From Candidatus Thiodictyon syntrophicum (GTDB lineage Bacteria; Pseudomonadota; Gammaproteobacteria; Chromatiales; Chromatiaceae), in contig NZ_CP020372.1 of assembly GCF_002813775.1 (NCBI RefSeq), forward strand, positions 1 to 64,000: a stretch of DNA of 64,000 nucleotides. Reading direction: 5' to 3'. Below are positions 1-64,000 of the stretch, one piece after another. Below the pieces are notes generated by a model. It saw only the letters and a program-made list of their open reading frames with translations, was not told where the DNA came from and did no database searches. Both the position numbers and the translations under genes were made by a program. How positions within the stretch are numbered: the stretch's first letter is position 1; every line of letters begins with the position of its first letter.

Positions 1-1017
1 ATGGCAGCGAAAGGTTCGACCGGGGAGATGTTCAAGGCCCTTGCGCGGGGTACGGAAAAGATCGCTGAGCCGGTTGATCCCGGCGGGTCGGCGCCGACGG
101 GTCAGACACCCGCAGCGGCACCGTCGGCAGGGATTCTCGCGGGGCGGGAAGGTGCGATCTGGGAGGTATCATCCGGGAAGAAGATCACGCGGGTCGTGAG
201 GCGCGTTAATCCTGATCGCTGTCGCATCTGGGTACGGCACAACCGCCGCTATGACCTGCTCTCGCCGGAGTCCTGTGCTGATTTGATCGAGGGCTTCAGG
301 CAGCAAGGCGGCCAGGAATTCCCGGCCGTGGTCCGACGTGTGACTGATGGCGGACCCTATGAATACGAGGTTATTTCAGGTGCCCGCCGCCATTGGACGG
401 CGCGATTCCTCAAGTACGATTTCCTGATCGAGGAACGGGATCTCACCGATCTGGAGGCGTTTCGGCTGTCGGACATCGAGAACAGACACCGGGAGGATCT
501 GAGCGACTACGAGCGGGCGGTGGACTATCTTCAGGCCTTGAACCTCTATTTTGACGGAAGTCAAAAGCAGATGGCGATGAACCTTGAACGGTCCGAAGGA
601 TGGTTGAGTCGATATCTCGACCTGGCCAGGCTGGACCCTGTCATCGTGGATGCGGTGCGCGACGTGCGGGAGATGACCGTCAATCAAGCGCGCGTGATCA
701 AGCCGCTGCTCAATGGCAAGACCCGTGGCCTGGTGATCGAGAGGGCGACAGAACTCGCCGCGTTGCCGGAGAAGCCGGCGGCAGCAGACCTCTTTCGCGT
801 CCTGACGAGTGCCGCGGCAGAGCCGAAGGCAGCAAGGCCCAATACGCCCCTTGAGACGGCGGCAACCAAGGAGACGGGCAAGGTGTTCGCGGTCGCACGC
901 CGTCACGGACGGGGCGGATTGATTATCCAGGTCGATGGCAATAGTGGGGCGGGAAAAGAGGAAGCAGTGGCCGCGGTGACGGCCATGATGGAGCGTTACT
1001 ACGCGCCGTCAAAGTAG
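1..1017 (+). CDS. parB: ParB/RepB-family partition protein
   Basis: A 338-aa ParB-like DNA-binding protein. Such proteins bind centromere-like sites and work with a ParA ATPase to segregate plasmids or chromosomes. Residues 60-150 form the ParB N-terminal domain, with GARRHWTA in the place of the CTPase/ParB box. It is followed by ENRHREDLSDYERA, typical of the family, then a helix-turn-helix around SQKQMAMNLERSEGWLSRYL (about residues 188-207). The long low-complexity N terminus and divergent box resemble plasmid RepB/ParB rather than chromosomal ParB. It begins at base 1 with ATG, so a parA partner, if any, lies outside the window. An upstream start cannot be excluded. Confidence 0.85.
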   Translation: MAAKGSTGEMFKALARGTEKIAEPVDPGGSAPTGQTPAAAPSAGILAGREGAIWEVSSGKKITRVVRRVNPDRCRIWVRHNRRYDLLSPESCADLIEGFRQQGGQEFPAVVRRVTDGGPYEYEVISGARRHWTARFLKYDFLIEERDLTDLEAFRLSDIENRHREDLSDYERAVDYLQALNLYFDGSQKQMAMNLERSEGWLSRYLDLARLDPVIVDAVRDVREMTVNQARVIKPLLNGKTRGLVIERATELAALPEKPAAADLFRVLTSAAAEPKAARPNTPLETAATKETGKVFAVARRHGRGGLIIQVDGNSGAGKEEAVAAVTAMMERYYAPSK

Positions 1018-1282
1018 CGCAAGACGCTTGAGCGGGCGAATTGTCAACTGACAATTCGTCTATAACATTCTGTAAAATAAAAGGTTTCGCGAAAAATTGC
1101 GAGGTTGCGCCGGGTCTGCTGGCGCCGTGGCAGGAGCGCTCAACTGTGCGTCGTGCGAAGCGCCTGAAGGCCCGGGGATAGCACCGTCCGAGTCGACTCC
1201 CGCACCTGTCCGGTTTCAAGCGTCCCACCGCCGATCCCCGGCAAGCCCCACGGTGCCCTTGACTCCAGTGTGCGGGTGGGAA

Positions 1283-1399
1283 TTGATCATCGTTCCGGCC
1301 ACCCCGGGGCCGGAGTCCAAGGCTTCAGCCTTGGATTTACAAGACTAAGGCTGAAGCCTTGGACTCCAGCAGGTGGCCGCTGGCCGGAACGATGATCAA
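1283..1399. repeat. Nested inverted-repeat (REP/MITE-like) element
   Basis: Outer arms of 19 bp (TTGATCATCGTTCCGGCCA at 1283-1301 and its exact complement at 1381-1399) enclose inner arms of 21 bp (1312-1332 and 1347-1367, core AAGGCTTCAGCCTT). The element can fold into a long cruciform. A related arrangement, starting TTGATCATCGTTGCCGGCC and enclosing a GAGGCTTTAGCC hairpin, occurs at about 61008-61150, so this appears to be a dispersed family. No coding capacity. Confidence 0.8.
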
Positions 1400-1563
1400 G
1401 GCCCGCGGGTGCGGTCCAAGCCCGGTATCCAGACTCGGCGCAACGAGCGGCCTTACCGCGCGGTTGCCACGTGACAATGACCAGCCACAGGGGGATCTCT
1501 GGTGGCCGACTTCTGTTGGCAAAGGCGGTTCGGGAGGGCATACAATCGCCCGGCAACTGGGGC

Positions 1564-1618
1564 GGCGGGCAAGCGGCGGGCAAGCGGCGGGCAAGCGGCG
1601 GGCAAGCGGCGGGCAAGC
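1564..1618. repeat. Five tandem 11-bp repeats
   Basis: The unit GGCGGGCAAGC is repeated five times without interruption. It lies about 150 bp before the next start codon. Because the unit is 11 bp (not a multiple of 3) and no gene covers it, it is not a protein repeat. A length-variable locus or an iteron-like array are possibilities; the proximity to parB makes a centromere-like role thinkable but unsupported. Confidence 0.75.
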
Positions 1619-1764
1619 GGCGGCAGTGTCGCCGCACCAGCCCTGCCCCCGGTCGCGGGAGTCGGTCGCGGGGCAGCGGCCAGTCCTTAACCGAGGGGCG
1701 TCTGCCCACGGCGGATGACCATCGAGTAACCCAAACGAGAGAACACCCATGTCGGAGAATACCC

Positions 1765-2325
1765 ATGTCGGAGAACACTAAGCGGGCGGGCGCGGGCGGC
1801 CACCTGGGCGCCGCCGCCATGGCGCGATTCGGGGCGGGGGTTTCCCGCGCGGATTTTTGGATCTTTGTCGTCCTCTTGGTGCTTGCGATCGGCGGCTCCG
1901 CCGTGTCGCAAGCAGAGGAAGCCGGCGGACGCTATTACTGGTCCGTCCTGGTGTTGGTCTATGCGGCCGCCAGCATTGGCCGGAGTTGGTTTCAAGCCAA
2001 AGGGCAGGGCGGCCCGGTTTGGGACATGATCAGGACCCAGGTTTTTCATTGGTTCGGCACCCTGGTGGCGATCCAGATCGTTCTTTTCTTTGAGTCCGAT
2101 GGCATCACCGACCGCGCCCCTGCTGCCGTTTTCTCCTTACTGCTCCTCGCCTTGAGTACCTTTCTGGCCGGGGTCCATTTCAACTGGACCTTCCTTCTCT
2201 TGGGCTGCATCCTCGCGGCCACGGCCATCGGTCTCGGCATTGCGGATCAGATCTCGATTTATCTCGTGACCATACCGCTGGCCCTCCTGGCGCTGTTTAT
2301 CGTCTACAGGCGAAAGTTCGGCTAG
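1765..2325 (+). CDS. Hypothetical multi-pass membrane protein
   Basis: A 186-aa protein I do not recognise. It has a short soluble N terminus and about five or six hydrophobic segments, among them FWIFVVLLVLAIGGSAV, YWSVLVLVYAAASIG, FHWFGTLVAIQIVLFF, VFSLLLLALSTFLAG, LLLGCILAATAIGLGI and ISIYLVTIPLALLALFIV, ending in a basic tail YRRKFG. The start at 1765 is chosen because the near-identical ATG at 1749 is out of frame and quickly closed. The gene stands alone. Confidence 0.6.
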   Translation: MSENTKRAGAGGHLGAAAMARFGAGVSRADFWIFVVLLVLAIGGSAVSQAEEAGGRYYWSVLVLVYAAASIGRSWFQAKGQGGPVWDMIRTQVFHWFGTLVAIQIVLFFESDGITDRAPAAVFSLLLLALSTFLAGVHFNWTFLLLGCILAATAIGLGIADQISIYLVTIPLALLALFIVYRRKFG

Positions 2326-2447
2326 GCCAGTCGGGCGATCGGGCGCGACGGGGAAGGGCGGCTGGAGCCGCGACGATGCCCGGCCGGCCGCTCGCCCCGT
2401 TGTCCGGAAGTAGCGTTACATGAACCGTGCCGACCGGGGTTGTCCGT

Positions 2448-2592
2448 GTGCCCTGGGACAGCCTCGTCATCTGGGGGCTGTTGGCGCTCGCCGTCCTGAT
2501 TCTTGGCGGGCATCTGGGGTCTCTTGCTGGCCGTCCCGCTCAGCGTCTACATCATCCACGCGGTGGCCTCGATCATCACGCTGGCCACTGGG
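2448..2592 (+). pseudogene. Possible membrane-protein remnant with frameshift
   Basis: Two hydrophobic stretches in different frames join if one G is removed near 2507: WDSLVIWGLLALAVLILG continues as GIWGLLLAVPLSVYIIHAVA. The joined sequence looks like the last helices of a transporter; the (L)LLAVPL pattern is reminiscent of AI-2E family permeases. No start codon or upstream body exists and a hairpin repeat interrupts it at 2589, so at most this is a decayed fragment. Low confidence. Confidence 0.25.
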
Positions 2593-2684
2593 AGCGCCGC
2601 ACCCCAGTGCGGCGCGGCCTACCCACAGCACGCAGCGTCGCGGTCGCCCGCGAGACTGCGCCGCACTGGGGTGCGGCGCTCCCA
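2589..2684. repeat. 27-bp perfect inverted repeat
   Basis: The arm at 2589-2615 (containing GCGCCGCACCCCAGTGCGGC) is the exact reverse complement of 2658-2684, with a 42-bp loop. Each arm itself contains a short palindrome (GCCGCAC/GTGCGGC). It is followed at about 2725 by GGCCGGGATGATGACCAAGGCCC, resembling the GATGATCAAGGCCC that follows the element at 1283-1399, so both may belong to one repeat family. Confidence 0.75.
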
Positions 2685-2832
2685 GCGTTCGACCCGGCTG
2701 CGCGCATGCGCTCGCCGGTACCGGGTGGCCGGGATGATGACCAAGGCCCACGCGGTGGTGCAGGGGGAGGCTATTCCCGGCGTCTATGCGCCGCCAGGGG
2801 CAACCCAGGACCGGAATTGAAGGGGAAGAAAC

Positions 2833-3402
2833 ATGCGGTTCGTTGGTACCCTCAAGAAATGGAACGACGACCGGGGCTTTGGCTTTATCGCCCCAACGCG
2901 TGGCGGGGATGACCTTTTTGTTCACATCTCATCCTTTCCGAGGGACGGATCGCGCCCGCGGCTCGACGAGCCCGTAACCTTTGAAGTCGCAGTAGACAAC
3001 GAAGGAAAGAAGCGTGCCGTCAAGGTTCTTCGTCCCGCCGGCGCCCGGCCGCATCCGGTCCGCCGCGCGACCCCTCAAGGTCCGCGGCACATTCAAAGCT
3101 ATCTTTCTGGTCTTGCGACGGTGCTACTGGTTGGCGCAGTCGGCATCTTCGGCTACCTTGAGTACGCGCGGCAATCCAACGACCAAGCCCCTACGCGCCT
3201 TGCCGAGTCGCCAAAGGGCTTGCTGGCTCCCCCACCTCAACCCAGTGCACCTGAACGACGCTGTGATGGCCGAACCCGTTGCTCGCAGATGACATCATGT
3301 GCCGAGGCCAGGTTCTTTCTGGGAAACTGTCCGGGCGTTGAAATGGACGGAGACGACGATGGCGTCCCGTGCGAGCAACAGTGGTGTAACGCCCCTTGGT
3401 GA
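2833..3402 (+). CDS. Cold-shock domain / membrane / excalibur fusion protein
   Basis: A 189-aa protein with three parts. Residues 1-68 are a cold-shock domain with RNP1 (RGFGFIAP, about 14-21) and RNP2 (DLFVHIS, 27-33), which binds single-stranded nucleic acid. A hydrophobic helix at about 88-106 (YLSGLATVLLVGAVGIFGYL) anchors it in the inner membrane. The C terminus (about 143-187) is an excalibur-type calcium-binding module: Cys-rich with DGDDDGVPCEQQWC. The predicted topology puts the nucleic-acid-binding part in the cytoplasm and the calcium module in the periplasm. A GGGGAAG ribosome site precedes the ATG. Similar cold-shock/excalibur fusions occur in proteobacteria; the function is not known. 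Confidence 0.8.
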   Translation: MRFVGTLKKWNDDRGFGFIAPTRGGDDLFVHISSFPRDGSRPRLDEPVTFEVAVDNEGKKRAVKVLRPAGARPHPVRRATPQGPRHIQSYLSGLATVLLVGAVGIFGYLEYARQSNDQAPTRLAESPKGLLAPPPQPSAPERRCDGRTRCSQMTSCAEARFFLGNCPGVEMDGDDDGVPCEQQWCNAPW

Positions 3403-3403
3403 G

Positions 3404-3871
3404 TTACAGAACATGGTCCCAAACCTTTTGAATCACGACGATCAGAAAGGCGGTCGAGCACCCGAACATCAGCAGTCCGGTGATCGCCATCACGGGCCCA
3501 AGGAGACGCCAGGGTGAGGCCAGCACGACATCCCCGTAACCCAATCCGGTGATCGAGGCGGCCGAAAAATAGATGGCCTCGGTCAGATTCGCCGACAGGC
3601 GTTGGTGCCAAAGAAAGAGGCCCCAGGCCACGGCCTCCATGAAGTGCAGGCCGAGCAGGACGGCGAAGCAGGCGAAAATGATGACCTTGGCGGCCAGCGC
3701 ACGGCCGAGGTGCTCGATGAGCCAGTGGTCGGCGGCCAGTATCCACTTGGCGGCCTCGAAGATCACCAGGATGTGCAGGCCGAACTGGGCCACGGCGAGC
3801 AGCAAGGCGAGGCCGAAGTCGCGCCGCACCAAGCGCTTGGGCGGCGTGCCCGCGACGGGCCCACCCTCCAT
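3404..3871 (-). CDS. Two-pore-helix-type potassium channel family protein
   Basis: A 155-aa membrane protein with three hydrophobic segments and a pore loop. The selectivity filter reads SITGLGYGDVVL, a match to the T-x-GYGD potassium filter with one residue inserted or altered (TGLGYGD instead of TVGYGD). The last helix (GPVMAITGLLMFGCSTAFLIVV) follows the pore as in the ion-channel 2TM family. It overlaps the stop of the upstream LysM gene by one base (TGATG), so the two are translationally coupled. Ion selectivity is inferred from the filter only. Confidence 0.75.
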   Translation of the reverse strand: MEGGPVAGTPPKRLVRRDFGLALLLAVAQFGLHILVIFEAAKWILAADHWLIEHLGRALAAKVIIFACFAVLLGLHFMEAVAWGLFLWHQRLSANLTEAIYFSAASITGLGYGDVVLASPWRLLGPVMAITGLLMFGCSTAFLIVVIQKVWDHVL

Positions 3872-6660
3872 CAGCGTCGTCCGCCGAAGCGACCGCCGAA
3901 GCCCCCGCCGCCGAAGCGGGCACCCACACCGCCGCTGAACGGGTCGCCGCCGCCCAGCCGGTCGCCGCCGAAGCCGTCCCCGAGCCCCTCGGTGCCGACC
4001 CGCGCCGCGCCCAATCCGCCGCCGCCGCCGAAGCCGTCGTCGCCCACGCTGTCCTCACCGCGGGTGCGCGCCTGTTGTTCCCGGTCCGCCCAGCCCGTGT
4101 CCATGGTCGGCTCCTGCCAGCCCTCGGTGCCGCGCTGTTGCCAGCCGTCGTCGGTATGGCGGTAGACGGTGCCGTCCGGTCCGGCGTAGAGGCTGTCGCC
4201 GACCCGGACTGTGTCCACACTTGCGTCCGCCCCGGTGCGCTCGTTGTCGAAGCTGGTCTGGTGGACGGTGACGGTCGCGCCTGAGGGTCCCTGGATCGTT
4301 GCCGTATCCCGGGCAATGGAATCGCCGCCCGGGCCGGTGACGGTCTCCCGTGCGGCAGCGGATTGGATGCCGGTCACGGGGTTATAGCGCGCCCCCGCCG
4401 CGACCGCTCCGGTGGCGCCGTCGGCCCTGTCGAAGGTCCGCCCGTAGCCGCCCTGGACGGTGCCGGTCGCCAGGTCGACGCTGCGTCCGGCCGCATAACC
4501 GCCGGTGGTCCCGGTGCCCAGGTCGACAGAGTCACCGCGGGCGCCGGCGCCCAAGGCCCCGTCCGCGCCGTCGTACCAGGTGCGGGTGCCGGCGGCCACC
4601 GTGTCGCCCCAATGGCCGTAAACATTGGTGCCGGTGCCGAGACAGCAGCCGAGGCCCGCAACCCCGGGCCGATAGTCGGCCCCGCCCCAGTAGGCGTCGG
4701 CCGCCGCCGCGGTCGCAAGCCCCTGACCGAAGCCATAGCCATAGCCGAGCCGCGGGTTATAGAACGGTTCGGCAGCCAGGCCGAAGGTCTCGGGCGCCGC
4801 ATACCAGTCGTCTCCGACCCAGGGCTGGTAATCGTAGCCGGTGCCGTAGACGACCACGTCGTCGGTGGTCGCGACCGTTCCCAGGTAACCCGGGGTGTAG
4901 CCGTCGTAGACGACCTCCGGGGTCGACCCATACACCCGCGCATAGGTGATGAAGTGCAGGGGGGAGGAGGGCGGGATGCCGTAGACCGCGCTCGGGACCG
5001 AATCGGCGACCGCCCAGGGGCCATCGAGGGTGGCGGATTCAAACCAGACGCCGGCCTGCAGGGCGTAGTAGGTCGCGCCGCCGACCCGCACGATGGGGGT
5101 CTCGGAGTTCACCACGTACTCCAGGTCCGTGCCCGGGAGCAGACTCACGGTGGCAGGGCCGTCGAACACGGGTTCGAAGGTCGGCCCACCCCGGCGCCGC
5201 ACGGCGGCGGTCTGGGGGATGGCGTTGGCGATCAGTGCCTCGCGCGCCTGGGGCGTCCCGGCCACCGCGGCGAGTGCCGCGCCGGCCGGCGAGTTCACGG
5301 GGATTTGTTTGAAGCCCGTCGGTAGCGCGGTGCTCGCCACAAAGGACCAAGGCCCTTGGAGGCCGGCGGCGCGGTACCAACGCCCGGCGAGCAAGGCGTA
5401 ATAGCTGTTGTCACTGGTGTCGACGATGACCTGCGCGCTGGAGTTGGTCGCCCACTCAAGCCCGGTGCCGGCGATCGGCACCAACTTGGGCTGGCCCTTG
5501 AAGACGATCAGTTCGGCCGGGGTTTCGGTGACATAGATGTCCGGGATGCCCGCTGCCAGCAACTGCATGGTCGGGATGCTGGGGTGGCCGTTCAGCAGGT
5601 CGGCCTGGCCGGCGGCGGCGAGCCGGCTGGCGATGTCGTCCATGCCAGCCGGGGTAATGGGCGCATGGGTCCAGGGGCCGGCCAGGGACTGGGCACTGAC
5701 CCAGCCGTCGAGCAGGTGCAGATAGTAGGGACCGTCGGCGCCCTCGGTCAGGATGACCGCCCGGGTGTTGATGACGCGCTGGAACTTCGTGTTCGGGACG
5801 CCCTTCAACACCGGTTGGCCCTGGATCGGTATCAGGATGGCCGGCTCGAAGCTCAGGATGATCCGCGGCACGGGATTCTCGACCGCCACCCCCGCGGCCG
5901 GCCGGATCGGGGTCGCGGCGAGCGCGGCCTCGAAACGGCTCAATGGGATGACCCGCACCTGGGCGCCGAATTGCCGGGCCACCGCCGGCGCCAGCGAGGC
6001 GGCCAGCGCGGGCACGGTAGGGAAGTCGGCCTTGGTGACCTTGAGTCCCTGCAAGACCAGCAGCCGCTGCACCCGGTCCACCTGGGTCTGTGCCTGCGCC
6101 TCGATCACGCCGAAGGCCTCGTCGCCTTGGCCGAGCGGCAGCACCGCCACCGCGGCGCGCAGCACCAATTCATTGCCGCCCCAACTGACTATCTGGGGCT
6201 GATAGACCAACAGGGTTCGATCATCGACCTGGACCTTGCGGGGCCAGGGATCGGCGGGGCGGGGCAGGGGCGCGACGACCTGGGGCGGGGCGGTCGCGGT
6301 CAGGGTGGCGGGGGCAGGCGCGGCACTGGGGGCGATCGGGGGCGGGGTGGCAACGACGCTGGAGACCTCAGCCGGCGCAGCGTCCGCCGCCGGGGCGCTT
6401 GGCGCGGGGGTTCCCACCACCAGCCGTTGGCCCACCCGGACCTGCGTCGAGGTCAGACCGTTTTGCTGTTGGACCTGGGCCATCGCGGTGCCGAAGCGGG
6501 CCGCGATCGACCCCAGGGTGTCGCCGCCGACCACCGTATAAACACCGGAGGCGGCATCGAATGGACCTCGGGCGTGGGCCCCGGGTCCGCCATCCGCCGC
6601 CCAGGCGGGGCCGAGAGAAAGGGCGGAGCACAGCAACAAGGGGAGGGCGCGGGGCTGCAT
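3871..6660 (-). CDS. LysM-domain surface protein, 929 aa
   Basis: The start at 6660 gives a clear signal peptide (MQPRALPLLLCSALSLGPAWA). A LysM domain follows at about residues 39-81 (YTVVGGDTLGSIAARFGT...VRVGQRLVV), which binds peptidoglycan or chitin-like glycans. The middle (about 130-700) has repeated segments of the type VNSETPIVRVGGATYYALQAGVWF followed by GPW; these occur in large secreted proteobacterial proteins of unknown role. The C terminus is rich in Gly, Thr, Asp and Tyr and ends in GGGGFGGRFGGRR. It is probably an envelope protein. The channel gene follows directly. Long open frames on the opposite strand are composition artefacts. Confidence 0.75.
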   Translation of the reverse strand: MQPRALPLLLCSALSLGPAWAADGGPGAHARGPFDAASGVYTVVGGDTLGSIAARFGTAMAQVQQQNGLTSTQVRVGQRLVVGTPAPSAPAADAAPAEVSSVVATPPPIAPSAAPAPATLTATAPPQVVAPLPRPADPWPRKVQVDDRTLLVYQPQIVSWGGNELVLRAAVAVLPLGQGDEAFGVIEAQAQTQVDRVQRLLVLQGLKVTKADFPTVPALAASLAPAVARQFGAQVRVIPLSRFEAALAATPIRPAAGVAVENPVPRIILSFEPAILIPIQGQPVLKGVPNTKFQRVINTRAVILTEGADGPYYLHLLDGWVSAQSLAGPWTHAPITPAGMDDIASRLAAAGQADLLNGHPSIPTMQLLAAGIPDIYVTETPAELIVFKGQPKLVPIAGTGLEWATNSSAQVIVDTSDNSYYALLAGRWYRAAGLQGPWSFVASTALPTGFKQIPVNSPAGAALAAVAGTPQAREALIANAIPQTAAVRRRGGPTFEPVFDGPATVSLLPGTDLEYVVNSETPIVRVGGATYYALQAGVWFESATLDGPWAVADSVPSAVYGIPPSSPLHFITYARVYGSTPEVVYDGYTPGYLGTVATTDDVVVYGTGYDYQPWVGDDWYAAPETFGLAAEPFYNPRLGYGYGFGQGLATAAAADAYWGGADYRPGVAGLGCCLGTGTNVYGHWGDTVAAGTRTWYDGADGALGAGARGDSVDLGTGTTGGYAAGRSVDLATGTVQGGYGRTFDRADGATGAVAAGARYNPVTGIQSAAARETVTGPGGDSIARDTATIQGPSGATVTVHQTSFDNERTGADASVDTVRVGDSLYAGPDGTVYRHTDDGWQQRGTEGWQEPTMDTGWADREQQARTRGEDSVGDDGFGGGGGLGAARVGTEGLGDGFGGDRLGGGDPFSGGVGARFGGGGFGGRFGGRR

Positions 6661-6940
6661 GTCTGGCGACTCCAGGTCAGGTGGTTCAAGTGCACGAGTC
6701 GGTGTCATGATACGGGCAACAACGCCAAGCTTAGCGCGCCGCCGGGCGCGGCGCACCGTCCGGGGCACTTTACCGTGAGCGGCGGGCCGGGACCCTGCGG
6801 GAGCGGCCTGCGGCGCAGACGGGACCTCGCTATACTCAGGCCCTCGGGCGTCCGCATGGACGGAGGCTGGGCCGTCCCGCCCCTTTTGTCACCCTAAACG
6901 CCAATCGTACTGCGCTGGAGACCGCGCCGGAGCCTACTCG

Positions 6941-9055
6941 ATGGAGTCGTCGTTCAACCCTGTTGCGCCCCTGCCGGATCTCGGTGTCTGCGACCGCGAG
7001 CCCATTCATATCCCGGGTTCGATCCAGCCCCATGGCTGCCTGCTGGCGTTATCCGGCCGGCACCTGCGCATCGTGCAGGCGTCTTGCACCTGCGAGCCGC
7101 TCCTTGGGGTCGCGCCGTCGGGGTTGCTGGGGCGCGAACTCGCCAACACCCTCGGGGCCGAGTTGCACCGGTCTGTCCAAGAGGGCCTGGCCCGCCATCG
7201 GATCATGCCCGCCGTCGCGGGCGGGTTCGCCTGGCAGGTCCCGGGCACGGGCCTGACGCTGGCCGGGTATGTCCACCAGTCGGGCGACCTCACGGTGTTG
7301 GAGTTGGAGCCCCTGGCGGGTGATGATCCCGCGGGGGCGGCGGACCCGGCGCCGGCCATGGCCGCGCTGCATTGGGTGCGCGCGGAGTCGGGGCTGGAGG
7401 CCAAGGCCCAGTCTGCCGCCGCCCTGTTACAGCAGCTCACGGGCTTTGACCGCGTGATGGTCTACCGCTTCGACGCTGACTGGCATGGAGAGGTCATCGC
7501 CGAGTCTCGCGGCCTGCCCCAGGAGTCCTATCTCGGCCTGCACTATCCGGCCTCGGACATTCCGGCCCAGGCGCGTCGGCTTTATCTGGTCAATCCGACC
7601 CGGGTCATCGCCGACCGCGACGCCGTCCAGTCCCCGATCATCGCGTTGCCCCCCGCACCGGGTGCGGCGGCCGGTCCGCCCCTGGACCTGACCAAGAGCC
7701 TGTTGCGCAGCGTCTCGCCGGTGCACCTGGAATACCTGCGCAACATGGGCGTGCGCGCGAGCTTGAGTTCCGCCCTGATCCGCGATGGTGCCCTCTGGGG
7801 CCTGATCGCCTGTCACCATGGCCAGCCCCGGCGGCTGGGGCGGGGGCTGCGCGAGCTGCTCGGCTGGATGGTGCAGGACCTGGCCACCCAGTTGGCCCTG
7901 GCGGAGGAGGTCCGCACCCGGCATTACGCCGTCCGTCTCAAGGCCAGCCGGGACCGGGTGATCTCGGCCATGCGTGCCGGGGCGCGCCTGACGGGCCTGA
8001 TCCAAGGGCCCGCGTTGGCCGACGTTCTTGGCGCCATCGGTGCCGACGGTGTGGCCCTGATCCGTGACCGTGAGCTGACCACCGGCGGCATTACGCCCGA
8101 GCCGACGCGGATCCGCGCCATCGTCGAGGGACTGATGGGCTGTTACCCGGACGACCCCTCCGGCGTCTTTCTGACCGATTGTCTCAGCCAGCATGTGCCA
8201 ACCGCGGCGGACCTGGCGCCGACCGCGGCCGGGTTGGCCCTCTTCCCCCTGACGGGGCCCCCGCTCGTCAAGCTGATGTGGTTTCGCGGCGAGCAGGTGC
8301 GCCGGGTGGCCTGGGCCGGCAATCCGGACAAGGCGACGACCCTGGCCCCCGACGGTCGGCTCGGTCCGCGCAAGTCGTTCGCGGCCTGGATCGAGACCGT
8401 GCGCCAGCGCAGCCTGCCCTGGACCGCGGAGGAGGTGGAATCCGCCAGACACCTGACGGCCCTGGTGGACATCGAGCTGCACAAGACGGTCGAGGACGCC
8501 CTGCGTGCCAGTCTGGCCCACGTGCAGCGTCTCGAAGAGGCCCTGCGCGACCAGGCCCTGCGCGATCCGCTGACCGGACTCTTCAACCGCCGCTATCTGG
8601 ACGCGACCCTGCCGCGCGAGATTGAACGCCGCGGTCGCTGTGAGGAGCCCCTGGCGGTCGCCGTGCTGGATCTCGACGGGTTCGAGGCGTTCAACGACAC
8701 CCATGGACTCGCGGCCGGGGACCTGGCACTGCGCGCGATTGGGGGTCTGTTGCTCCGCTCACTGGGTGGGGGCGAGATCGCCTGCCGTTCCGGGGGCGGG
8801 GAGTTCACCCTGCTGCTGCCGAACGCCACCCTGGAACACGCCCGCGGCCGGCTCGAAGGGCTACGCCAGGCGCTTGCAGTGTTGCCTCTGCGCGGCGGCG
8901 GCGAGGAGTTTCCGCCCCTCTCGGCGTCCATCGGGGTCGCCGTGGCGGGGGGCGAGGACCGGGCCGCCACGGCCGCGGCGCTCCTGGCCCGGGCGGACGC
9001 GGCCCTGAACCAGGCCAAGGCGCAGGGGCGCAATCGGGTGGTTGTTGCGCACTAG
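6941..9055 (+). CDS. Bacteriophytochrome with degenerate GGDEF domain
   Basis: A 704-aa photoreceptor. PAS-GAF-PHY order: the N terminus carries the family motif around Cys17 (LGVCDREPIHIPGSIQPHG), the expected biliverdin attachment residue; the GAF domain has PASDIPAQAR at about 203-212; the PHY region contains ALWGLIACHHGQPR. Residues about 540-704 are a GGDEF-type domain (RDPLTGLFNRRYLD). The signature reads SGGGEF (618-622 GGGEF), so the Asp/Glu that normally binds metal and GTP is Gly; I also see no RxxD inhibitory site just before it. The sensory half looks intact, whereas diguanylate cyclase activity is doubtful. No heme oxygenase (bphO) gene is adjacent. Confidence 0.9.
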   Translation: MESSFNPVAPLPDLGVCDREPIHIPGSIQPHGCLLALSGRHLRIVQASCTCEPLLGVAPSGLLGRELANTLGAELHRSVQEGLARHRIMPAVAGGFAWQVPGTGLTLAGYVHQSGDLTVLELEPLAGDDPAGAADPAPAMAALHWVRAESGLEAKAQSAAALLQQLTGFDRVMVYRFDADWHGEVIAESRGLPQESYLGLHYPASDIPAQARRLYLVNPTRVIADRDAVQSPIIALPPAPGAAAGPPLDLTKSLLRSVSPVHLEYLRNMGVRASLSSALIRDGALWGLIACHHGQPRRLGRGLRELLGWMVQDLATQLALAEEVRTRHYAVRLKASRDRVISAMRAGARLTGLIQGPALADVLGAIGADGVALIRDRELTTGGITPEPTRIRAIVEGLMGCYPDDPSGVFLTDCLSQHVPTAADLAPTAAGLALFPLTGPPLVKLMWFRGEQVRRVAWAGNPDKATTLAPDGRLGPRKSFAAWIETVRQRSLPWTAEEVESARHLTALVDIELHKTVEDALRASLAHVQRLEEALRDQALRDPLTGLFNRRYLDATLPREIERRGRCEEPLAVAVLDLDGFEAFNDTHGLAAGDLALRAIGGLLLRSLGGGEIACRSGGGEFTLLLPNATLEHARGRLEGLRQALAVLPLRGGGEEFPPLSASIGVAVAGGEDRAATAAALLARADAALNQAKAQGRNRVVVAH

Positions 9056-9146
9056 GGGCATGGGGTCCCGGGTGGGGCAGCGCATTCGCGCGAACGCCGG
9101 ACCGGCCGGGCACCGGTCTGCGCCGCCGAGCAATAGGATTGTGGCA

Positions 9147-9194
9147 CTACTAATAGGGCGCTTGGACTGCCAATACGACCAACTGTATTAGTAG
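9147..9194. promoter_or_regulatory. 9-bp inverted repeat, possible operator
   Basis: CTACTAATA at 9147-9155 is the exact reverse complement of TATTAGTAG at 9186-9194, with a 30-bp spacer. The arms are AT-rich in an otherwise GC-rich 320-bp gap between the bacteriophytochrome and cytochrome b561 genes. It could be two half-sites for a looping regulator or a weak hairpin; nothing identifies the regulator. Confidence 0.35.
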
Positions 9195-9379
9195 GACTCG
9201 CCGTGGGGAAGCGCGTCGCGGCTAGCGGTCGGCACGCGGGGCCTTGGGCGCCAGATCCCGAGAGTGAAACAGATTCAGACCCCAGTCGTCAAACGGGGCT
9301 GCAACCGGATGGCGAGTCGTGCTAGCCTTATCGAGGGCCGATGTCAGGTCCGCGGTTCACCCTATTGTAGAGGTATTTT

Positions 9380-9919
9380 ATGCAGACTAATCGTTACGGC
9401 TTTCTCCGGCGCATTTTGCATTGGGTCGGGGCCCTGTCGGTCCTCGGTCTTCTCGCTGTCGGCATGTTGTTCTTTTTCTTCGGTGTCGAAGGTACTCAAA
9501 AGCTGTTCGGGCCCGACGTTCTGAAGTACCACAAGAGTTTCGGCGTCGTGGTGCTGATCGTGGGGGTGCTGGTCCTCTTCATGCGTCGCAGTAGCGGCAT
9601 CCCGCCCTACGATCCGCCGCTGACCTTCCTGCTGCGGTGGCCGAGCAAGTTGGTCCATTGGCTCATGATCCTGGCGCTGATCGCCATGCCGATCCTCGGT
9701 TGGCTCGGTACCGCCGCCGCCGGCCATGAGGTTCAGTTCTTCAACTGGACCCTGCCGGGCATCATCGGCAAGAACGACGTCTGGGCCAAGACGCTCTTCC
9801 AGTACCATCTCCTGGTGGGTTGGGTGCTGATGGGTTTGGTTGGTGTGCATCTCCTCGGGGCCTTCGTGCACGGGAAGGTCGCGCACGACAATATCAACTC
9901 GCGGATGAGTCTGCTGTAA
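9380..9919 (+). CDS. Cytochrome b561 family protein
   Basis: A 179-aa integral membrane cytochrome b with four hydrophobic helices and the expected histidines for two hemes: RILHWVGALS (His14), KYHKSFGVVV, KLVHWLMILAL and QYHLLVGWVL. These are the hallmarks of the CybB-type cytochrome b561 family, which moves electrons between quinols and acceptors at the inner membrane. A ribosome site (AGAGG) lies 8-12 bases before the ATG. The gene is single and is followed by a hairpin. The partner is unknown; superoxide:ubiquinone oxidoreductase activity is known for E. coli CybB only. Confidence 0.85.
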   Translation: MQTNRYGFLRRILHWVGALSVLGLLAVGMLFFFFGVEGTQKLFGPDVLKYHKSFGVVVLIVGVLVLFMRRSSGIPPYDPPLTFLLRWPSKLVHWLMILALIAMPILGWLGTAAAGHEVQFFNWTLPGIIGKNDVWAKTLFQYHLLVGWVLMGLVGVHLLGAFVHGKVAHDNINSRMSLL

Positions 9920-9923
9920 GGGG

Positions 9924-9963
9924 TCAGGTTGGACCCTCGGGTAGAGACCCGAGGTCCGACCTG
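9924..9963 (+). terminator. Hairpin after cytochrome b561 gene
   Basis: A stem with loop AGAG: CCTCGGGT (9935-9942) pairs with ACCCGAGG (9947-9954), extended outward with a bulge by AGGTTGGA and TCCGACCT. It begins a few bases after the stop codon. There is no T-tract directly behind it, so it may be an mRNA-stabilising hairpin rather than an intrinsic terminator. Confidence 0.5.
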
Positions 9964-10232
9964 GGGGGGCGCTGCCTGAGTCGGCGTCTCCCCGCGTTCT
10001 TGGCGACTGCTGCGGAGGGCAGCCGGGATGATCTACCCTCCCCGATGTCCCGGTGCTGTGCTTAAACGCTTCCCTCGGATTGACCAAACAGGCACGGAAG
10101 GTGCGAAATTACTGGTCCCGAAGACTGACGCCCGATGCCAGATCAGCACTAAACGGCAACGTTTTTTTTCGGCGTATCTGAGTTAAGAACAGGTCCAGAA
10201 AGGGGGCGGCGTCGCCTGGTGGGCCGCGTCGC
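9964..10232. other. Gap between convergent genes
   Basis: About 270 bases between cytochrome b561 and the convergent GTPase gene. No coding signal. An eight-base T run occurs at about 10161-10169 after a weak GC stem and might end transcription from the left. Confidence 0.4.
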
Positions 10233-11672
10233 TCACAGATCGGCCCGGCTGTCGATCCGGTCCAGCGCGACGTCGCGCAGTATCGCCTTGATCAGCTCCC
10301 GGCAGCCGTCTTCACGATCAAATGACTTACCGCGCCGCGCCGCGCCGAAGAAGCGTGCCAAGTCGCGCTGTTGTTGCGTACTCAGGGACTCGGTGAAGCC
10401 CTTGGACGGGATCTCCTTGTCCGGTACCCGGTCGGGCGCCGCCTCATCGGCGGCCTGGCGGCCGTGTGCCCAGTTCATGGCCCGGGCGCTGTAAAGGATG
10501 ATGCGGTCGAGCAGTATGAACGGGAACTTGGGGTTGGTGACCGGACCCACGGTGAAGCGCTGGGTGCCGGCTGCCTGTTCGATATCGAGCTTGGCCAAAG
10601 CATTACCCCCCATGAATCCCAGCAGGCCCCCGGCGGCAGCCCCGAGAAAGGCCGCCGCACCCAGGGAACTCCCGGCGGTGGCCAGATCGATCGTGGCCCC
10701 GGAGGCGGCCCCCGCGGCGATCCCGGCCAGGGCGAGCTGGCCGCGGGAGATCCCCAGTGACCTGCTGACCTCCTCGGACAGCAGGTCCTGGTCCAGGATC
10801 GAACCCGGGGCCAGGTTCCAGACGTTGTGCCGGAAGTTGGCGCGGATCTGTTCCTGGGCCCTGACCTCCAGGGCCCGCAGGCCATCGCCAAAGGCGGCCA
10901 TCACGTCGTCTTTGGCCCGCTCCTGGCCGCTCTTGAAGACCAGCTTGTTGTTCTTGAAGCTCTCGCTGTAGCGAAATGAGAGGCTCTCACGCAAGAGGTC
11001 CAGGATGGTGGTGGCGGCCTGGTCGATGCGCCGCTCCCAGTCCCGGGCGAAGGCGTCGATGGTCTGCTCCAGGCGGGGCTCCCAGCGCTGGTCGATGCTT
11101 TTGAGTGCGCTCAAGAGCTTGATCCGCTCGGCGTAGGTGGCGCGATGGGCATTGAACTCACGCACCGAGTTGAAGGCCTTGCTCAGGGCGTCCTGCCATT
11201 GTTCCATGTAACGGGGTTGCTTGGTGAGGTTGTTCAGGATCGCCATGCGCGGACGGGCGGTCAGGCGCAGCAGTTCGATCTCGATGCGGTCTTTCTCCTT
11301 GATGCGCTTGGAGCCGTCCACGACCAGGATGATACCGGCCCCGGCCCCGACCGGTTCCAGCAGGGCGCAGTCGTGGGCAAACAGCGGATCGGCGCGATGG
11401 GCCAGGACAAAGGCCCCGGCGAGGTCCGACTGGGCGCTATGGGCCTGGAACCACTCCAGGATCGCGCTGGGGTTCTGGAAGCCCGGCGTGTCGATGAACT
11501 CGATGACCGTTTGGCCGTCGATGATGACCGGATAGACATCGGATTCGGTGGTGGTACCGGCCCGTTGGTCGATGGCGATGCGGTCGTTTTCGGTGAGGGT
11601 CGCGACCACGGAGGACTTACCCGCGTTGGGGTGTCCCATAATCGCCAGGCGTGGGATCTCAAGCGCCATCAT
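10233..11672 (-). CDS. DUF3482-type membrane-associated GTPase
   Basis: A 479-aa Era/YfjP-like GTPase. G1 is GHPNAGKSSV (about 12-21), G3 is DTPGF (about 62-66) and the G4-like position is NNLTK. The C-terminal half has a Gly/Ala-rich segment (LALAGIAAGAASGATIDLATAG and AAFLGAAAGGLLGFMGG) that looks membrane-inserting, as in the DUF3482 family. Its ATG overlaps the stop of the upstream DUF2868 gene by four bases (ATGA). DUF3482 and DUF2868 proteins are commonly paired, so they are likely to act together; the process is unknown. Confidence 0.85.
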   Translation of the reverse strand: MMALEIPRLAIMGHPNAGKSSVVATLTENDRIAIDQRAGTTTESDVYPVIIDGQTVIEFIDTPGFQNPSAILEWFQAHSAQSDLAGAFVLAHRADPLFAHDCALLEPVGAGAGIILVVDGSKRIKEKDRIEIELLRLTARPRMAILNNLTKQPRYMEQWQDALSKAFNSVREFNAHRATYAERIKLLSALKSIDQRWEPRLEQTIDAFARDWERRIDQAATTILDLLRESLSFRYSESFKNNKLVFKSGQERAKDDVMAAFGDGLRALEVRAQEQIRANFRHNVWNLAPGSILDQDLLSEEVSRSLGISRGQLALAGIAAGAASGATIDLATAGSSLGAAAFLGAAAGGLLGFMGGNALAKLDIEQAAGTQRFTVGPVTNPKFPFILLDRIILYSARAMNWAHGRQAADEAAPDRVPDKEIPSKGFTESLSTQQQRDLARFFGAARRGKSFDREDGCRELIKAILRDVALDRIDSRADL

Positions 11673-13780
11673 GCATCTCCGTCACCGTCCCCGGGGGCCA
11701 GCATGTCCAGCCGCAGATAGGGGTCACCCAACTGGGCGATCTTGCGCTGCCAATCGGTGAAGTCGAAGGCGCGCACCGGCGGCAGGGGGTCGTCGTCCTG
11801 GGGGTCGCCGACCAGGGCCAGCAGCACCTGCGCCTGGGTGCCGGCGGCGGCGCGCAACTCGCGCAGGAAGCGCAGGTTCTCGGTGATCGGCGGCTGGGAG
11901 CCGTCCATGATGACCGCGACCCGTGCCGGCGGGGCCTGCCAGCGTTGGCCCTCGACCCAGTTCACCACCCCGGCGGTCATGGCGCTGCCCGAACCAAAGG
12001 ACGCGGACGCGGCGACCCGCCAGCCGGTGAGGGTTCCGACCAGTTCCGCCACGCGATGGCGCTGCGCGCTTTCAATCACTTCGTCCACATCGAGTTGCAC
12101 CAGCACCAGGCAGGCGTCGGCGGCGATGCCGCCCGGCACCTCGGTCCCACGGGGTTCCAACGGCGCTGCCGTGGGCGCGGGTGGGGGCTCAACCGCCGGT
12201 TCCTGTTCAGGCTCCGGTGCCGGTGGCAACGTTGGATGCGGTACTGGCTCCGGTCGGTGGGTCGGCTGCTCCGGGCTCGGTTGCGGTTCCGGCGCCAGCG
12301 CCGGCGGCGACGCCAGCTCCGCGATGGGTTGCGGCGCGGGCTCCACGTCGGGTTGCGGCTGCGGCCTGGGCTCCGGTTCCCGGCTTGCGGGCGGTTCGGG
12401 GGCGGGTTGGGATGCCGGTTTCGGCCAACTGTCGGGCGCTGGTTCTGGTGTGCGGTCGGCGGCGGACGTGCTTTGCGGTGCCGCAGCCTTAGGTTCCGGC
12501 ACCGCCACCCGGTCGGTCGGGCCTGGGGGTGTCGGGGGGCGGGTTGGGGGGGCGGCGATCGGCCGTGCCAGCGGACCCTGGTGCGTGACGGGTGCCGGGA
12601 TCGGCATCGCGCTTCCATGCCCGCTGCCGTGGGTGGCCGTCTCGACCGTGGGGGTCAGCAGGCGGGCATAGAGGGCCTGGGTGCGGCCCTGGGTGAAGGG
12701 CAGCCGCTCCAGCAGGTGCCGCTGGGTCAGAAGCGAGGCGCCAAGCAGCAGCAGTCGCGGCAGGAGGCCGTAGGTGCAGACCGCCAGGACCAGGAACCAG
12801 CGCCAGGAGCGCAGATGGCCGGCGTCGAGCAGGGACAGCGGGTCTTTGAGCAGGATGCGGGAGCCCGCGACCTGCTCCAGCGACGGATAGCCGATCCCCT
12901 CACCGAACAGCCAGCCCCAGGGCGTGGCAACGAAGCGGGCCAAGTCATGGATGAACTGTGGGCTTAAGTCCAGCGCGGTTTGCCAGCCGAAGGCCAGGTC
13001 CGTGAACCACTCCAACCCGATCGTCGTCAGGATCACGCCCAGGTTGAAGGCGACGCCGAAGACCTGCGCCGGGATCAGCATCGGCAGGAAGGAGACGGGT
13101 CCGTAGAGTGCGAATTGGGAGCGCAGGCGTCCAACCTGGGTCGCGGTGCGGTCGTTGACCTCCTGGCGAGTGGCGGCGAGGTGCTGGCGCAGCAGCCAGT
13201 GGCTCACCCGGGTCACCAGGGGCCGGATCAGGCGTCCGAGCAGGCTCAGATCCCGGACCGCTTGGCCCACCGGCCGTGCGCGGCGCACCAACCAGGCGAC
13301 CGAAGCCCCCCCCACCAACAGAAATTGGACGAAAACCAACACAAAGAGATAGAGGGCAACATTGATCGGGCGATGCCCGTCGTAGCTCAGCAGGGCCGAG
13401 GCCGCGCCGACGCCGATCAGGAACCCGAGCGCCGCCAGCCCGAGCGCGGTGAGTCGCTGCGCCTGGGCGAAGGTGCGCCCGGGGAGCACCAGACGCCGTT
13501 CCGGGCGTTCCGCGGCGCGGCGCTCGCGCAGCCAGTGCCGCAGGCTCAGGCGCCGATGCAGGGTCGTATGGGGCAGGGTGGTGGCAACGGCCGGGGCAAT
13601 CCGGTCCAGATAGAGGGTGCGGTCGCGTTCCGTCAGTGCGTTGCGGGCCGCGGTGCCTTCGTGCAGCAGTTGTTCGTCGGCGCCCAGGTAATATTCCAGG
13701 TCGATGAGGTCAGCGACCGTCCAGCGATCGGTCTCCCGGGCGTCGTCGTCTTCAGGAGGGTCGGTGTGACCGATTTTCAT
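11669..13780 (-). CDS. DUF2868 domain-containing membrane protein
   Basis: A 703-aa protein. The first third has hydrophobic helices (LTALGLAALGFLIGVGAASALLS, NVALYLFVLVFVQFLLVGGASVAWLV) followed by further membrane segments (LPMLIPAQVFGVAFNLGVILTTIGL). A long Pro/Glu/Ala-rich linker lies at about residues 390-560. The C terminus (about 560-703) is a compact alpha/beta domain. This is the usual DUF2868 partner of a DUF3482 GTPase, encoded directly downstream with a 4-bp overlap. The linker is low complexity and probably extended. Function unknown. Confidence 0.8.
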   Translation of the reverse strand: MKIGHTDPPEDDDARETDRWTVADLIDLEYYLGADEQLLHEGTAARNALTERDRTLYLDRIAPAVATTLPHTTLHRRLSLRHWLRERRAAERPERRLVLPGRTFAQAQRLTALGLAALGFLIGVGAASALLSYDGHRPINVALYLFVLVFVQFLLVGGASVAWLVRRARPVGQAVRDLSLLGRLIRPLVTRVSHWLLRQHLAATRQEVNDRTATQVGRLRSQFALYGPVSFLPMLIPAQVFGVAFNLGVILTTIGLEWFTDLAFGWQTALDLSPQFIHDLARFVATPWGWLFGEGIGYPSLEQVAGSRILLKDPLSLLDAGHLRSWRWFLVLAVCTYGLLPRLLLLGASLLTQRHLLERLPFTQGRTQALYARLLTPTVETATHGSGHGSAMPIPAPVTHQGPLARPIAAPPTRPPTPPGPTDRVAVPEPKAAAPQSTSAADRTPEPAPDSWPKPASQPAPEPPASREPEPRPQPQPDVEPAPQPIAELASPPALAPEPQPSPEQPTHRPEPVPHPTLPPAPEPEQEPAVEPPPAPTAAPLEPRGTEVPGGIAADACLVLVQLDVDEVIESAQRHRVAELVGTLTGWRVAASASFGSGSAMTAGVVNWVEGQRWQAPPARVAVIMDGSQPPITENLRFLRELRAAAGTQAQVLLALVGDPQDDDPLPPVRAFDFTDWQRKIAQLGDPYLRLDMLAPGDGDGDA

Positions 13781-13834
13781 CGTGCGAGCATCCGCGTCCG
13801 GATAACGGAGTGTGCATACATGAATGGAAATGCA

Positions 13835-13864
13835 TTGACTGGGTGGCGGGGAAACGTCTATTTT
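13835..13864 (+). promoter_or_regulatory. crt-type promoter copy without a gene
   Basis: TTGACT (13835-13840), an 18-bp spacer of the form GGGTGGCGGGGAAACGTC, then TATTTT (13859-13864). The same block precedes crtF (16428) and crtE (31667). The similarity to the crtF copy extends past the -10 to a GCGTCA about 15 bp further on. No plus-strand gene follows here; the downstream DNA holds an IS66-like remnant on the other strand. It may be a leftover of a rearrangement. Confidence 0.5.
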
Positions 13865-13934
13865 ACATGATCAACTTGGGCGTCAATGAAGATTTCACTA
13901 TTCCGATTGGCCGAATGAACGGAGACCCTGACGA

Positions 13935-14150
13935 GGTGCCGGTGGTGCTGGACTTCGGGCAAAGGCGGCGCGGGCGCGAGGTAAGGCCACGGCCAAGTAC
14001 CGCGTTGGGGGCAGTTTCTGATGGTGCTTGCAGGGTAAAGATGCGGGAGCCCGCAGCGGTGTGGGTGCCGTAACTGATTCGCCGGGCAATCACCCAATGA
14101 CTGAGGGCGCGTTCGACCTCGTTATCGATGGGGACGCGGGATCGATTACC
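13935..14150 (-). pseudogene. IS66-family transposase C-terminal remnant
   Basis: Reading the minus strand from about 14150, the frame gives VPIDNEVERALSHWVIARR followed by ISYGTHTAAGSRIFTL, matching the end of IS66-type transposases (IDNxxERALRxWVIARR...GSRxFxLL). After a frameshift near 14040 the neighbouring frame continues with NCPQRGTWPWPYLA, again the expected sequence (TCRQRGxxPWxYL). No start, catalytic domain or terminal repeats were found. It is a dead 3' fragment between the DUF2868 gene and the LH2 operon. Confidence 0.6.
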
Positions 14151-14413
14151 GGACGAGAAGCGGTCTACGGCACCAAGTGCCGAGCCCGATCCGGGGGGGT
14201 GAACTTCAGGTGGATGCTGAGCGAATCACCCACCTTCCTCTTGTCGATCGCTATACGAACCAAAACAATACGACACTCTATCGACCAGATAGTGGCAATC
14301 GTTCTGTCAGATAAACCGTTAGTATTGAAGTGCTTAGTAGGCAGGGTACGGGTAACACGATCACCACGACTCAGAAACCCGAGCCGTGGCGACTGACGGC
14401 TAAAGGCTGCCTA
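14151..14413. other. Gap after LH2 operon
   Basis: No gene seen. The base composition is lower in GC than the surroundings, compatible with residual insertion-sequence DNA. Transcription of the LH2 operon must end here, but I see no strong hairpin with a T-tract. Confidence 0.35.
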
Positions 14414-14659
14414 TTACTTGGCGGCAGGCGCCGGGGCAACCACGGCGACGGGAGCGTGAAGCTTCGCGACGGAATCCTTGAAGCCATAGCCGGGCAGTGA
14501 GAGGGCATAGCTGTGGACAAGCCACATCTGGACCATCAGCACGATAAACCACGGCACCATCCAGTTGGCCGGATTGATCACGGTCCAGATCTTCCAGTCT
14601 TCTTCCGGATGCTCGATCTTGACGATGGTTTCATCGGCCAGCAGATACGGAACTTTCAT
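14414..14659 (-). CDS. pucA: LH2 alpha chain (copy 1)
   Basis: An 81-aa light-harvesting complex 2 alpha polypeptide. The N terminus MKVPYLLADE and IEHPEEDWKIWTVINPANW are typical of Chromatiaceae LH2 alpha. The single membrane helix (WMVPWFIVLMVQMWLVHSYA) contains the His that ligates bacteriochlorophyll a, and the end is an Ala/Pro-rich tail. It is the last gene of the minus-strand order B-A-B-A. It differs from the copy at 14975 mainly in ETIVKIEHPEED versus ESVKIEHPEDD and in the tail, so the pair arose by tandem duplication. Confidence 0.95.
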   Translation of the reverse strand: MKVPYLLADETIVKIEHPEEDWKIWTVINPANWMVPWFIVLMVQMWLVHSYALSLPGYGFKDSVAKLHAPVAVVAPAPAAK

Positions 14660-14708
14660 TTAAATACCCCGTTAGTGTAAAATTTGGATCAGAGCAGAGA
14701 GGAGCGGA

Positions 14709-14849
14709 TCAGAACCAGGGCTGATAGGCCCAAGTCACCAAGTGGACAGCGGATGCAATCATCACCCAACTCCACACGCCATGCTTCCAATGCTCATGAA
14801 ACTCCTTCGCCTGCTCGTTGGTGAGACCCGAGATGTTGCCAGAATTCAT
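14709..14849 (-). CDS. pucB: LH2 beta chain (copy 1)
   Basis: A 46-aa LH2 beta polypeptide, MNSGNISGLTNEQAKEFHEH at the start and VHLVTWAYQPWF at the end. His residues in FHEHWKH and VHLVTW are the bacteriochlorophyll ligands, and the C-terminal aromatic cluster is typical. I found it by translating the gap upstream of pucA, 49 bp away. A GAGGTT-type ribosome site lies upstream. The product is identical to the copies at 15260, 20152 and 20712 as far as I can read. Confidence 0.95.
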   Translation of the reverse strand: MNSGNISGLTNEQAKEFHEHWKHGVWSWVMIASAVHLVTWAYQPWF

Positions 14850-14974
14850 TTTCGTAACCTCTTAAGAACGTTTGATGATGTGCGATCCCGCCCGTGAGGG
14901 CGAAGAATCGCTTACTAGACCGCGGTGCTTGGACCCGCGGTCGCGAGCCGGGACCGGACCCGGGGGGGCGAGCT

Positions 14975-15217
14975 TTACTGAGCGACAGGCGCCGGTGCGA
15001 CCACCGCGACGGGTGCATGAAGCTTCGCGGCGTGATCCTTGAAGCCATAGCCGGGCAGGGACAGGGCATAGCTGTGGACCAGCCACATCTGGACCATCAG
15101 CACGATGAACCACGGCACCATCCAGTTGGCCGGGTTGATCACGGTCCAGACCTTCCAGTCGTCTTCCGGGTGCTCGATCTTGACGCTTTCATCGGCCAGC
15201 AGATAGGGGACTTTCAT
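14975..15217 (-). CDS. pucA: LH2 alpha chain (copy 2)
   Basis: An 80-aa LH2 alpha polypeptide with the same plan as copy 1: MKVPYLLADE, a WKVWTVINPANW entry, a membrane helix with the ligand His in MWLVHSYAL, and a tail ending APAPVAQ. It is preceded by AAGGTAATTTAA before ATG, a leader shared with other alpha genes here. It forms a cotranscribed pair with the beta gene at 15260-15400. Confidence 0.95.
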   Translation of the reverse strand: MKVPYLLADESVKIEHPEDDWKVWTVINPANWMVPWFIVLMVQMWLVHSYALSLPGYGFKDHAAKLHAPVAVVAPAPVAQ

Positions 15218-15259
15218 TTAAATTACCTTAGTTTACGTTTAAGTCTGGACGAGGCCGAA

Positions 15260-15400
15260 TCAGAACCAGGGCTGATAAGCCCAGGTTACCAAGTGGACCG
15301 CAGATGCAATCATCACCCAGCTCCACACACCATGCTTCCAGTGCTCATGAAACTCCTTCGCCTGCTCGTTGGTCAGACCCGAGATGTTGCCGGAATTCAT
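15260..15400 (-). CDS. pucB: LH2 beta chain (copy 2)
   Basis: A 46-aa LH2 beta polypeptide, MNSGNISGLTNEQAKEFHEH...AYQPWF. It is the promoter-proximal gene of the left LH2 operon. The promoter with two TGT-N12-ACA palindromes lies 125-190 bp upstream. It provides the beta partner of the alpha chain at 14975-15217. Confidence 0.95.
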   Translation of the reverse strand: MNSGNISGLTNEQAKEFHEHWKHGVWSWVMIASAVHLVTWAYQPWF

Positions 15401-15524
15401 TCTCGTAACCTCACATCGTGTTGTTAAAACCAGTGTCCCTTTGCCGGTGGCGGGGACACGCTAGCATAGATCACCGGATCGTCGCGTTTCCAGTTTCCTT
15501 AAGAGCCCCGGCGATCTCGGCACT

Positions 15525-15590
15525 AGTTTAACCCGTCGGCCGACCGTGTCAAGACTAACTGACATTTATTTGTGTCAGGGCCAGCTTACA
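15525..15590 (-). promoter_or_regulatory. LH2 promoter with two PpsR/CrtJ-type palindromes
   Basis: Read on the minus strand: -35 TTGACA (complement of 15547-15552), 16-bp spacer, -10 TAAACT (complement of 15525-15530). Two TGT-N12-ACA sites, 15547-15564 and 15573-15590, are spaced 26 bp start to start; the proximal one covers the -35. CTGACA and TGTCAG also form an inverted repeat between them. TGT-N12-ACA is the established recognition form of PpsR/CrtJ, the aerobic repressor of photosynthesis genes. The arrangement is nearly identical to that at 21014-21079. Confidence 0.8.
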
Positions 15591-15841
15591 TAAGGCGGAC
15601 TGCAAGACAGTATCGCCGCGGATACAACCAAGCGGACGGGTGACGGCCAGCCTCGAGCCGGGCAGGGCTGAGGAATCCCTTGGGGGCCTGTCAGGGTCAG
15701 GAGCCCGGCACGGTCCGTAGTCCGTCGGAGCCTGAGGCCTGAGCGACGGCCGACGAGTCGCCGACGCGCGAACAATCATTCCGATCGCGCCCCGGGCACG
15801 CGTGCGTCGCAGAGCAACCGGGTTGCGGGGAAGCGGCTCAC

Positions 15842-16153
15842 CTAGAACCAGGGTTGATACGCCCAGGTCACCAGATGAACGGCCGCGGCGATCATCACCC
15901 AACTCCAGACGCCATGCTTCCAGTGCTCGTGGAATTCTCTCGCCTGCGCGTCGGTGAGGCCCGACAGGTTCGCGGTCTTCTGCCCAGTGGACTTCGCTGA
16001 TCCACCAACGTGGCCCGCTTGGTTCGGGGTCTTCTGCTCAGCGGGCTTTGATGGCCCGCCGACCGGGGCCGCCTGGTTCGCGGTTTTCTGCTCAGCGGGC
16101 TTCGCTGGTCCGCCAGCGAGGCCCGGCGATTTGGGCGTTTTCCACACAGCCAT
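15842..16153 (-). CDS. pucB: Orphan LH2 beta chain with N-terminal repeat extension
   Basis: A 103-aa protein whose last 41 residues are an LH2 beta chain (LSGLTDAQAREFHEHWKH... to AYQPWF, with both ligand His). The first 62 residues are foreign to the family: an 8-10-residue start (MAVWKTPKSP), then three 18-residue repeats at 11-28, 29-46 and 47-64 built on GGPAKPAEQKTANQ. The third repeat merges into the normal beta N terminus. It has its own promoter with a TGT-N12-ACA site and a ribosome site AGAGG, but no alpha gene follows. The beta part differs from the other copies (TDAQAREF, MIAAAV), so it is not a recent copy. Confidence 0.85.
   Translation of the reverse strand: MAVWKTPKSPGLAGGPAKPAEQKTANQAAPVGGPSKPAEQKTPNQAGHVGGSAKSTGQKTANLSGLTDAQAREFHEHWKHGVWSWVMIAAAVHLVTWAYQPWF
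15969..16130 (-). repeat. Three 54-bp tandem repeats inside the orphan beta gene
   Basis: Units begin at 15969, 16023 and 16077 (plus-strand TTCGCGGTCTTCTGC, TTCGGGGTCTTCTGC, TTCGCGGTTTTCTGC) and are exactly 54 bp long. They encode the 18-residue protein repeats in frame. The copies have diverged by several substitutions but not in length, which suggests the frame has been kept under selection. Confidence 0.9.
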
Positions 16154-16284
16154 TTAAGTTACTACCTCTATTAGGGTTTAGACGAAGCCACATTTCAAGG
16201 CGCGCCCCGGGTGCTGGTGCCGCACAGCGGCGATTCGGAGAGTCGCCCAGGGCGACGCTGGTCGGTCACCGCGTAGCCGTGGCT

Positions 16285-16324
16285 AGTGTAGCTTGACATA
16301 GCTTCGTGTCAAGGAGCATTGACA
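16285..16324 (-). promoter_or_regulatory. Promoter of the orphan LH2 beta gene with PpsR/CrtJ-type site
   Basis: On the minus strand -35 TTGACA (complement of 16307-16312), 16-bp spacer and -10 TACACT (complement of 16285-16290). A TGT-N12-ACA palindrome at 16307-16324 covers the -35, the same geometry as in the two LH2 operons but with a single site. Confidence 0.65.
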
Positions 16325-16427
16325 GCGAGGCATTTGCACTGTTAGGCAAACCGCCGGCAACCGTTGTCTGTATGGTCGCGGTTGACCACATGTGGGCGCG
16401 GCGCAACTGGCTCCGAATCGAATTTAT

Positions 16428-16456
16428 TTGACTGGGCAGGGGAAAGCGTCTATTTT
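16428..16456 (+). promoter_or_regulatory. crtF promoter
   Basis: TTGACT (16428-16433), 17-bp spacer containing GGGCAGGGGAAAGCGTC, TATTTT (16451-16456), 70 bp before the crtF start. It shares the block TTGACTGGG...GTCTAT with the crtE promoter, but the TGT-N12-ACA palindrome present there is degenerate here (CGT...ATT). Confidence 0.6.
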
Positions 16457-16525
16457 TGCCGATTCACTCGAGCGTCAGTCACCAACGAAATGCCGACGCT
16501 GAAACGGCACACCAGAGGGATTAGT

Positions 16526-17683
16526 ATGGACCCGATGCAGTATATCGAACCGGCCGTGGTCCCCGGCGGGTGGGTCGCGGGCTGGCATCGCCGCTGGCTC
16601 GACCTGCGCAATCGGCTCCTGGCGTCCTCGCGCTTCCAGCGCTGGGTGGCCGGGTTCCCGCTGACCCGGCCGCTCGCCCGGCGCCGGGCGCGACACCTGT
16701 TCGACCTGTGCGCGGGCTTCGTCTACTCGCAGATCCTCTTTGCCTGTATCGAGTTGGACCTCTTCGACCTGCTTGCCGAAGGTCCCTTGAGCGTGTGCGA
16801 TCTGGCCGGGCGTCTGGGTCTCCCGGAGCCCGCGACCCGGCGCCTGCTCAAATCGGCCGAGTCCCTGGAACTGGTTGAGCGCACTGCCGCGGATCACTAT
16901 GCCCTGGGTGAGCTTGGGGCGGCCCTGCGCGGCAATCCGGGGATCGTGGAGATGGTGCGTCACCACGCCATGCTCTACCGCGATTTGGCGGACCCCGTGG
17001 GTCTGCTGCGTGACCGGCGCTCGACCCATCTGGGGGCCTACTGGGCCTATGCCGACAGCGCGGCGCCAGAGTGTCTGGAGACCGGGAGCACCCGCGACTA
17101 CACCGCCCTGATGAGCGACTCTCAGGGGCTGGTCAGCAGTGACATTCTGGACAGTTATTCCATGGAGCGGCACCGTCGGCTGCTGGACCTGGGGGGCGGG
17201 AATGGGACCTTTCTGGCGGCGGTCGCGGCCCGCTGGCCGCACTTGGACTTGCGACTCTTCGACCTGCCGGCGGTGGTTGAGCAGGCCAGGGAGCGCCTGG
17301 CGCGCGAGGGGTTGGCGGCCCGCACCCAAGCCATCGGCGGCGACCTGTTTCGCGATACCCTGCCGTCAGGCGCCGACCTGATCACCCTGGTGCGGGTGGT
17401 CCATGACCACGACGACGGTCCAGTCATGGGGCTCCTGCGCGCCGCGCGCCAGGCGTTGCCGGACGATGGGACCCTGCTCTTGGCCGAGCCGATGGCCGGG
17501 ACGCCGGGGGCGGAGCCGATTGGCGAGGCCTACTTCGGGTTTTATCTCTGGGCCATGGGCAGCGGACGTCCGCGTACCTGTCAGGAACTCACCGCCATGC
17601 TGCACCAGGCCGGCTTCAGCTCGGTGCGCGAGGTCTCCACGCGGCGGCCCCTGTTGATGCGTCTCCTGGTCGCCCGCGCCTGA
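16526..17683 (+). CDS. crtF: Carotenoid 1-hydroxy O-methyltransferase
   Basis: A 385-aa SAM-dependent O-methyltransferase. The N-terminal half is a dimerisation/winged-helix domain (about 60-160); the SAM-binding loop is [14 protein letters not shown] (about 223-236) and the acidic DLPAVVE follows. CrtF methylates the C-1 hydroxyl made by CrtC, giving the methoxy group of spheroidene-type carotenoids and of okenone. The start at 16526 has GAGGGA upstream; longer in-frame extensions cross the promoter. dxs follows after 26 bp, so carotenoid modification and precursor supply are cotranscribed. A decayed second crtF exists at 32636-32796. Confidence 0.9.
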
Positions 17684-17709
17684 CCAGGACGCGCAGGAAA
17701 TCCACGACT

Positions 17710-19611
17710 ATGCCTCACCGGCACCCGCTGCTCCATTCCATCGACAGCCCCGCGGACCTGCGCGCCCTCGCCGAGCCCCAGTTACAGCAACTCGCGGGCG
17801 AACTGCGCAGTTTCCTGATCGACTGTGTGTCACAGACCGGCGGCCACCTGGCGGCCGGGCTCGGCGTGGTGGAACTGACCATCGCGCTGCACTACTGCTT
17901 CGACACCCCGCGCGACCGCCTGGTGTGGGACGTGGGCCACCAGGCCTACCCGCACAAGATCCTCACCGGACGCCGCGCGCAGATGTGCTCGCTACGCCAG
18001 GAGGGCGGGCTCTCCGGCTTCCCCAAGCGCAGCGAAAGCCCCTACGACTGCTTCGGCGTCGGCCACTCCAGCACCTCCATCAGCGCCGCCGTCGGCATGG
18101 CGCTCGCCGCCCGGCAGCACGGGGAGCGCCGCCAGGTGGTCGCGGTGATCGGTGACGGGGCCCTGAGCGGCGGCATGGCCTTCGAGGCCCTGAACCACGC
18201 CGGCGCCCTGGACGTCGACCTGATGGTGATCTTGAACGACAACAAGATGTCCATCTCCCCGCCGGTGGGGGCCATCAGCAACCACCTCTCCCGGCTGCTC
18301 TCCGGCAAGCTCTACACCTCGGTGCGCGAGGGCGGCAAGAGCGCGCTCAAGGCCATGCCCCAACTGCGCGAGTTCGTGGGCCGCTGGGAAGAGCACATGA
18401 AGGGCATGGTGATGGGCGGCACCCTGTTCGAGGAGTTGGGCTTCAATTACATCGGCCCTATCGACGGTCACGATATCCCGAGCCTGATCCGCACCCTGCG
18501 CAACATGCGCGGCATCCCGGGCCCGCGCCTGCTGCACGTGGTGACCCAGAAGGGCCACGGCTATGAGCCGGCCGAGGGTGAGCCGGTCACCTATCACGGC
18601 GTGACCCCCTTCGATCGCCATACCGGGCGTCTGCACAAGGGCGCGCCCGGCAGCCCGAGCTACACCCAGATCTTCGGCCAATGGCTGTGCGATACCGCGG
18701 AACTCGACCCCCGCCTGGTCGGCATCACCCCCGCCATGTGCGAGGGCTCCGGGCTCACCGCCTTCGCCAAGCGCTACCCGGAGCGCTTCTTCGACGTCGG
18801 CATCGCCGAACAGCACGCCGTCACCCTGGCCGCCGGGATGGCCTGCGATGGCCTCAAGCCGGTCGTGGCCATCTATTCGAGCTTCCTGCAACGTGCCTAT
18901 GACCAGCTCATCCACGATGTCTGCCTGCAGGACCTGGACGTGACCTTCGCCGTCGACCGCGGCGGCCTGGTCGGGGCGGACGGCGCCACCCACGCCGGCA
19001 GCTTCGATCTGAGCTTCGCGCGCCCCATCCCCAACCTGCTGATCCTGGCCCCGTCCGACGAGAATGAGTGTCGGGCCATGCTGCGCACCGCCTATGAGTA
19101 TCCCGGTCCCGCCCTGGTGCGCTATCCCCGCGGCAGCGGCCGCGGCGTGGCCATCGACCCCGCCACCCCGGCGCTGCCCATCGGGCGCGGGCGCCTCCTG
19201 CGGGAAGGCCGACACTGCGCCATGCTCGCCTTCGGCAGCCTGGTCGGCCCGGCGCTCGCCGCCGCCGAGGGGCTCGATGCCACGGTGGCGGACATGCGCT
19301 TCGTCAAGCCGCTGGACGAGGACCTGATCCTGGACCTGGCCCAGGGACACGACCTGCTGGTGACCTTGGAGGAGAACGCCATCGCCGGCGGGGCCGGCAG
19401 CGCCGTCTCCGAACTGCTGTCGGAGCGCGGCGTCCTGGTGCGCTGCATCCACCTGGGGCTGCCGGACCGCAACGTGGAGCACGCCGAACAACCCGCCCAG
19501 CTCGCCATGTGCGGACTCGACGCCGCCGGCATCACCGCCCGGGTGTACGCCGAACTGGATCGACTGGGGCTCGCACCAGCCCCGCGCCCCATCGGCGCCG
19601 CAACAGCTTGA
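17710..19611 (+). CDS. dxs: 1-deoxy-D-xylulose-5-phosphate synthase
   Basis: A 633-aa thiamine-diphosphate enzyme joining pyruvate and glyceraldehyde 3-phosphate, the entry step of the MEP isoprenoid pathway. The TPP motif [15 protein letters not shown]...NDNKMSI is at about 152-183, [10 protein letters not shown] at about 117-126, the transketolase central part contains [18 protein letters not shown], and length matches the family. It directly follows crtF, and a perfect hairpin ends the unit. A chromosome-encoded second dxs is likely in such organisms but cannot be checked here. Confidence 0.95.
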
Positions 19612-19721
19612 GGTCCTCCAACGGGGGCCTGACGGCTAGGCAATCAGCCGCCCGAAACCGAGTAGCTGAATGGCGCGAACAGACTCTGCTGCCGTCGCGT
19701 TTTTTCCGTTCAACAACAAAA

Positions 19722-19753
19722 ACACCGCGGCTCGGTTAACCGAGCCGCGGTGT
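19722..19753. terminator. Bidirectional terminator between dxs and LH2 operon
   Basis: A perfect 32-bp palindrome, arm ACACCGCGGCTCGGTT followed by its complement without a loop. On the minus strand it is followed by TTTTTGTTGTTG, so it serves the right LH2 operon well; on the plus strand the tail is weaker (CTTCTGC). It lies between two convergent units. Confidence 0.75.
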
Positions 19754-19853
19754 CTTCTGCGTAAATGCTGCCACTGATCGAGGACTAATACGGCGCGGCA
19801 CCATCCATTACCGCAGGGAGAAGTGCGGCATGCTGTCGCGTCGCGTTGTCGAC

Positions 19854-20105
19854 TCAGCTATACTTGGCGACGGAAGCCATGGCAACCACGGCGACGGGTT
19901 GGTGCTTCTTCGCGGCGGAATCCTTGAAGCCATAGCCAGGCAGGGAGAGGGCATAGCTGTGAACCAGCCACATCTGGACCATCAGCACGATGAACCACGG
20001 AACCATCCAGTTGGCTGGGTTGATCACGGTCCAGACCTTCCAGTCTTCTTCCGGATGCTCGATCTTGACGATCTTTTCATCGGCCAGCAGATACGGAACT
20101 TTCAT
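19854..20105 (-). CDS. pucA: LH2 alpha chain (copy 3)
   Basis: An 83-aa LH2 alpha polypeptide with MKVPYLLADEKIVKIEHPEE, a WKVWTVINPANW entry, the ligand His in MWLVHSYAL and a tail rich in Ala and Val ending KYS. It is the last gene of the right BABA operon. It is closest to copy 1 over the N-terminal half. Confidence 0.95.
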   Translation of the reverse strand: MKVPYLLADEKIVKIEHPEEDWKVWTVINPANWMVPWFIVLMVQMWLVHSYALSLPGYGFKDSAAKKHQPVAVVAMASVAKYS

Positions 20106-20151
20106 TTGCGTTACCTTAGACGTTAGACTTGGATAGACCAGTCGAATCAGA

Positions 20152-20292
20152 TCAGAACCAGGGTTGATAAGCCCAGGTCACCAGGTGGACAGCGGATGCA
20201 ATCATCACCCAACTCCACACGCCATGCTTCCAGTGCTCATGAAACTCCTTCGCCTGCTCGTTGGTCAGACCCGAGATGTTGCCAGAATTCAT
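20152..20292 (-). CDS. pucB: LH2 beta chain (copy 3)
   Basis: A 46-aa LH2 beta polypeptide with the same translation as copies 1 and 2 (MNSGNISGL...AYQPWF). It lies 46 bp upstream of its alpha partner. The alpha genes have diverged more than the beta genes, which suggests stronger constraint or gene conversion on beta. Confidence 0.95.
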   Translation of the reverse strand: MNSGNISGLTNEQAKEFHEHWKHGVWSWVMIASAVHLVTWAYQPWF

Positions 20293-20417
20293 TTTCGAAA
20301 CCTCATACGTGACATTTGTGAGAAGAGCGAGTTCACCGTTACGGGTGAAGACCGCTCTTCAGTGGCGGGGTACTTGAACCCGCGATCCAGCGCCAGATAC
20401 CCTGCGGCGCTTTGTTC

Positions 20418-20672
20418 TTACTGAGCGACGGGAGCCGGGGCGACCATCACGACGGGCTGCTTCGCGGCGTACGCTTCGGCGGCGGCATCCTTCCAGCCAT
20501 AGCCGGGCAGGGCCAGGGCATAGGTGTGAATCATCCACATTTGGACCATCAGCACGATGAACCACGGAACCATCCAGTTGGCCGGGTTGATCACGGTCCA
20601 GATCTTCCAGTCATCTTCCGGATGCTCGATCTTGACGATCTTCTCATCGGCCATCAAATAAGGGACTTTCAT
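20418..20672 (-). CDS. pucA: LH2 alpha chain (copy 4)
   Basis: An 84-aa LH2 alpha polypeptide, the most divergent copy: MKVPYLMADEK, helix end MWMIHTYALALPGYGWKDAA and a tail with EAYAAKQPVVMVAP. Changes around the ligand His (LVHSYALS to MIHTYALA) are of the sort that shift LH2 absorption in other species through lost or gained hydrogen bonds. That effect is inference. Confidence 0.95.
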   Translation of the reverse strand: MKVPYLMADEKIVKIEHPEDDWKIWTVINPANWMVPWFIVLMVQMWMIHTYALALPGYGWKDAAAEAYAAKQPVVMVAPAPVAQ

Positions 20673-20711
20673 TTAAATTACCTTGGTTTGTGAAGTTTGG
20701 ACGAAGTCTGA

Positions 20712-20852
20712 TCAGAACCAGGGCTGGTAAGCCCAGGTCACCAGGTGGACAGCGGATGCGATCATCACCCAGCTCCACACGCCATGCTTCCAATGCTCGT
20801 GAAATTCCTTTGCCTGCTCGTTGGTCAGACCCGAGATATTGCCAGAATTCAT
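20712..20852 (-). CDS. pucB: LH2 beta chain (copy 4)
   Basis: A 46-aa LH2 beta polypeptide, promoter-proximal gene of the right operon, with the same translation as the other short beta copies. The promoter with two TGT-N12-ACA sites lies 160-230 bp upstream. Confidence 0.95.
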   Translation of the reverse strand: MNSGNISGLTNEQAKEFHEHWKHGVWSWVMIASAVHLVTWAYQPWF

Positions 20853-21013
20853 CTTCATAACCTCAAAGACGTTGTGAAAAAACCGTCCCCATCAGCCTAT
20901 GGCGGCAGAGACACCCACCGTCGATCCAGATCGCAACACCCTGGCGCCCCGCATCCTGACTTAATTTGTTCGAGACGGGTTGCGTCTTGGAACAGCCCGG
21001 CGATCTAGGCGCT

Positions 21014-21079
21014 ATTGTAACCCGGTAGCCGCCTGTGTCAAGGCCAACTGACATTTATTTGTGTCAGGGTTGGCTTACA
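21014..21079 (-). promoter_or_regulatory. LH2 promoter with two PpsR/CrtJ-type palindromes
   Basis: On the minus strand -35 TTGACA (complement of 21036-21041), 16-bp spacer, -10 TACAAT (complement of 21014-21019), a near-consensus sigma70 promoter. TGT-N12-ACA sites at 21036-21053 and 21062-21079, again 26 bp apart. Spacing, the ATTTATTTG between the sites and the overlap with the -35 repeat the pattern at 15525-15590, so the whole promoter was duplicated with the operon. Confidence 0.8.
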
Positions 21080-21225
21080 TTAAGCCTGGCCTAGCGATCC
21101 GCGCGCCAGACGCATCGCGTCCACGACCAAGGGGAGGGTGTGGGCGGCTGGAGGCGAGCCGGGACAATCGCAGTAAGATCCGTCGTTACAATGGGTTAGG
21201 TATTCCCCGATGGGCGCCGCCGGGG

Positions 21226-23130
21226 TCAGGTGCCCGTCGTCAACGGACCGACCAGCGCCACGGCCGGGATTGGGTTCTCACGCAGGTGCTCCGCCGCCAG
21301 GACACGATTTGCCGCCATCCTGCCGGTCATGGTGGCCGCCTCCATCAGATTGGCCGGCACCTCGAGTCTGACGAAGTCCCCGGCAAGAAACAGGTTGTCG
21401 AAGGGCGTAGCGACGCCCGGCCGCCCCGCATGGTCGCCCGGTGCCCAGCGTGGGAAATTTTCCTGCATCATGTAAATGTCGTGAATGACTCCGGCCCCTT
21501 GCAATTCCGGGATCAGCTCGTCCAATTCCGCCCGCATCAGCCGCTTGATTTCGGCTTCCGGCAGGAGGTTATGTGCTTCCACGGCATAGGCATGTAACTC
21601 GACGACGGCGCCGCGCCGACGCCTCGCCCAGTCCTCGTACGCCGGCTGCAACTGCGAGTAGATGGCGATGGAGTCGACGTAACGGTAGCCGCTGACGGTA
21701 TAGAAAGGAACGTATTGTGGGCGCAGCTCCCGGTCGAGCCAGATGCGCCAGACGATGTAGGGGTCGGCAACGCCCAAGCGCGCGACGCTGCTGACCAGCG
21801 CCTGATCGGAGATCTCGGAATGGGCCAGGATATTCTTCAGTCCAGGTACATCGCAGGCCAGTACGAAATAATCCGCGGCATATTCGGTAGCAGGCTGGAG
21901 CGGCGCCGCCGTCAGGTGCACGGTATCGCCCCGCAACTCTGCCGCCACCGCAGGCAGGGGCAGGATGGCCGGACCCGCGGTCGGCAAGCCGTGCCGATCA
22001 TATTTAGCACCATGGCAAGGACAGGCGAAACCGCCGGTGGCTGGGTCGAGTGCAACTGGACAGCCCATGTGCGTGCAGCGGCTCGACAGCGCTGCGTAGT
22101 CGCCGCGGTCGTCCCGCTTGACGAAGTAAAGCTCTCCGGAGCTGGAGCGGGTCGGTTGCCAGTCGGCCCCCACCGCGCTGGCCGGGACCTGGTGAGCTTC
22201 ACCCGGACTACTCCCCGCCGACCGCAAGACCAGCTTGGTGATGCGCCCATCCGTTTCCACCAGGCGCTCGGCCTCCATGCCGGTCAACACCTTGCCGCCC
22301 AACGCAATCAGTATGTCTTTCAGAGGTGTGACTACCGAGGTCATGGCGTCGTCGATGGTTTGGTCGTAGCCCATGCCGTCGGGGTTGCCGAGGTAGAAAA
22401 AATGAAAGAAACGGATACCTTCAGCGGTCGAATACTGATGGAACTGATTGAAGGAGGTATGCGCGAAGGGTTCGATGATCGTATCGACCATGGGCCGGTT
22501 GATATTCTGGCAAAAGCTCTTGAAGTCGACGCCGTCGAACTCACGAAATGTCCGTTCCGGCTGGTAGCGCATCAATTCATACAGCGCGTCGGAGGGCGGG
22601 TAGAAATCCAGCAGGGAGACGGACTTGGCCTGGCCGACGACCGCGAGCAGGTTGAACGGAAACAGCGTCGTGGTATTGGTGAAGCTCTCCATCGGTTTGT
22701 CCTTGAAGAGGATCGGGTAATCGCGCACCGGCTTCAGGTGTTTCAGCAGTCCGGCCTCGGCGAGCAGTCCCTTTAGGTTATAATATTGGTTGAAAAAGCC
22801 GTGAAAGCCGTGCTCCATGGCCATGGTTTCGCCCTCGACCTGCACCTCCCACCCGGTCAGCCGACCGCCGAGTTGGCTCGCCCGCTCGACCAAGATCACA
22901 GCGAATCCGCGCTTCAGTAATTCATACGCGGCGGCGATGCCGGCCAGGCCGCCGCCGACCACCAGGACCCGCTTCGCAACGACGGGGCGCTCCGGCAGCG
23001 CATCGTTGTCCGCGGCGGCGAACGGCAGGATCGTTCGCTGCGGCTGAATGGCAGCAAGGCCGGCAGCGCCCACGGCTGTTCCAGCCAATGTCGCGAGTCC
23101 GACGTTTCGAAGGAAAATGCGGCGTTTCAT
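21226..23130 (-). CDS. crtU: CrtU-type carotene desaturase/methyltransferase with Rieske domain
   Basis: A 634-aa FAD-dependent enzyme. A Rossmann FAD motif (VLVVGGGLAGIAAAYELLKRG) is at about 55-75. A Rieske [2Fe-2S] insertion lies at about 330-400 with CTHMGCPV and CPCHGAKYD. The C terminus has the second flavin motif (NLFLAGDFVRLEVPANLMEAA). CrtU converts a beta-ionone end to an aromatic chi or phi ring; okenone has a chi ring. The N terminus KRRIFLRNVGLATLAG followed by Ala-rich sequence looks like a twin-arginine signal. The ATG at 23130 is chosen; a TTG at 23181 is possible. Next to it, transcribed divergently, is crtY, the enzyme supplying its substrate. Confidence 0.85.
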   Translation of the reverse strand: MKRRIFLRNVGLATLAGTAVGAAGLAAIQPQRTILPFAAADNDALPERPVVAKRVLVVGGGLAGIAAAYELLKRGFAVILVERASQLGGRLTGWEVQVEGETMAMEHGFHGFFNQYYNLKGLLAEAGLLKHLKPVRDYPILFKDKPMESFTNTTTLFPFNLLAVVGQAKSVSLLDFYPPSDALYELMRYQPERTFREFDGVDFKSFCQNINRPMVDTIIEPFAHTSFNQFHQYSTAEGIRFFHFFYLGNPDGMGYDQTIDDAMTSVVTPLKDILIALGGKVLTGMEAERLVETDGRITKLVLRSAGSSPGEAHQVPASAVGADWQPTRSSSGELYFVKRDDRGDYAALSSRCTHMGCPVALDPATGGFACPCHGAKYDRHGLPTAGPAILPLPAVAAELRGDTVHLTAAPLQPATEYAADYFVLACDVPGLKNILAHSEISDQALVSSVARLGVADPYIVWRIWLDRELRPQYVPFYTVSGYRYVDSIAIYSQLQPAYEDWARRRRGAVVELHAYAVEAHNLLPEAEIKRLMRAELDELIPELQGAGVIHDIYMMQENFPRWAPGDHAGRPGVATPFDNLFLAGDFVRLEVPANLMEAATMTGRMAANRVLAAEHLRENPIPAVALVGPLTTGT

Positions 23131-23486
23131 GGTTGACAATTTACTCTCTTCAAATGACCTCGATCGTTCGACCTCCCCCAATCCGGGGAAACCGATCCTG
23201 TCGTTGTGCCAGCCGCAACCCGGAACCCCGGACCCTGGCCACCGGCCAGTTTAGGCGAAACGGTGATCGCCAGCGTTGACCCCCGTCAAGCGCGAGCAGG
23301 CTAACCGTGGGTCGCCGCAGCGGTGAGAAACGGACGGTGCGTATGCTACCATGACGCGGATATCGCCGATCGCAGCGCCGCGCCGCGCAGGCCGGCGATG
23401 TCTGCGACGCCCCCGTCGCGGTGCGGGCGCATTGCCCCGCGGACCGCGCGGCGGCGATCCCTTTACGAAGACCACAGGTACACCCG

Positions 23487-24668
23487 ATGACATCACGGCC
23501 TTCCGAGCAAAACGACGCCGATTATCTGCTCATTGGCGGGGGATTACAGAATGCGCTGATCCTGTTGGCGTTGGCCAAGCGCAACCCCACCGCGACCGTG
23601 CTCATGCTGGAGCAGGACCAGTCCCTGGGCGGTAATCACATTTGGTCGTTTCAGGCGCTGGATCTGCCGGTCGCGGCCAGGTCGTGGGCCGCGCCGGTGG
23701 CCGAATATACCTGGCCGGGGTACCAACTGTATTTCCACCAGTCGTCGCGCTGGGTCGGCGGCACCTACAGCTCATTGAGCTCTGAGCACCTCGAGCGACT
23801 GCTCAGGCAGGCGGAAGTCGACAACCCCAACATCCGGATCCGCACCGGCGCCAGGGTCCGGGCGAGCGACGCAACGTCCGCCACCCTTGAAGACGGAACG
23901 GTGCTGCGCGGACGCCTGGTGATCGATGCCCGTGGGCCGGAGAGTCGCACGGGCGCAAGCGGCGGCGGCTACCAGAAGTTCTTGGGCCTGGAGTGCAAGC
24001 TGCGCCGCCCGGCGCCGATCACTGCACCGATCCTGATGGACACACGCTGCACCCAAAGGAACGGCTTCCGCTTCCTGTATGTGCTACCGTTCGCACCAGA
24101 TCGTGTGCTTGTCGAGGACACCTATTTTTCCAATAGTCCCGAGATCGACGCCGACGCGTTACGCGCCCCGCTCGTCGCCGATGCCGCCGCCATGGGGTTG
24201 GACATCGAGCGGGTCTTGCGTACCGAGGTCGGCGTGCTGCCGATGCCCTCGCGCAACGTGTTTAATCCGCAAGCCCGCGGTCCGATTCAAGGTGGGTACA
24301 CCGGTGGCTGGTTCAATCCCGGTACCGGTTACTCGTTTGCGGCGGCGATCCGTCTCGCCGAGCACCTTTCGCAGACGCCGATCGAACAGGTTTTTGGGCC
24401 GCAGTGGCGGGGACTCGTTCGCCGCATGCGTGTCCAGGCGGTCTTTTTCGCCTTCCTGAATCTGCTGATGTTCGGCTTTTTCCATGATGCGCAGAGGCGC
24501 AAGCTCATGGAGCGGTTCTATCTCCTGCCTGACCCGGTCATCCACCGCTTCTTCGCGATGGAAACCACCCTGGCGGATCAGTGGCGCATCCTCTGGGTGG
24601 GGGCGCCGTGGACACCGAAGGGGTGGGCGCGACGCCCAGAGACACAACCGCCAGTAACCAGCGAATAG
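23487..24668 (+). CDS. crtY: Lycopene beta-cyclase
   Basis: A 393-aa flavoprotein of the bacterial CrtY family, starting YLLIGGGLQNALILLAL (dinucleotide-binding motif at about 14-30) and LEQDQSLGGNHIWSF (about 46-60), both diagnostic. It cyclises a psi end of lycopene to a beta ring. In an okenone maker only one end is cyclised, giving gamma-carotene for CrtU. It is divergent from crtU with about 350 bp between the starts. No TGT-N12-ACA site was seen in that gap. Confidence 0.9.
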   Translation: MTSRPSEQNDADYLLIGGGLQNALILLALAKRNPTATVLMLEQDQSLGGNHIWSFQALDLPVAARSWAAPVAEYTWPGYQLYFHQSSRWVGGTYSSLSSEHLERLLRQAEVDNPNIRIRTGARVRASDATSATLEDGTVLRGRLVIDARGPESRTGASGGGYQKFLGLECKLRRPAPITAPILMDTRCTQRNGFRFLYVLPFAPDRVLVEDTYFSNSPEIDADALRAPLVADAAAMGLDIERVLRTEVGVLPMPSRNVFNPQARGPIQGGYTGGWFNPGTGYSFAAAIRLAEHLSQTPIEQVFGPQWRGLVRRMRVQAVFFAFLNLLMFGFFHDAQRRKLMERFYLLPDPVIHRFFAMETTLADQWRILWVGAPWTPKGWARRPETQPPVTSE

Positions 24669-24842
24669 CGGGGGCGGGACCGGAGTCGCCTGGTATCCGT
24701 TGCGCCCCGGGAGCGCCCGCGTCAGCGGCGCGCCGGGGCGTGCGGGATCTTGCCCGGTATCTGCGCTGATAAACTCACATCACCGGATGGATAGTAATGT
24801 GTCGCGGGTCGCGGCTTGGCTCACCTCCGGCGGCGGACGTGC

Positions 24843-25241
24843 TTACTTGGTCAAGCCGAAAATGTGCATCAACCACGCGGCGGACACGAAGAAAGCGACG
24901 GCGGTGAAACAGACCTTGAGGTAAAACCGAGCGTTCGCCAGCAGTGTCTTGCGTATGTCGTGACTGCTCGTGAGTTGCGGGGGGGGCGCCTGCCCAGCCG
25001 ATTGCGTACCCTCGACCCGCGGTTCAGCCGGCATCAAGGCATAGGGCGCCACGCGCGAGACCTTGAAAAACTGGATGTCGGATTCGGCCCCCGCCTTTTC
25101 GATCACCACAAACTCGGTATTGGCGTCGAGGCTGCAATCGGTAGCGAAGCGCAAGGCGAAATCTTCGATGCTTTCGGCGGCCCCAAGGTATTCCCAGGAC
25201 TTGGATTTGTCCGGCCAAGTTCGTCTCCCCGCGTAGTTCAT
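24843..25241 (-). CDS. Unknown tail-anchored protein in the okenone block
   Basis: A 132-aa protein I do not recognise. The first 85 residues are soluble and mixed in composition (EYLGAAESIEDFALRFATDC, EFVVIEKAGAESDIQFFKVS); a Pro-rich linker follows; one hydrophobic helix near the C terminus (FYLKVCFTAVAFFVSAAWLM, about 106-125) would leave it anchored with the bulk in the cytoplasm. The ribosome site GAGGG is 8 bases before the ATG, and a sigma70-like promoter is upstream. It lies tail to tail with crtY and divergent from the crtD paralogues. Confidence 0.65.
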   Translation of the reverse strand: MNYAGRRTWPDKSKSWEYLGAAESIEDFALRFATDCSLDANTEFVVIEKAGAESDIQFFKVSRVAPYALMPAEPRVEGTQSAGQAPPPQLTSSHDIRKTLLANARFYLKVCFTAVAFFVSAAWLMHIFGLTK

Positions 25242-25351
25242 GTGATGACCCTCATTGACTTAAATGATGTTCAGGCGTTTGACCCGCGCGCTCACGATGA
25301 GTCGGCGGCATGCTGCGATCTCGCTCCTAAAGCGGGCGCGAAAACCTTCCA

Positions 25352-25380
25352 ATACTAACGATTCGCTCAAGTTGGTGCAA
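25352..25380 (-). promoter_or_regulatory. Promoter of the tail-anchored protein gene
   Basis: On the minus strand -35 TTGCAC (complement of 25375-25380), 17-bp spacer, -10 TAGTAT (complement of 25352-25357), about 110 bp before the start at 25241. The -35 lies inside one copy of the repeated motif CAAGTTGGTGCAAACC. Confidence 0.5.
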
Positions 25381-25769
25381 ACCATGCAATAATTAGGTGT
25401 TGGTGTTCTGGATCAGGTTCAACCCACCCACCTCAACCCTCGCCGGCAAGGGGGCAAGAAAGTCGGCGCCTTGTGCTGCTGAGTCGAGCCGCGAGCCAAG
25501 GGGAACTGAACGATGACAGTTCCGGCGTGGCCCAGGCCCCGGCGCCTGGGGGCAGGCGTTTTCGCTGGCCCTAGCGCCGATCGTCGGGCGCGCCCGCAAA
25601 CATCCACCGATCGCCACCCCCGCCGCCCCTCCTGGATAAAGGCGGGAGCGGAAGCTCACAATGACGGCCGCCGCAAGAATAACGATGGGCGGTGCGGGCC
25701 TACCCGCGGACCTGCGATCAAGTATCCGGGCTAGCTTACCAGTTGCCCAAGTTGGTGCAAACCCTGTAA
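25368..25769. repeat. Pair of 22-bp direct repeats flanking a promoter region
   Basis: CAAGTTGGTGCAAACCATGCAA at 25368-25389 and CAAGTTGGTGCAAACCCTGTAA at 25748-25769 match over 16 consecutive bases and 20 of 22 overall, 380 bp apart. One overlaps the putative minus-strand promoter, the other sits about 80 bp before the first crtD paralogue and overlaps TTGCCC-N18-TAAACT. The shared sequence may be a regulator site for this divergent pair. The 360 bp between them show no gene. (Motifs are quoted in two overlapping parts of the same site.). Confidence 0.55.
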
Positions 25770-25846
25770 ACTGGAAAGTTCAGAATCCAGATTCTAAATT
25801 TAGACGCTCTGTACTGGGCGGCGTAGTAACCTGACAAGGCGGGCCA

Positions 25847-27340
25847 ATGGGTAAGAAACGAGTCGTCATCATTGGGGCCGGTATGGGCGGCCTGACCGCC
25901 GCGCTCAAGCTGGCGGTCCAAGGACTCAACGTGACGCTGGTGGAGCGCGGTACGCACTGCGGCGGAAAGCTCCGCGAGCAACATAGCGGCGAGCGCAGCT
26001 ACTACACCGGCCCCACCGTCCTGACCATGCCCTGGGTGTTCGAGAAGATCTTCGCCGAGGCCGGTGCGGCGTTTCGCGACCACGTCGTGTTGCACCGCGC
26101 CGTGGTGCTTGCCCGCCATGCTTGGGGCCCGGATCAGCGGCTGGATCTCTATACCGACCACGAACGTTCGGCGCAGGCCATCGGCGAGTTCGCGGGCGCG
26201 GCCGAGGCCGCGGGTTTTCTCCGGTTTGCCCAACATGCCAAGCGGGTATTCAGCGCGCTGGAGGGTCCGTTCATGCTCTCGCCGCGGCCGACCCCGATCT
26301 CGATCTTCGGCCGTTTTGGTGTGAGTGATCTCGGCGAGCTGATGCAGATCAAGGCACTCACGACGCTGTGGAGCGCCTTAGGTGGTTTTTTCAAAGACCA
26401 GCGTCTGCGCCAGTTGTTCGGACGCTATGCGACCTATGTCGGCTCGTCGCCATATCTTTCGCCGGCCACGCTGATGCTGATCGCGGATGTCGAAAGCCGT
26501 GGCGTGCATGCTATTGAGGGGGGAATTCACCGCTTGCCGGAGGCGCTGGCCGTGCTTGGTGCGCAGCACGGCGTGACGTTCCGGTATCGCGAGCCGGCCG
26601 CCGAAATCGTCGTGCGCGGTGGGCGGGTGGCCGGCGTGCGGCTTGCCAGCGGTGAGCATCTTGACGCCGATGTGGTCGTGTTTAACGGTGACGCGGCGGC
26701 CATCGGGGCCGGGTTGATGGGCCGGCAGGTGAGCCGAGCGATCCCGCCGGTCGCTGCCGGCAAACGCTCTCATTCGGTGGTCACATGGAATCTTGTGGCC
26801 AAGCCGCAGGGCTTCCCGCTCCAGTACCATAACGTTTTTTTCCCGCCGGACTACGCGCAGGAGTTTCATGCCGTTTTCGATGAGCTGCGGCTGCCGTCGG
26901 ACCCGACCGTCTACATTTGCGCGCAGGATCGGGGCAATCCCGACGCTGCCGCTCCCCAAGGTCCCGAGCGGCTACTGTTGGTGGTCAACGCGCCGGCCCG
27001 GGGCGACACCCAAACCATTGCCGACAGTGACATTCGCCGGTGCGAAGCGCGGGTCTTTGGCCTGCTGGAGCACTGCGGCCTGACCCTGGAGCAAACCTGT
27101 GAGGCCGTGATCACGACGCCCGCGCATTTCGAGCGGAGCTACCCGGCCTCCGGCGGTGCCGTATTCGGGCGGGCCTCCCATGGTTGGCGCGCATCGTTTG
27201 ACCGCCCCGGTGCCAAGACCCGCATCCCCGGCCTGTACTTGGCGGGCGGGACCGTCCACCCGGGGGCCGGCATACCAATGGCGGCCATCTCGGGCGGTAT
27301 CGCGGCCGCTACCGTGCTCGCGGATCTCGCTGGGCACTGA
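25847..27340 (+). CDS. CrtD-family carotenoid desaturase/ketolase (CruO or CruS type), paralogue 1
   Basis: A 497-aa phytoene-desaturase-like flavoprotein. FAD motif VVIIGAGMGGLTAALKLAVQG at the N terminus, GGKLREQ after it, and the C-terminal flavin signature LYLAGGTVHPGAGIPMAA. Sequences such as LRQLFGRYATYVGSSPYLSPATL and the HGW near the end place it with CrtD (methoxyneurosporene desaturase) rather than CrtI. In Thiodictyon sp. CAD16 two CrtD paralogues, CruO and CruS, were shown to be carotene ketolases; the arrangement here matches two such paralogues. I cannot decide from sequence which is which. It precedes paralogue 2 by 136 bp, same strand. Confidence 0.8.
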   Translation: MGKKRVVIIGAGMGGLTAALKLAVQGLNVTLVERGTHCGGKLREQHSGERSYYTGPTVLTMPWVFEKIFAEAGAAFRDHVVLHRAVVLARHAWGPDQRLDLYTDHERSAQAIGEFAGAAEAAGFLRFAQHAKRVFSALEGPFMLSPRPTPISIFGRFGVSDLGELMQIKALTTLWSALGGFFKDQRLRQLFGRYATYVGSSPYLSPATLMLIADVESRGVHAIEGGIHRLPEALAVLGAQHGVTFRYREPAAEIVVRGGRVAGVRLASGEHLDADVVVFNGDAAAIGAGLMGRQVSRAIPPVAAGKRSHSVVTWNLVAKPQGFPLQYHNVFFPPDYAQEFHAVFDELRLPSDPTVYICAQDRGNPDAAAPQGPERLLLVVNAPARGDTQTIADSDIRRCEARVFGLLEHCGLTLEQTCEAVITTPAHFERSYPASGGAVFGRASHGWRASFDRPGAKTRIPGLYLAGGTVHPGAGIPMAAISGGIAAATVLADLAGH

Positions 27341-27476
27341 TAAGGCGTCGCAGTGAGGCTGGACTCAGACCCTTTGACCTGCCCGGCCTACGATAGCTCG
27401 ACCGGTTGGAACTGCTCAACCCGACTCAGACGTACCGCGGCCGCCTTCCGGGGGCCGCAAGGGGAATGCCGAAGCG

Positions 27477-28964
27477 ATGTCTGAGAAACGCATTGTCGTC
27501 ATCGGGGCTGGGATCGGCGGATTGGCTGCGGCATTGCGCCTGGCGGCGCGCGGGTTGGATGTCACGCTGGTTGAACGCACCGCATTCCCTGGGGGCAAGA
27601 TTCGCCAAGTCATGGTTGGAGCGGCGGCGATGGATGCCGGACCGACCGTGGTCACAATGCGGCCCGTGTTCGAGGAGCTGTTTGCCTATGCCGGCACCTC
27701 CCTGGACGCGCATGTGACGTTACGCCGCGCCGACATCCTTGCACGGCACGCGTGGAGCGAGGATGAGCGGCTGGACCTGTACGCCGACCTCGAGTGCTCT
27801 GCCGACGCCATCGGCCGCTTTGCGGGCGTCAAACAGGCGCTGCTCTTTCGCGCCTTCTGCGCGCGTGCAAGCGACATGTACCGGACCCTCGAGCAGGCAT
27901 TTATCCACCGGGCCAATCCGACCCCGCTGTCGCTGGTGCTGGATTCCGGACTCTTCAATGTCGCCAGGCTTAGACCCTACTCGACGCTCTGGCGCGATCT
28001 CGGCCGCTATTTTCCCGATCAACGCCTGCGCCAGTTGTTCGGCCGCTACGCGACTTATGTGGGCTCATCACCGTTCCAGGCCCCGCCGACGCTCGGTATC
28101 GTGGCCCATGTGGAGTTAGCCGGTGTCTGGATGATTGACGGCGGCACCTACCGTTTACCGCAAGCGCTGGCAGCCTTGGCCGCCGCGCGCGGCGTCAGGT
28201 TTCGCTACGGGATTGACGTGTGTGCGATCGACGTCAGCCGGGGGCGGGCGCGCAGCGTTCAACTGAGCAACGGAGAATGCCTTGAAGCTGACGGTATCGT
28301 CTGCAATGCTGATGTGGCCACCCTCGCGGCCGGGTTATTCGGTCCGAATGTCAAGCGCGCGGCGCGTGCGACGCCGGTTGCGTCGCGCTCGTTGTCGGCG
28401 GTGACCTGGAACCTGTATACGCGGACCACGGGGTTACCGCTGGTGCGGCACAACGTCTTCTTCTGCCGCAACTATGCGGCCGAATTCGATGCCATCTTCA
28501 AGCGCGGTCGCCTGCCCGACGAGGCGACCGTCTACATCTGCGCGCAGGATCGCGATGATCTTGGCAACCTTTCAGTCGATGGCCGCGAGCGGCTGCTGTG
28601 TCTGGTGAATGCGCCGCCGCGCGGCGACCAGAAGCCTTTTGATTCCGTGGAGATCACTACATGCGAGGAGAATACAGTCAAACTGCTGGCACGTTGCGGC
28701 CTGAACCTGGCGTGGCAGCCGGAGAGCGCGGTCGTCACTACACCGATGCAGTTCAACCGGATGTTCCCGGCGACGGGGGGCTCCCTGTACGGGCGGGCCT
28801 CACACGGATGGCGGGGGCCATTCAGCCGGTCGGGGGCGCGCAGCCGGGTGCCGGGGCTCTATCTGGTGGGGGGGAGCGTGCATCCGGGTCCGGGGATGCC
28901 GATGGCGGCGATCTCCGGTCGCTTGGCCGCGGAGGCCGTGCTGCAGGACCTGACTTCGGTGTGA
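27477..28964 (+). CDS. CrtD-family carotenoid desaturase/ketolase (CruO or CruS type), paralogue 2
   Basis: A 495-aa homologue of the preceding protein, sharing the FAD motif (IVVIGAGIGGLAAALRLAARG), LRQLFGRYATYVGSSPFQ, TVYICAQDRDD and LYLVGGSVHPGPGMPMAA. The two are clear duplicates but have diverged well beyond recent copies. The stop overlaps the crtC start (GTGTGA), so it is translationally coupled to crtC, whose product makes the C-1 hydroxyl these enzymes need nearby. C-4 ketolation or C-3,4 desaturation/C-2 ketolation are the candidate reactions. Confidence 0.8.
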   Translation: MSEKRIVVIGAGIGGLAAALRLAARGLDVTLVERTAFPGGKIRQVMVGAAAMDAGPTVVTMRPVFEELFAYAGTSLDAHVTLRRADILARHAWSEDERLDLYADLECSADAIGRFAGVKQALLFRAFCARASDMYRTLEQAFIHRANPTPLSLVLDSGLFNVARLRPYSTLWRDLGRYFPDQRLRQLFGRYATYVGSSPFQAPPTLGIVAHVELAGVWMIDGGTYRLPQALAALAAARGVRFRYGIDVCAIDVSRGRARSVQLSNGECLEADGIVCNADVATLAAGLFGPNVKRAARATPVASRSLSAVTWNLYTRTTGLPLVRHNVFFCRNYAAEFDAIFKRGRLPDEATVYICAQDRDDLGNLSVDGRERLLCLVNAPPRGDQKPFDSVEITTCEENTVKLLARCGLNLAWQPESAVVTTPMQFNRMFPATGGSLYGRASHGWRGPFSRSGARSRVPGLYLVGGSVHPGPGMPMAAISGRLAAEAVLQDLTSV

Positions 28965-29872
28965 GCGTCGGTCCCCGGGGCTATGCCTGGTGGTATGTCG
29001 ATGCGCTGAGCGACGACGGGCGCCACGGGTTGACGCTGATCGCATTCGTCGGCAGCGTGTTTTCGCCGTATTATTTCAGAGGCCGCCGTCGCGGCCTGGA
29101 CAATCCGCACGACTATTGCTCACTGAATGTCTGTCTCTACGGCACACATCGGCGTTGGACCATGACTGAGCGGCGGTCGAAGGCGGTGATCCAGGAAGCC
29201 GCCGCGCTGACCATCGGGCCGAGTGCGCTGCGTTGGAACGCCGATGGCACGCTGACCATCGCTATTGACGAAATCGGCACGCCACTGCCGCAGCGGGTGC
29301 GCGGCCGGATCCGCGTGACGCCGCTGTTCGTCAATGAGCGGGCCTTCACCCTCGATAGTAACGGACGCCATCAGTGGCGCCCGATCGCGCCGAGCGCCCG
29401 CGTCGAGGTCGAACTGTCCCGGCCAGACCTGAGTTGGAGCGGTCACGCCTATTTCGATCGCAACTGGGGCACCGAGCCACTCGAAGATGCCTTCGTTTAC
29501 TGGGACTGGTCGCGGGCGAGTATGGGGGAGGAGAGTGCGATCCTTTATCACGTCGACCGCCGCAGCGACGGGCCGCTATCGCTGGCCTTGCGGTTCGCAG
29601 CCGACGGCACCTTAAGCGAATTCGAGCCGCCGCCGAACCACCGCTTGCCGCGCACACCGATCTGGCAAGTTGCGCGCAGCAGCCAAGCCGATGCAGACCA
29701 TCCGCCGAAGATTGTCAAGACGTTGGAAGACACGCCATTCTACTCGCGCTCAGTGATCGCGTCACACCTGCTGGACCGGCCGGTTACCGCCGTGCATGAG
29801 AGCCTGTCGCTGGACCGTTTTCGCTCGCGCTGGGTCCAGCATCTGCTGCCTTACCGCATGCCCCGGCGCTGA
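28961..29872 (+). CDS. crtC: Carotenoid 1,2-hydratase
   Basis: A 303-aa CrtC family protein. The N-terminal GGYAWWYVDALSDDGRHG-type block of the family appears as YAWWYVDALSDDGRHGLTLI, followed by FVGSVFSPYYF, CSLNVCLYG and the catalytic-domain pattern GHAYFDRNWGTEPLEDAF. CrtC adds water to the 1,2 double bond of the psi end, giving the hydroxyl that CrtF methylates. The start is a GTG at 28961 overlapping the previous stop by 4 bp; a start further upstream inside the crtD paralogue would add the dozen residues seen in longer homologues. Ribosome binding is weak, which fits coupling. Confidence 0.9.
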   Translation: MSVGPRGYAWWYVDALSDDGRHGLTLIAFVGSVFSPYYFRGRRRGLDNPHDYCSLNVCLYGTHRRWTMTERRSKAVIQEAAALTIGPSALRWNADGTLTIAIDEIGTPLPQRVRGRIRVTPLFVNERAFTLDSNGRHQWRPIAPSARVEVELSRPDLSWSGHAYFDRNWGTEPLEDAFVYWDWSRASMGEESAILYHVDRRSDGPLSLALRFAADGTLSEFEPPPNHRLPRTPIWQVARSSQADADHPPKIVKTLEDTPFYSRSVIASHLLDRPVTAVHESLSLDRFRSRWVQHLLPYRMPRR

Positions 29873-30035
29873 CGCCGAGGCCTGAGCGCCCGGCGGCTTC
29901 GTCGGGTTGGGGTCGCCGCCTGAGTGTGTCGTTGGCGCGCAGGTTCGCCGCTGGCGGGAGCGGAGGGTGACAAGGCGTAGGGACCCCCGCGCGGGCGATC
30001 CGCGGCGTTGCCGCGGATCGGCCCAAGCGCCAAGG

Positions 30036-31427
30036 CTAGGGTAGCTGATCAAGTCCGAATTGCGATGGCCCCCGGGGCTGATCGCGCTGCCTACGCAGGG
30101 CCAGCGGCGCAATCGCCACCAGTGCCGCCAACAGCAGCGCAATCTCGATGCCATAGACCAGTCGATAAGCGAGCGAGGGAGCGATCAGCGATCCTCCGGC
30201 CATCCAGCCGCTGAACAGGTCGCGCATCGAACCGCCCAAAGCAATCGCGACACCTTGGCAGGTCGCTTGCACCGCCCCCCAGGCGCCCAGTGCCAGACCG
30301 GCGTGGCCCGTCTCCGCCAGCCCCATGGCCGCGGTCAGGGTACCCACGCTAAACAGCCCGGTGCCCAGTCCGAGCAGTCCGGTACCGATCCGAAATACCA
30401 GGGGCGAATCGACGGTGGCGGCGAAGATGACGAGGCCGAAGCCGGGGATACCGATCAGCGCGCCGGCGGCGGCAATGCGGAACGAGTCGCCGCCGTGGCT
30501 CAATAAATAAGCCGACAGCAGAAAAGCAGTCAAGCCGCCCCCCGCCAACAATGCGGTCAGCGACGTCGTCTGTGCCACCGTCAAGCCGAGGACCTGCGCG
30601 CCATAGGGCTCAAGCAGTATCTCCTGCATGCTGAAGGCGGCGGTGCCCAGTCCGACGGCGATCAGCAGCCGACTGGCGAGGCCGCCGCTGAGGAAAGCCT
30701 GCCAGGTTTCGCGAAACGGCGGGCGCGGGATGTCGGCCACCGCCCGCTTGAGATCGATGGCCTCCTGTTTCCAGGCCGCAGCCAGACAGAGAAGGATCGA
30801 TGCCAGGGCCGCGCCGTGGACGACCTCGACCAGTCTCTGGTGCGAGAAATTCTCGAGCAAATGCCCGAACAGCAGGGCCGCGCCGACCATCGAGAGTAGC
30901 AGCGCCGCATAGAGCAACGCGACCACGCGCGGGCGCTTGGCGACGGGCGCCAAGTCCGTCGCCAGCGCCAGGCCCGCGGTCTGTACCGTATGCATGCCGG
31001 CACCCACCATCAAAAACGACACGGCGGCCGCGATTTGTCCAACGATGAGCATCTTGTTGGTCGGGTCGGACAAAATCAGGATCGAGTAGGGCATGATGGC
31101 GAAGCCGCCGTACTGCAGCATACTGCCCAGCGCGATGTACGGCACGCGACGCCACCCGAACGCCGAGTGATGATAGTCGGAGCGATGCCCGATCAGTGCC
31201 CGCAGCGGTGCGAACACCAGCGGCAACGCGACCATCAAGGATACCAGCCACGTGGATACGTGGAGTTCGACGACCATGACACGATTGAGGGTGCCGTACA
31301 GGAGGACCATCGCCATGCCCACGGCGACCTGAAACAGCGACAGGCGCAGGATTCGGAGCAACGGAAGCTCCGCAGAGGCCACGTCTGCAAAGGGCAGACG
31401 CACCACGAAGTCAACAAATCGACTCAT
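30036..31427 (-). CDS. pucC: PucC/LhaA-family light-harvesting assembly protein
   Basis: A 463-aa major-facilitator-type membrane protein with about 12 helices. It is the BCD (bacteriochlorophyll delivery) subfamily: LRILRLSLFQVAVGMAMVLL, TLNRVMVVELHVSTWLVSL, ALIGHRSDYHHSAFGWRRVP and the later GLGTGLFSVGTLTAAM are diagnostic. These proteins help assemble LH1 or LH2. Here it lies convergent to crtC rather than in an LH2 operon, so LhaA (LH1) and PucC (LH2) roles cannot be told apart by context. Confidence 0.9.
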   Translation of the reverse strand: MSRFVDFVVRLPFADVASAELPLLRILRLSLFQVAVGMAMVLLYGTLNRVMVVELHVSTWLVSLMVALPLVFAPLRALIGHRSDYHHSAFGWRRVPYIALGSMLQYGGFAIMPYSILILSDPTNKMLIVGQIAAAVSFLMVGAGMHTVQTAGLALATDLAPVAKRPRVVALLYAALLLSMVGAALLFGHLLENFSHQRLVEVVHGAALASILLCLAAAWKQEAIDLKRAVADIPRPPFRETWQAFLSGGLASRLLIAVGLGTAAFSMQEILLEPYGAQVLGLTVAQTTSLTALLAGGGLTAFLLSAYLLSHGGDSFRIAAAGALIGIPGFGLVIFAATVDSPLVFRIGTGLLGLGTGLFSVGTLTAAMGLAETGHAGLALGAWGAVQATCQGVAIALGGSMRDLFSGWMAGGSLIAPSLAYRLVYGIEIALLLAALVAIAPLALRRQRDQPRGPSQFGLDQLP

Positions 31428-31666
31428 AGCCGCTTATCTTGGTCAAAACGTAAGGGTAACGGCTTCGCGTGCAAGCGTCAACGGTGTTTGCAGCTCAGGC
31501 GACGCGGCCTGGCAGCCGTCCCTTCCCTGTCGGCACCGGCGCGGCCCGACCGCGTAGGGTCGCGGCCGCCGCGCCCTGGCCGGTGTCGCGCAGGACCGTG
31601 GTGAGGGCGGGGAGCTGAGGGCGGGGAGCAGTGCCCGCCGCATCCGCAGGTTGGGGGGAAAGTGGA

Positions 31667-31703
31667 TTGACTGGGTGGGAGCAAATGTCTATCTTACCTG
31701 ACA
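31667..31703 (+). promoter_or_regulatory. crtE promoter with PpsR/CrtJ-type site
   Basis: TTGACT (31667-31672), 17-bp spacer, TATCTT (31690-31695). A TGT-N12-ACA palindrome at 31686-31703 covers the -10, so a bound repressor would block polymerase. The block TTGACTGGGTGGG...GTCTAT is shared with the crtF promoter and with 13835. Start codon at 31764, about 60 bp further. Confidence 0.75.
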
Positions 31704-31763
31704 CATGCAAATGTCAACCGACAAGTACAGATGACTCCGAATCCGTCCACGAGAGGGCCTACC

Positions 31764-32633
31764 ATGGAACCGACGCAGCGTATCGAGCAGGCACTGGAAG
31801 CGGCTATCGTCTCCGCCCAGGGGCCGGGGTGTCCGCCCGGCTTCGCCCAGGCCTTGAGGTACTCGGTATTTCCCGGTGGGGCACGGATCCGCCCGCGCCT
31901 GTGTCTGGCGGTCGCCTGGGCCTGCGGCAACAGTGACCCGGAGACGACGGACGCCGCCGCCGCTGCGATCGAGCTTCTGCATTGTGCCTCGCTGGTGCAT
32001 GACGACCTGCCCTGTTTCGACGACTCCACCCTGCGGCGCGGCCGGCCATCGGTCCACTGTGCCTATGGGGAGCGACTCGCGGTGTTGGCCGGGGATGCCC
32101 TGATCGTACTCGCCTTCGAGATTGTCGCGCGCCGGATCATCGCGGCGCCGGCCAACGTCAGCCGGGTCATGGCCACGATCGCCCGCTGCACCGGTGCGCC
32201 GGTCGGCATTTGTGCCGGACAGGCTTGGGAGTGCGAGTCCGAGGTCGTGCTGGAGGATTACCACCGCGCCAAGACCGGGTCGTTGTTCGTCGCCGCCACC
32301 GTAGCCGGGGCCGAGTCCGTCGGGGCCCCGACCGAGTCCTGGCGTCTGGTCGGCGAGCGTTTGGGCGAGGCCTATCAGGTGGCGGACGACTTGGGTGATG
32401 CCATGGCCTCCAGCCGTGAGATGGGCAAACCACTGGGGCGCGACAGCTCGCTGGGGCGCCCGAATGCCGTCCAGGAGTTGGGTATCGAGGGTGCCGTGAG
32501 GCGGCTCAAGGATCTGGTCGCCAGTGCGACCGATGCCGTTCCCGCCTGTCCCGGGGCGCCCGCCCTCCAGGCGCTGATCGCCGCCGAGTCGCGGCGGATC
32601 TTACCGGAGGAACTCGCGCGGCTCGCCGCGTGA
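31764..32633 (+). CDS. crtE: Geranylgeranyl diphosphate synthase
   Basis: A 289-aa trans-isoprenyl diphosphate synthase. First Asp-rich motif DDLPCFDD at about residues 81-88, second DDLGD at about 209-213, and GGARIRPRL for substrate binding. It makes GGPP for carotenoids and for the phytyl tail of bacteriochlorophyll. The ATG at 31764 follows GAGAGGG. It is the first gene of the photosynthesis superoperon; in related bacteria crtF follows crtE before bchC, and here only a crtF remnant is left in that place. Confidence 0.95.
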   Translation: MEPTQRIEQALEAAIVSAQGPGCPPGFAQALRYSVFPGGARIRPRLCLAVAWACGNSDPETTDAAAAAIELLHCASLVHDDLPCFDDSTLRRGRPSVHCAYGERLAVLAGDALIVLAFEIVARRIIAAPANVSRVMATIARCTGAPVGICAGQAWECESEVVLEDYHRAKTGSLFVAATVAGAESVGAPTESWRLVGERLGEAYQVADDLGDAMASSREMGKPLGRDSSLGRPNAVQELGIEGAVRRLKDLVASATDAVPACPGAPALQALIAAESRRILPEELARLAA

Positions 32634-32635
32634 TG

Positions 32636-32796
32636 GCGCCTGTGGGTTCGGCTTGTCCGGGCCATGGGCCGCGGGCGTGCGCACACCAGCGCAGCACTCA
32701 CCGCGCTGCTGAGCCGGAGCGGCTTCGCGAGGGTGCGCGAGGTCTCCAGGCGCCGCCCCTGCGGCCGCGCCGCCTGGTCGCCCGTACCCGAGGATT
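32636..32796 (+). pseudogene. crtF: Remnant of a second crtF (3' end)
   Basis: Frame of 32664 reads AMGRGRAHTSAALTALLSRS then GFARVREVSRRRP, aligning with the C terminus of the intact CrtF ([20 protein letters not shown], then [13 protein letters not shown]). After RRP the match moves to the next frame (LRPRRLVART versus [10 protein letters not shown]), so there is a frameshift near 32758. Everything upstream of the last ~45 codons is gone; the remnant starts right behind the crtE stop, which suggests deletion of most of an ancestral crtE-crtF-bchC arrangement. Confidence 0.8.
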
Positions 32797-32800
32797 CGAG

Positions 32801-32840
32801 TGTCAATACTGGTTGACATCCGATGCAGTAAGGCTAGACT
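32801..32840 (+). promoter_or_regulatory. bchC promoter with PpsR/CrtJ-type site
   Basis: TGTCAATACTGGTTGACA (32801-32818) is a TGT-N12-ACA palindrome with 6-bp perfect arms. Its right arm is the -35 TTGACA (32813-32818), followed after 16 bp by -10 TAGACT (32835-32840). It lies about 75 bp before the bchC GTG. The site differs by one base from that upstream of crtI (48271-48288). Confidence 0.8.
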
Positions 32841-32915
32841 GACACAAGTTTCGCGGGCCGCCATTTTGGCCGCCCCCGCGTCCCCCCGAATCGCCAGAGA
32901 CGACCGAGCACCCGA

Positions 32916-33863
32916 GTGAATATCACAACCACCGCCGTGGTCTTCGCGCAGCCCGGGCAATTGCGCCTCGAGCGGCTCGAACTCACGCCTCCCGGCCCGG
33001 AGGACGTGGTGGTCGATATCGACTGGAGCGGCATCAGCACGGGCACCGAGCGCCTGCTCTGGACCGGGCGCATGCCCAGCTTCCCGGGGATGGGCTATCC
33101 CCTGGTCCCGGGATATGAGTCGGTGGGTCGGGTCGCCATCGCGGGCGCTCGCTCCGGGCTCCAGGAGGGCGCGACCGTGTTCGTGCCGGGCGCCAACTGT
33201 TACGGTCCGGTGCGCGGGCTCTTCGGCGGGGCCGCGGCGCGCATCGTGGTCCCGGGTGCGCGCGTCGTGCCGATCGCGGCGGCCCTGGCCGAGCGGGGCG
33301 TGCTGCTCGCCTTGGCCGCGACGGCCTACCACGCCCTCGCGGCGTCCCCGGCGCAACTGCCCCAACTCATCGTCGGACACGGGGTCCTCGGGCGCTTGAT
33401 CGCACGGCTCACCCTGGCGCTGGGCGGCGAGCCGCCGGTCGTCTGGGAGACCGACACGGGGCGCGCCGACGGTGCCGTCGGCTATTGCGTGTGCCATCCG
33501 GACGCCGATACCCGTCAGGATTACCGCGCCATCTATGACGTGAGCGGCGACGCGAGCCTGCTCGATCGGCTGATCGCCCGGCTGGCGCCGCAGGGGGAGA
33601 TCGTGCTTGCGGGCTTCTATAGTGAGCCCCTGTCCTTCCTGTTTCCCCCGGCCTTCAAGCGCGAGCCGCGGCTGCGGGTGGCAGCGGAGTTCAAGGAGCC
33701 CGACCTGCGCGAGGCCAAGGGGCTGGCCGAGTCCGGGGCCTTGTCGCTGGATGGCCTCATCACCCACCGCCACCCGGCCGCGGAGGCCGCGCTGGCCTAT
33801 CCGACCGCCTTCGGCGATCCCCGTTGCCTCAAGATGATCCTCGACTGGAGGCCAGACGCATGA
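32916..33863 (+). CDS. bchC: 3-hydroxyethyl bacteriochlorophyllide a dehydrogenase
   Basis: A 315-aa zinc-dehydrogenase-like protein (medium-chain type without the structural zinc lobe). Typical BchC features are [36 protein letters not shown] and [19 protein letters not shown]. It oxidises the 3-hydroxyethyl group to the 3-acetyl group of bacteriochlorophyll a. The start is a GTG at 32916. Its stop overlaps the bchX ATG by four bases. Confidence 0.95.
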
Positions 33864-34885
33864 CCATTCCCACCGGCCAGACCAGCCCGGTGCTCGCCCA
33901 GCGCGACCTAGGCGAGGGCCAGAGCGGCGCGGGTCGGCCCCAGGGTGCCGCCGTGGCTGCGCCGACTCCCCTGACCGGCCGCCAGACCCAGATCATCGCG
34001 ATCTACGGCAAGGGCGGGATCGGCAAGAGCTTCACCCTTGCCAATCTCTCCTACATGATGGCCCAGCAGGGCAAGAAGGTCTTGCTGATCGGTTGCGACC
34101 CCAAGAGCGACACCACGACACTCCTCTTCGGCGGGCGCGCCTGCCCCACCATCATCGAGACCTCCAGCAAGAAGAAGGCAGCCGGGGAGCCGGTGCGCAT
34201 CGGTGATGTCTGCTTCAAGCGTGACGGCGTCTACGCGATGGAGCTGGGCGGACCTGAGGTCGGCCGTGGCTGCGGCGGGCGGGGCATCATTCACGGCTTT
34301 GAGTTGCTCGATAGCCTGGGCTTCCACGAGTGGGACTTCGACTATGTCCTGCTCGACTTCCTGGGTGATGTGGTCTGCGGTGGCTTCGGCCTGCCGATTG
34401 CCCGTGACCTCTGCCAAAAGGTCATCGTGGTCGGCTCCAATGACCTGCAATCGCTTTATGTCGCCAATAATGTGTGCAGCGCCGTGGACTATTTCCGCAA
34501 CTTGGGCGGCAACGTGGGCGTGGCCGGTATGGTCATCAACAAGGACGACGGCACCGGCGAGGCCCAGGCCTTCGCCCAGGCGGTCGGTATTCCGGTGCTC
34601 GGCTGCATCCCCGCCAACGAAGAGATCCGTCGTAAGAGCGCGAGCTACCAGATCGTCGGCGCCCCCGGCAGTACCTGGGGCCCCCTGTTTGAGGCCCTCG
34701 CGCTCAACGTCGAGCAATCGATTCCCCAGCGCCCCACACCGCTGAGCCCGGAAGGTCTGCTGGACCTGTTCAAGGCTGACGACGTCGGTCGCCATGTAGT
34801 CTTGGAGCCGGCCACGATCGAGGACATGCGCGGCAAGGCCTATGCGCCCAAACCGTCCCTCGAAGTCATCTACGACGACGCCTGA
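33860..34885 (+). CDS. bchX: Chlorophyllide a reductase iron protein
   Basis: A 341-aa nitrogenase-reductase-like (NifH family) ATPase. P-loop [12 protein letters not shown] at about 50-61; Cys ligands of the shared [4Fe-4S] cluster appear in [13 protein letters not shown] and [11 protein letters not shown]. It passes electrons to BchYZ for reduction of ring B of chlorophyllide a. The N-terminal 40 residues are a Gln/Gly/Ala-rich extension usual in BchX. It is coupled to bchC by a 4-bp overlap. Confidence 0.95.
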
Positions 34886-34947
34886 GAGATTCGACCAACA
34901 CGCGCTGAAGAGCCCGCAACTCCAGGCGCAGAGACCGACATTACATA

Positions 34948-36447
34948 ATGACCCAGACCCTGATCAAGTCCGCTGCAACCGCCGAATCCGATCGCCCCGT
35001 GGGGGCGCCGGAGGGTTTTGGCGGTCTGCGGTCCCAGGATCCGGGAGCGGTGTCGATCGGCGGCCGCGGCGCCACCAAGGCGCCGTCCAAGGCCCCGATG
35101 GTCGGTGCCCATGACCAGCCCCAAAGCATGTGCCCCGCCTTTGGTTCACTGCGTGTGGCCTTGCGGATGCGGCGCACGGCCAGCGTGCTGGTCGGCTCGG
35201 CGTGCTGTGCCTATGGCCTGACCTTCACCTCGCATTTCTACGGGGCGCGGCGTAGCGTCGGCTATGTCCCTTTCGACTCGGAAACCCTGGTCACCGGCAA
35301 GCTCTTCGAGGACGTCCGCGAGGCTGCCTACCGGCTCGCCGACCCGGAGCGCTACGACGCCGTGGTCATCATCAACCTGTGCGTCCCCAGTGCCTCCGGG
35401 GTGCCGTTGCGGCTGCTGCCTGAGTCGATCAACGGGGTGCGCATCATTGGTATCGACGTCCCCGGGTTCGGTGTGGCGACTCATGCCGAGGCCAAGGACG
35501 TGCTGTCCGCCGCCATGCTGCGCCGGGCGCGGCAGGAGGCCGAACTGGGTCCGGTGCAGGCACCCCGCGGCGCCCGTTCGACGCGCCCGACCGTGGCCCT
35601 GATCGGTGAGATGTTCCCGGTCGACCCGGTGACCCTGGGCATGTTGCTGGAGCCCTTGGGCTTGGCCGCCGGACCGGTGGTCCCGACGCGCGAGTGGCGT
35701 GAGCTCTATGGGGCGCTGGCCGGGGTCGCCGCCGCCGCCATCCATCCCCAGTACACGGGCGTATGCAATGAATTCGCCGTAGCCGGTCGTCCGGTCGTCG
35801 GCTCGGCCCCGGTCGGTTACGAGGGTACCGCGGCCTGGTTGGAAGGCATCGCCGCCGCCTGCAGCGTGAGCGCGGCCAACCTGGACAGCGCCAAGAACCG
35901 CTGGCTGCCGGCGATCAAACAGGCCCTCGCCGGGTCCCCGATCAAGGGCCGCATCACCCTCTCAGGTTATGAGGGGTCCGAGCTCTTGGTCGGCCGCCTG
36001 TTGGTCGAGAGCGGCGCCGATCTGCGCTACGTGGGCACGGCCTGCGGGCGGACCCAGTGGTCCGCGCCAGACTGCGACTGGCTGGAGTCGAAGGGCGTGC
36101 GGGTTCAATATCGCGCGACCCTGGAGCAAGACCTGGCGGCCATGGCCGAGTTTGCCCCCGAGTTGGTGGTCGGGACCACGCCGGTGGTGCAAAAGGCCAA
36201 GGAGGCCGCGACTCCGGCACTCTATTTCACCAACCTGATCTCGGCGCGTCCCCTGATCGGCCCGGCCGGTGCCGGCTCGTTGGCGCAGGTGATCAACGCC
36301 GCCATGGCGAGTCGCCCCCGCTTCGCGGCCATGGACGCCTTCTTCGGCGCCGCGGGCGAGCGGTTTGCCGCGGACCTGGGCGCGCGTGCACCTGGTGGCT
36401 TCGGGACCGGCGCCGCGATTGCGACAGAGGACCTGGCATCATGCTGA
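34948..36447 (+). CDS. bchY: Chlorophyllide a reductase subunit Y
   Basis: A 499-aa nitrogenase-like component (NifD/NifK fold). Characteristic segments are [20 protein letters not shown] with a cluster Cys, [21 protein letters not shown] and the [11 protein letters not shown] region. With BchZ it forms the catalytic heterotetramer of chlorophyllide a oxidoreductase. Start at 34948 (ATGACCCAG), 62 bp after bchX; it overlaps bchZ by 7 bases. Confidence 0.95.
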
Positions 36448-37904
36448 TTCAGGACCTCGATCGGGCCGGTGGTTATTGGGGGGCGGTCTACGCCTTCTGC
36501 GCCGTCGATGGGCTCCAGGTCATCATCGACGGCCCGGTCGGGTGTGAAAACCTGCCGGTCACCGCGGTCCTGCACTATACGGACGGCCTGCCGCCACACG
36601 CCCTGCCGGTCGTCGTGACCGGTCTTGGGGAAGAGGAGTTGGGCCAAAAGGGCACCGAGGCCGCGTTGCGTCGCGCCCATGGGACCCTGGACCCTGACCG
36701 CCCTACGGTGGTGGTGACCGGTTCCATCGCCGAGATGATCGGCGGTGGCGTCACCCCCAACGGCACCAACATCCAGCGTTTTCTGCCGCGCACCATCGAT
36801 GAAGATCAATGGCAGAGTGCGGACCGTGCCCTGTTCTGGTTGTGGACCCAATATGGCGGACCGGCGAATGCCAAATCCAAGGGCGGCCCCAAGGTGCGCA
36901 GGCCCGAGGCTAAGCCGCGGGTCAATATCGTCGGCCCCATGTATGGCACCTTCAACATGTGGTCGGATCTGGCCGAGGTCCGTCGCCTGATCGAGGGCAT
37001 CGGTGCCGAGATCAACCTGGTCTTTCCTTTGGGGTGCAGTCTGTCGCAAATCGCGCACTTGCGCGACGCGGATGCCACGGTTTGTATGTATCGGGAGTTC
37101 GGCCGCCTGTTGTGCGAGGCCTTGGACAAGCCCTACCTACAAGCCCCGATCGGCCTGCATACGACGACCCGCTTTCTGCGTAGTCTGGGTGAATTGTTGG
37201 GCCTCGATCCGGAGCCCTTTATCGCCGCGGAAAAGCGCACGACGCTCGCCCCGATCTGGGACCTGTGGCGCTCGGTGACCCAGGACTTTTTCGGCACCGC
37301 GAGCTTTGGCGTGGTCGCCACCGAGACTTACAGCCGTGGCCTGCGGCACTATCTGGCCGATGAACTGGGCCTGCCTTGCACCTTCGCGGTTGCCCGTCGT
37401 CCCGGGGTCAAGCCGGACAATGATGCGGTGCGTCGCCAGGTGCAGGAACAGACCCCGCTGATTGTCTTCGGCAGCTACAATGAGCGGATGTACCTGGCCG
37501 AGATCGGGGCTCGGGCCGCCTATATCCCGGCGTCCTTCCCGGGTACCATCATCCGCCGCCACACCGGCACGCCCTTCATGGGCTATAGCGGCGCCGCCTA
37601 TCTGGTGCAAGAGGTCTGCAACGCACTCTTCGACGCCCTGTTCCATATCCTGCCGCTGGGCTCGGATCTCGATCGAGTCGATCCGACACCGGCCCGCGTC
37701 TATGAGGAATTGGCCTGGACCGATGACGCCAAGGCGGCGCTGGATGCAGACCTGGAGAGTCAGCCGATCCTGGTGCGCATCTCCGCCGCGAAGCGCCTGC
37801 GTGATGCGGCCGAGCAGGCGGCGCGCAAGGCCGGGGAGTCGGCGGTGACCCTGGAACGACTGCGCCGTGTCCAGGGCCGGGTGCTGGAGGACCTGACGGC
37901 ATGA
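36441..37904 (+). CDS. bchZ: Chlorophyllide a reductase subunit Z
   Basis: A 487-aa partner of BchY. It begins [20 protein letters not shown] and has [20 protein letters not shown] (cluster Cys), [20 protein letters not shown] and [19 protein letters not shown], all typical. The start at 36441 overlaps the bchY stop (ATGCTGA). The reaction is the ring B reduction that turns the chlorin into a bacteriochlorin. Confidence 0.95.
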
Positions 37905-38024
37905 ACGGTCCGCAATCGAATTTGCGTGGCATTGCCGATGCCGACCCTCGGGCTCCCGTCGCCGTGCAGGCGAAAGGTGCATCAATCAAATACGTAAGTC
38001 GTGCGAAACCGCACAGGAGTCGCC

Positions 38025-38249
38025 ATGATGACCGCTCTCAACCACGCCCCCGCACTCTGCGCGCAGGAGCGTCGGCAGTACCGCTTGCTGTTCTGGGTCA
38101 TCTTTGTGGTTTTCCTGATCATCACCCCGCTGGCGCGGCTATTGCCGGGCCGGTGGCGGCCTTGGCCGCCGGTCGGCGACGCACGCCTGCCCCTGATCGC
38201 GGAGGCGCGAGCGGTGACCCATCGAATTCTGCCGTTCGCCTTTCTGTGA
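38025..38249 (+). CDS. pufQ: PufQ-like protein
   Basis: A 74-aa single-pass membrane protein: basic N terminus, helix YRLLFWVIFVVFLIITPLAR (about 18-37), and a C terminus LIAEARAVTHRILPFAFL that matches the PufQ family ending. PufQ sits before pufB and influences bacteriochlorophyll supply to the antenna. AGGAG lies 8 bases before ATGATG. It lies between bchZ and pufB, the usual place. Confidence 0.8.
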   Translation: MMTALNHAPALCAQERRQYRLLFWVIFVVFLIITPLARLLPGRWRPWPPVGDARLPLIAEARAVTHRILPFAFL

Positions 38250-38296
38250 CGTCCAGTGATGGGACTTGGTTCCTTAGCTGACCCCGGGCAAGTAGC

Positions 38297-38323
38297 GAGA
38301 TGCGACGTCTTGCGCCGCATCTC
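38297..38323 (+). promoter_or_regulatory. Hairpin between pufQ and pufB
   Basis: GAGATGCG (38297-38304) pairs with CGCATCTC (38316-38323), loop 11 bases, 67 bp before pufB. Without a T-tract it is more likely an mRNA processing or stability element; puf messages of purple bacteria are known to be processed into stable segments. That role is inference. Confidence 0.5.
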
Positions 38324-38389
38324 ATTGATTCGCGCGGCGACGCGCGTTAACGGCCGCAAGGCCACTTTCATGATCTGGAGGTAATTTCC

Positions 38390-38536
38390 ATGGCCGAAAA
38401 CACCAAGAGTCAGAGTGGACTCTCTGATGACGAAGCGAAGGAATTTCATGGCTTCTTCGCGTCGAGCATGGGCGCCTTTGTCGGCGTCGCGCTGTTTGCC
38501 CATATCCTGGCCTGGGCCTGGCGCCCCTGGCTGTAG
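38390..38536 (+). CDS. pufB: LH1 beta chain (copy 1)
   Basis: A 48-aa LH1 beta polypeptide: acidic N terminus with [18 protein letters not shown], helix [21 protein letters not shown] with the bacteriochlorophyll-ligand His and the family ending WRPWL. It is preceded by CTGGAGGTAATTTCC. LH1 forms the ring around the reaction centre. It lies 45 bp before its alpha partner. Confidence 0.95.
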
Positions 38537-38581
38537 TCCAAAGACCGTCAACGTCAATTCAACCGTATTAGGAGCTAACCA

Positions 38582-38956
38582 ATGACCGCATCCGTGCAAG
38601 CAGACCTGTACAAGGTTTGGAAGATCTTCGATCCGCGCCGTACCCTGATCGCGCTGTTCGCCTCCCTGGGTGTCCTCGCCCTGCTGATCCACTTGATCCT
38701 GCTCAGCACCGCCAACTTCAACTGGCTCGACACCGCCTATGCCGTCCCGCCGGTTTCGCGTCCGGTCGTGGTCAGGGCGCCCGTCGCGCCGAAGGCTGCG
38801 GTCGCGGCCCCGGCTGCGGCGAAGGCCCCGGTTGCTGCCCCGGCTGCGGCGAAGGCCCCTGCTGCTGCCCCGGCTCCGGCTGCTGCCCCGGCTGCGGCGA
38901 AGGCCCCGGTTGTGGCGGCTCCCGCTGCGGTCGTGGTCCCGGCACCGGCGAAGTAG
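38582..38956 (+). CDS. pufA: LH1 alpha chain with long Ala/Pro C-terminal tail
   Basis: A 124-aa protein. The first 54 residues are a normal LH1 alpha chain ([20 protein letters not shown], ligand His in [20 protein letters not shown]). Residues about 55-124 form an Ala/Pro/Val/Lys tail with repeated APAAAKAP units, roughly twice the usual total length. The tail would lie on the periplasmic side. The second LH1 alpha (42463-42693) has a short tail of the same kind, so the extension probably grew by repeat expansion. GGAGC precedes the ATG. Confidence 0.95.
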
Positions 38957-39065
38957 CGTCCATCGCCAAGGGCGGCGGACGGGGGATTGGTGCACTATCT
39001 CCCGTCCGCTCCGGGCACCGCGGGGATGTTGTCGCAACGGCAACTCCTGACTAGAGGGTTGAACC

Positions 39066-39890
39066 ATGGCCATGCTGAGTTTTGAGAGAAAATATCGCGT
39101 TCGTGGGGGAACGCTGATCGGCGGAGATCTCTTTGACTTCTGGGCGGGGCCGATCTATGTCGGCTTCTTTGGCGTCACCGGGATTTTTTGCGCCGTTTTA
39201 GGTACCCTATTGATTGTTTGGGGGGCGGCCATGGGGCCGACCTGGAATCTGTGGCAGATCAGCATCGCGCCGCCGGACCTGAGCTACGGGCTCGGGATGG
39301 CGCCGATGGCGGAAGGGGGTCTGTGGCAGATCATCACCATGTGCGCCATCGGCGCCTTCGGCTCTTGGGCGCTCCGCGAGGTGGAGATTTGTCGCAAGCT
39401 GGGTATCGGATACCATGTGCCTGTCGCCTTCAGCGTTGCAATTTTCGCCTACCTCTCCCTGGTGGTGATTCGGCCGTTCTTATTGGGGGCTTGGGGCCAC
39501 GGCTTCCCGTATGGCATTCTCAGTCACCTGGACTGGGTGTCGAATACGGGATACCAGTTCCTTCACTTCCATTACAACCCGGCACACATGCTCGCCATCG
39601 CCTTCTTCTTCACCAACGCCTTGGCGCTGTCCATGCACGGGTCGCTGATTCTTTCGGTGGTCAATCCGCCGAAGGGTGAGGAGGTGAAGACGTCCGAGCA
39701 CGAGAACACCTTCTTCCGGGATGATGTCGGCTACTCTATCGGCGCCCTGGCGATCCATCGGCTGGGCCTGTTCCTGGCCCTGTCTGCCGCCTTCTGGAGT
39801 GCCGTGTGTATCATCATCAGCGGTCCCTTCTGGACCCGCGGCTGGCCGGAATGGTGGACCTGGTGGCCCAACCTTCCGATCTTCGGCTGA
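39066..39890 (+). CDS. pufL: Photosynthetic reaction centre L subunit
   Basis: A 274-aa five-helix membrane protein. Ligand histidines are visible in the expected order: [20 protein letters not shown] (accessory and special-pair region), SMHGSLILS (iron site) and [11 protein letters not shown] (iron site). It starts [20 protein letters not shown] as in other PufL. It binds the special pair, accessory pigments and quinones with PufM. Confidence 0.98.
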
Positions 39891-39905
39891 TCCTGGAGTA
39901 CCACT

Positions 39906-40880
39906 ATGGCTGAATACCAAAACATCTTTACGACGGTGCAGGTGCGCTCACCGGCCTATCCTGGGGTTCCCCATGATCAGGGCCACCGTGACCGGATCGG
40001 CAAACCGTTCTTCAACTACTGGGTGGGTAAGATCGGCGATGCGCAGATCGGACCTATCTATTTGGGTACCAGCGGGGTTTTCGCGGTGATCTTCGGCTTC
40101 GTCGCCATCGAGATCATCGGCTGGAACATGGCCGCTTCGGTGGGCTGGAGTCCCATCAAGTTCGCCCAGCAGTTCTTCTGGTTGGCGCTGGAGCCCCCGG
40201 CCCCCGAGTATGGGTTGCACATTCCTCCCCTGGCCAAGGGCGGCTGGTGGCTGATCGCGGGGTTCTTCCTCACCATGTCGATCCTGCTCTGGTGGGTGCG
40301 CACCTACCGGCGCGCCATCGCCTTGGGGGTCGGCACGCATATGGCGTGGGCCTTCGCGGCGGCGATCTGGCTCTATCTGGTCATCGGCTTCATCCGCCCC
40401 TTGATGATGGGTTCCTGGTCCGAGGCACCGCCGTTCGGCATCTTCCCGCATCTGGACTGGACCGCGGCCTTTTCCATTGCCTACGGCAATCTGTACTACA
40501 ACCCGTTCCACATGCTCTCGATCGCCTTCCTGTATGGCGCGGCCCTGCTGTTCGCCATGCACGGTGCGACCATCCTGTCGGTGAGCCGCTACGGTGGTGA
40601 CCGCGAGATCGACCAGATCGTGGATCGCGGGACGGCCGCGGAGCGGGCCGCGTTGTTCTGGAGATGGACCATGGGCTTCAACGCCTCGATGGAATCCATC
40701 CATCGCTGGGCCTATTGGTTCGCGGTGTTGGTCGTGATCACGGGCGGTATCGGCATCCTGTTGACGGGCACCGTGGTGGACAACTGGTATCTGTGGGGCA
40801 TCAAGCACGGGCTGGTTCCGCCCTACCCAGTCGTCGGCGTGCCGGTTCCCGATCCAGCCTCACTCCCGGGAGCACTGTAA
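39906..40880 (+). CDS. pufM: Photosynthetic reaction centre M subunit
   Basis: A 324-aa reaction-centre subunit: [20 protein letters not shown] at the N terminus, [40 protein letters not shown] with iron-site residues and [17 protein letters not shown]. It is 15 bp after pufL. Its stop codon shares one base with the pufC ATG (TAATG). Confidence 0.98.
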
Positions 40881-42037
40881 TGAGAACGACGGTTTTTTCA
40901 ACGCATAAGGCGCTGCCCCTGGCAGCCGTCGGCTTGGCCCTTGTGGTCGCCGGGGGGTGCGAGCGTCCGCCCCCGGAGAGTACGCAACTGGGTTATCGCG
41001 GGGTCGGTCAGAATGCCTTCGTCAATCCGCGGATTCTTGCGGCCCAGGTCGCGGCGAATGTAGCGCCGGAACCGCAGCCGCCCGCGGCGCCGGTCCCGGT
41101 GACCGCCGGGTCGGTGTACAAGAACCTGCAGGTCCTGGGTGACGTGCCGATCACGGAATTTACCCGGCTGATGCTCGCCATCACCGAGTGGGTGGTGCCG
41201 AAGGACCAGTGGGTGGACGGCCAGGGCTGCGTCTACTGCCACGACCTCGCGGTGATGGAGGCGGACACCAAGTACCAGAAGGTGGTCGCGCGCTCGATGT
41301 TCCAGATGACCCAGCGTGCCAACCGGTCCTGGGGCGCCCATGTGGCTCCCAGCGGGGTCACCTGTTACACCTGTCATCGCGGCAATGCGATCCCGCAGTA
41401 TGTCTGGACGACGAACCCCGGCGAGAAGCCGCGGGCCAGCGGCTATGTCGGTCTCCAGAACCGGCTGTCGCCGGTCCCGGCCTTCTCCTCGCTGCCGTAC
41501 GATCCGCTGACCACGTACTTCGATAACGACACCTCCATCGCGATCACCCCGACGGGCGCGGTGGCCCCGGTCGAGCCGAAGACGGTCAACACCATGAAGG
41601 GCGAAGGTACCTATGCCCTGATGATGTACATCTCCAAGGCGCTTGGAGTCGGCTGCAACCACTGCCACAACAGCCGCCAGTTCGCGGACTGGGCGCAGAG
41701 TTCGCCGCAGCGGGTACAGGCTTGGTACGCCATCCGGATGGTGCGCGAGGCCAACAAGGCATTCATCATGCCGCTCAGCCCCATCCTGCCGGCCTCGCGC
41801 AAGGGTCCCCTGGGTGATCCCATGCGGATCGCTTGCGAAACCTGCCATCAGGGGGTCAACAAGCCGCTGCTAGGGGCACCGATGCTCAAGGACTATCCGG
41901 AGCTGGGCCCGTTGAACGACCCGGCGGCGGCCCCGGAAGCGGTCGCGCCCGCGGCGGTTCAAACCGGTGTTGATGAGGGTGTGGCGACCGAGGCCAAGGT
42001 GACTGCTCAATCAGTGACTGCGGCAGGGGTGATGTAG
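40880..42037 (+). CDS. pufC: Tetraheme reaction-centre cytochrome c
   Basis: A 385-aa lipoprotein. The signal ends in VVAGGC with Cys27 as the lipidation site. Four heme motifs are present: CVYCH, CYTCH, CNHCH and CETCH. Met ligands lie upstream of them, for instance in MFQMTQ and MMYISK. It donates electrons to the oxidised special pair from periplasmic cytochromes or HiPIP. The C terminus is an Ala/Val/Glu-rich tail of about 35 residues. Confidence 0.97.
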   Translation: MRTTVFSTHKALPLAAVGLALVVAGGCERPPPESTQLGYRGVGQNAFVNPRILAAQVAANVAPEPQPPAAPVPVTAGSVYKNLQVLGDVPITEFTRLMLAITEWVVPKDQWVDGQGCVYCHDLAVMEADTKYQKVVARSMFQMTQRANRSWGAHVAPSGVTCYTCHRGNAIPQYVWTTNPGEKPRASGYVGLQNRLSPVPAFSSLPYDPLTTYFDNDTSIAITPTGAVAPVEPKTVNTMKGEGTYALMMYISKALGVGCNHCHNSRQFADWAQSSPQRVQAWYAIRMVREANKAFIMPLSPILPASRKGPLGDPMRIACETCHQGVNKPLLGAPMLKDYPELGPLNDPAAAPEAVAPAAVQTGVDEGVATEAKVTAQSVTAAGVM

Positions 42038-42267
42038 ACTCCGTATTGTTGTAAGATGCAGATCGCCGGGGAGCCAATCCCCGGCGAAGGCCCCGAGAAC
42101 ACGGGGGCAGGGGCTGGCCGATCGGGCCGGCGTGCTCTGGACCGCTGGGATTTCGGCGGTGTGGAGCGGTAAGAAGTAGTCGTGGCCGTCGGCCACGGCA
42201 ACCTAGGTCGCGCTTCGTGCGCGGAAACGGCCGTTACGGCCAATGTCATATCTGGAGTGTAATTCAA

Positions 42268-42417
42268 ATGGCTGAAAACAAGAGCTTTGGCCTTTCGGGG
42301 CTGACGGAAGACGAGGCGAAGGAGTTTCACGGGTTTTTCTCCTCGAGCATGACGGCATTCGTTGGTGTCGCGGTGGTTGCTCACATCCTGGTTTGGGCTT
42401 GGCGCCCCTGGCTGTAA
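42268..42417 (+). CDS. pufB: LH1 beta chain (copy 2)
   Basis: A 49-aa LH1 beta polypeptide: [29 protein letters not shown] and a helix ending [14 protein letters not shown]. It lies 230 bp after pufC. CTGGAGTGTAATTCAA precedes the ATG. Chromatiaceae often carry a second pufBA pair behind pufC. Confidence 0.95.
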
Positions 42418-42462
42418 AGCCCGGTTCGCCGTCCAACCCCTTTAACCCACTGGAGATTCAAC

Positions 42463-42693
42463 ATGCATAAGATCTGGCTGATCTTCGACCCGCGTCGTTC
42501 CTTGATCGCGCTCTTCGGCTCCCTGGCGGTGCTCGCGCTGCTGATCCACCTGATTCTGCTCAGCACCGCCAACTTCAACTGGCTCGACACTGCCTACGCC
42601 AAGGCGCCGATCTCGCGCCCGGCCCGGGTGGCCGTAGTCAAGGCTGCGGCTCCTGTGGCAGCCCCGGCCCCTGCGGCGGTGATCAAGAAGTAG
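42463..42693 (+). CDS. pufA: LH1 alpha chain (copy 2)
   Basis: A 76-aa LH1 alpha polypeptide: [20 protein letters not shown], ligand His in [20 protein letters not shown], and a 25-residue Ala/Pro/Lys tail. It differs from copy 1 in the N terminus and in lacking the long repeat tail. TGGAG lies 8 bases before the ATG. It is the last gene of the superoperon. Confidence 0.95.
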
Positions 42694-42784
42694 CAGACGA
42701 GACTCGCGGGACGGCTCGGTCAGGCTCGGCGACGATCGGGCCGACGCGCCCCGCTGGTGGGTCTTAGCGCAGACGAATTGTGAG

Positions 42785-42819
42785 CCGGAGCGCCTTATCG
42801 CAGGGCTCCGGTCTTTTTT
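42785..42819 (+). terminator. Intrinsic terminator of the puf operon
   Basis: CCGGAGC (42785-42791) pairs with GCTCCGG (42805-42811), directly followed by TCTTTTTTC. A classical rho-independent terminator 90 bp after the last pufA. Confidence 0.9.
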
Positions 42820-42882
42820 CGTGAGGCGGTTTCCCTTGTCAATGCGCTCGCCCGGTTACTACGCCGTTTTGGAGATGACAAC

Positions 42883-43467
42883 TTGAAGGCAGCGATCGTC
42901 CGGCAGTCGACTGGTGATGGACCGGCGTGTCCCGGGCAACAGGATGCCTTGGAGCGCGTGGTCTTGGTCGATGCCGATGACCGTGTTCAGGGAGAGGGGG
43001 ACAAGCTCGACGCACACCGCCTGGGTCAGCTGCACCGGGCGTTCTCGATATTTATCTTCAATGCGAGGGGTGAGGTGTTGCTTCAGCGGCGCGCGGATGC
43101 GAAGTATCACTTCGCCGGCCGCTGGTCTAACAGTTGCTGCGGGCATCCGCGCCCCGGTGAGCCAACCGCAAGGGCCGCGGTGCGCCGTTTGGGGGAGGAA
43201 CTCGGATTCCAGACCCCCTTGTCCGAGCAGATGCAACTGGTCTATCGGGCGCAGGACCCAGAGTCTGGACTGATAGAACACGAGTATCTGCATGTCTTCC
43301 GTGGGCGCTATATGGATGATCCGCGCCCCGATCCGGCCGAGGTCGGCGCTTGGCGCTGGACCTCGGTGGGTGCGGTGAGACGGGGGTTGGTGAAATCCCC
43401 GCACCTTTTCACACCCTGGTTCCAACTGATCGTCGAACGGGTCTTGGATGCCGCTGCGGCCGAGTAG
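42883..43467 (+). CDS. idi: Isopentenyl-diphosphate delta-isomerase, type 1
   Basis: A 194-aa Nudix-fold enzyme that interconverts IPP and DMAPP. Visible features: VVLVDADDRVQGEGDKLDAH, catalytic Cys in WSNSCCGHPRPGE, the Nudix-like AAVRRLGEELGF and the second-half acidic IEHEYLHVF. A TTG start at 42883 is used because GGAG lies 9 bases upstream and no ATG is in frame before the conserved part. It begins an operon with yjbQ and the RuBisCO-like gene. Confidence 0.93.
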   Translation: MKAAIVRQSTGDGPACPGQQDALERVVLVDADDRVQGEGDKLDAHRLGQLHRAFSIFIFNARGEVLLQRRADAKYHFAGRWSNSCCGHPRPGEPTARAAVRRLGEELGFQTPLSEQMQLVYRAQDPESGLIEHEYLHVFRGRYMDDPRPDPAEVGAWRWTSVGAVRRGLVKSPHLFTPWFQLIVERVLDAAAAE

Positions 43468-43468
43468 C

Positions 43469-43894
43469 ATGAAGGTCATTACCCGCACGCTCAGACTCGC
43501 GACCGTCGATGCAATCGCGTTGATCGATATTTCCGCCGACGTGGATCGCCTGTTTCAGGCGTGCGGGCTGCGCGATGGCGTATTGACCTTGATGTCCCCC
43601 CACACCACGGCCCATATCAATCTTAACGAGCGCGAGCCGCAGTTGCAGCAAGATATGCTGGATTTCCTGATGCGGCTGGTCGCCCGTGACGGCGACTATC
43701 GGCATAACCGCGCGCCGGTCGACGGCCGGGACAACGCCCATTCGCACCTGATGGGACTGCTGATGAACGCCACTGAATCCGTGCCCTTCGCGGACGGCAA
43801 ACTCCTGCTGGGCGCTTGGCAATCGGTCTTTTTCGTGGAACTGGATGGCCCGCGGGCAGAGCGCCAGGTCCACTTGCAGTTTCTCGGCCAATGA
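43469..43894 (+). CDS. YjbQ/UPF0047 family protein
   Basis: A 141-aa protein of the YjbQ family (secondary thiamine-phosphate synthase-like). Diagnostic parts are [15 protein letters not shown] near the middle, [20 protein letters not shown] and the C-terminal [16 protein letters not shown]. coli YjbQ has weak thiamine phosphate synthase activity, but the native role is unsettled. The start at 43469 follows the idi stop by 1 base, and the stop overlaps the next start by 4 bases (ATGA), so the three genes are tightly coupled. Confidence 0.85.
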
Positions 43895-45204
43895 TCCCGG
43901 CGGACCTGCCAGGCTTTTTCGCCCGTCGCGCGGACCTGGACCCGGCGGACTATATCGAACTCGACTACGCCTTCGAGTGCTACGGGGACCCACGCGCCGC
44001 CGCCGCCCACCTGTGCAGCGAGCAATCGACCGCGCAGTGGCACCGCATCGGCATCGACGAGGATTTTCGCCCCCGTTTCGGCGCAAAGGTCCTCGATCTG
44101 CATGTGGAGGGTCAGCGCTCCGCCCCGAGCTACCCGACGGCCTCTGCAAGTGCCGCGGCCGGACCAGGCGCGGTCTCTGCCTGTCGCGTCACCATCGCGC
44201 ATCCGCACGGGAACTTCGGCCCGCGCCTCCCCAACCTGCTCTCGGCGGTGGCCGGTGAAGGGGTGTTTTTCGTGCCGGGCATACCGCTGATCAAGCTCTT
44301 GGATTTGCGGATGCCGGACGGCTTTCTAAGCTCCTTCTCCGGTCCCCGCTTCGGCCTCGACGGCATCCGCGACCTGCTCGGCGTCCACGGCCGCCCCATC
44401 TTCTTCGGCGTCATCAAGCCCAACATCGGACTCCCGCCCGAGCCCTTCGCCGAACTCGGTTATCAGGGTTGGCTGGGTGGGCTCGACGTGGCCAAGGACG
44501 ATGAGATGCTGGCAGATGCCCCCTGGTGTCCCCTGGACCGGCGGTCGGCCCTGCTGGGGGAGGCGCGGCGGCGGGCCGAGGCAGTGACGGGGGTGGCCAA
44601 GGGATACATGGCCAACATCACCGACGAGGTGGATCGGCTGCTCGAACTTCACGACTTGGCGGTAGCGAACGGCGCGAACATGTTGCTGATCAACGCCCTG
44701 CCGGTGGGCCTGAGCGCCGTGCGGATGCTGAGCGGGCACGCGCGGGTGCCCCTGATCGGGCACTTCCCCATGATCGCGGCCCTGAGCCGCGTGCCGGGTT
44801 ACGGGATTCACACGCGGGTACTGATCAAGCTCCAGCGGTTGGCGGGACTGGACGCAATCGTCATGCCCGGCTTCGGGGGGCGCATGGGGATGGACGAGGC
44901 CGAGGTCCTGGACGGGGTCGCCGCCTGCCTCGACCCCATGGGGCCGATCGCGCGCAGCCTCCCGATCCCCGGCGGGAGCGACTGGGCCGGGACGCTCGAG
45001 GGGGTCTACCGGCGGGTGGGCAGTGTCGATTTCGGCTTCATCCCCGGGCGCGGGGTCTTCGGCCATCCGATGGGGCCGACCGGCGGTGCGGCGAGTCTGC
45101 GCCAGGCCTGGGACGCGATCGTCGCGGGGATCGCTATCGAGCAGTACGCGCGAACCCATCCCGAATTGCGGGCGGCCATCGACGCCTTCGGGGGCAAAGC
45201 CTGA
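43891..45204 (+). CDS. RuBisCO-like protein (form IV)
   Basis: A 437-aa RuBisCO-superfamily protein. The carbamylation motif [10 protein letters not shown] keeps Lys202, Asp204 and Glu205, and Lys176 (VIKPNIG) is in the place of catalytic K175, but the following KPK Lys is Asn178 and loop 6 reads [12 protein letters not shown] without the essential RuBisCO Lys. It therefore cannot fix CO2 and belongs to form IV, probably the 'photo' type found in green and purple sulfur bacteria. Form IV enzymes act in methylthioadenosine salvage, and in Rhodospirillum rubrum one feeds carbon into isoprenoids. Its coupling to idi and yjbQ is noteworthy. Confidence 0.93.
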
Positions 45205-45249
45205 GTCGCCGGGCCCCGGCAACGGCGTCGCCGGTGCAGGGGCTTGGCT

Positions 45250-45420
45250 TCAGCTTTGGGGTGGGGGCGCCGCGCCGTCGCCGGGCGGCGGCCGGTGCTC
45301 CTTGCCTTGGTCCCCCTCCTCGCCGCGGCGCGGCGACGCGGTCTGGGACCTCCAGAACCAGAACAGCAGGCCGACGACGAACAGCAGTTCGATCAGGCCG
45401 GATAGGTCTTGTCCTGACAT
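45250..45420 (-). CDS. Small single-pass membrane protein
   Basis: A 56-aa protein: short N terminus MSGQDLSG, a helix LIELLFVVGLLFWFWRSQ, then a basic/Pro-rich cytoplasmic tail. Small proteins of the form DLSGLIELL...W are widespread beside unrelated genes in proteobacteria with no known function. Convergent with the RuBisCO-like gene. Confidence 0.5.
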   Translation of the reverse strand: MSGQDLSGLIELLFVVGLLFWFWRSQTASPRRGEEGDQGKEHRPPPGDGAAPPPQS

Positions 45421-45453
45421 TGCCCGACTTCTAAGCAACGAGCCAAACGCAAT

Positions 45454-45523
45454 CGTTGTCGTTGTCGTAATCGTAATCGCAGAAGCGATGCACTACATAA
45501 CCTCGATTACGACAACGACAACG
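45454..45523. repeat. 20-bp perfect inverted repeat with trinucleotide-like arms
   Basis: CGTTGTCGTTGTCGTAATCG at 45454-45473 is the exact complement of 45504-45523, with a 30-bp loop. Each arm contains two CGTTGT/ACAACG units and a TAATCG/CGATTA end. Just outside, TCGTAATCG occurs again. AT-rich against the GC background. It resembles dispersed hairpin repeats rather than a terminator, because no T-tract follows. Confidence 0.75.
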
Positions 45524-45579
45524 AAAATGGCGCTATAGGCAGTCCCTAATGCAATTGCTTAACCATTAGTGAACTGCTC

Positions 45580-46731
45580 CTAATCGACGGACATGGCTTC
45601 GGGCGCCATCGCGGACAGACCGGCGCCCTGCCAGGCCGATTGGTTACGACGTTGCCGATCGCGCTCCTCCAGCCGCGCAAAGAGATCCAGGACCCACACT
45701 ACGCGACTCTCGATCGTGGGGGGACTGGCCGGAAGGGCGGGGGGATTGATGGACACCGGCTTGACCGACTGTGACCCGACGGGCTGCGACAGAGGCTGAG
45801 CCCTGACCGCCTCGACCAGGAACAGGGTCTCGGCCAAGGGCGGCAGGGCAACGGTCCGGCGGGGGAAGGCGGCCGCCAGCACCCGCGGGAGCAACTGTGC
45901 CTTGCGGCGAGGGGAGACCACGGCGCGGCTACATACCGAGTTCCAACCGCGGCGACCGACCTCATGACCGATCTCGGCATAGAGGTGACGCGCGGCCCCG
46001 ATCCCGGCGCGGCAGCGCAGCGGCAGACCGCCGATCCCCTGATCGGCGCGGGCGTACAACCCCTCCGCGGCGTCGATCAACCGCGCAACCACGCGTCCCA
46101 AGGCGGGGCTCCAGACCGGGTTGGCCAGCCAGGCGTCCGGGTCCAGCCCCTCTTCGCGCAGCCACTGGCGCGGCAGGTAGAGCCGGCCGTTGGCCGCATC
46201 TTCCCCCACGTCCCGGGCGATGTTGGAGAGTTGCATCGCCACACCCAGATCACAGGCGCGGGCGATGAGGTCCGGGTCGCGCACGCCCATCAGGAGCGTC
46301 ATCATGGCCCCGACGGTGGCGGCCACGCGCGCGGAATAGGCATAGACCGACGAGAGGTCCTCGTAACAACGACCCTCCGCGTCCCATGCAAAACCTTCGA
46401 TCAGGGCATCCAATAGAGTACGGGGAACGGCGAACTGTTGGACCACATCGGCGAGGGCGCGGTCCGCGGAAATCTGCATGGGGCGGCCGGCGTAGACTGC
46501 ATCGAGGCGCTGACGCAACGCAATCACCGCGTCATGGGGGCGGTCGGCGAGGTCGATCTCGTCGTCGGCGATGCGGCAGAAGGCATAGAGTGCCGTGGCC
46601 GGTTCATAGACCGAGCGCGGCAGCAACAGCGACGCGGCGTAAAAGGACCGGGAACCCCCGCAGAGCAGGTCGCGGCAGGCGGCCTGGTCGGCGGGGGTCG
46701 AGAAGCGAGGGCTAAGCGAAGGCTGTCGCAT
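45580..46731 (-). CDS. crtB: Phytoene synthase
   Basis: A 383-aa squalene/phytoene-synthase family enzyme joining two GGPP to phytoene. Asp-rich motifs: ADDEID (first) and NIARDVGEDAANGRLYLP (second); SRSFYAASLLLP at the N terminus and YCYEDLSSVYAYSARVAATV-type text in between. It has a Pro/Ser-rich C-terminal tail (about 315-383) longer than usual. The start at 46731 lies 20 bp inside crtI, so the genes are coupled; a start at 46755 is possible. Confidence 0.93.
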   Translation of the reverse strand: MRQPSLSPRFSTPADQAACRDLLCGGSRSFYAASLLLPRSVYEPATALYAFCRIADDEIDLADRPHDAVIALRQRLDAVYAGRPMQISADRALADVVQQFAVPRTLLDALIEGFAWDAEGRCYEDLSSVYAYSARVAATVGAMMTLLMGVRDPDLIARACDLGVAMQLSNIARDVGEDAANGRLYLPRQWLREEGLDPDAWLANPVWSPALGRVVARLIDAAEGLYARADQGIGGLPLRCRAGIGAARHLYAEIGHEVGRRGWNSVCSRAVVSPRRKAQLLPRVLAAAFPRRTVALPPLAETLFLVEAVRAQPLSQPVGSQSVKPVSINPPALPASPPTIESRVVWVLDLFARLEERDRQRRNQSAWQGAGLSAMAPEAMSVD

Positions 46732-48250
46732 TGGGGACCACCGTATCGAGTACACGGGCGGATGATATGACGCCGGGGACGCCGGCGCCGGGATGGGTAC
46801 CGGCCCCCACCAGATAGAGGTGACGCACCTCCTCGCTGGCGTTGTGGGGGCGGAACCAGGCGCTTTGCCAGAGCACGGGCTCCAGGCTGAAGCCGGCGCC
46901 CTTGTACGAAAGGAGCCGGTGTTTGAAATCGAGTGGGGTAGTCACCCTGGAGGTGACCAGATTCTCGGACAGCCCCGGCAGCAGGCTCTGCTCCAGATAG
47001 GCGCAGATCGCCTGGCGGTAAGGCTCGGCCTGGGTCTCCCAGTCGGTACCGCTATCCAGGTTCGGGACCGGGGCCAGGGCATAGAAGGTGTCGCACCCGG
47101 GCGGCGCCACCGAGGGGTCGGTGGCGGTGGGGCGATGCAGGTAGAGGCTGAAGTCTTTGGCCAGCACCTTGTGGCCGAAGATGTCTTTGATCAGTTCGCG
47201 GTAGCGCGGACCCATGAGGATCGTATGGTGCAGTACGTCGGGATATTGGCGGCGGGTCCCGAAGTACCAGACAAAGAGCCCGTTGGAGTACTGCGAGCGT
47301 TTGATCCGCCAGTCCGGCCAGCGGCGGCGTTTGATCGAGGGCAGGAGGTGCTTGTAGGTCCAGGCGGGGTCTGCATCCGAGACCACGATCGCGGCGTCGA
47401 TCTCCTCCCCGTTCGTCAGCCGCACCCCGCGAGCGGTGCGCTCGGTGGTCAGGATCTCCGCCACCTCGGCACCGCACCGGACCTGATTGCCCTGGCCCTC
47501 GATCAGACCGACTAAGCCCTGCACGATGGCGCCCGTCCCGCCGATGGTCGAATGCACGCCCCATTCCCGCTCAAGGTATGAGATCAAGGCATAGATCGAG
47601 GTCGCCGTGAAGGGGTTGCCGCCGATCAGGAGCGGGTGGAAGGACATGATGGTCCGCATCCGCGGGTCCTTGATATAGGAGCACACCAGGCTGTAGACGC
47701 TGCGATAGCTCTGGAGCTTCAGCATCGGCGGGATGATCCGCACCATGTCCATGAAGGAGCCGAAGGGCTTGTGGGCCAGTTGCTCGAAGCCGACGCGGAA
47801 GATCGCCTCGCTCTTCTTCAGGAAGCGCTCGTAGCCTTCCAGGTCAGCGGGGGCGAAGCGCAGGATCTCCGCGTGGATGCGCTGCGGGTCACCGCTGTAG
47901 TCGAAGTGCTCGCCGTTGTCGAAGCGGATACGGTAGAAGGGCTCCATCCGCCGCAGTTCCACTTCGTCCGCGAAGCGCTTGCCGCACAGTGCCCACAACT
48001 CATCGAGCAGGAAGGGGGCGGTGATGATGGTAGGACCCGCGTCGAAGCTGAAGCCGTCCTGGTGATGGACATAGGCACGGCCCCCGGGGGCATCCAGACG
48101 CTCCAGCACCGTCACCCGATAGCCGCGCGCCCCGAGCCGGACCGCGGCCGCCAGGCCGCCGAAGCCGCTGCCGATGATCACCGCGTGGGGTTTGTGCGTC
48201 TGCGACTGGGAGGCGGCAGGCTGGGGGACGCTCGGGGACGGGACTGTCAA
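46712..48250 (-). CDS. crtI: Phytoene desaturase (lycopene-forming)
   Basis: A 512-aa CrtI flavoprotein. FAD motif AVIIGSGFGGLAAAVRLGAR at about 23-42, then VTVLERLDAPGGRAYVH, and the C-terminal signature HLYLVGAGTHPGAGVPGV. The closest of the three CrtI/CrtD proteins here to canonical CrtI, and it sits directly before crtB, so phytoene-to-lycopene desaturation is the likely reaction. The Ser/Pro/Gln-rich first 20 residues may be dispensable; an internal start is possible. Confidence 0.92.
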   Translation of the reverse strand: MTVPSPSVPQPAASQSQTHKPHAVIIGSGFGGLAAAVRLGARGYRVTVLERLDAPGGRAYVHHQDGFSFDAGPTIITAPFLLDELWALCGKRFADEVELRRMEPFYRIRFDNGEHFDYSGDPQRIHAEILRFAPADLEGYERFLKKSEAIFRVGFEQLAHKPFGSFMDMVRIIPPMLKLQSYRSVYSLVCSYIKDPRMRTIMSFHPLLIGGNPFTATSIYALISYLEREWGVHSTIGGTGAIVQGLVGLIEGQGNQVRCGAEVAEILTTERTARGVRLTNGEEIDAAIVVSDADPAWTYKHLLPSIKRRRWPDWRIKRSQYSNGLFVWYFGTRRQYPDVLHHTILMGPRYRELIKDIFGHKVLAKDFSLYLHRPTATDPSVAPPGCDTFYALAPVPNLDSGTDWETQAEPYRQAICAYLEQSLLPGLSENLVTSRVTTPLDFKHRLLSYKGAGFSLEPVLWQSAWFRPHNASEEVRHLYLVGAGTHPGAGVPGVISSARVLDTVVPNATAFA

Positions 48251-48270
48251 CTCAGATGTACTCTGCGTGG

Positions 48271-48315
48271 TGTCAAGACTGGTTGACAGTATAGCATCCG
48301 GGGGCCTGGTGTCGC
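48271..48315 (-). promoter_or_regulatory. crtIB promoter with PpsR/CrtJ-type site
   Basis: TGTCAAGACTGGTTGACA (48271-48288) is a TGT-N12-ACA palindrome with 6-bp arms, one base different from that at bchC. On the minus strand a -10 TATACT (complement of 48288-48293) and a weak -35 GCGACA (complement of 48310-48315) are 16 bp apart, so the repressor site would sit just downstream of the -10, over the transcription start. TTGACA within the palindrome is too close to the gene to be the -35 unless crtI starts later. Confidence 0.6.
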
Positions 48316-48696
48316 CTCATTTCGGGCCGCTGATCGTACTATTCCGAGGGTTCGACCGTCGTCCCGTGGGCGCCGGGGAACTGCGATGCGCCACCGCGTG
48401 TCGTAGCCGAACCGGCTGACACTAAAGGCTCGGCGCTGATGCCGCGTTTGTCGCCGCCCATGGCTCCCGCACAGGAGGCCGAGGCTCTCGTGGCAGTCGC
48501 GCAGCGACGCTGTGGGAGCGGCTTCAGCCGCGACGGGCTGCGCGGCGAACCCCGGCTGACGGCCCTGGAAGGAACCTCAGCCCGTAGGGTCCGCTGCGCG
48601 GATCAGCGACTCCCCGTCCAATAGGGCGGCCGAGTTTATGTGATCAGTGCCCGTTCGCGCGACCGGGACAGACGATGACCCCGAACGCCAGGCCCC
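48316..48696. other. Gap with REP-like hairpins
   Basis: No gene. It contains GTGGGAGCGGCTTCAGCCGCGA (about 48510-48531, a short hairpin of GCGGCT/AGCCGC) and CGTAGGGTCCGCTGCGCGGA (about 48584-48603). The latter recurs twice at 56187-56252. Both look like repetitive extragenic palindromes common in gammaproteobacteria. Confidence 0.5.
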
Positions 48697-49626
48697 TCAC
48701 GCAAACCTCACCTCGGCCAGTCGTTCCGACGTCTCCCATAGCTGGGCGGCGACCGGGCCGTCCAACGCCTTGGCAGGCATCGTGGCCGTTCCGGGTGGGC
48801 CCTTGAGTTCGCGCCACCCCGTCGGCCCGTAAAACCCGCCGCCGCGCGCCTGCGGCGCGGTCGCGGCGAACAGGATCGGCAGTACGGCCAGTGGGGCCGC
48901 CGGGCTGAGCGGCAGCAGCAGCGGCTTCGCGATCCGCCAGAGCACCCCGAGTAAGCCGCGTGAGGCGGGTCCGTTGCTGATAATGTCAGTGCGGGCGTAG
49001 CCCGGATGGGCCGCCATGCCATCGATCCCCCAGCCTGCGGCCTCGCTGCGGCGCTGCAATTCCAATGCGAACATCAGCAGTGCCAGCTTGGTCATGCCAT
49101 AGGTCTGGAACGGGACATAGGTCAGTTCCGACTGCAGGTCGGTGAGATCGATCGAATCCAGGCTCGCCGCCAGGCTGCTGACGTTGACCACGCGGGCGCC
49201 GGGGACGCCCCGCAGCAGCGGCAGCAGCCGGGCCGTCAGGGCAAAATGACCGAGATAGTTGGTGGCAAACTGCAGTTCAAAGCCATCGACGGTCAGTTGC
49301 CTGTCGGGCGGTGCCATGATCCCGGCATTGTTGATGAGTAGGTCGATACCCCGTCCCGCGGCGAGCATCGTCTGCGCAAAGGCAGCGACCGAGGCGAGCG
49401 AGGCCAGGTCGAGCCGCTCGAAACGCACCGTTGCGCCAGGGTGGGCGGCGCGCAGGCGTGACACCGCCTGAGCGCCCTTGCCGTCGTTGCGACCCGCCAG
49501 CACGACCTCGGCACCCACCGCCGCCAGCGCGAGTGCCGCCTCATAACCGAGGCCGCCGGTGGCGCCGGTAACGACGGCGAGCCGCCCGCTTTGCGACGGG
49601 ATCTTGTCGGTGGTCCAGCCCATCAT
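48697..49626 (-). CDS. Short-chain dehydrogenase/reductase
   Basis: A 309-aa SDR of the retinol-dehydrogenase/protochlorophyllide-reductase-like size class. NAD(P) motif TGATGGLG at about 16-23, NNAGIM at about 93-98, catalytic YGMTK. The start at 49626 (ATGATGGGC) has GGGAG 8 bases upstream. The substrate is unknown. It lies behind crtIB on the same strand but 450 bp away, so a link to pigment synthesis is not implied. Confidence 0.85.
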
Positions 49627-49774
49627 CGATTGATCTCCCGAATAGAGGTGTGCCACGTTACGGCGAATTCCCGGGCCTTGCACTGACATTTGGTCCTCGG
49701 TCATCGTTGCGCCAGCCGCCCGCAACCTTGTGCACCCCGAAAAACCACTTGTCTTGCTGACCCTTGGCCGAGTC

Positions 49775-50050
49775 TCAACGACCCCAATCCTGCCACCGCT
49801 GCCGCAGATCCACCAGGTGTATGACGAGCGCCAAGAGGAGAAAGAATGACACCCACTGCCAAGCAGCGCCGGTGAGGGCCGCGCGCGCCGCCAGCAACAG
49901 ACAACTGCCGGGGGCGAGGATCAGCAGGGTTCCGAGCGGCGGCACTGGGCACCGGCCCTTGCGCCACAGCACCATGAGCGTGATCGCCTCCACACCGATC
50001 AGAAACAGGACCAGGTCGATGCTGTGCCCGCTTGCGAAGAATTCAGCCAT
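49775..50050 (-). CDS. Small membrane protein, three helices
   Basis: A 91-aa protein: helix [20 protein letters not shown], a basic loop with RKGRCPVPP, helix [18 protein letters not shown] and helix [17 protein letters not shown], ending [16 protein letters not shown] is 6-7 bases upstream of the ATG. I do not recognise the family. It may be cotranscribed with the SDR, 148 bp downstream. Confidence 0.6.
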
Positions 50051-50358
50051 GGTGCGCCCCTCTTGCCTTGTAAGTGATCAGTTTGCCGAGACGATAGCGG
50101 GCAGGTACGCCGGGTCCTTGAAGAAGATCCGCACCTGTGCGGTTGGCTTGGTACGCACCAGGCGCTACGACGCCGGTCGTCGCGCCGCCGGGAAAAACGA
50201 AGTCCAGCAAGATCTTGCCCTGAACGGATAGGAAATTCAACCAGCCGAAACCGGATACAAAAACCTATAGGGTACGCGGGCATCGCCCCCGCTGCTCTGT
50301 CGCGCGTGCGGCGCGTTCGACAGCCGCCGGTTCAACGCCCAGCCAGGTCGCGGCCTGC

Positions 50359-50844
50359 TCATAGTGATCTTCTTTCCGAGTGCGCAGGAAAAAATCCTTC
50401 ATCCAATATCTGTTCCTGCGTGTATGGGCAGACTGACGGAAAGCAGTTGATGCGAATGCCAGTCTCTTTTGCTGCCAATCCGGCCGCATCGCCATAAATT
50501 TCTTCGATCAGGCCGGAAAGTCCGGACTTGAGCCCCGGGGATTTTTCAAGCCGCCTCGCGATTCGGTCCCGCTGCTCCACGATCGTCGAACGCCAACTGT
50601 CACCTTTGAATTCCTTCCAGCGTTCGGAGAGCTGGCCGTATTGAAATTGCCATTTCAGAAGGTGGGCAAGCAATATGACGAGACGGTTTTCCAACTCGTT
50701 CCGCTCGCTTCGCCCCATGTCTCTAAGCTCCTCGAGCAAATGTACAATGTCCAAATCGGCAAAACGCCCGGCGCTCAGGGCATCGATTTGTTTATTCGCC
50801 CAGGCGTGATAATCACTGCCATAAAGCTCGCTCGCGTCGGACAT
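50359..50844 (-). CDS. DUF29 family protein
   Basis: A 161-aa DUF29 protein: YGSDYHAWANKQIDALSAGR, DLDIVHLLEELRDMGRSERN and ENRLVILLAHLLKWQFQ are the standard blocks of the family. DUF29 proteins are abundant in cyanobacteria and purple sulfur bacteria, often in several copies, with unknown function. The GC content from here to about 51400 is lower than in the neighbours, which suggests later acquisition. Confidence 0.85.
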   Translation of the reverse strand: MSDASELYGSDYHAWANKQIDALSAGRFADLDIVHLLEELRDMGRSERNELENRLVILLAHLLKWQFQYGQLSERWKEFKGDSWRSTIVEQRDRIARRLEKSPGLKSGLSGLIEEIYGDAAGLAAKETGIRINCFPSVCPYTQEQILDEGFFPAHSERRSL

Positions 50845-50899
50845 ACGTTAATTCACCTTTACACTGCAACGAAAACAGGCTCACAACAAATGCCTCTAC

Positions 50900-51388
50900 T
50901 CAGGAGTTTTGGGCGAGTTCCAGTGACGCCTGATAGGCTCGAAAGAAATGGCCTGGAACGCCATCTTCGATGGGGCGAGGGCCAACGAACTCCGGAAATA
51001 TGTAGCCAACGATCCCGGAGTTAAGATATTTATCAAATCTTTCGTCGAAATGCTCGATTGCATTTCTGAGGTTCCGATCGTAAAGCGGGCTGAACTTATC
51101 GACAGAGAACGCCCGTTTCAAATGTTCGGCCCGATTCTTGTGGCCCTTACGAACTGGCCAGAAGTAACGCGAAAGCGCGGCACCCTGGAGGATGACATTC
51201 TGAATCTCGTTGAGTATGTTCTGAGATGGCAACGCCACAGCATCCTCATGTGTCGGTCGCAACGGAAGTTGCTCAAACACCGAAGAAACTCGGGCCATCG
51301 AACTCACGGCAGACTGGCAATTGAATTGCATACTGCTGATATAGAATACCTCGTAAGGTGGCCAAATACATTGCTCAGCGTTGTTCAT
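50900..51388 (-). CDS. Hypothetical protein with HEPN-like RxxxxH motif
   Basis: A 162-aa protein I do not recognise. The start at 51388 (MNNAEQCIWPPYEVFYISSM) is the first ATG with a sensible protein. The central part is helical (LPSQNILNEIQNVILQGAAL), and RNLRNAIEHFDERFDKYL contains an R-x4-H pattern as in HEPN RNases. The DNA is richer in AT than most of the window. It could be a defence or toxin-like gene or a mobile-element passenger; there is no obvious antitoxin next to it. Confidence 0.5.
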   Translation of the reverse strand: MNNAEQCIWPPYEVFYISSMQFNCQSAVSSMARVSSVFEQLPLRPTHEDAVALPSQNILNEIQNVILQGAALSRYFWPVRKGHKNRAEHLKRAFSVDKFSPLYDRNLRNAIEHFDERFDKYLNSGIVGYIFPEFVGPRPIEDGVPGHFFRAYQASLELAQNS

Positions 51389-51848
51389 GATGCATAACGT
51401 GGGGCCTATAGCGGAGCGCGCGCCTACGGACACTGCAAATGGCACAAACCTGATGGCGTGCGATTTTAAGGTTAGGCTCTGACTCGTCCCAAGCCCAGGG
51501 TCAGCGCCAACGGCCGGGAGGCGTGTCGTGCCGCAGACGACGCTCGGTGAGGCACAAGCCGGGTCTGCGAGGGGTTCCGTGGGACCGGCCAGCGAGCGAT
51601 TGAGGCCAAATTGTAGACTATTTTCCGGATTACAGACCAGCGTGAGCGCAGGCTGCGGGCGGCCTCAGGTGCGGGTCACATGCAGCCGCCGGACGCGGCA
51701 TTTGGGGTACGGCTAGCCACAGAACGGGGCGGCGGGGGCCGACTCGTTGCCCTGATCCGGTGCTGGCGCGCTGCGGACCCCATGGTCCCAGCCCGCCCCC
51801 TCTGGTACTGTTACGTCCAATCCTCGTCGTTACCGGAGTCGCCCGAGA
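51389..51848. other. Gap before TRAP genes
   Basis: About 460 bases with no supported gene. The AT-rich composition of the previous gene gives way to the GC-rich composition of the TRAP genes at about 51480, marking a probable junction. Confidence 0.4.
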
Positions 51849-52382
51849 GTGGACCTGTTGCTGCGCCTCGCGGCAGTCATCGATGCCCTCAACCGCCGGA
51901 TCGGGCGCGCCACGATCTGGCTGGTCCTGGGCTGCGTGCTGCTCAGCGCCCTGACCGCGACCCTGCGCTATCTGCTCGATTGGGGCTCGAACGCCATGAT
52001 CGAGGCGCAGTGGTTCATGTTCGGCCTCGTGTTTCTGCTCTGCGCCCCCTGGACCCTCCAGGAGCAGGGCCATGTGCGGGTCGACATCCTCTATACGCGA
52101 CTGCCGCCGCGCGGCCGGGTCTGGGTCGATTGCCTGGGGGCGCTGCTGTTTCTGCTGCCTGTGTCTGTGCTGATCGTCTGGGACTCCTGGGGCTGGTTCC
52201 TGCTCTCCTTTCACCAGAACGAGTCGTCCTTCAATCCGGGAGGCCTGTGGTGGTGGCCCATGAAGCTCGCCATTCCAATCGCCTTCTCGCTGCTCGCCGC
52301 CCAGGGCGTCTCCGAGATCATCAAGGGTGCTGCGATCCTGATGGGGCGGCGGCCACTGCCGGCCGTCCCGGCGGGGCACTGA
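51849..52382 (+). CDS. dctQ: TRAP transporter small permease subunit
   Basis: A 177-aa four-helix protein of the DctQ family: ALTATLRYLLDWGSNAMIEA, QWFMFGLVFLLCAPWTLQEQ with GHVRVDILYTRLPPRGR. The start is GTG at 51849 with GGAG upstream. It pairs with DctM; stop and next start are one base apart. Confidence 0.88.
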   Translation: MDLLLRLAAVIDALNRRIGRATIWLVLGCVLLSALTATLRYLLDWGSNAMIEAQWFMFGLVFLLCAPWTLQEQGHVRVDILYTRLPPRGRVWVDCLGALLFLLPVSVLIVWDSWGWFLLSFHQNESSFNPGGLWWWPMKLAIPIAFSLLAAQGVSEIIKGAAILMGRRPLPAVPAGH

Positions 52383-52383
52383 G

Positions 52384-53838
52384 ATGACGATCTGGCTCGC
52401 CGCCAATCTGGCGCCGGTGATGTTCTCGGCCCTGGTGCTGTTTCTGCTCATCGGGTATCCGGTCGCCTTCTCGCTCGCCGCGGTCGGGATGCTGTTCGGT
52501 TGGATCGGGGTCGAGCTTGGGCTGCTTACCCCGGCCCTGCTGCAGGCCCTGCCGGACCGGGTGTTCGGCATCATGCGCAATGAGATCCTGCTCGCGATCC
52601 CCTTTTTCACCTTTATGGGGCTGGTGCTCGAGCGCAGCGGTATGGCCGAGGACCTGCTCGATACGGTGGGCCGGATCTTCGGGGGGGTGCGTGGGGGCCT
52701 CGCCTATGCGGTGATCTTCGTCGGCGCCCTGCTGGCTGCCACTACCGGGGTGGTCGCCGCCTCGGTGATCGCCATGGGGCTGATCTCGCTGCCCATCATG
52801 CTGCGCTACGGCTATGACCGGCCCCTGGCGGCGGGGGTGATCGCGGCCAGCGGGACCCTGGCTCAGATCATCCCGCCCTCACTGGTGCTGATCGTGATGG
52901 CCGACGTGCTCGGCCGCTCGGTGGGGGATATGTATAAGGGGGCGCTGCTGCCGGGGCTGCTCCTGACCGGGTTCTATGTACTCTATGTCTTCGGCAACTC
53001 GGTATTGCGTCCGCACGCACTCCCGGCCTTGCCCGCGTCGGCGCGGACCCTGCGCGGGCGCGCCCTGGCCTGGCGGATCAGCGTCGCCCTGATCCCGCCG
53101 CTGGCGCTCATCTTCCTGGTGCTCGGGACCATTTTCATCGGCTGGGCGACGCCGACCGAGGGCGGGGCCATGGGGGCCGTGGGTGCGCTGCTGCTGGCCC
53201 TCGCCAAGGGCCGCTTGACCCGTGCCGTGCTGGTGCAGGCAATGGCCGCGACGGCGAAGATCACGAGTTTCGTGGTCTTCATCCTGATCGGTTCCAGCGT
53301 CTTCAGCCTGACCTTTCGGGGAGTGAGTGGGGACCTGTGGGTGGAGCATCTGCTGCTTGGGCTGCCCGGCGGGGCACTGGGCTTCCTGATCGTCGTTAAC
53401 CTCATGGTCTTCGTGCTCGCGTTCTTCCTCGATTTCTTCGAGATCGCCTTCATCATCCTGCCGCTCCTGGCCCCGGTGGCGGCGAAGCTCGGGATCGATC
53501 TGGTCTGGTTCGGGGTCTTGATCGGGGTCAACCTCCAGACCAGCTTCATGCATCCGCCATTCGGCTTTGCCCTGTTCTATCTGCGCTCGGTCGCGCCGCC
53601 CGCGGTGCGCACCGCCGATATCTATTGGGGGGCGGTGCCCTTTTTGGGCATCCAGGTGCTCATGGTCGTGTTGATCGTCGCCTTTCCCCAGGTGGTGAAC
53701 TGGGGGCTCGATACCACCGCGGCCCGCGGGACCCCGACGGAGGTCACGATCCCGGATCAGGGGGGCGGGGCCAGCCTGCTCGATAGTCAGGAATATGATG
53801 GGGCGTTCAAGGTGCAGGACGAAAGTGGGAAGCAATGA
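52384..53838 (+). CDS. dctM: TRAP transporter large permease subunit
   Basis: A 484-aa DctM protein with about 12 helices. Family blocks include LAIPFFTFMGLVLERSGMAE, ATTGVVAASVIAMGLISLPI and ASGTLAQIIPPSLVLIVMAD. It carries out substrate/Na+ symport of organic acids with DctP and DctQ. The C-terminal 45 residues are a polar tail. The binding-protein gene is not upstream as usual but downstream on the other strand. Confidence 0.92.
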   Translation: MTIWLAANLAPVMFSALVLFLLIGYPVAFSLAAVGMLFGWIGVELGLLTPALLQALPDRVFGIMRNEILLAIPFFTFMGLVLERSGMAEDLLDTVGRIFGGVRGGLAYAVIFVGALLAATTGVVAASVIAMGLISLPIMLRYGYDRPLAAGVIAASGTLAQIIPPSLVLIVMADVLGRSVGDMYKGALLPGLLLTGFYVLYVFGNSVLRPHALPALPASARTLRGRALAWRISVALIPPLALIFLVLGTIFIGWATPTEGGAMGAVGALLLALAKGRLTRAVLVQAMAATAKITSFVVFILIGSSVFSLTFRGVSGDLWVEHLLLGLPGGALGFLIVVNLMVFVLAFFLDFFEIAFIILPLLAPVAAKLGIDLVWFGVLIGVNLQTSFMHPPFGFALFYLRSVAPPAVRTADIYWGAVPFLGIQVLMVVLIVAFPQVVNWGLDTTAARGTPTEVTIPDQGGGASLLDSQEYDGAFKVQDESGKQ

Positions 53839-53944
53839 GGCTGCGGCCTTCATCATCCCGGTTACGCCAGGTTATAATCACCCGACGAGCGCGCGCGACA
53901 CATCGCCTTGTCGAGCACCCCACATGGTCTAAGCGAGGCACCCC

Positions 53945-54154
53945 ATGCATCCCACAGTAATCGAGATCGACGCCCAAGTGATGGGCGGTACGCCCGTATT
54001 CACCGGAACCCGCGTGCCGATCGCGACCTTGATCGACTACTTGGAGGGCGGTGAGTCGATTGATGATTTTCTCGAAGGCTTCCCAAGTGTCCGCCGGGAG
54101 CAGGTGATTGGCTTCCTGGAGGAAGTCAAGGAGAAGACCCTTGCCGCAGCTTAG
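53945..54154 (+). CDS. DUF433 antitoxin
   Basis: A 69-aa DUF433 protein: IEIDAQVMGGTPVFTGTRVP, IATLIDYLEGGESIDDFLEG, FPSVRREQVIGFLE. DUF433 proteins are VapB-like antitoxins paired with DUF5615 PIN-like toxins. The toxin start overlaps it by 14 bases. It looks complete. Confidence 0.9.
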   Translation: MHPTVIEIDAQVMGGTPVFTGTRVPIATLIDYLEGGESIDDFLEGFPSVRREQVIGFLEEVKEKTLAAA

Positions 54155-54359
54155 GATACTGCTCGACGAATGCATTGATCGACGACTTGCGCGAGCGCTG
54201 CCTGGCCACGCGGTCAGGACGGTGGCGCAGATGCACTGGTTCGGCCTCAAGAACGGTTACTTCTTTCGCCGCATCGCCAACAAGAAGTTGGTCATCGACG
54301 ACTCTGCCACTCCCCACCAGGCATCGGAGGTCTCCTGGAAAGTGCGCAGCGAGTCATAG
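54141..54359 (+). pseudogene. Truncated DUF5615 PIN-like toxin
   Basis: A TTG start at 54141 gives LPQLRILLDECIDRRLARAL then PGHAVRTVAQMHWFGLKNG, the N-terminal part of a DUF5615 PIN-like RNase with its first acidic pair (DE). After about residue 50 the frame runs antisense through the end of dctP and stops at 72 aa, where complete members have about 110. The later catalytic Asp residues (for example in LTxDxN) are missing, so toxicity is probably lost. A rearrangement that brought dctP here is the simplest cause. Confidence 0.75.
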
Positions 54360-55342
54360 ATCCCCTTGAAGGCGGGGTTCCTGGCCGACTCTTCGGCATA
54401 GACGGCCAGCGCGGTCTCGTAGGCCTTGAGCAGCACGTCGTCCGGGAAGCGCTTGATCACCGCACCGTTCTGCACCAGCCGCTGCATGGCGGGCGGGTTC
54501 TTGGCGTCGTAGGCGGCCAGCATCATCATGTGGGCCTCCGCGGCGGCGGTCTGGAAGGCGGCCTGGTAGGCGGGCGGGAGTGCGGCCCACTGGTCCTTGT
54601 TGACATAGAAGACGAGTTGGGCACCCGGCTCCCACCAGCCCGGGTAGTAATAATATTTGGCGACCTTGTAGAAGCCGAGCTTCTCGTCGTCCGAGGGGAC
54701 CGTCCATTCCGCCGCGTCGATGGCCCCGCGCTCCAGGGCGGGATAGACCTCGGCGCCGGGGAGTGTTTGGGGGAGGGCGCCCATGCGGGAGAAGATCTCG
54801 GCACCGAAGCCGGGGATGCGGATCTTGAGCCCCTCGATGTCCTTCAGTGACCGGATTTCCTTGCGGTACCAGCCGCCCATCTGGGCCCCGGTGCTGCCGC
54901 CCGGGAAGTTCAGGATGTTGTACTCGGCGAACAGGGCGCGCAGCAGTTCCATGCCGCCGCCGTACCAGGTCCAGGCGTTGAGTTGCCGGGCATTGAGCCC
55001 GAAGGGGATAGTGGTCTCGAGCGCCAGGGCCCGGTTCTTGCCGAAATAGTAATAGGAGACGGTGTGGCCGCACTCCACGGTGGCCTGCTGCACGGCGTCC
55101 AGCACCCCGAAGGGCGGGACCAGCTCGCCGCCGGCGAAGACCCGGATCTCGAAGCGACCCTCGGTCAGTTCGGACACCCGTCGGGTCAGGGTCTCGGCGC
55201 CGCCGTAGATGGTGTCCAGGCTCTTGGGGAAGCTCGATGCCAGGCGCCACTTGATGGTCGGGGTCTCGGCCCGGGCCGGGAGGGCCAGACCGGCAGCGGC
55301 GGCGCCGATGCCGGCGCTTCTCAGGAAATCACGTCTGCGCAT
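54257..55342 (-). CDS. dctP: TRAP transporter substrate-binding protein
   Basis: A 361-aa periplasmic protein with a twin-arginine signal (MRRRDFLRSAGIGAAAAGLA). Family features include WRLASSFPKSLDTIYGGAET, GAQMGGWYRKEIRSLKDIEG, LKIRIPGFGAEIFSRMGALP and ALERGAIDAAEWTVPSDDEK; these resemble the subgroup binding keto acids or similar ligands. The start at 55342 is set by the signal. It is convergent to dctQM, unlike the usual PQM order, and its last codons overlap the broken toxin gene. Confidence 0.9.
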   Translation of the reverse strand: MRRRDFLRSAGIGAAAAGLALPARAETPTIKWRLASSFPKSLDTIYGGAETLTRRVSELTEGRFEIRVFAGGELVPPFGVLDAVQQATVECGHTVSYYYFGKNRALALETTIPFGLNARQLNAWTWYGGGMELLRALFAEYNILNFPGGSTGAQMGGWYRKEIRSLKDIEGLKIRIPGFGAEIFSRMGALPQTLPGAEVYPALERGAIDAAEWTVPSDDEKLGFYKVAKYYYYPGWWEPGAQLVFYVNKDQWAALPPAYQAAFQTAAAEAHMMMLAAYDAKNPPAMQRLVQNGAVIKRFPDDVLLKAYETALAVYAEESARNPAFKGIYDSLRTFQETSDAWWGVAESSMTNFLLAMRRKK

Positions 55343-55463
55343 GGCTGGTCCTCGCGACGGGTGGGTGGTCATCGGGGCAGGGGTTTCCTGTCCACCGCGC
55401 CGCGGTCGGGCGCGCCACGATTGTAGCGGGATCATCACCAGGGGGCCAAAGCCCGCAGCAGGC

Positions 55464-55510
55464 AAAAAAAAGCCGCCGCGGTGCCAAAGGCACCGCGGCG
55501 GCTTTTTTTT
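55464..55510. terminator. Bidirectional terminator next to gvpA
   Basis: AAAAAAAA-GCCGCCGCGGTGCC-AAA-GGCACCGCGGCGGC-TTTTTTTT: a 14-bp perfect stem with a 3-base loop and an 8-base A/T run on each side. It is a very strong terminator in both orientations. It ends gvpA on the minus strand (16 bp after its stop). Confidence 0.95.
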
Positions 55511-55526
55511 GGCGCGAGGCGCGCTA

Positions 55527-55745
55527 TCAGGCCGGGGCAGCGGCGGGCGCGGTGAGGCCGATGGCCTCGGCATACTTCAGGTAGGTCTCAACCGACGCGA
55601 TGACGATACGGGCTTCGACGGCGAGCAACTCGATACCGACGAGCGAGACCTTCAACCACGCATCGATCACGATGCCCTTGTCCAGGATGCGGTCAACAAC
55701 TTCGGCCAGGCTGGAGGAATCGGTGGAGTTGGCGACTTTTGCCAT
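55527..55745 (-). CDS. gvpA: Gas vesicle major structural protein
   Basis: A 72-aa GvpA. The family core [40 protein letters not shown] and [13 protein letters not shown] is fully present. GvpA forms the ribbed gas-vesicle wall giving buoyancy. AGAGGG lies 9 bases before the ATG. No other gvp gene is within this window, and a strong terminator follows, so it is monocistronic here. Gas vesicles are a trait of Thiodictyon, Lamprocystis and Thiopedia among purple sulfur bacteria. Confidence 0.95.
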
Positions 55746-55776
55746 TTTCTTAACCCTCTGAACGTCGGAAAAAAAT

Positions 55777-55789
55777 GCACATGATGTGC
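55777..55789. promoter_or_regulatory. Palindrome in the gvpA leader
   Basis: GCACATGATGTGC, arms of 6 bp around one base, 32 bp before the gvpA start. It could be an operator or an RNA hairpin of the leader. A longer version is limited by mismatches. Confidence 0.35.
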
Positions 55790-55936
55790 GCTGGAAGCGA
55801 ACCCACCGGGCCTGGGTGACAGCGCGAATCCTTTCGCCCACTTCGCCGGGAATCACCTTAAGCCGCGTCATTGGAGTTGGCGGTTCAGGGGTTCCCGGCA
55901 TTGCGTCCTGCCGACTCGGTCGCTTGATTAGTAATA

Positions 55937-55952
55937 AGCATCCGGCGTGCCA
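55937..55952 (-). promoter_or_regulatory. Candidate sigma54 promoter for gvpA
   Basis: On the minus strand TGGCACGCCGGATGCT fits the sigma54 consensus TGGCAC-N5-TTGC(A/T) with one mismatch (A for the first T) and has the invariant GG and GC at the right spacing. Transcription would start near 55925, giving a leader of about 180 bases before gvpA. No enhancer site was identified. Confidence 0.45.
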
Positions 55953-56525
55953 GAAGTGATCGCTACTGGTCGCTCTGGTTGGGCGTAGCAAAAACAATCG
56001 GTTATAGTGCTATCTGGGGCCTTTCCGCCAGCCTGTCGAAGGGTTCCGCGCCCATTTGCTATGGAATCCATTCCATACCTCTGGCGCTGGACCCCTAGAT
56101 GACGGGTGGGTGCGTGGGGCCTTGGCGAGCCCATGGCGCGTTCGCCGGCTTGATCGAAAACGCCCGCTACCCTGCCGCGCGAGAGGTCGCTGGTCCGCGC
56201 AGCGGACCCTACGGACGCAGGGCCGTAGGGTCCGCTGTGCGGACCAGACATCGACGTTCGCTGACGGGCCGAAATCATGATCAAGGCCCGTCCGTCGACC
56301 CGGGTCGCGATATCCTCGACCGACACCACCGCCCGCGACTGGCCGAAGAGCGCCGCGTGCGCCTGGGTGTCGGCCGCGGCGGGACCTGATATCCTCTGGC
56401 GCACCACCGCAGTCCCAGCCTCCGGGCCCCTCAGGCCGCCGACGGCCGCGGGATCGCGTCAAACAACCCTGCTCGCGCGTTCATTCGCGTGCATTTGCGA
56501 CTGAACTCTTTCTGGGGGCGGTTCC
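55953..56525. other. Gap with REP-like hairpin
   Basis: About 570 bases with no supported gene. At 56187-56252 a REP-like hairpin occurs. A minus-strand frame around 56270-56400 (VVSVEDIATRVDGRALIM) reads like protein but has no family I recognise and runs into the repeat, so it may be a gene fragment. Confidence 0.4.
56187..56252. repeat. REP-like inverted repeat (GTAGGGTCCGC family)
   Basis: TGGTCCGCGCAGCGGACCCTACGG on the left and CCGTAGGGTCCGCTGTGCGGACCA on the right form an almost perfect inverted repeat (one mismatch), with a short GC loop. Each arm is itself a hairpin (GGTCCGC/GCGGACC). A further single arm is at about 48584-48603. The arms are quoted here only as overlapping 20-base cores: GGTCCGCGCAGCGGACCCTA and its partner. 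Confidence 0.75.
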
Positions 56526-57758
56526 ATGTCCATGGTCCTGATCGTCTTTGTCGTGGTCTATCTGGGCATGATGCTCGGCCACCTGCCGTGGCTCAAGGTG
56601 GACCGCGCAGCCATCGCCTTGGGCGGTGCCGTCGCCCTCCTGGCCGCCTCCAGGTTGACCGAGACCCAGGCCCTGGCCAGCATCGACTTCAGTACCATCG
56701 GGATGCTCTTTGGGCTCATGCTGATCTCGATCCAATTCGAGATGTCCGGACTCTATGCCGCGGTGTCGGCGGCCGTCGCCCGGGTCCGGACGCCGCCGCC
56801 GGTCCTGCTCGCCCTGCTCATTGCGCTCGCGGGTGCCATGTCCGCCTTTCTCACCAACGACGTGGTGGCGGTTGCCATGACCCCGGTGGTGCTCGCCATC
56901 AGTCTGAGCCGCGGCCTGAATCCGGTGCCCTTTCTCCTGGCCATCGCCTTTGCCACCAATGCCGGTTCGGTGGCGACCATCATCGGCAGCCCCCAGAACA
57001 TGCTGATCGGCGAGCAACTGCACCTCTCGTTTGCGGGCTTCATGGCCTACACCGCGGTGCCCGCCCTGCTGTCATTGGCCGTCGTGTGGCTCGCCCTGAT
57101 GTTCTTCTACCGCGACCGCTGGCGGCTGGAACGCTCAGCCGCGCCGCTTGGCGTCGCCCCGGCGGCGGCCCCGGATGCGCCCCGATTCGACCGCTGGGAA
57201 ACCGGCAAAGGCGTGCTGGTCCTGGGTTTCGTCCTCTATGCCTTCATCTTCACCGACTGGAACCGGGGCCTGGTGGCGACCAGTGCCGGGGCCTTCATGC
57301 TGTTCAACGCCCGCTTTATGTCGCGCAGCATGCTGCACCGGATGGACTGGGGCCTGCTGATCCTCTTCGTCGGGCTCTTCATCGTCAACGGCGCCTTCCA
57401 GGATACGGGGATGCCCCAGCAATTGGTCGCGGACCTGAAGACGGCCGGTTTCGACCTCCAGCATAGTGGCGTACTCTTCGCCGCGAGCGCCATCCTGAGC
57501 GACATCACCTCGAATGTACCCACCGTCATGCTGCTCCTGCCCTATGCCAGTGACCCCGCGGCCGGGCCCCTGATGGCACTGGCCAGCGGGCTGTCGAGCA
57601 ATCTTATTGTCATCGGCAGCCTGGCCAATATCATCGTGGTCGATGCGGCCAATGCCAGGGGGCTCAACATCTCATTTTGGGAGTTCGCCAAGGTCGGCGT
57701 GCCGGTCGCCTTGACGACCCTGCTGGTCGCCTGGGTCTGGGTCAGATACCTGATGTAG
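56526..57758 (+). CDS. SLC13/ArsB-NhaD superfamily permease
   Basis: A 410-aa ion-transporter superfamily protein with about 11 helices: MVLIVFVVVYLGMMLGHLPW, LTNDVVAVAMTPVVLAISLS (the conserved loop TNDxxxxxxTP), NAGSVATIIGSPQNMLIGEQ and, in the second half, SNVPTVMLLLPYAS and SNLIVIGSLANIIVVDAA. These two inverted loop motifs define the fold. The substrate may be an anion (sulfate, dicarboxylate, arsenite) and cannot be told from sequence. Confidence 0.85.
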   Translation: MSMVLIVFVVVYLGMMLGHLPWLKVDRAAIALGGAVALLAASRLTETQALASIDFSTIGMLFGLMLISIQFEMSGLYAAVSAAVARVRTPPPVLLALLIALAGAMSAFLTNDVVAVAMTPVVLAISLSRGLNPVPFLLAIAFATNAGSVATIIGSPQNMLIGEQLHLSFAGFMAYTAVPALLSLAVVWLALMFFYRDRWRLERSAAPLGVAPAAAPDAPRFDRWETGKGVLVLGFVLYAFIFTDWNRGLVATSAGAFMLFNARFMSRSMLHRMDWGLLILFVGLFIVNGAFQDTGMPQQLVADLKTAGFDLQHSGVLFAASAILSDITSNVPTVMLLLPYASDPAAGPLMALASGLSSNLIVIGSLANIIVVDAANARGLNISFWEFAKVGVPVALTTLLVAWVWVRYLM

Positions 57759-57868
57759 CGGGCCCGCGCTTCGCTTCAGGTCGAGGTCCGGGCGCCATTC
57801 TCAGATCGCGTCAGGCACATTGCAGGCTTGAGGTTGCGCCGCCGGCGTGCAACCCCAAGCCGGTGATC

Positions 57869-58865
57869 TTACTGGGACGTATTACACGGTTGGCCCCATG
57901 CAACGTTATTGCGCACCGTCGCTCCCTCGCTGATCTGTCCGGCCTGCACGGTGCAGACGGAATTGTAGGAGAGGTCGAGAATCCAGAGCTCCTGACCAGC
58001 GTCGATCTTGGCGGCCGTGACCGAGGGGTCGCCGTTCGTATTGGCCTGCGGCAGCCGGGTGATGATTTCGTTACTTTGAGACAGCAGCAGTTCCTGGGAC
58101 GCATAGTTCATGGCCCTGATGCCGATGACGGAGCCCGGGGTCAGGAGGGCCGGGTTGAAATCGGCTGGACACTCCACTGATGTCGGGTTGACGCTCGGCA
58201 TGGGGGTCGAAAGGGTGCTCACCTGCGCGAACTGGGCACTCAATGCCGCCGCCCCGCCCTTGGCGGTTTCGGTCGGTACGGCGTCCTCGTTATAGAGCCC
58301 GAAGCCATTGGGTTCATTGAAGAACTCAAACGCGACCTGCCCGGACAGGTTATCCACCAACAGCGGCCTGCTATAGCTCTGTCCCACCGACGGAAAAGGC
58401 CAGCGTGTTCGGGTATTTTGAGAAGGCGTCGATGACGTTGAAGACCCGGTTGCGCAGCTCCGGGGTATAGGTGGGGTTGACCCGGTTGATATTGATTTGC
58501 GAGGTCGCCATGCCCACCATGACATAGATGCCGGCGTCCTGCAGCAGGGCCATGACGCGGTCATGGTTGGCGCCCGCATCGACGCTGTACACCCGGATGG
58601 TGTTGACATTGAGATCCTGAAGTCGCGGCAGGATTTGCGTCGACATATAGTCGTAGTTGGTATCCGCCAGGAAATCCTTACCTTGGGTATTGGAGGCCAG
58701 CGCGACGCCGCGCACGATGAAGCGTTGGCCGCGCGCGTCCTGGAAGGCCTTGCCCTGAACGCTGACAGGACCGGAGAACAGTGAGGCGGGTGACTGGCTG
58801 AGCACGGCTGCCGAATACAGGGACGTGACCAGGACCAATGTGGCACCGGCGGCTGATGACTTCAT
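57869..58865 (-). pseudogene. GH72-like glucanosyltransferase gene with internal deletion
   Basis: The start at 58865 has a signal peptide (MKSSAAGATLVLVTSLYSAAVLSQ) and a sequence like GH72 beta-1,3-glucanosyltransferases: VSVQGKAFQDARGQRFIVRG, DLNVNTIRVYSVDAGANHD, LLQDAGIYVMVGMA, FSKYPNTLAFSVG. At about 58378 the frame ends (GTEL, stop), and the next frame takes up with LLVDNLSGQVAFEFFNEPN, which resembles the late part of the same family. The stretch between, including the catalytic Glu region (xGNE), is missing. So the gene carries a deletion of perhaps 100-150 codons plus a frameshift. Confidence 0.7.
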
Positions 58866-58969
58866 TGCGGATCCCCTTGTTATGATGGCGACGAGGCCTG
58901 TGGTGATGGCGAAACACGGGTGACGGATGGCCCGGGATGCAGGAAGCCCCCGCAGCTTAGGCGCCGCTC

Positions 58970-59833
58970 TCAGTCCTTCTTGCGCTTCCCTCCCGCCTTC
59001 TCCTCGCCTACCGCCGAGTGGTACTCGCGCCGGACTTGCTCGAGGTTGACCGTGGGCTTGGGATATTGCAGGTCCATCGCCTCCAGGGCCTCGGCGACGA
59101 TGTTGGCGACGGCCAGGTTGCGGAACCATTTGTGGTCGCAGGGGATGGTGAACCAGGGGGCCTGCGCGGTCGAGGTGCGCTCCAGGGCCTCGTCGAAGGC
59201 GTCCAGGTAGTCGCTGAAGAATTCGCGCTCCTTATAATCGGCGTCGCTGATCTTCCACTGCCGATGGGGGTCGTCCAACCGCTCGGCGAAGCGCCTGAGT
59301 TGTTCTTCTTTCGAGACGACCAGGCAGAACTTGAGGATAGTCGTGCCGTTTTCGACCTGGAGCAGGCGCTCCCACTCATTGATCAGGTCGTAGCGCCGTT
59401 CCCAGACCTTGCGCGGGACCAGTTTATGGACCCGGGCGACCAGTACGTCCTCATAGTGCGAGCGGTTGAACACGGCCACCTCCCCCTTGGCCGGCGCGTG
59501 TTGGTGAATGCGCCACAGGAAGTCGTGCGCCGCCTCCGCGGCGGTGGGCACCTTGAACCCCTGGACCTTGCACCCCTGGGGGTCCATGCCGCCGATGACG
59601 TGCCAGCAGACCCCGTCCTTGCCGGCGGCGTCCAGGCCCTGCAGCACGATCAGGAGCGAGTGCTGGTTGTCGCCATACATCTTGCGCTGGAGTTCGCCGA
59701 GCCGGGCCTTGGCCGCCGCCAGTTCCTCGTCCGCATTCTGCTCGGCCGCGCCTTTGCCGTGAAAGGCCGGATCGAACTCCCGGAGCCGGACCTTGCTGCC
59801 CGGCGCGACGATCAGTTTCTTGGTGTAATTCAT
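58970..59833 (-). CDS. ppk2: Polyphosphate kinase 2 family protein
   Basis: A 287-aa PPK2 family enzyme that transfers phosphate between polyphosphate and nucleotides. Walker A GLDAAGKDG at about 64-72, Walker B/lid FNRSHYEDVLVARVH, and ERRYDLINEWERLLQVENGT. The start at 59833 has GGACAGG upstream. Single-domain class (nucleoside mono- or diphosphate specificity not decidable by eye). The small gene at 59891-60091 lies just upstream on the same strand. Confidence 0.9.
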   Translation of the reverse strand: MNYTKKLIVAPGSKVRLREFDPAFHGKGAAEQNADEELAAAKARLGELQRKMYGDNQHSLLIVLQGLDAAGKDGVCWHVIGGMDPQGCKVQGFKVPTAAEAAHDFLWRIHQHAPAKGEVAVFNRSHYEDVLVARVHKLVPRKVWERRYDLINEWERLLQVENGTTILKFCLVVSKEEQLRRFAERLDDPHRQWKISDADYKEREFFSDYLDAFDEALERTSTAQAPWFTIPCDHKWFRNLAVANIVAEALEAMDLQYPKPTVNLEQVRREYHSAVGEEKAGGKRKKD

Positions 59834-59890
59834 GACGCCTGTCCCCCGATGATCGGCCGACGCGGCCGCCCTGTGTGGTGTCACCCTGGG

Positions 59891-60091
59891 CTAGCCCTGG
59901 CCCGCCTCGATCTCGGCAAGCGCGGACTTGAGCGCTTGCATGACGAGGTTGCGCGCCTCCTGTTCATCGACATCGGGCACGTCCCACTCCATGATGCGGA
60001 CATATTTCTTCAGCATGTGCTGGAAGTCCTCAACGATCTCGCGGTGATAGCGCGCGATCTCGATCTTCTCACTGTTGTCGCTGTCGCCCAT
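59891..60091 (-). CDS. Small helical protein upstream of ppk2
   Basis: A 66-aa acidic, mostly helical protein (KIEIARYHREIVEDFQHMLK, DEQEARNLVMQALKSALAEI). No family recognised. It is 57 bp upstream of ppk2 and probably cotranscribed. The chosen ATG at 60091 starts MGDSDNSEK; longer frames upstream look like translated spacer. Confidence 0.6.
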   Translation of the reverse strand: MGDSDNSEKIEIARYHREIVEDFQHMLKKYVRIMEWDVPDVDEQEARNLVMQALKSALAEIEAGQG

Positions 60092-60460
60092 GGGTATGAT
60101 CCTCGTGGTGGCCAAACGGTGGGAGCGGATGCCGGTCATTACCTGACGGTGTCCGGGGCCGGCCCTGCCGCCGACCATGGGGCGGAGGGCCAGGTGTTGC
60201 AAGTGACCCCGCGACCGGTCCCGGTGAACTTAGCGCCGCGGTTGCTGCGCCCGCAAGTCGGAGGATACCCAAAATGGGCCTTTGCGACGACCCCGGGTGC
60301 CGGCGGCCTGGCGGGGCCGCGCGCGTTGACTCGCGCTGCGCAGCCCACCTAGACTGGGCTGGCCATGGGCTGCAACCGGCCTGGAGCGTCCTGCGGCCGT
60401 CCGCCAAGGACCCCATGGGCCGCCCGACAGTCGAATCAATCCTCATCTTGGAGCCAATCG

Positions 60461-61003
60461 ATGCCGCTCTATGCCCTCGACGGTGTTGCACCCTCGCTTC
60501 CGGCCCCGGAGCGGTACTGGATCGCCCCGGACGCCCAGGTGATCGGCAAGGTCACACTGCTCGAGGATGCCTCCCTGTGGTTCGGCGTCGTCGCGCGCGG
60601 TGATAATGAGGAAATCCTGGTGGGTGCCGGCTCCAACGTCCAGGACGGGACCGTCCTGCATACTGACCCCGGCTTTGCAATCACCATCGGCGCCGGCTGC
60701 ACCATCGGTCACCGCGCGATCCTGCACGGCTGCACCATCGCCGACGATTGCCTGATCGGCATGGGTGCGACCCTGCTGAACGGGGCCACCCTCGGCCGCC
60801 ATTGTCTGGTCGGCGCCCAGGCCCTGGTGACGGCAGGCCAAACCTTTCCCGCCGGCTCACTCGTCTTCGGCAGTCCGGCGCGGCGTGTGCGGGGGCTCGA
60901 TGACACGGAGATCGCGGGAATCAAAAAGACCGCCGCGCACTATGTCGCAAACTGGCGACGATTTGCCCGGTCGTTGACCCCGCTCGAGTGCCGCGGGCCT
61001 TGA
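60461..61003 (+). CDS. Gamma-class carbonic anhydrase family protein
   Basis: A 180-aa left-handed beta-helix (hexapeptide repeat) protein. Metal ligands are His67 (TVLHTDPG), His84 and His89 (GHRAILHG), the usual gamma-CA triad. The hexapeptide repeats run from about 25 to 140, followed by a C-terminal helix (IAGIKKTAAHYVANWRRFAR). Proteins of this YrdA/PaaY type bind zinc; carbonic anhydrase activity varies. GGAG is 7 bases before the ATG at 60461. Confidence 0.88.
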   Translation: MPLYALDGVAPSLPAPERYWIAPDAQVIGKVTLLEDASLWFGVVARGDNEEILVGAGSNVQDGTVLHTDPGFAITIGAGCTIGHRAILHGCTIADDCLIGMGATLLNGATLGRHCLVGAQALVTAGQTFPAGSLVFGSPARRVRGLDDTEIAGIKKTAAHYVANWRRFARSLTPLECRGP

Positions 61004-61039
61004 TCATCGTTGCCGGCCGCGAGCGCTCCGTCCGCAACC

Positions 61040-61131
61040 GGAGGTCGAGGCTTTAGCCGGTGGCGGTTGCCGACATATCCAAGAGAAATCAGTGGTGCCT
61101 GCACGCCGGACCGGCTAAAGCCTCGACCTCC
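61040..61131. repeat. 22-bp perfect inverted repeat (REP/MITE-like)
   Basis: Arms at 61040-61061 and 61110-61131 (core GAGGTCGAGGCTTTAGCCGG and complement) with a 48-bp loop. Preceded at about 61006 by TTGATCATCGTTGCCGGCC, nearly the outer arm of the element at 1283-1399, so both belong to one family with an outer and an inner arm. It lies directly after the carbonic anhydrase gene. Confidence 0.8.
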
Positions 61132-61226
61132 AGTGGTCGCAACGGCGCTCAAGGCCCCGTTGCGCGGCGAAGTCATTGCCCTACCCAGGACCTCGGCACC
61201 CGGCCGTCGGGGGACCGGTCGTTGGC

Positions 61227-61463
61227 CTAGCGCCCCGGCCGATGCCGTGCGAGGAAGGCGTCATGCTCCTCCTGGTCCTGAATGCGCTTCAATTCCTGCA
61301 GCGTATAACAACCGTCGCCGATGGCGAAGCGGTCCACGTGTTCACTCTGGTGCAGTGCCCGCGCGAGGTCAAAGAGTTTGCGCATGATCGCCTGGGGCTC
61401 CTGTTGCTCATTGATGAGACCTTCCATGGTCCCGGTCAGGTCCAGTATCGCTTCACCCGGCAT
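61227..61463 (-). CDS. Hypothetical small protein
   Basis: A 78-aa soluble, helix-rich protein (LDLTGTMEGLINEQQEPQAI, MRKLFDLARALHQSEHVDRF, YTLQELKRIQDQEEHDAFLA). The amino acid balance is that of a real protein rather than a shadow frame. No family recognised and no partner gene on the same strand. Confidence 0.55.
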   Translation of the reverse strand: MPGEAILDLTGTMEGLINEQQEPQAIMRKLFDLARALHQSEHVDRFAIGDGCYTLQELKRIQDQEEHDAFLARHRPGR

Positions 61464-62215
61464 CGCTCGCTCCGCTGCATCTCTTTCGTTGTCTGATCGG
61501 ATCGTCGCCGATCCGGCGTCTTGGGCGGCAGGCTCAGGGCCACTTGCCGACCGCCGGGCGTGCCCGTCGCGGCGCCGGGGTTACGTAGATCGCCCCCTTA
61601 CGCCCTCGCGCCGGTGCGCGATCGAGCCCGGACCGACCAGGCTACCGGGCCGTATCTCGCAGTCGGCCGGATGGACAGAATACCGTAGGTCGGCACCCAA
61701 CCCCAGTTCTTCTTCGGGGTCGAGCGCCGCCACCTGCCTTGGTGGGCGCCAAGGCGGGCCGGATCAGCCTAAGTCCGGAAGTCACTCACGCGGCTTGGGC
61801 GGCCCAAAATGGGTATTTTGCGCCTGGTCACTGAGGGCCTATGCACCTTAAATTCAGTCTCCTGCCCGTCTGCCCGCGGGTCACGCGGCCAGTGCAAGGC
61901 GACGCCTGGGTCGGCCTGCTTGTGCCGGCCGCATCCAAAGAGGATTATTGCGGCGACGGACCTGCCCCACCTCCTCTGGGCCGGCAGCCGATGCTATGGG
62001 CACCGATCCGATCATCCGATCGGCCCGTCCGAACCCTCCAAGCCCGGCGGCGACGCATCACTCGACCTGAGCGCGTGCAGGCGCAAGCGCAGTCCGCCGC
62101 ATTGGGTTGATCTGCCGCGGCGCCACCACCGCTTGGGGGTGCCGATCGATGTTGGGGGCGGCTGCGAAGCGCCTCCCTTTGTTGCTTACCTGAGGTTATC
62201 CCGGAGTCGACCACC
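61464..62215. other. Gene-free stretch before hdeD-like gene
   Basis: About 750 bases with no supported gene on either strand; frames here are short and Arg/Pro-rich. No repeats longer than about 12 bp were noticed. A TGAGGTTATCCCGGAG leader directly precedes the next gene. Confidence 0.45.
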
Positions 62216-62839
62216 ATGTCCGAATTTGCAATTTCCCCGCTGCCCGCCGAAGAGGTCGCCCTGTTCGGCGACTTGAAAAGGAACTGGGGCTGGCTGCTCG
62301 CCTTTGGCATCCTGTCCACCGTCCTTGGGACCATCGGGCTGGGCTGGACCGCGAGCGAGGGCCTGACCCTGATTACGGTGCTGTTCTTCGGCTGGCTGCT
62401 GATCGTCGGCGGCGCCTTCCAGTTGGTCGATGCCTTCTACTGCAAGGGTTGGAAGGGTGTGCTGGTGCATGTGCTGACCGCTCTTCTCTATATCCTGGCC
62501 GGGTACCTGATCGTCCAGGACCCGGTGCTCGCCTCCGCCACCTTCACGTTGATCATCGCCGCCGTCCTGATCGCCGTCGGGGTGCTGCGCATCCTGATGG
62601 CCATTCAACACCGGGGTTCACCGGGATGGATCTGGGCCCTGCTCGGCGGTCTCATCTCCATCCTGCTCGGCGGTATCATCATCGCCCATTGGCCGGTGTC
62701 GGGGCTCTGGGTGATCGGGCTCTTCGTGGCCATCGAACTGCTCCTGAACGGCTGGGCGTCCATCTTCGTCGCGCTTGCCGCGCGCCGCGCGGCCAAGGCG
62801 GACGTTGCGGGTGCCGCCCGGGGAACCGCGGCGACCTGA
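62216..62839 (+). CDS. HdeD/DUF308 family membrane protein
   Basis: A 207-aa protein with six helices arranged as two- or three-fold DUF308 repeats: NWGWLLAFGILSTVLGTIGL, VLFFGWLLIVGGAFQLVDAF, LTALLYILAGYLIVQDPVLA, LIIAAVLIAVGVLRILMAIQ, LLGGLISILLGGIIIAHWPV and VIGLFVAIELLLNGWASIFV. E. coli HdeD is linked to acid resistance; the biochemical role is unknown. The C-terminal tail is Ala-rich. Confidence 0.88.
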   Translation: MSEFAISPLPAEEVALFGDLKRNWGWLLAFGILSTVLGTIGLGWTASEGLTLITVLFFGWLLIVGGAFQLVDAFYCKGWKGVLVHVLTALLYILAGYLIVQDPVLASATFTLIIAAVLIAVGVLRILMAIQHRGSPGWIWALLGGLISILLGGIIIAHWPVSGLWVIGLFVAIELLLNGWASIFVALAARRAAKADVAGAARGTAAT

Positions 62840-62926
62840 TCCCCGACCGGCCCGGCGACGGGCCGGCAACTCACCCAACCGGCGGGACCGACAGCCCAGG
62901 CCCGCTGGTGCCGATCGGAGCGAGCC

Positions 62927-64000
62927 ATGATCCGCCGACTTGCGTTTCTCCTGATAGCCGCCCTCATGGGCGCTCCCGCACCGGCCGCACTGGGACCCAA
63001 GCCCCCGCCCGTCCCCGTGGCGGACCAGGCGGCGGCCATCGACTACGATCGTGATGTCCAACCGATCTTCAATCGTCGCTGCATCGCCTGCCACGGCTGT
63101 CTGGGCTCGCCCTGCAATTTGAAACTGGACACCTTCGCGGGCGTGCAGCGCGGCGCCTTCGCCCTCAACCCCTATGCGAGCCACCTCGGTGCCTATCCCC
63201 GCACCGACATGGACGCGGCCTCGACCCTCGAAGAGTGGCGCAAGATCGGTTTTTACCCGGTACTGGCCCAGGACGGCGGCGCCCGGGAGAATCTCGACGG
63301 GTCGCTCATGTACCGGATGCTGGCCGCGGGCAGCGCCAACAATCGGCCGGGGTTCTCACGCGAGGCCCTGACCCCGGCCTACGCCAGGCGCTATGCCTAC
63401 GCCTGCCCCGCCACCCCCGCCGCGCTCGAGGCCCAACTGGCGCAGAACCCGGCCCAGGGGATGCCCTTCGGGCTGCCCGCCATCGATCCCCAGGATTTCG
63501 ACACCCTCACGCGCTGGATCGGCGCGGGTGCCCCGGGCCCGACCCCGCGAGCGCAGGAAGCAGCCGCCCGGGTCACCCACCCGGAGGCCGTGGCACGCTG
63601 GGAGACCTTCTTCAACGACCCGGACCCGCGCCGGCAACTCGTCTCGCGCTATATCTTTGAGCATGTCTATCTGGCCAGCCTGGTCCTCGAGGAGGAGCCC
63701 GAGGCGCACTTCCGACTCGTGCGCTCCTCCACCCCGCCGGGGGAACCGGTGGCGATCATCGGTACCGGTCTGCCCTATGACGACCCCTATGCCTATGCCG
63801 GGGTGAAGCGCTTCTGGTATCGCCTGCAAAAGGACATCGGGGCGCCGATGCAGAAGAACCTCTTCCTGTGGCGTCTCAAGCGCGCCGACATCGCCCACCT
63901 GACCGACCTCTTCCTGGGTCCGGACGGACCAGGTGCGCATTGGGACGCCCAGGCCCCGCTCGACCCGCCTTGGGGCATCGGCAACCCCTTCAGCGTCTTT
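62927..64000 (+). CDS. cti: Fatty acid cis/trans isomerase (partial, runs off the window)
   Basis: The first 358 residues of a Cti protein. A signal peptide (MIRRLAFLLIAALMGAPAPA) is followed by YDRDVQPIFNRRCIACHGC, with a c-type heme site CIACH at 52-56, and by CNLKLDTFAGVQRG, MLAAGSANNRPGF and IFEHVYLASLVLEEEPEAHF, all typical. Cti is a periplasmic heme enzyme that isomerises cis to trans unsaturated membrane fatty acids under solvent or heat stress. About half of the protein (full length about 750-780 aa) lies beyond the window; it is open to the last base. Confidence 0.9.
   Translation, partial: MIRRLAFLLIAALMGAPAPAALGPKPPPVPVADQAAAIDYDRDVQPIFNRRCIACHGCLGSPCNLKLDTFAGVQRGAFALNPYASHLGAYPRTDMDAASTLEEWRKIGFYPVLAQDGGARENLDGSLMYRMLAAGSANNRPGFSREALTPAYARRYAYACPATPAALEAQLAQNPAQGMPFGLPAIDPQDFDTLTRWIGAGAPGPTPRAQEAAARVTHPEAVARWETFFNDPDPRRQLVSRYIFEHVYLASLVLEEEPEAHFRLVRSSTPPGEPVAIIGTGLPYDDPYAYAGVKRFWYRLQKDIGAPMQKNLFLWRLKRADIAHLTDLFLGPDGPGAHWDAQAPLDPPWGIGNPFSVF

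Follow-up and report, generated by a model that had tools for sequence, protein, structure and literature searches.

The polypeptides that make up LH2 rings are usually regarded as short and nearly bare. A long extension is presumably present in Puc2A of Rhodobacter sphaeroides, and Puc2BA resembles the locus described here in that ordinary LH2 copies are accompanied by an unusually extended polypeptide. In Puc2BA, however, the extended chain is the alpha, which the available part of the source gives as absent from the complex, with Puc2B present at a low level (PMC9618040). The nearest known structure, PDB 6ZXA, is a heptameric LH2 with okenone from Marichromatium purpuratum, whose beta has 48 residues and no tail. 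According to the available part of its description, the N-termini of alpha and beta lie on the cytoplasmic side, and the beta could be traced only from its fifth residue; beta-Asn7, Gln15, His25, Trp30, His38 and Phe48 take part in ring contacts or in pigment binding, a cytoplasmic hydrogen bond from beta-Asn7 to beta-Gln15 joins subunits, and mass spectrometry of this LH2 revealed three alphas and three betas (PMC7880592). Here, we describe an LH2 beta of Thiodictyon syntrophicum Cad16T whose core is near identical to that of the 6ZXA beta but which carries a 61-residue repeat tail and has no adjoining alpha gene.

The gene lies in C3:1-64000 of the Cad16T genome (7,738,984 bases in three contigs), a stretch of 64,000 nucleotides on plasmid pTs485 that was analysed as a whole and is called the window below. 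The photosynthesis genes of Cad16T are carried by this plasmid (PMC5944118, available in part). An intact ORF of 103 residues runs on the minus strand from an ATG at 16153 to a stop at 15842, exactly where the first-pass annotation had placed it, and comprises an N-terminal tail (codons 1-61; 15971-16153) and a core (codons 62-103; 15845-15970) delimited by the PDB match, the 6ZXA alignment and a 10-row alignment. A wrong start codon was ruled out: a TAA stands immediately 5′ of the ATG, and ATG1 and GTG3 are the only start codons (ATG/GTG/TTG) ahead of the core, so the core without the tail could arise only by trimming.

The assignment to LH2 betas, also made in that annotation, is borne out by the core, which is nearest in the PDB to 6zxa_B (46 residues aligned, E 3.4e-25). 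The six 6ZXA residues named above correspond to N62, Q70, H80, W85, H93 and F103, all invariant in the 10-row alignment, and the beta residues for the inter-subunit hydrogen bond and the B800/B828 pigments are thereby kept, including the BChl-binding histidine (H93, equivalent to 6ZXA His38); PWF is found at 101-103, and a single helix is predicted at 66-98. One alpha of the window that was tested (14975-15217) best matches 6zxa_A (E 1.7e-31). With the Pfam LHC model (PF00556) the extended beta scores 19.7 bits against a cut-off of 23, and the three ordinary LH2 betas tested also fall below it (21.3-21.5); with NCBIfam NF040862 it scores 59.2 against a cut-off of 61, compared with 61.2 for an ordinary beta. 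A length of about 45-50 residues is usual for an LH2 beta, but it is not strictly defining, because tails of 25-39 residues exist, as described below.

The extra length had been taken as about 62 residues made of three in-frame 54-bp repeats, each encoding 18 residues. The repeats are real according to Tandem Repeats Finder (15956-16125; period 54, 3.1 copies, score 207, indels 0) and the long repeat tail stands, while the figures become 61 residues and about 3.7 units. Unit 1 (GGPAKPAEQKTANQAAPV; codons 14-31; 16061-16114), unit 2 (GGPSKPAEQKTPNQAGHV; codons 32-49; 16007-16060) and unit 3 (GGSAKSTGQKTANLSGLT; codons 50-67; 15953-16006), all on the minus strand, were defined by this program and by alignment, and unit 3, which extends into the core, by an 18-mer match as well; in Cad16T, 44 of 54 bases are identical between units 1 and 2, 41 between units 1 and 3 and 38 between units 2 and 3. 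A partial first copy, unit 0 (AVWKTPKSPGLA; codons 2-13; 16115-16150, minus strand), is recognized by its base matches to units 1, 2 and 3 (21, 23 and 22 of 36 bases); this summed match is equalled by 4 of the 127,928 36-mers of the window on both strands, which necessarily include the stretch of codons 2-13 and the three units themselves. At the other end the repeats merge into the gene's own N-terminal segment: the last 18 bases of unit 3, which code for NLSGLT of the core, agree with unit 1 and with unit 2 at 11 of 18 positions each, and this joint match is equalled by 58 of 127,964 window 18-mers, the units' own ends included. Because ordinary LH2 betas start with a sequence like MAE-K..NLSGLT, the simplest origin of the tail would be tandem copying of this stretch within the gene itself (M-A-E-Q-K-T-A-N-LSGLT-like), joined by a GGxxK spacer, to yield 61 unstructured, basic residues.

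The tail has a net charge of +6 and consists to 85% of G/P/A/Q/K/S/T/N; its 8 Lys and 2 Glu are the same in all three genomes that encode it, and its pI in Cad16T is 10.2. An AlphaFold2 model from 10 sequences, read no further than tail and helix because its pTM is only 0.25, gives pLDDT below 50 for residues 1-62 and a helix at 66-98; the tail is predicted to lack structure and is probably disordered. Foldseek with this low-confidence model found no PDB match at E<=10. A known domain in the tail was ruled out, as Pfam and NCBIfam match the core alone, and of 47 matching PDB sequences, no light-harvesting chain aligns before query residue 56, and a ribosomal protein (E 0.31) is the only one that matches the tail.

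A search of 55 relative genomes, Cad16T included, recovered the full-length protein from three (Cad16T, G006 and G002). The two orthologues, both of 103 residues, belong to the Thiodictyon MAG Loclat_bin-12166 (98% identical) and to Lamprocystis purpurea DSM 4197 (93%); the remaining 27 of the 29 loci of the named-genome search start a few residues before the core, like ordinary betas. A search of 210 Chromatiaceae genomes with the tail only retrieved the same three genomes, at E 1.1e-27 or better, along with weak matches in five others (E 8e-4 to 8e-3). The genus contains eight genomes, Cad16T included, and only the three with the tailed form have betas that match at 68% or above; elsewhere in the genus the match is at most 45%, and one genome has none. 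The first-pass annotation had feared that the extension might be unique to one assembly and variable in copy number, a concern removed, together with that of a sequencing or assembly artefact, by the same length in three assemblies. Plasmid or phage cargo was also rejected: five plasmid records matched, the best with 68% coverage and 35% identity, while phages gave no match and viral_contigs none that was confirmed, in searches from which own-genome records were possibly left out. Another genome of the same GTDB genus, G005, is without the Cad16T tail; at its locus L103 there are two betas (1593-1844 and 3094-3345) with a possible N-terminal extension of MAEP/MAEQK/MAAP-like pieces, the start of which is uncertain.

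Among the three tailed genomes, the core shows 0 non-synonymous changes in each pair, against 2, 6 and 4 synonymous ones, and the tail 2, 7 and 7 non-synonymous changes, with dN/dS of 0.69, 0.81 and 1.25. Between Cad16T and L. purpurea, 10 of 183 sites differ in the tail, compared with 49 of 251 in the 3′ intergenic region (Fisher p 1.5e-5), 37 of 194 upstream (p 7e-5) and 18 of 132 in the 5′ UTR (p 0.015), that is, 2.5-3.6 times fewer differences in the tail DNA than in the non-coding flanks. Between Cad16T and the MAG the corresponding counts are 3/183 in the tail against 15/251, 4/194 and 6/132, so that here the tail has changed hardly more slowly than the upstream flank. No gap columns occur in the tail, compared with 3-9 in the flanks of the L. 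purpurea pair, partly from the unequal lengths of the stretches supplied, although internal indels in the flanks are plain in the three-genome alignments. These comparisons suggest that the tail is held as a stretch; constraint on its single residues does not follow from three sequences.

Is such a tail peculiar to these three genomes? To the first-pass annotation an LH2 beta like this was not known from any description, and the 61-residue repeat form was found in just 3 of 210 genomes, but extended LH2 betas in general are not rare: shorter N-terminal tails are found in at least 21 of the 210 Chromatiaceae genomes. With two tailed betas of other genera as queries, the L092 type is present, among the matches listed, in 12 genomes (near full length, query start 1 or 2, at least 79% identity) and the Thiocapsa type in 9 (full length, at least 75% identity), the query's own included in each; the two sets do not overlap, and both counts are lower bounds. 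The loci read were 13 of the L092 type, from those 12 genomes and G033 (L092, L094, L097, L098, L100, L107-L114), and 9 of the Thiocapsa type (L085-L091, L101, L115). In L092-type loci a distal start codon (GTG in 12, ATG in 1) precedes the core by 39 residues in L100 and by 25-29 in the other 12, and each of the 13 has a second possible start, an ATG 1-4 residues ahead of the core, from which an ordinary short beta would result. In all 9 Thiocapsa-type loci an ATG lies 28-33 residues before the core, with no further ATG between them. The pN/pS of the tail is 0.51 in the L092 type (core 0.11; 10 loci, L111, L112 and L114 being removed by a filter on the start) and 0.62 in the Thiocapsa type (core 0.07; 8 loci, without L115), values that speak for translation of the short tails. 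In the Thiocapsa-type loci L085-L091 and L101, the alpha partner has a long acidic C-terminal tail, rich in E/A/P/V, on the membrane face opposite to the beta tail.

The short tails resemble the Cad16T tail in being A/P/G/K/Q-rich extensions before SLSGLT, several with AEQK..GG.AKP. They differ in length (25-39 residues when counted from the distal start), in their FKVTYTAFVG-type core, in the alpha gene directly downstream, which is found in 22 of 22 loci (13 L092-type and 9 Thiocapsa-type), and in showing no tandem 18-residue repeats. Another origin, compatible with the explanation of the tail preferred below, is conceivable, namely that it is a multiplied homologue of a shorter Chromatiaceae tail (AEQKKPAAQTKGGGSAKP-like, also of 18 residues); we consider this possible, somewhat more doubtful than not. 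In local alignments, the likeness of the Cad16T tail to eight of nine L092-type tails was equalled by 8-140 of 5000 shuffles, or by 38-330 if the shuffling spared the first five residues, which ordinary betas share, but that to the ninth (L113) by 1109. For the L. purpurea tail, four of nine comparisons were equalled by 54-120 and five by 359-1137 of 5000 shuffles, or 60-1565 with the first five residues kept, and in an earlier test of 15 tails, five were equalled by at most 45 and ten by 60 to 1400 of 2000 shuffles. The likeness, measured by tests made after it had been noticed and not corrected for their number, is suggestive only.

The gene had been said to have its own PpsR-type promoter, which is supported as a motif conserved across the three genomes. 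A palindrome of the form TGTCA-N8-TGACA (TGTCAAGGAGCATTGACA; 16307-16324) came from a motif scan and overlaps a promoter-like site from a promoter scan, TTGACA-16-TACACT (16285-16312, minus strand), unchanged in the three-genome alignment; the distance from the start of the palindrome to the ATG is 171 bp in Cad16T and the MAG and 174 bp in L. purpurea. Sites of this form with at most one mismatch number 8 in the window against 0.86 expected. The PpsR/CrtJ consensus is TGT-N12-ACA (PMC4452267, available in part), and this looser form occurs 15 times against 5.8 expected, a weak excess when taken alone, with 1 of 100 shuffles reaching 15. Each of two pucBABA operons in the window has two TGT-N12-ACA sites 8 bp apart, and the extended beta gene has one. 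Two PpsR-CrtJ genes above the family cut-off are encoded on the same plasmid (G000 C3:108724-110049 and C3:138699-140012). With such a site at its promoter and PpsR genes on its plasmid, the extended beta has, as far as sequence motifs can tell, what is expected of a member of the PpsR/CrtJ regulon.

The first of these pucBABA operons (14414-15400, minus strand), defined like the second by its ORFs and gene order, encodes two ordinary LH2 beta-alpha pairs, which are candidate alpha donors; the extended beta gene lies 441 bp upstream of it on the same strand. The second (19854-20858, minus strand) encodes two further pairs. The claim that the extended beta stands alone thus holds in that no alpha ORF adjoins it, so that the usual gene pairing of an LH2 beta with an alpha is missing, but fails in that an operon follows 441 bp downstream. 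The next light-harvesting gene downstream is a beta in Cad16T and at loci L048 and L049, and in the MAG and L. purpurea the order beta, alpha, beta, alpha follows the tailed beta; upstream, an O-methyltransferase gene and dxs are divergent. The window holds five LH2 betas and four LH2 alphas, and no antenna genes were found elsewhere in the Cad16T genome. Transcriptional read-through from the extended beta into pucBABA is possible, because no convincing terminator was found between them: the one candidate has 6 pairs (15559-15578), and the 3 terminator-like sites of the scanned stretch do not exceed what shuffles give (mean 1.8, sd 1.3). Elsewhere in the window, at 38786-38917, an LH1-type alpha gene has tandem repeats of 30/48 bp in its C-terminal tail, which is rich in A/P/K.

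Six expressed antenna proteins of Cad16T, AUB85355-85357, 85361, 85363 and 85710, are named in the available part of a proteome report, in which AUB85354 is a DUF2868 protein (PMC6413534). The window ORF 11669-13780 matches DUF2868, and if the numbering is consecutive, AUB85355-85357 correspond to the alpha, beta and alpha genes that come next. In that case 85361 and 85363 can be antenna proteins only if one or two of the four intervening genes (the beta at 15260, the extended beta, the methyltransferase and dxs) are unnumbered. AUB85710 should be one of the antenna genes of the window, because none was found outside it, and it may or may not be the extended beta. The unmodified extended beta of Cad16T would have a mass of about 10,921 Da and yield the predicted tryptic peptides SPGLAGGPAKPAEQK, TANQAAPVGGPSKPAEQK, TPNQAGHVGGSAK and TANLSGLTDAQAR. 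By gene count it corresponds to THSYN_31015, which is absent from the LH2 genes listed in the genome paper (THSYN_30995-31045 without 31015; PMC5944118). Open-licence literature yielded no account of an LH2 beta extended at its N-terminus, a scope that does not establish its absence from print; the N-terminal extensions in the available parts of PMC10516601 and PMC10214105 are those of reaction-centre subunits, and the available parts of PMC13116554 and PMC11762602 hold nothing on this gene.

How could a beta without an alpha gene of its own enter a ring, and what would its tail do there? We tentatively prefer, just short of an even chance, the explanation that it is a genuine okenone-type LH2 beta, minor in amount, which borrows neighbouring alphas and bears a flexible basic tether on the cytoplasmic side. 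Its core would enter heptamer-like LH2 rings by pairing with the alphas of the neighbouring puc operons, under whose PpsR-type control the minor beta would also stand. Mixed sets have a precedent in M. purpuratum LH2, where several alphas coexist with several betas, and from this mixture and the five betas against four alphas in the window we infer the borrowing. If the extended beta inserts like other betas, its tail must lie on the cytoplasmic side, as had been proposed and as the 6ZXA N-termini support by analogy. With the N-termini of LH2 betas directed to the cytoplasm, the tail would project from the cytoplasmic rim of the ring, and as the first four beta residues of 6ZXA are untraced there, it need not clash with the ring. 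It may serve as a flexible tether touching neighbouring rings, anionic lipid or adjacent membrane vesicles; a linker, docking or stacking role, as had been proposed, would be compatible with the data. LHCII and Lhcb4 of plants belong to a protein family unrelated to LH2. Their stromal N-terminal loops, which like the tail are flexible, partly positive and on the n-side of the membrane, bridge facing antenna complexes (PMC7069969, available in part) and show, by analogy and not homology, that such a device can work.

The sequences themselves show an intact ORF, repeats that match the N-terminus of the gene and pass into it, conservation in three genomes, intact contact residues in the core and a promoter motif, whereas translation, incorporation into rings, minor-subunit status and tethering are what we infer for this chain. 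The slower change of the tail DNA than of the flanks between Cad16T and L. purpurea, the basic and probably disordered tail and the pN/pS of the shorter tails also favour this explanation; against it speak the dN/dS of the tail, its hardly slower change than that of the upstream flank between Cad16T and the MAG, the missing adjoining alpha, the low pTM and the absence of a Foldseek match. The selection data on the tail are the weakest link of a functional reading, against which it also counts that no transcript or protein evidence is tied to the extended beta. On present data it is nearly as likely, if doubtful in itself, that the core is an ordinary LH2 beta and the tail a tolerated intragenic duplication on a disordered terminus, with no role of its own. 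A passenger of this kind would account for a tail dN/dS near 1 beside a core dN of 0, for the low-complexity composition, and for the beta N-termini of other genera, which are also tailed and vary in length and sequence. It would not lead one to expect the same tail length, frame and unit number in three genomes whose flanks have internal indels, the slower change of the tail DNA than of the flanks between Cad16T and L. purpurea, or a pN/pS below 1 in the shorter tails elsewhere.

The excess of betas over alphas in the window and the one PpsR-type site, against two 8 bp apart at each pucBABA, would also suit a device for assembly or dosage: by changing how this beta inserts or pairs, the tail would let it into rings only seldom or at a fixed position, and so restrict ring size, cap rings or mark some of them, perhaps with the help of assembly factors. 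Since the core contact residues are all ordinary and no assembly factor is linked to the tail, we regard this as rather improbable. A decaying or unexpressed paralogue, to which the absence from the genome paper's list (by gene count) would point, is barely credible with a core dN of 0 in three pairs and a conserved promoter motif and reading frame. A bolder version of tethering follows from the tail units being copies of the segment around beta-Asn7, a contact residue kept as Asn in units 1-3: they might dock on the cytoplasmic rims of neighbouring rings and act as a multivalent clamp, cross-linking LH2 within the membrane or between vesicles. Such a clamp is a long shot; if true, it would be a bacterial antenna 'Velcro' made by copying a native contact element.

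The tether therefore stays our preferred, tentative explanation. What appears to be new, at the level of genes, is a self-copied repeat tail of 61 residues on an LH2 beta, with shorter N-terminal tails more widely distributed in Chromatiaceae. These tails would give natural attachment points for tethering, with an effect on ring packing that is testable by tail deletion, for instance in genomes of the Allochromatium type, which have the short form, and a conserved cytoplasmic beta tail, together with the wider set of short ones, would add a protein linker element to the packing of antenna rings.
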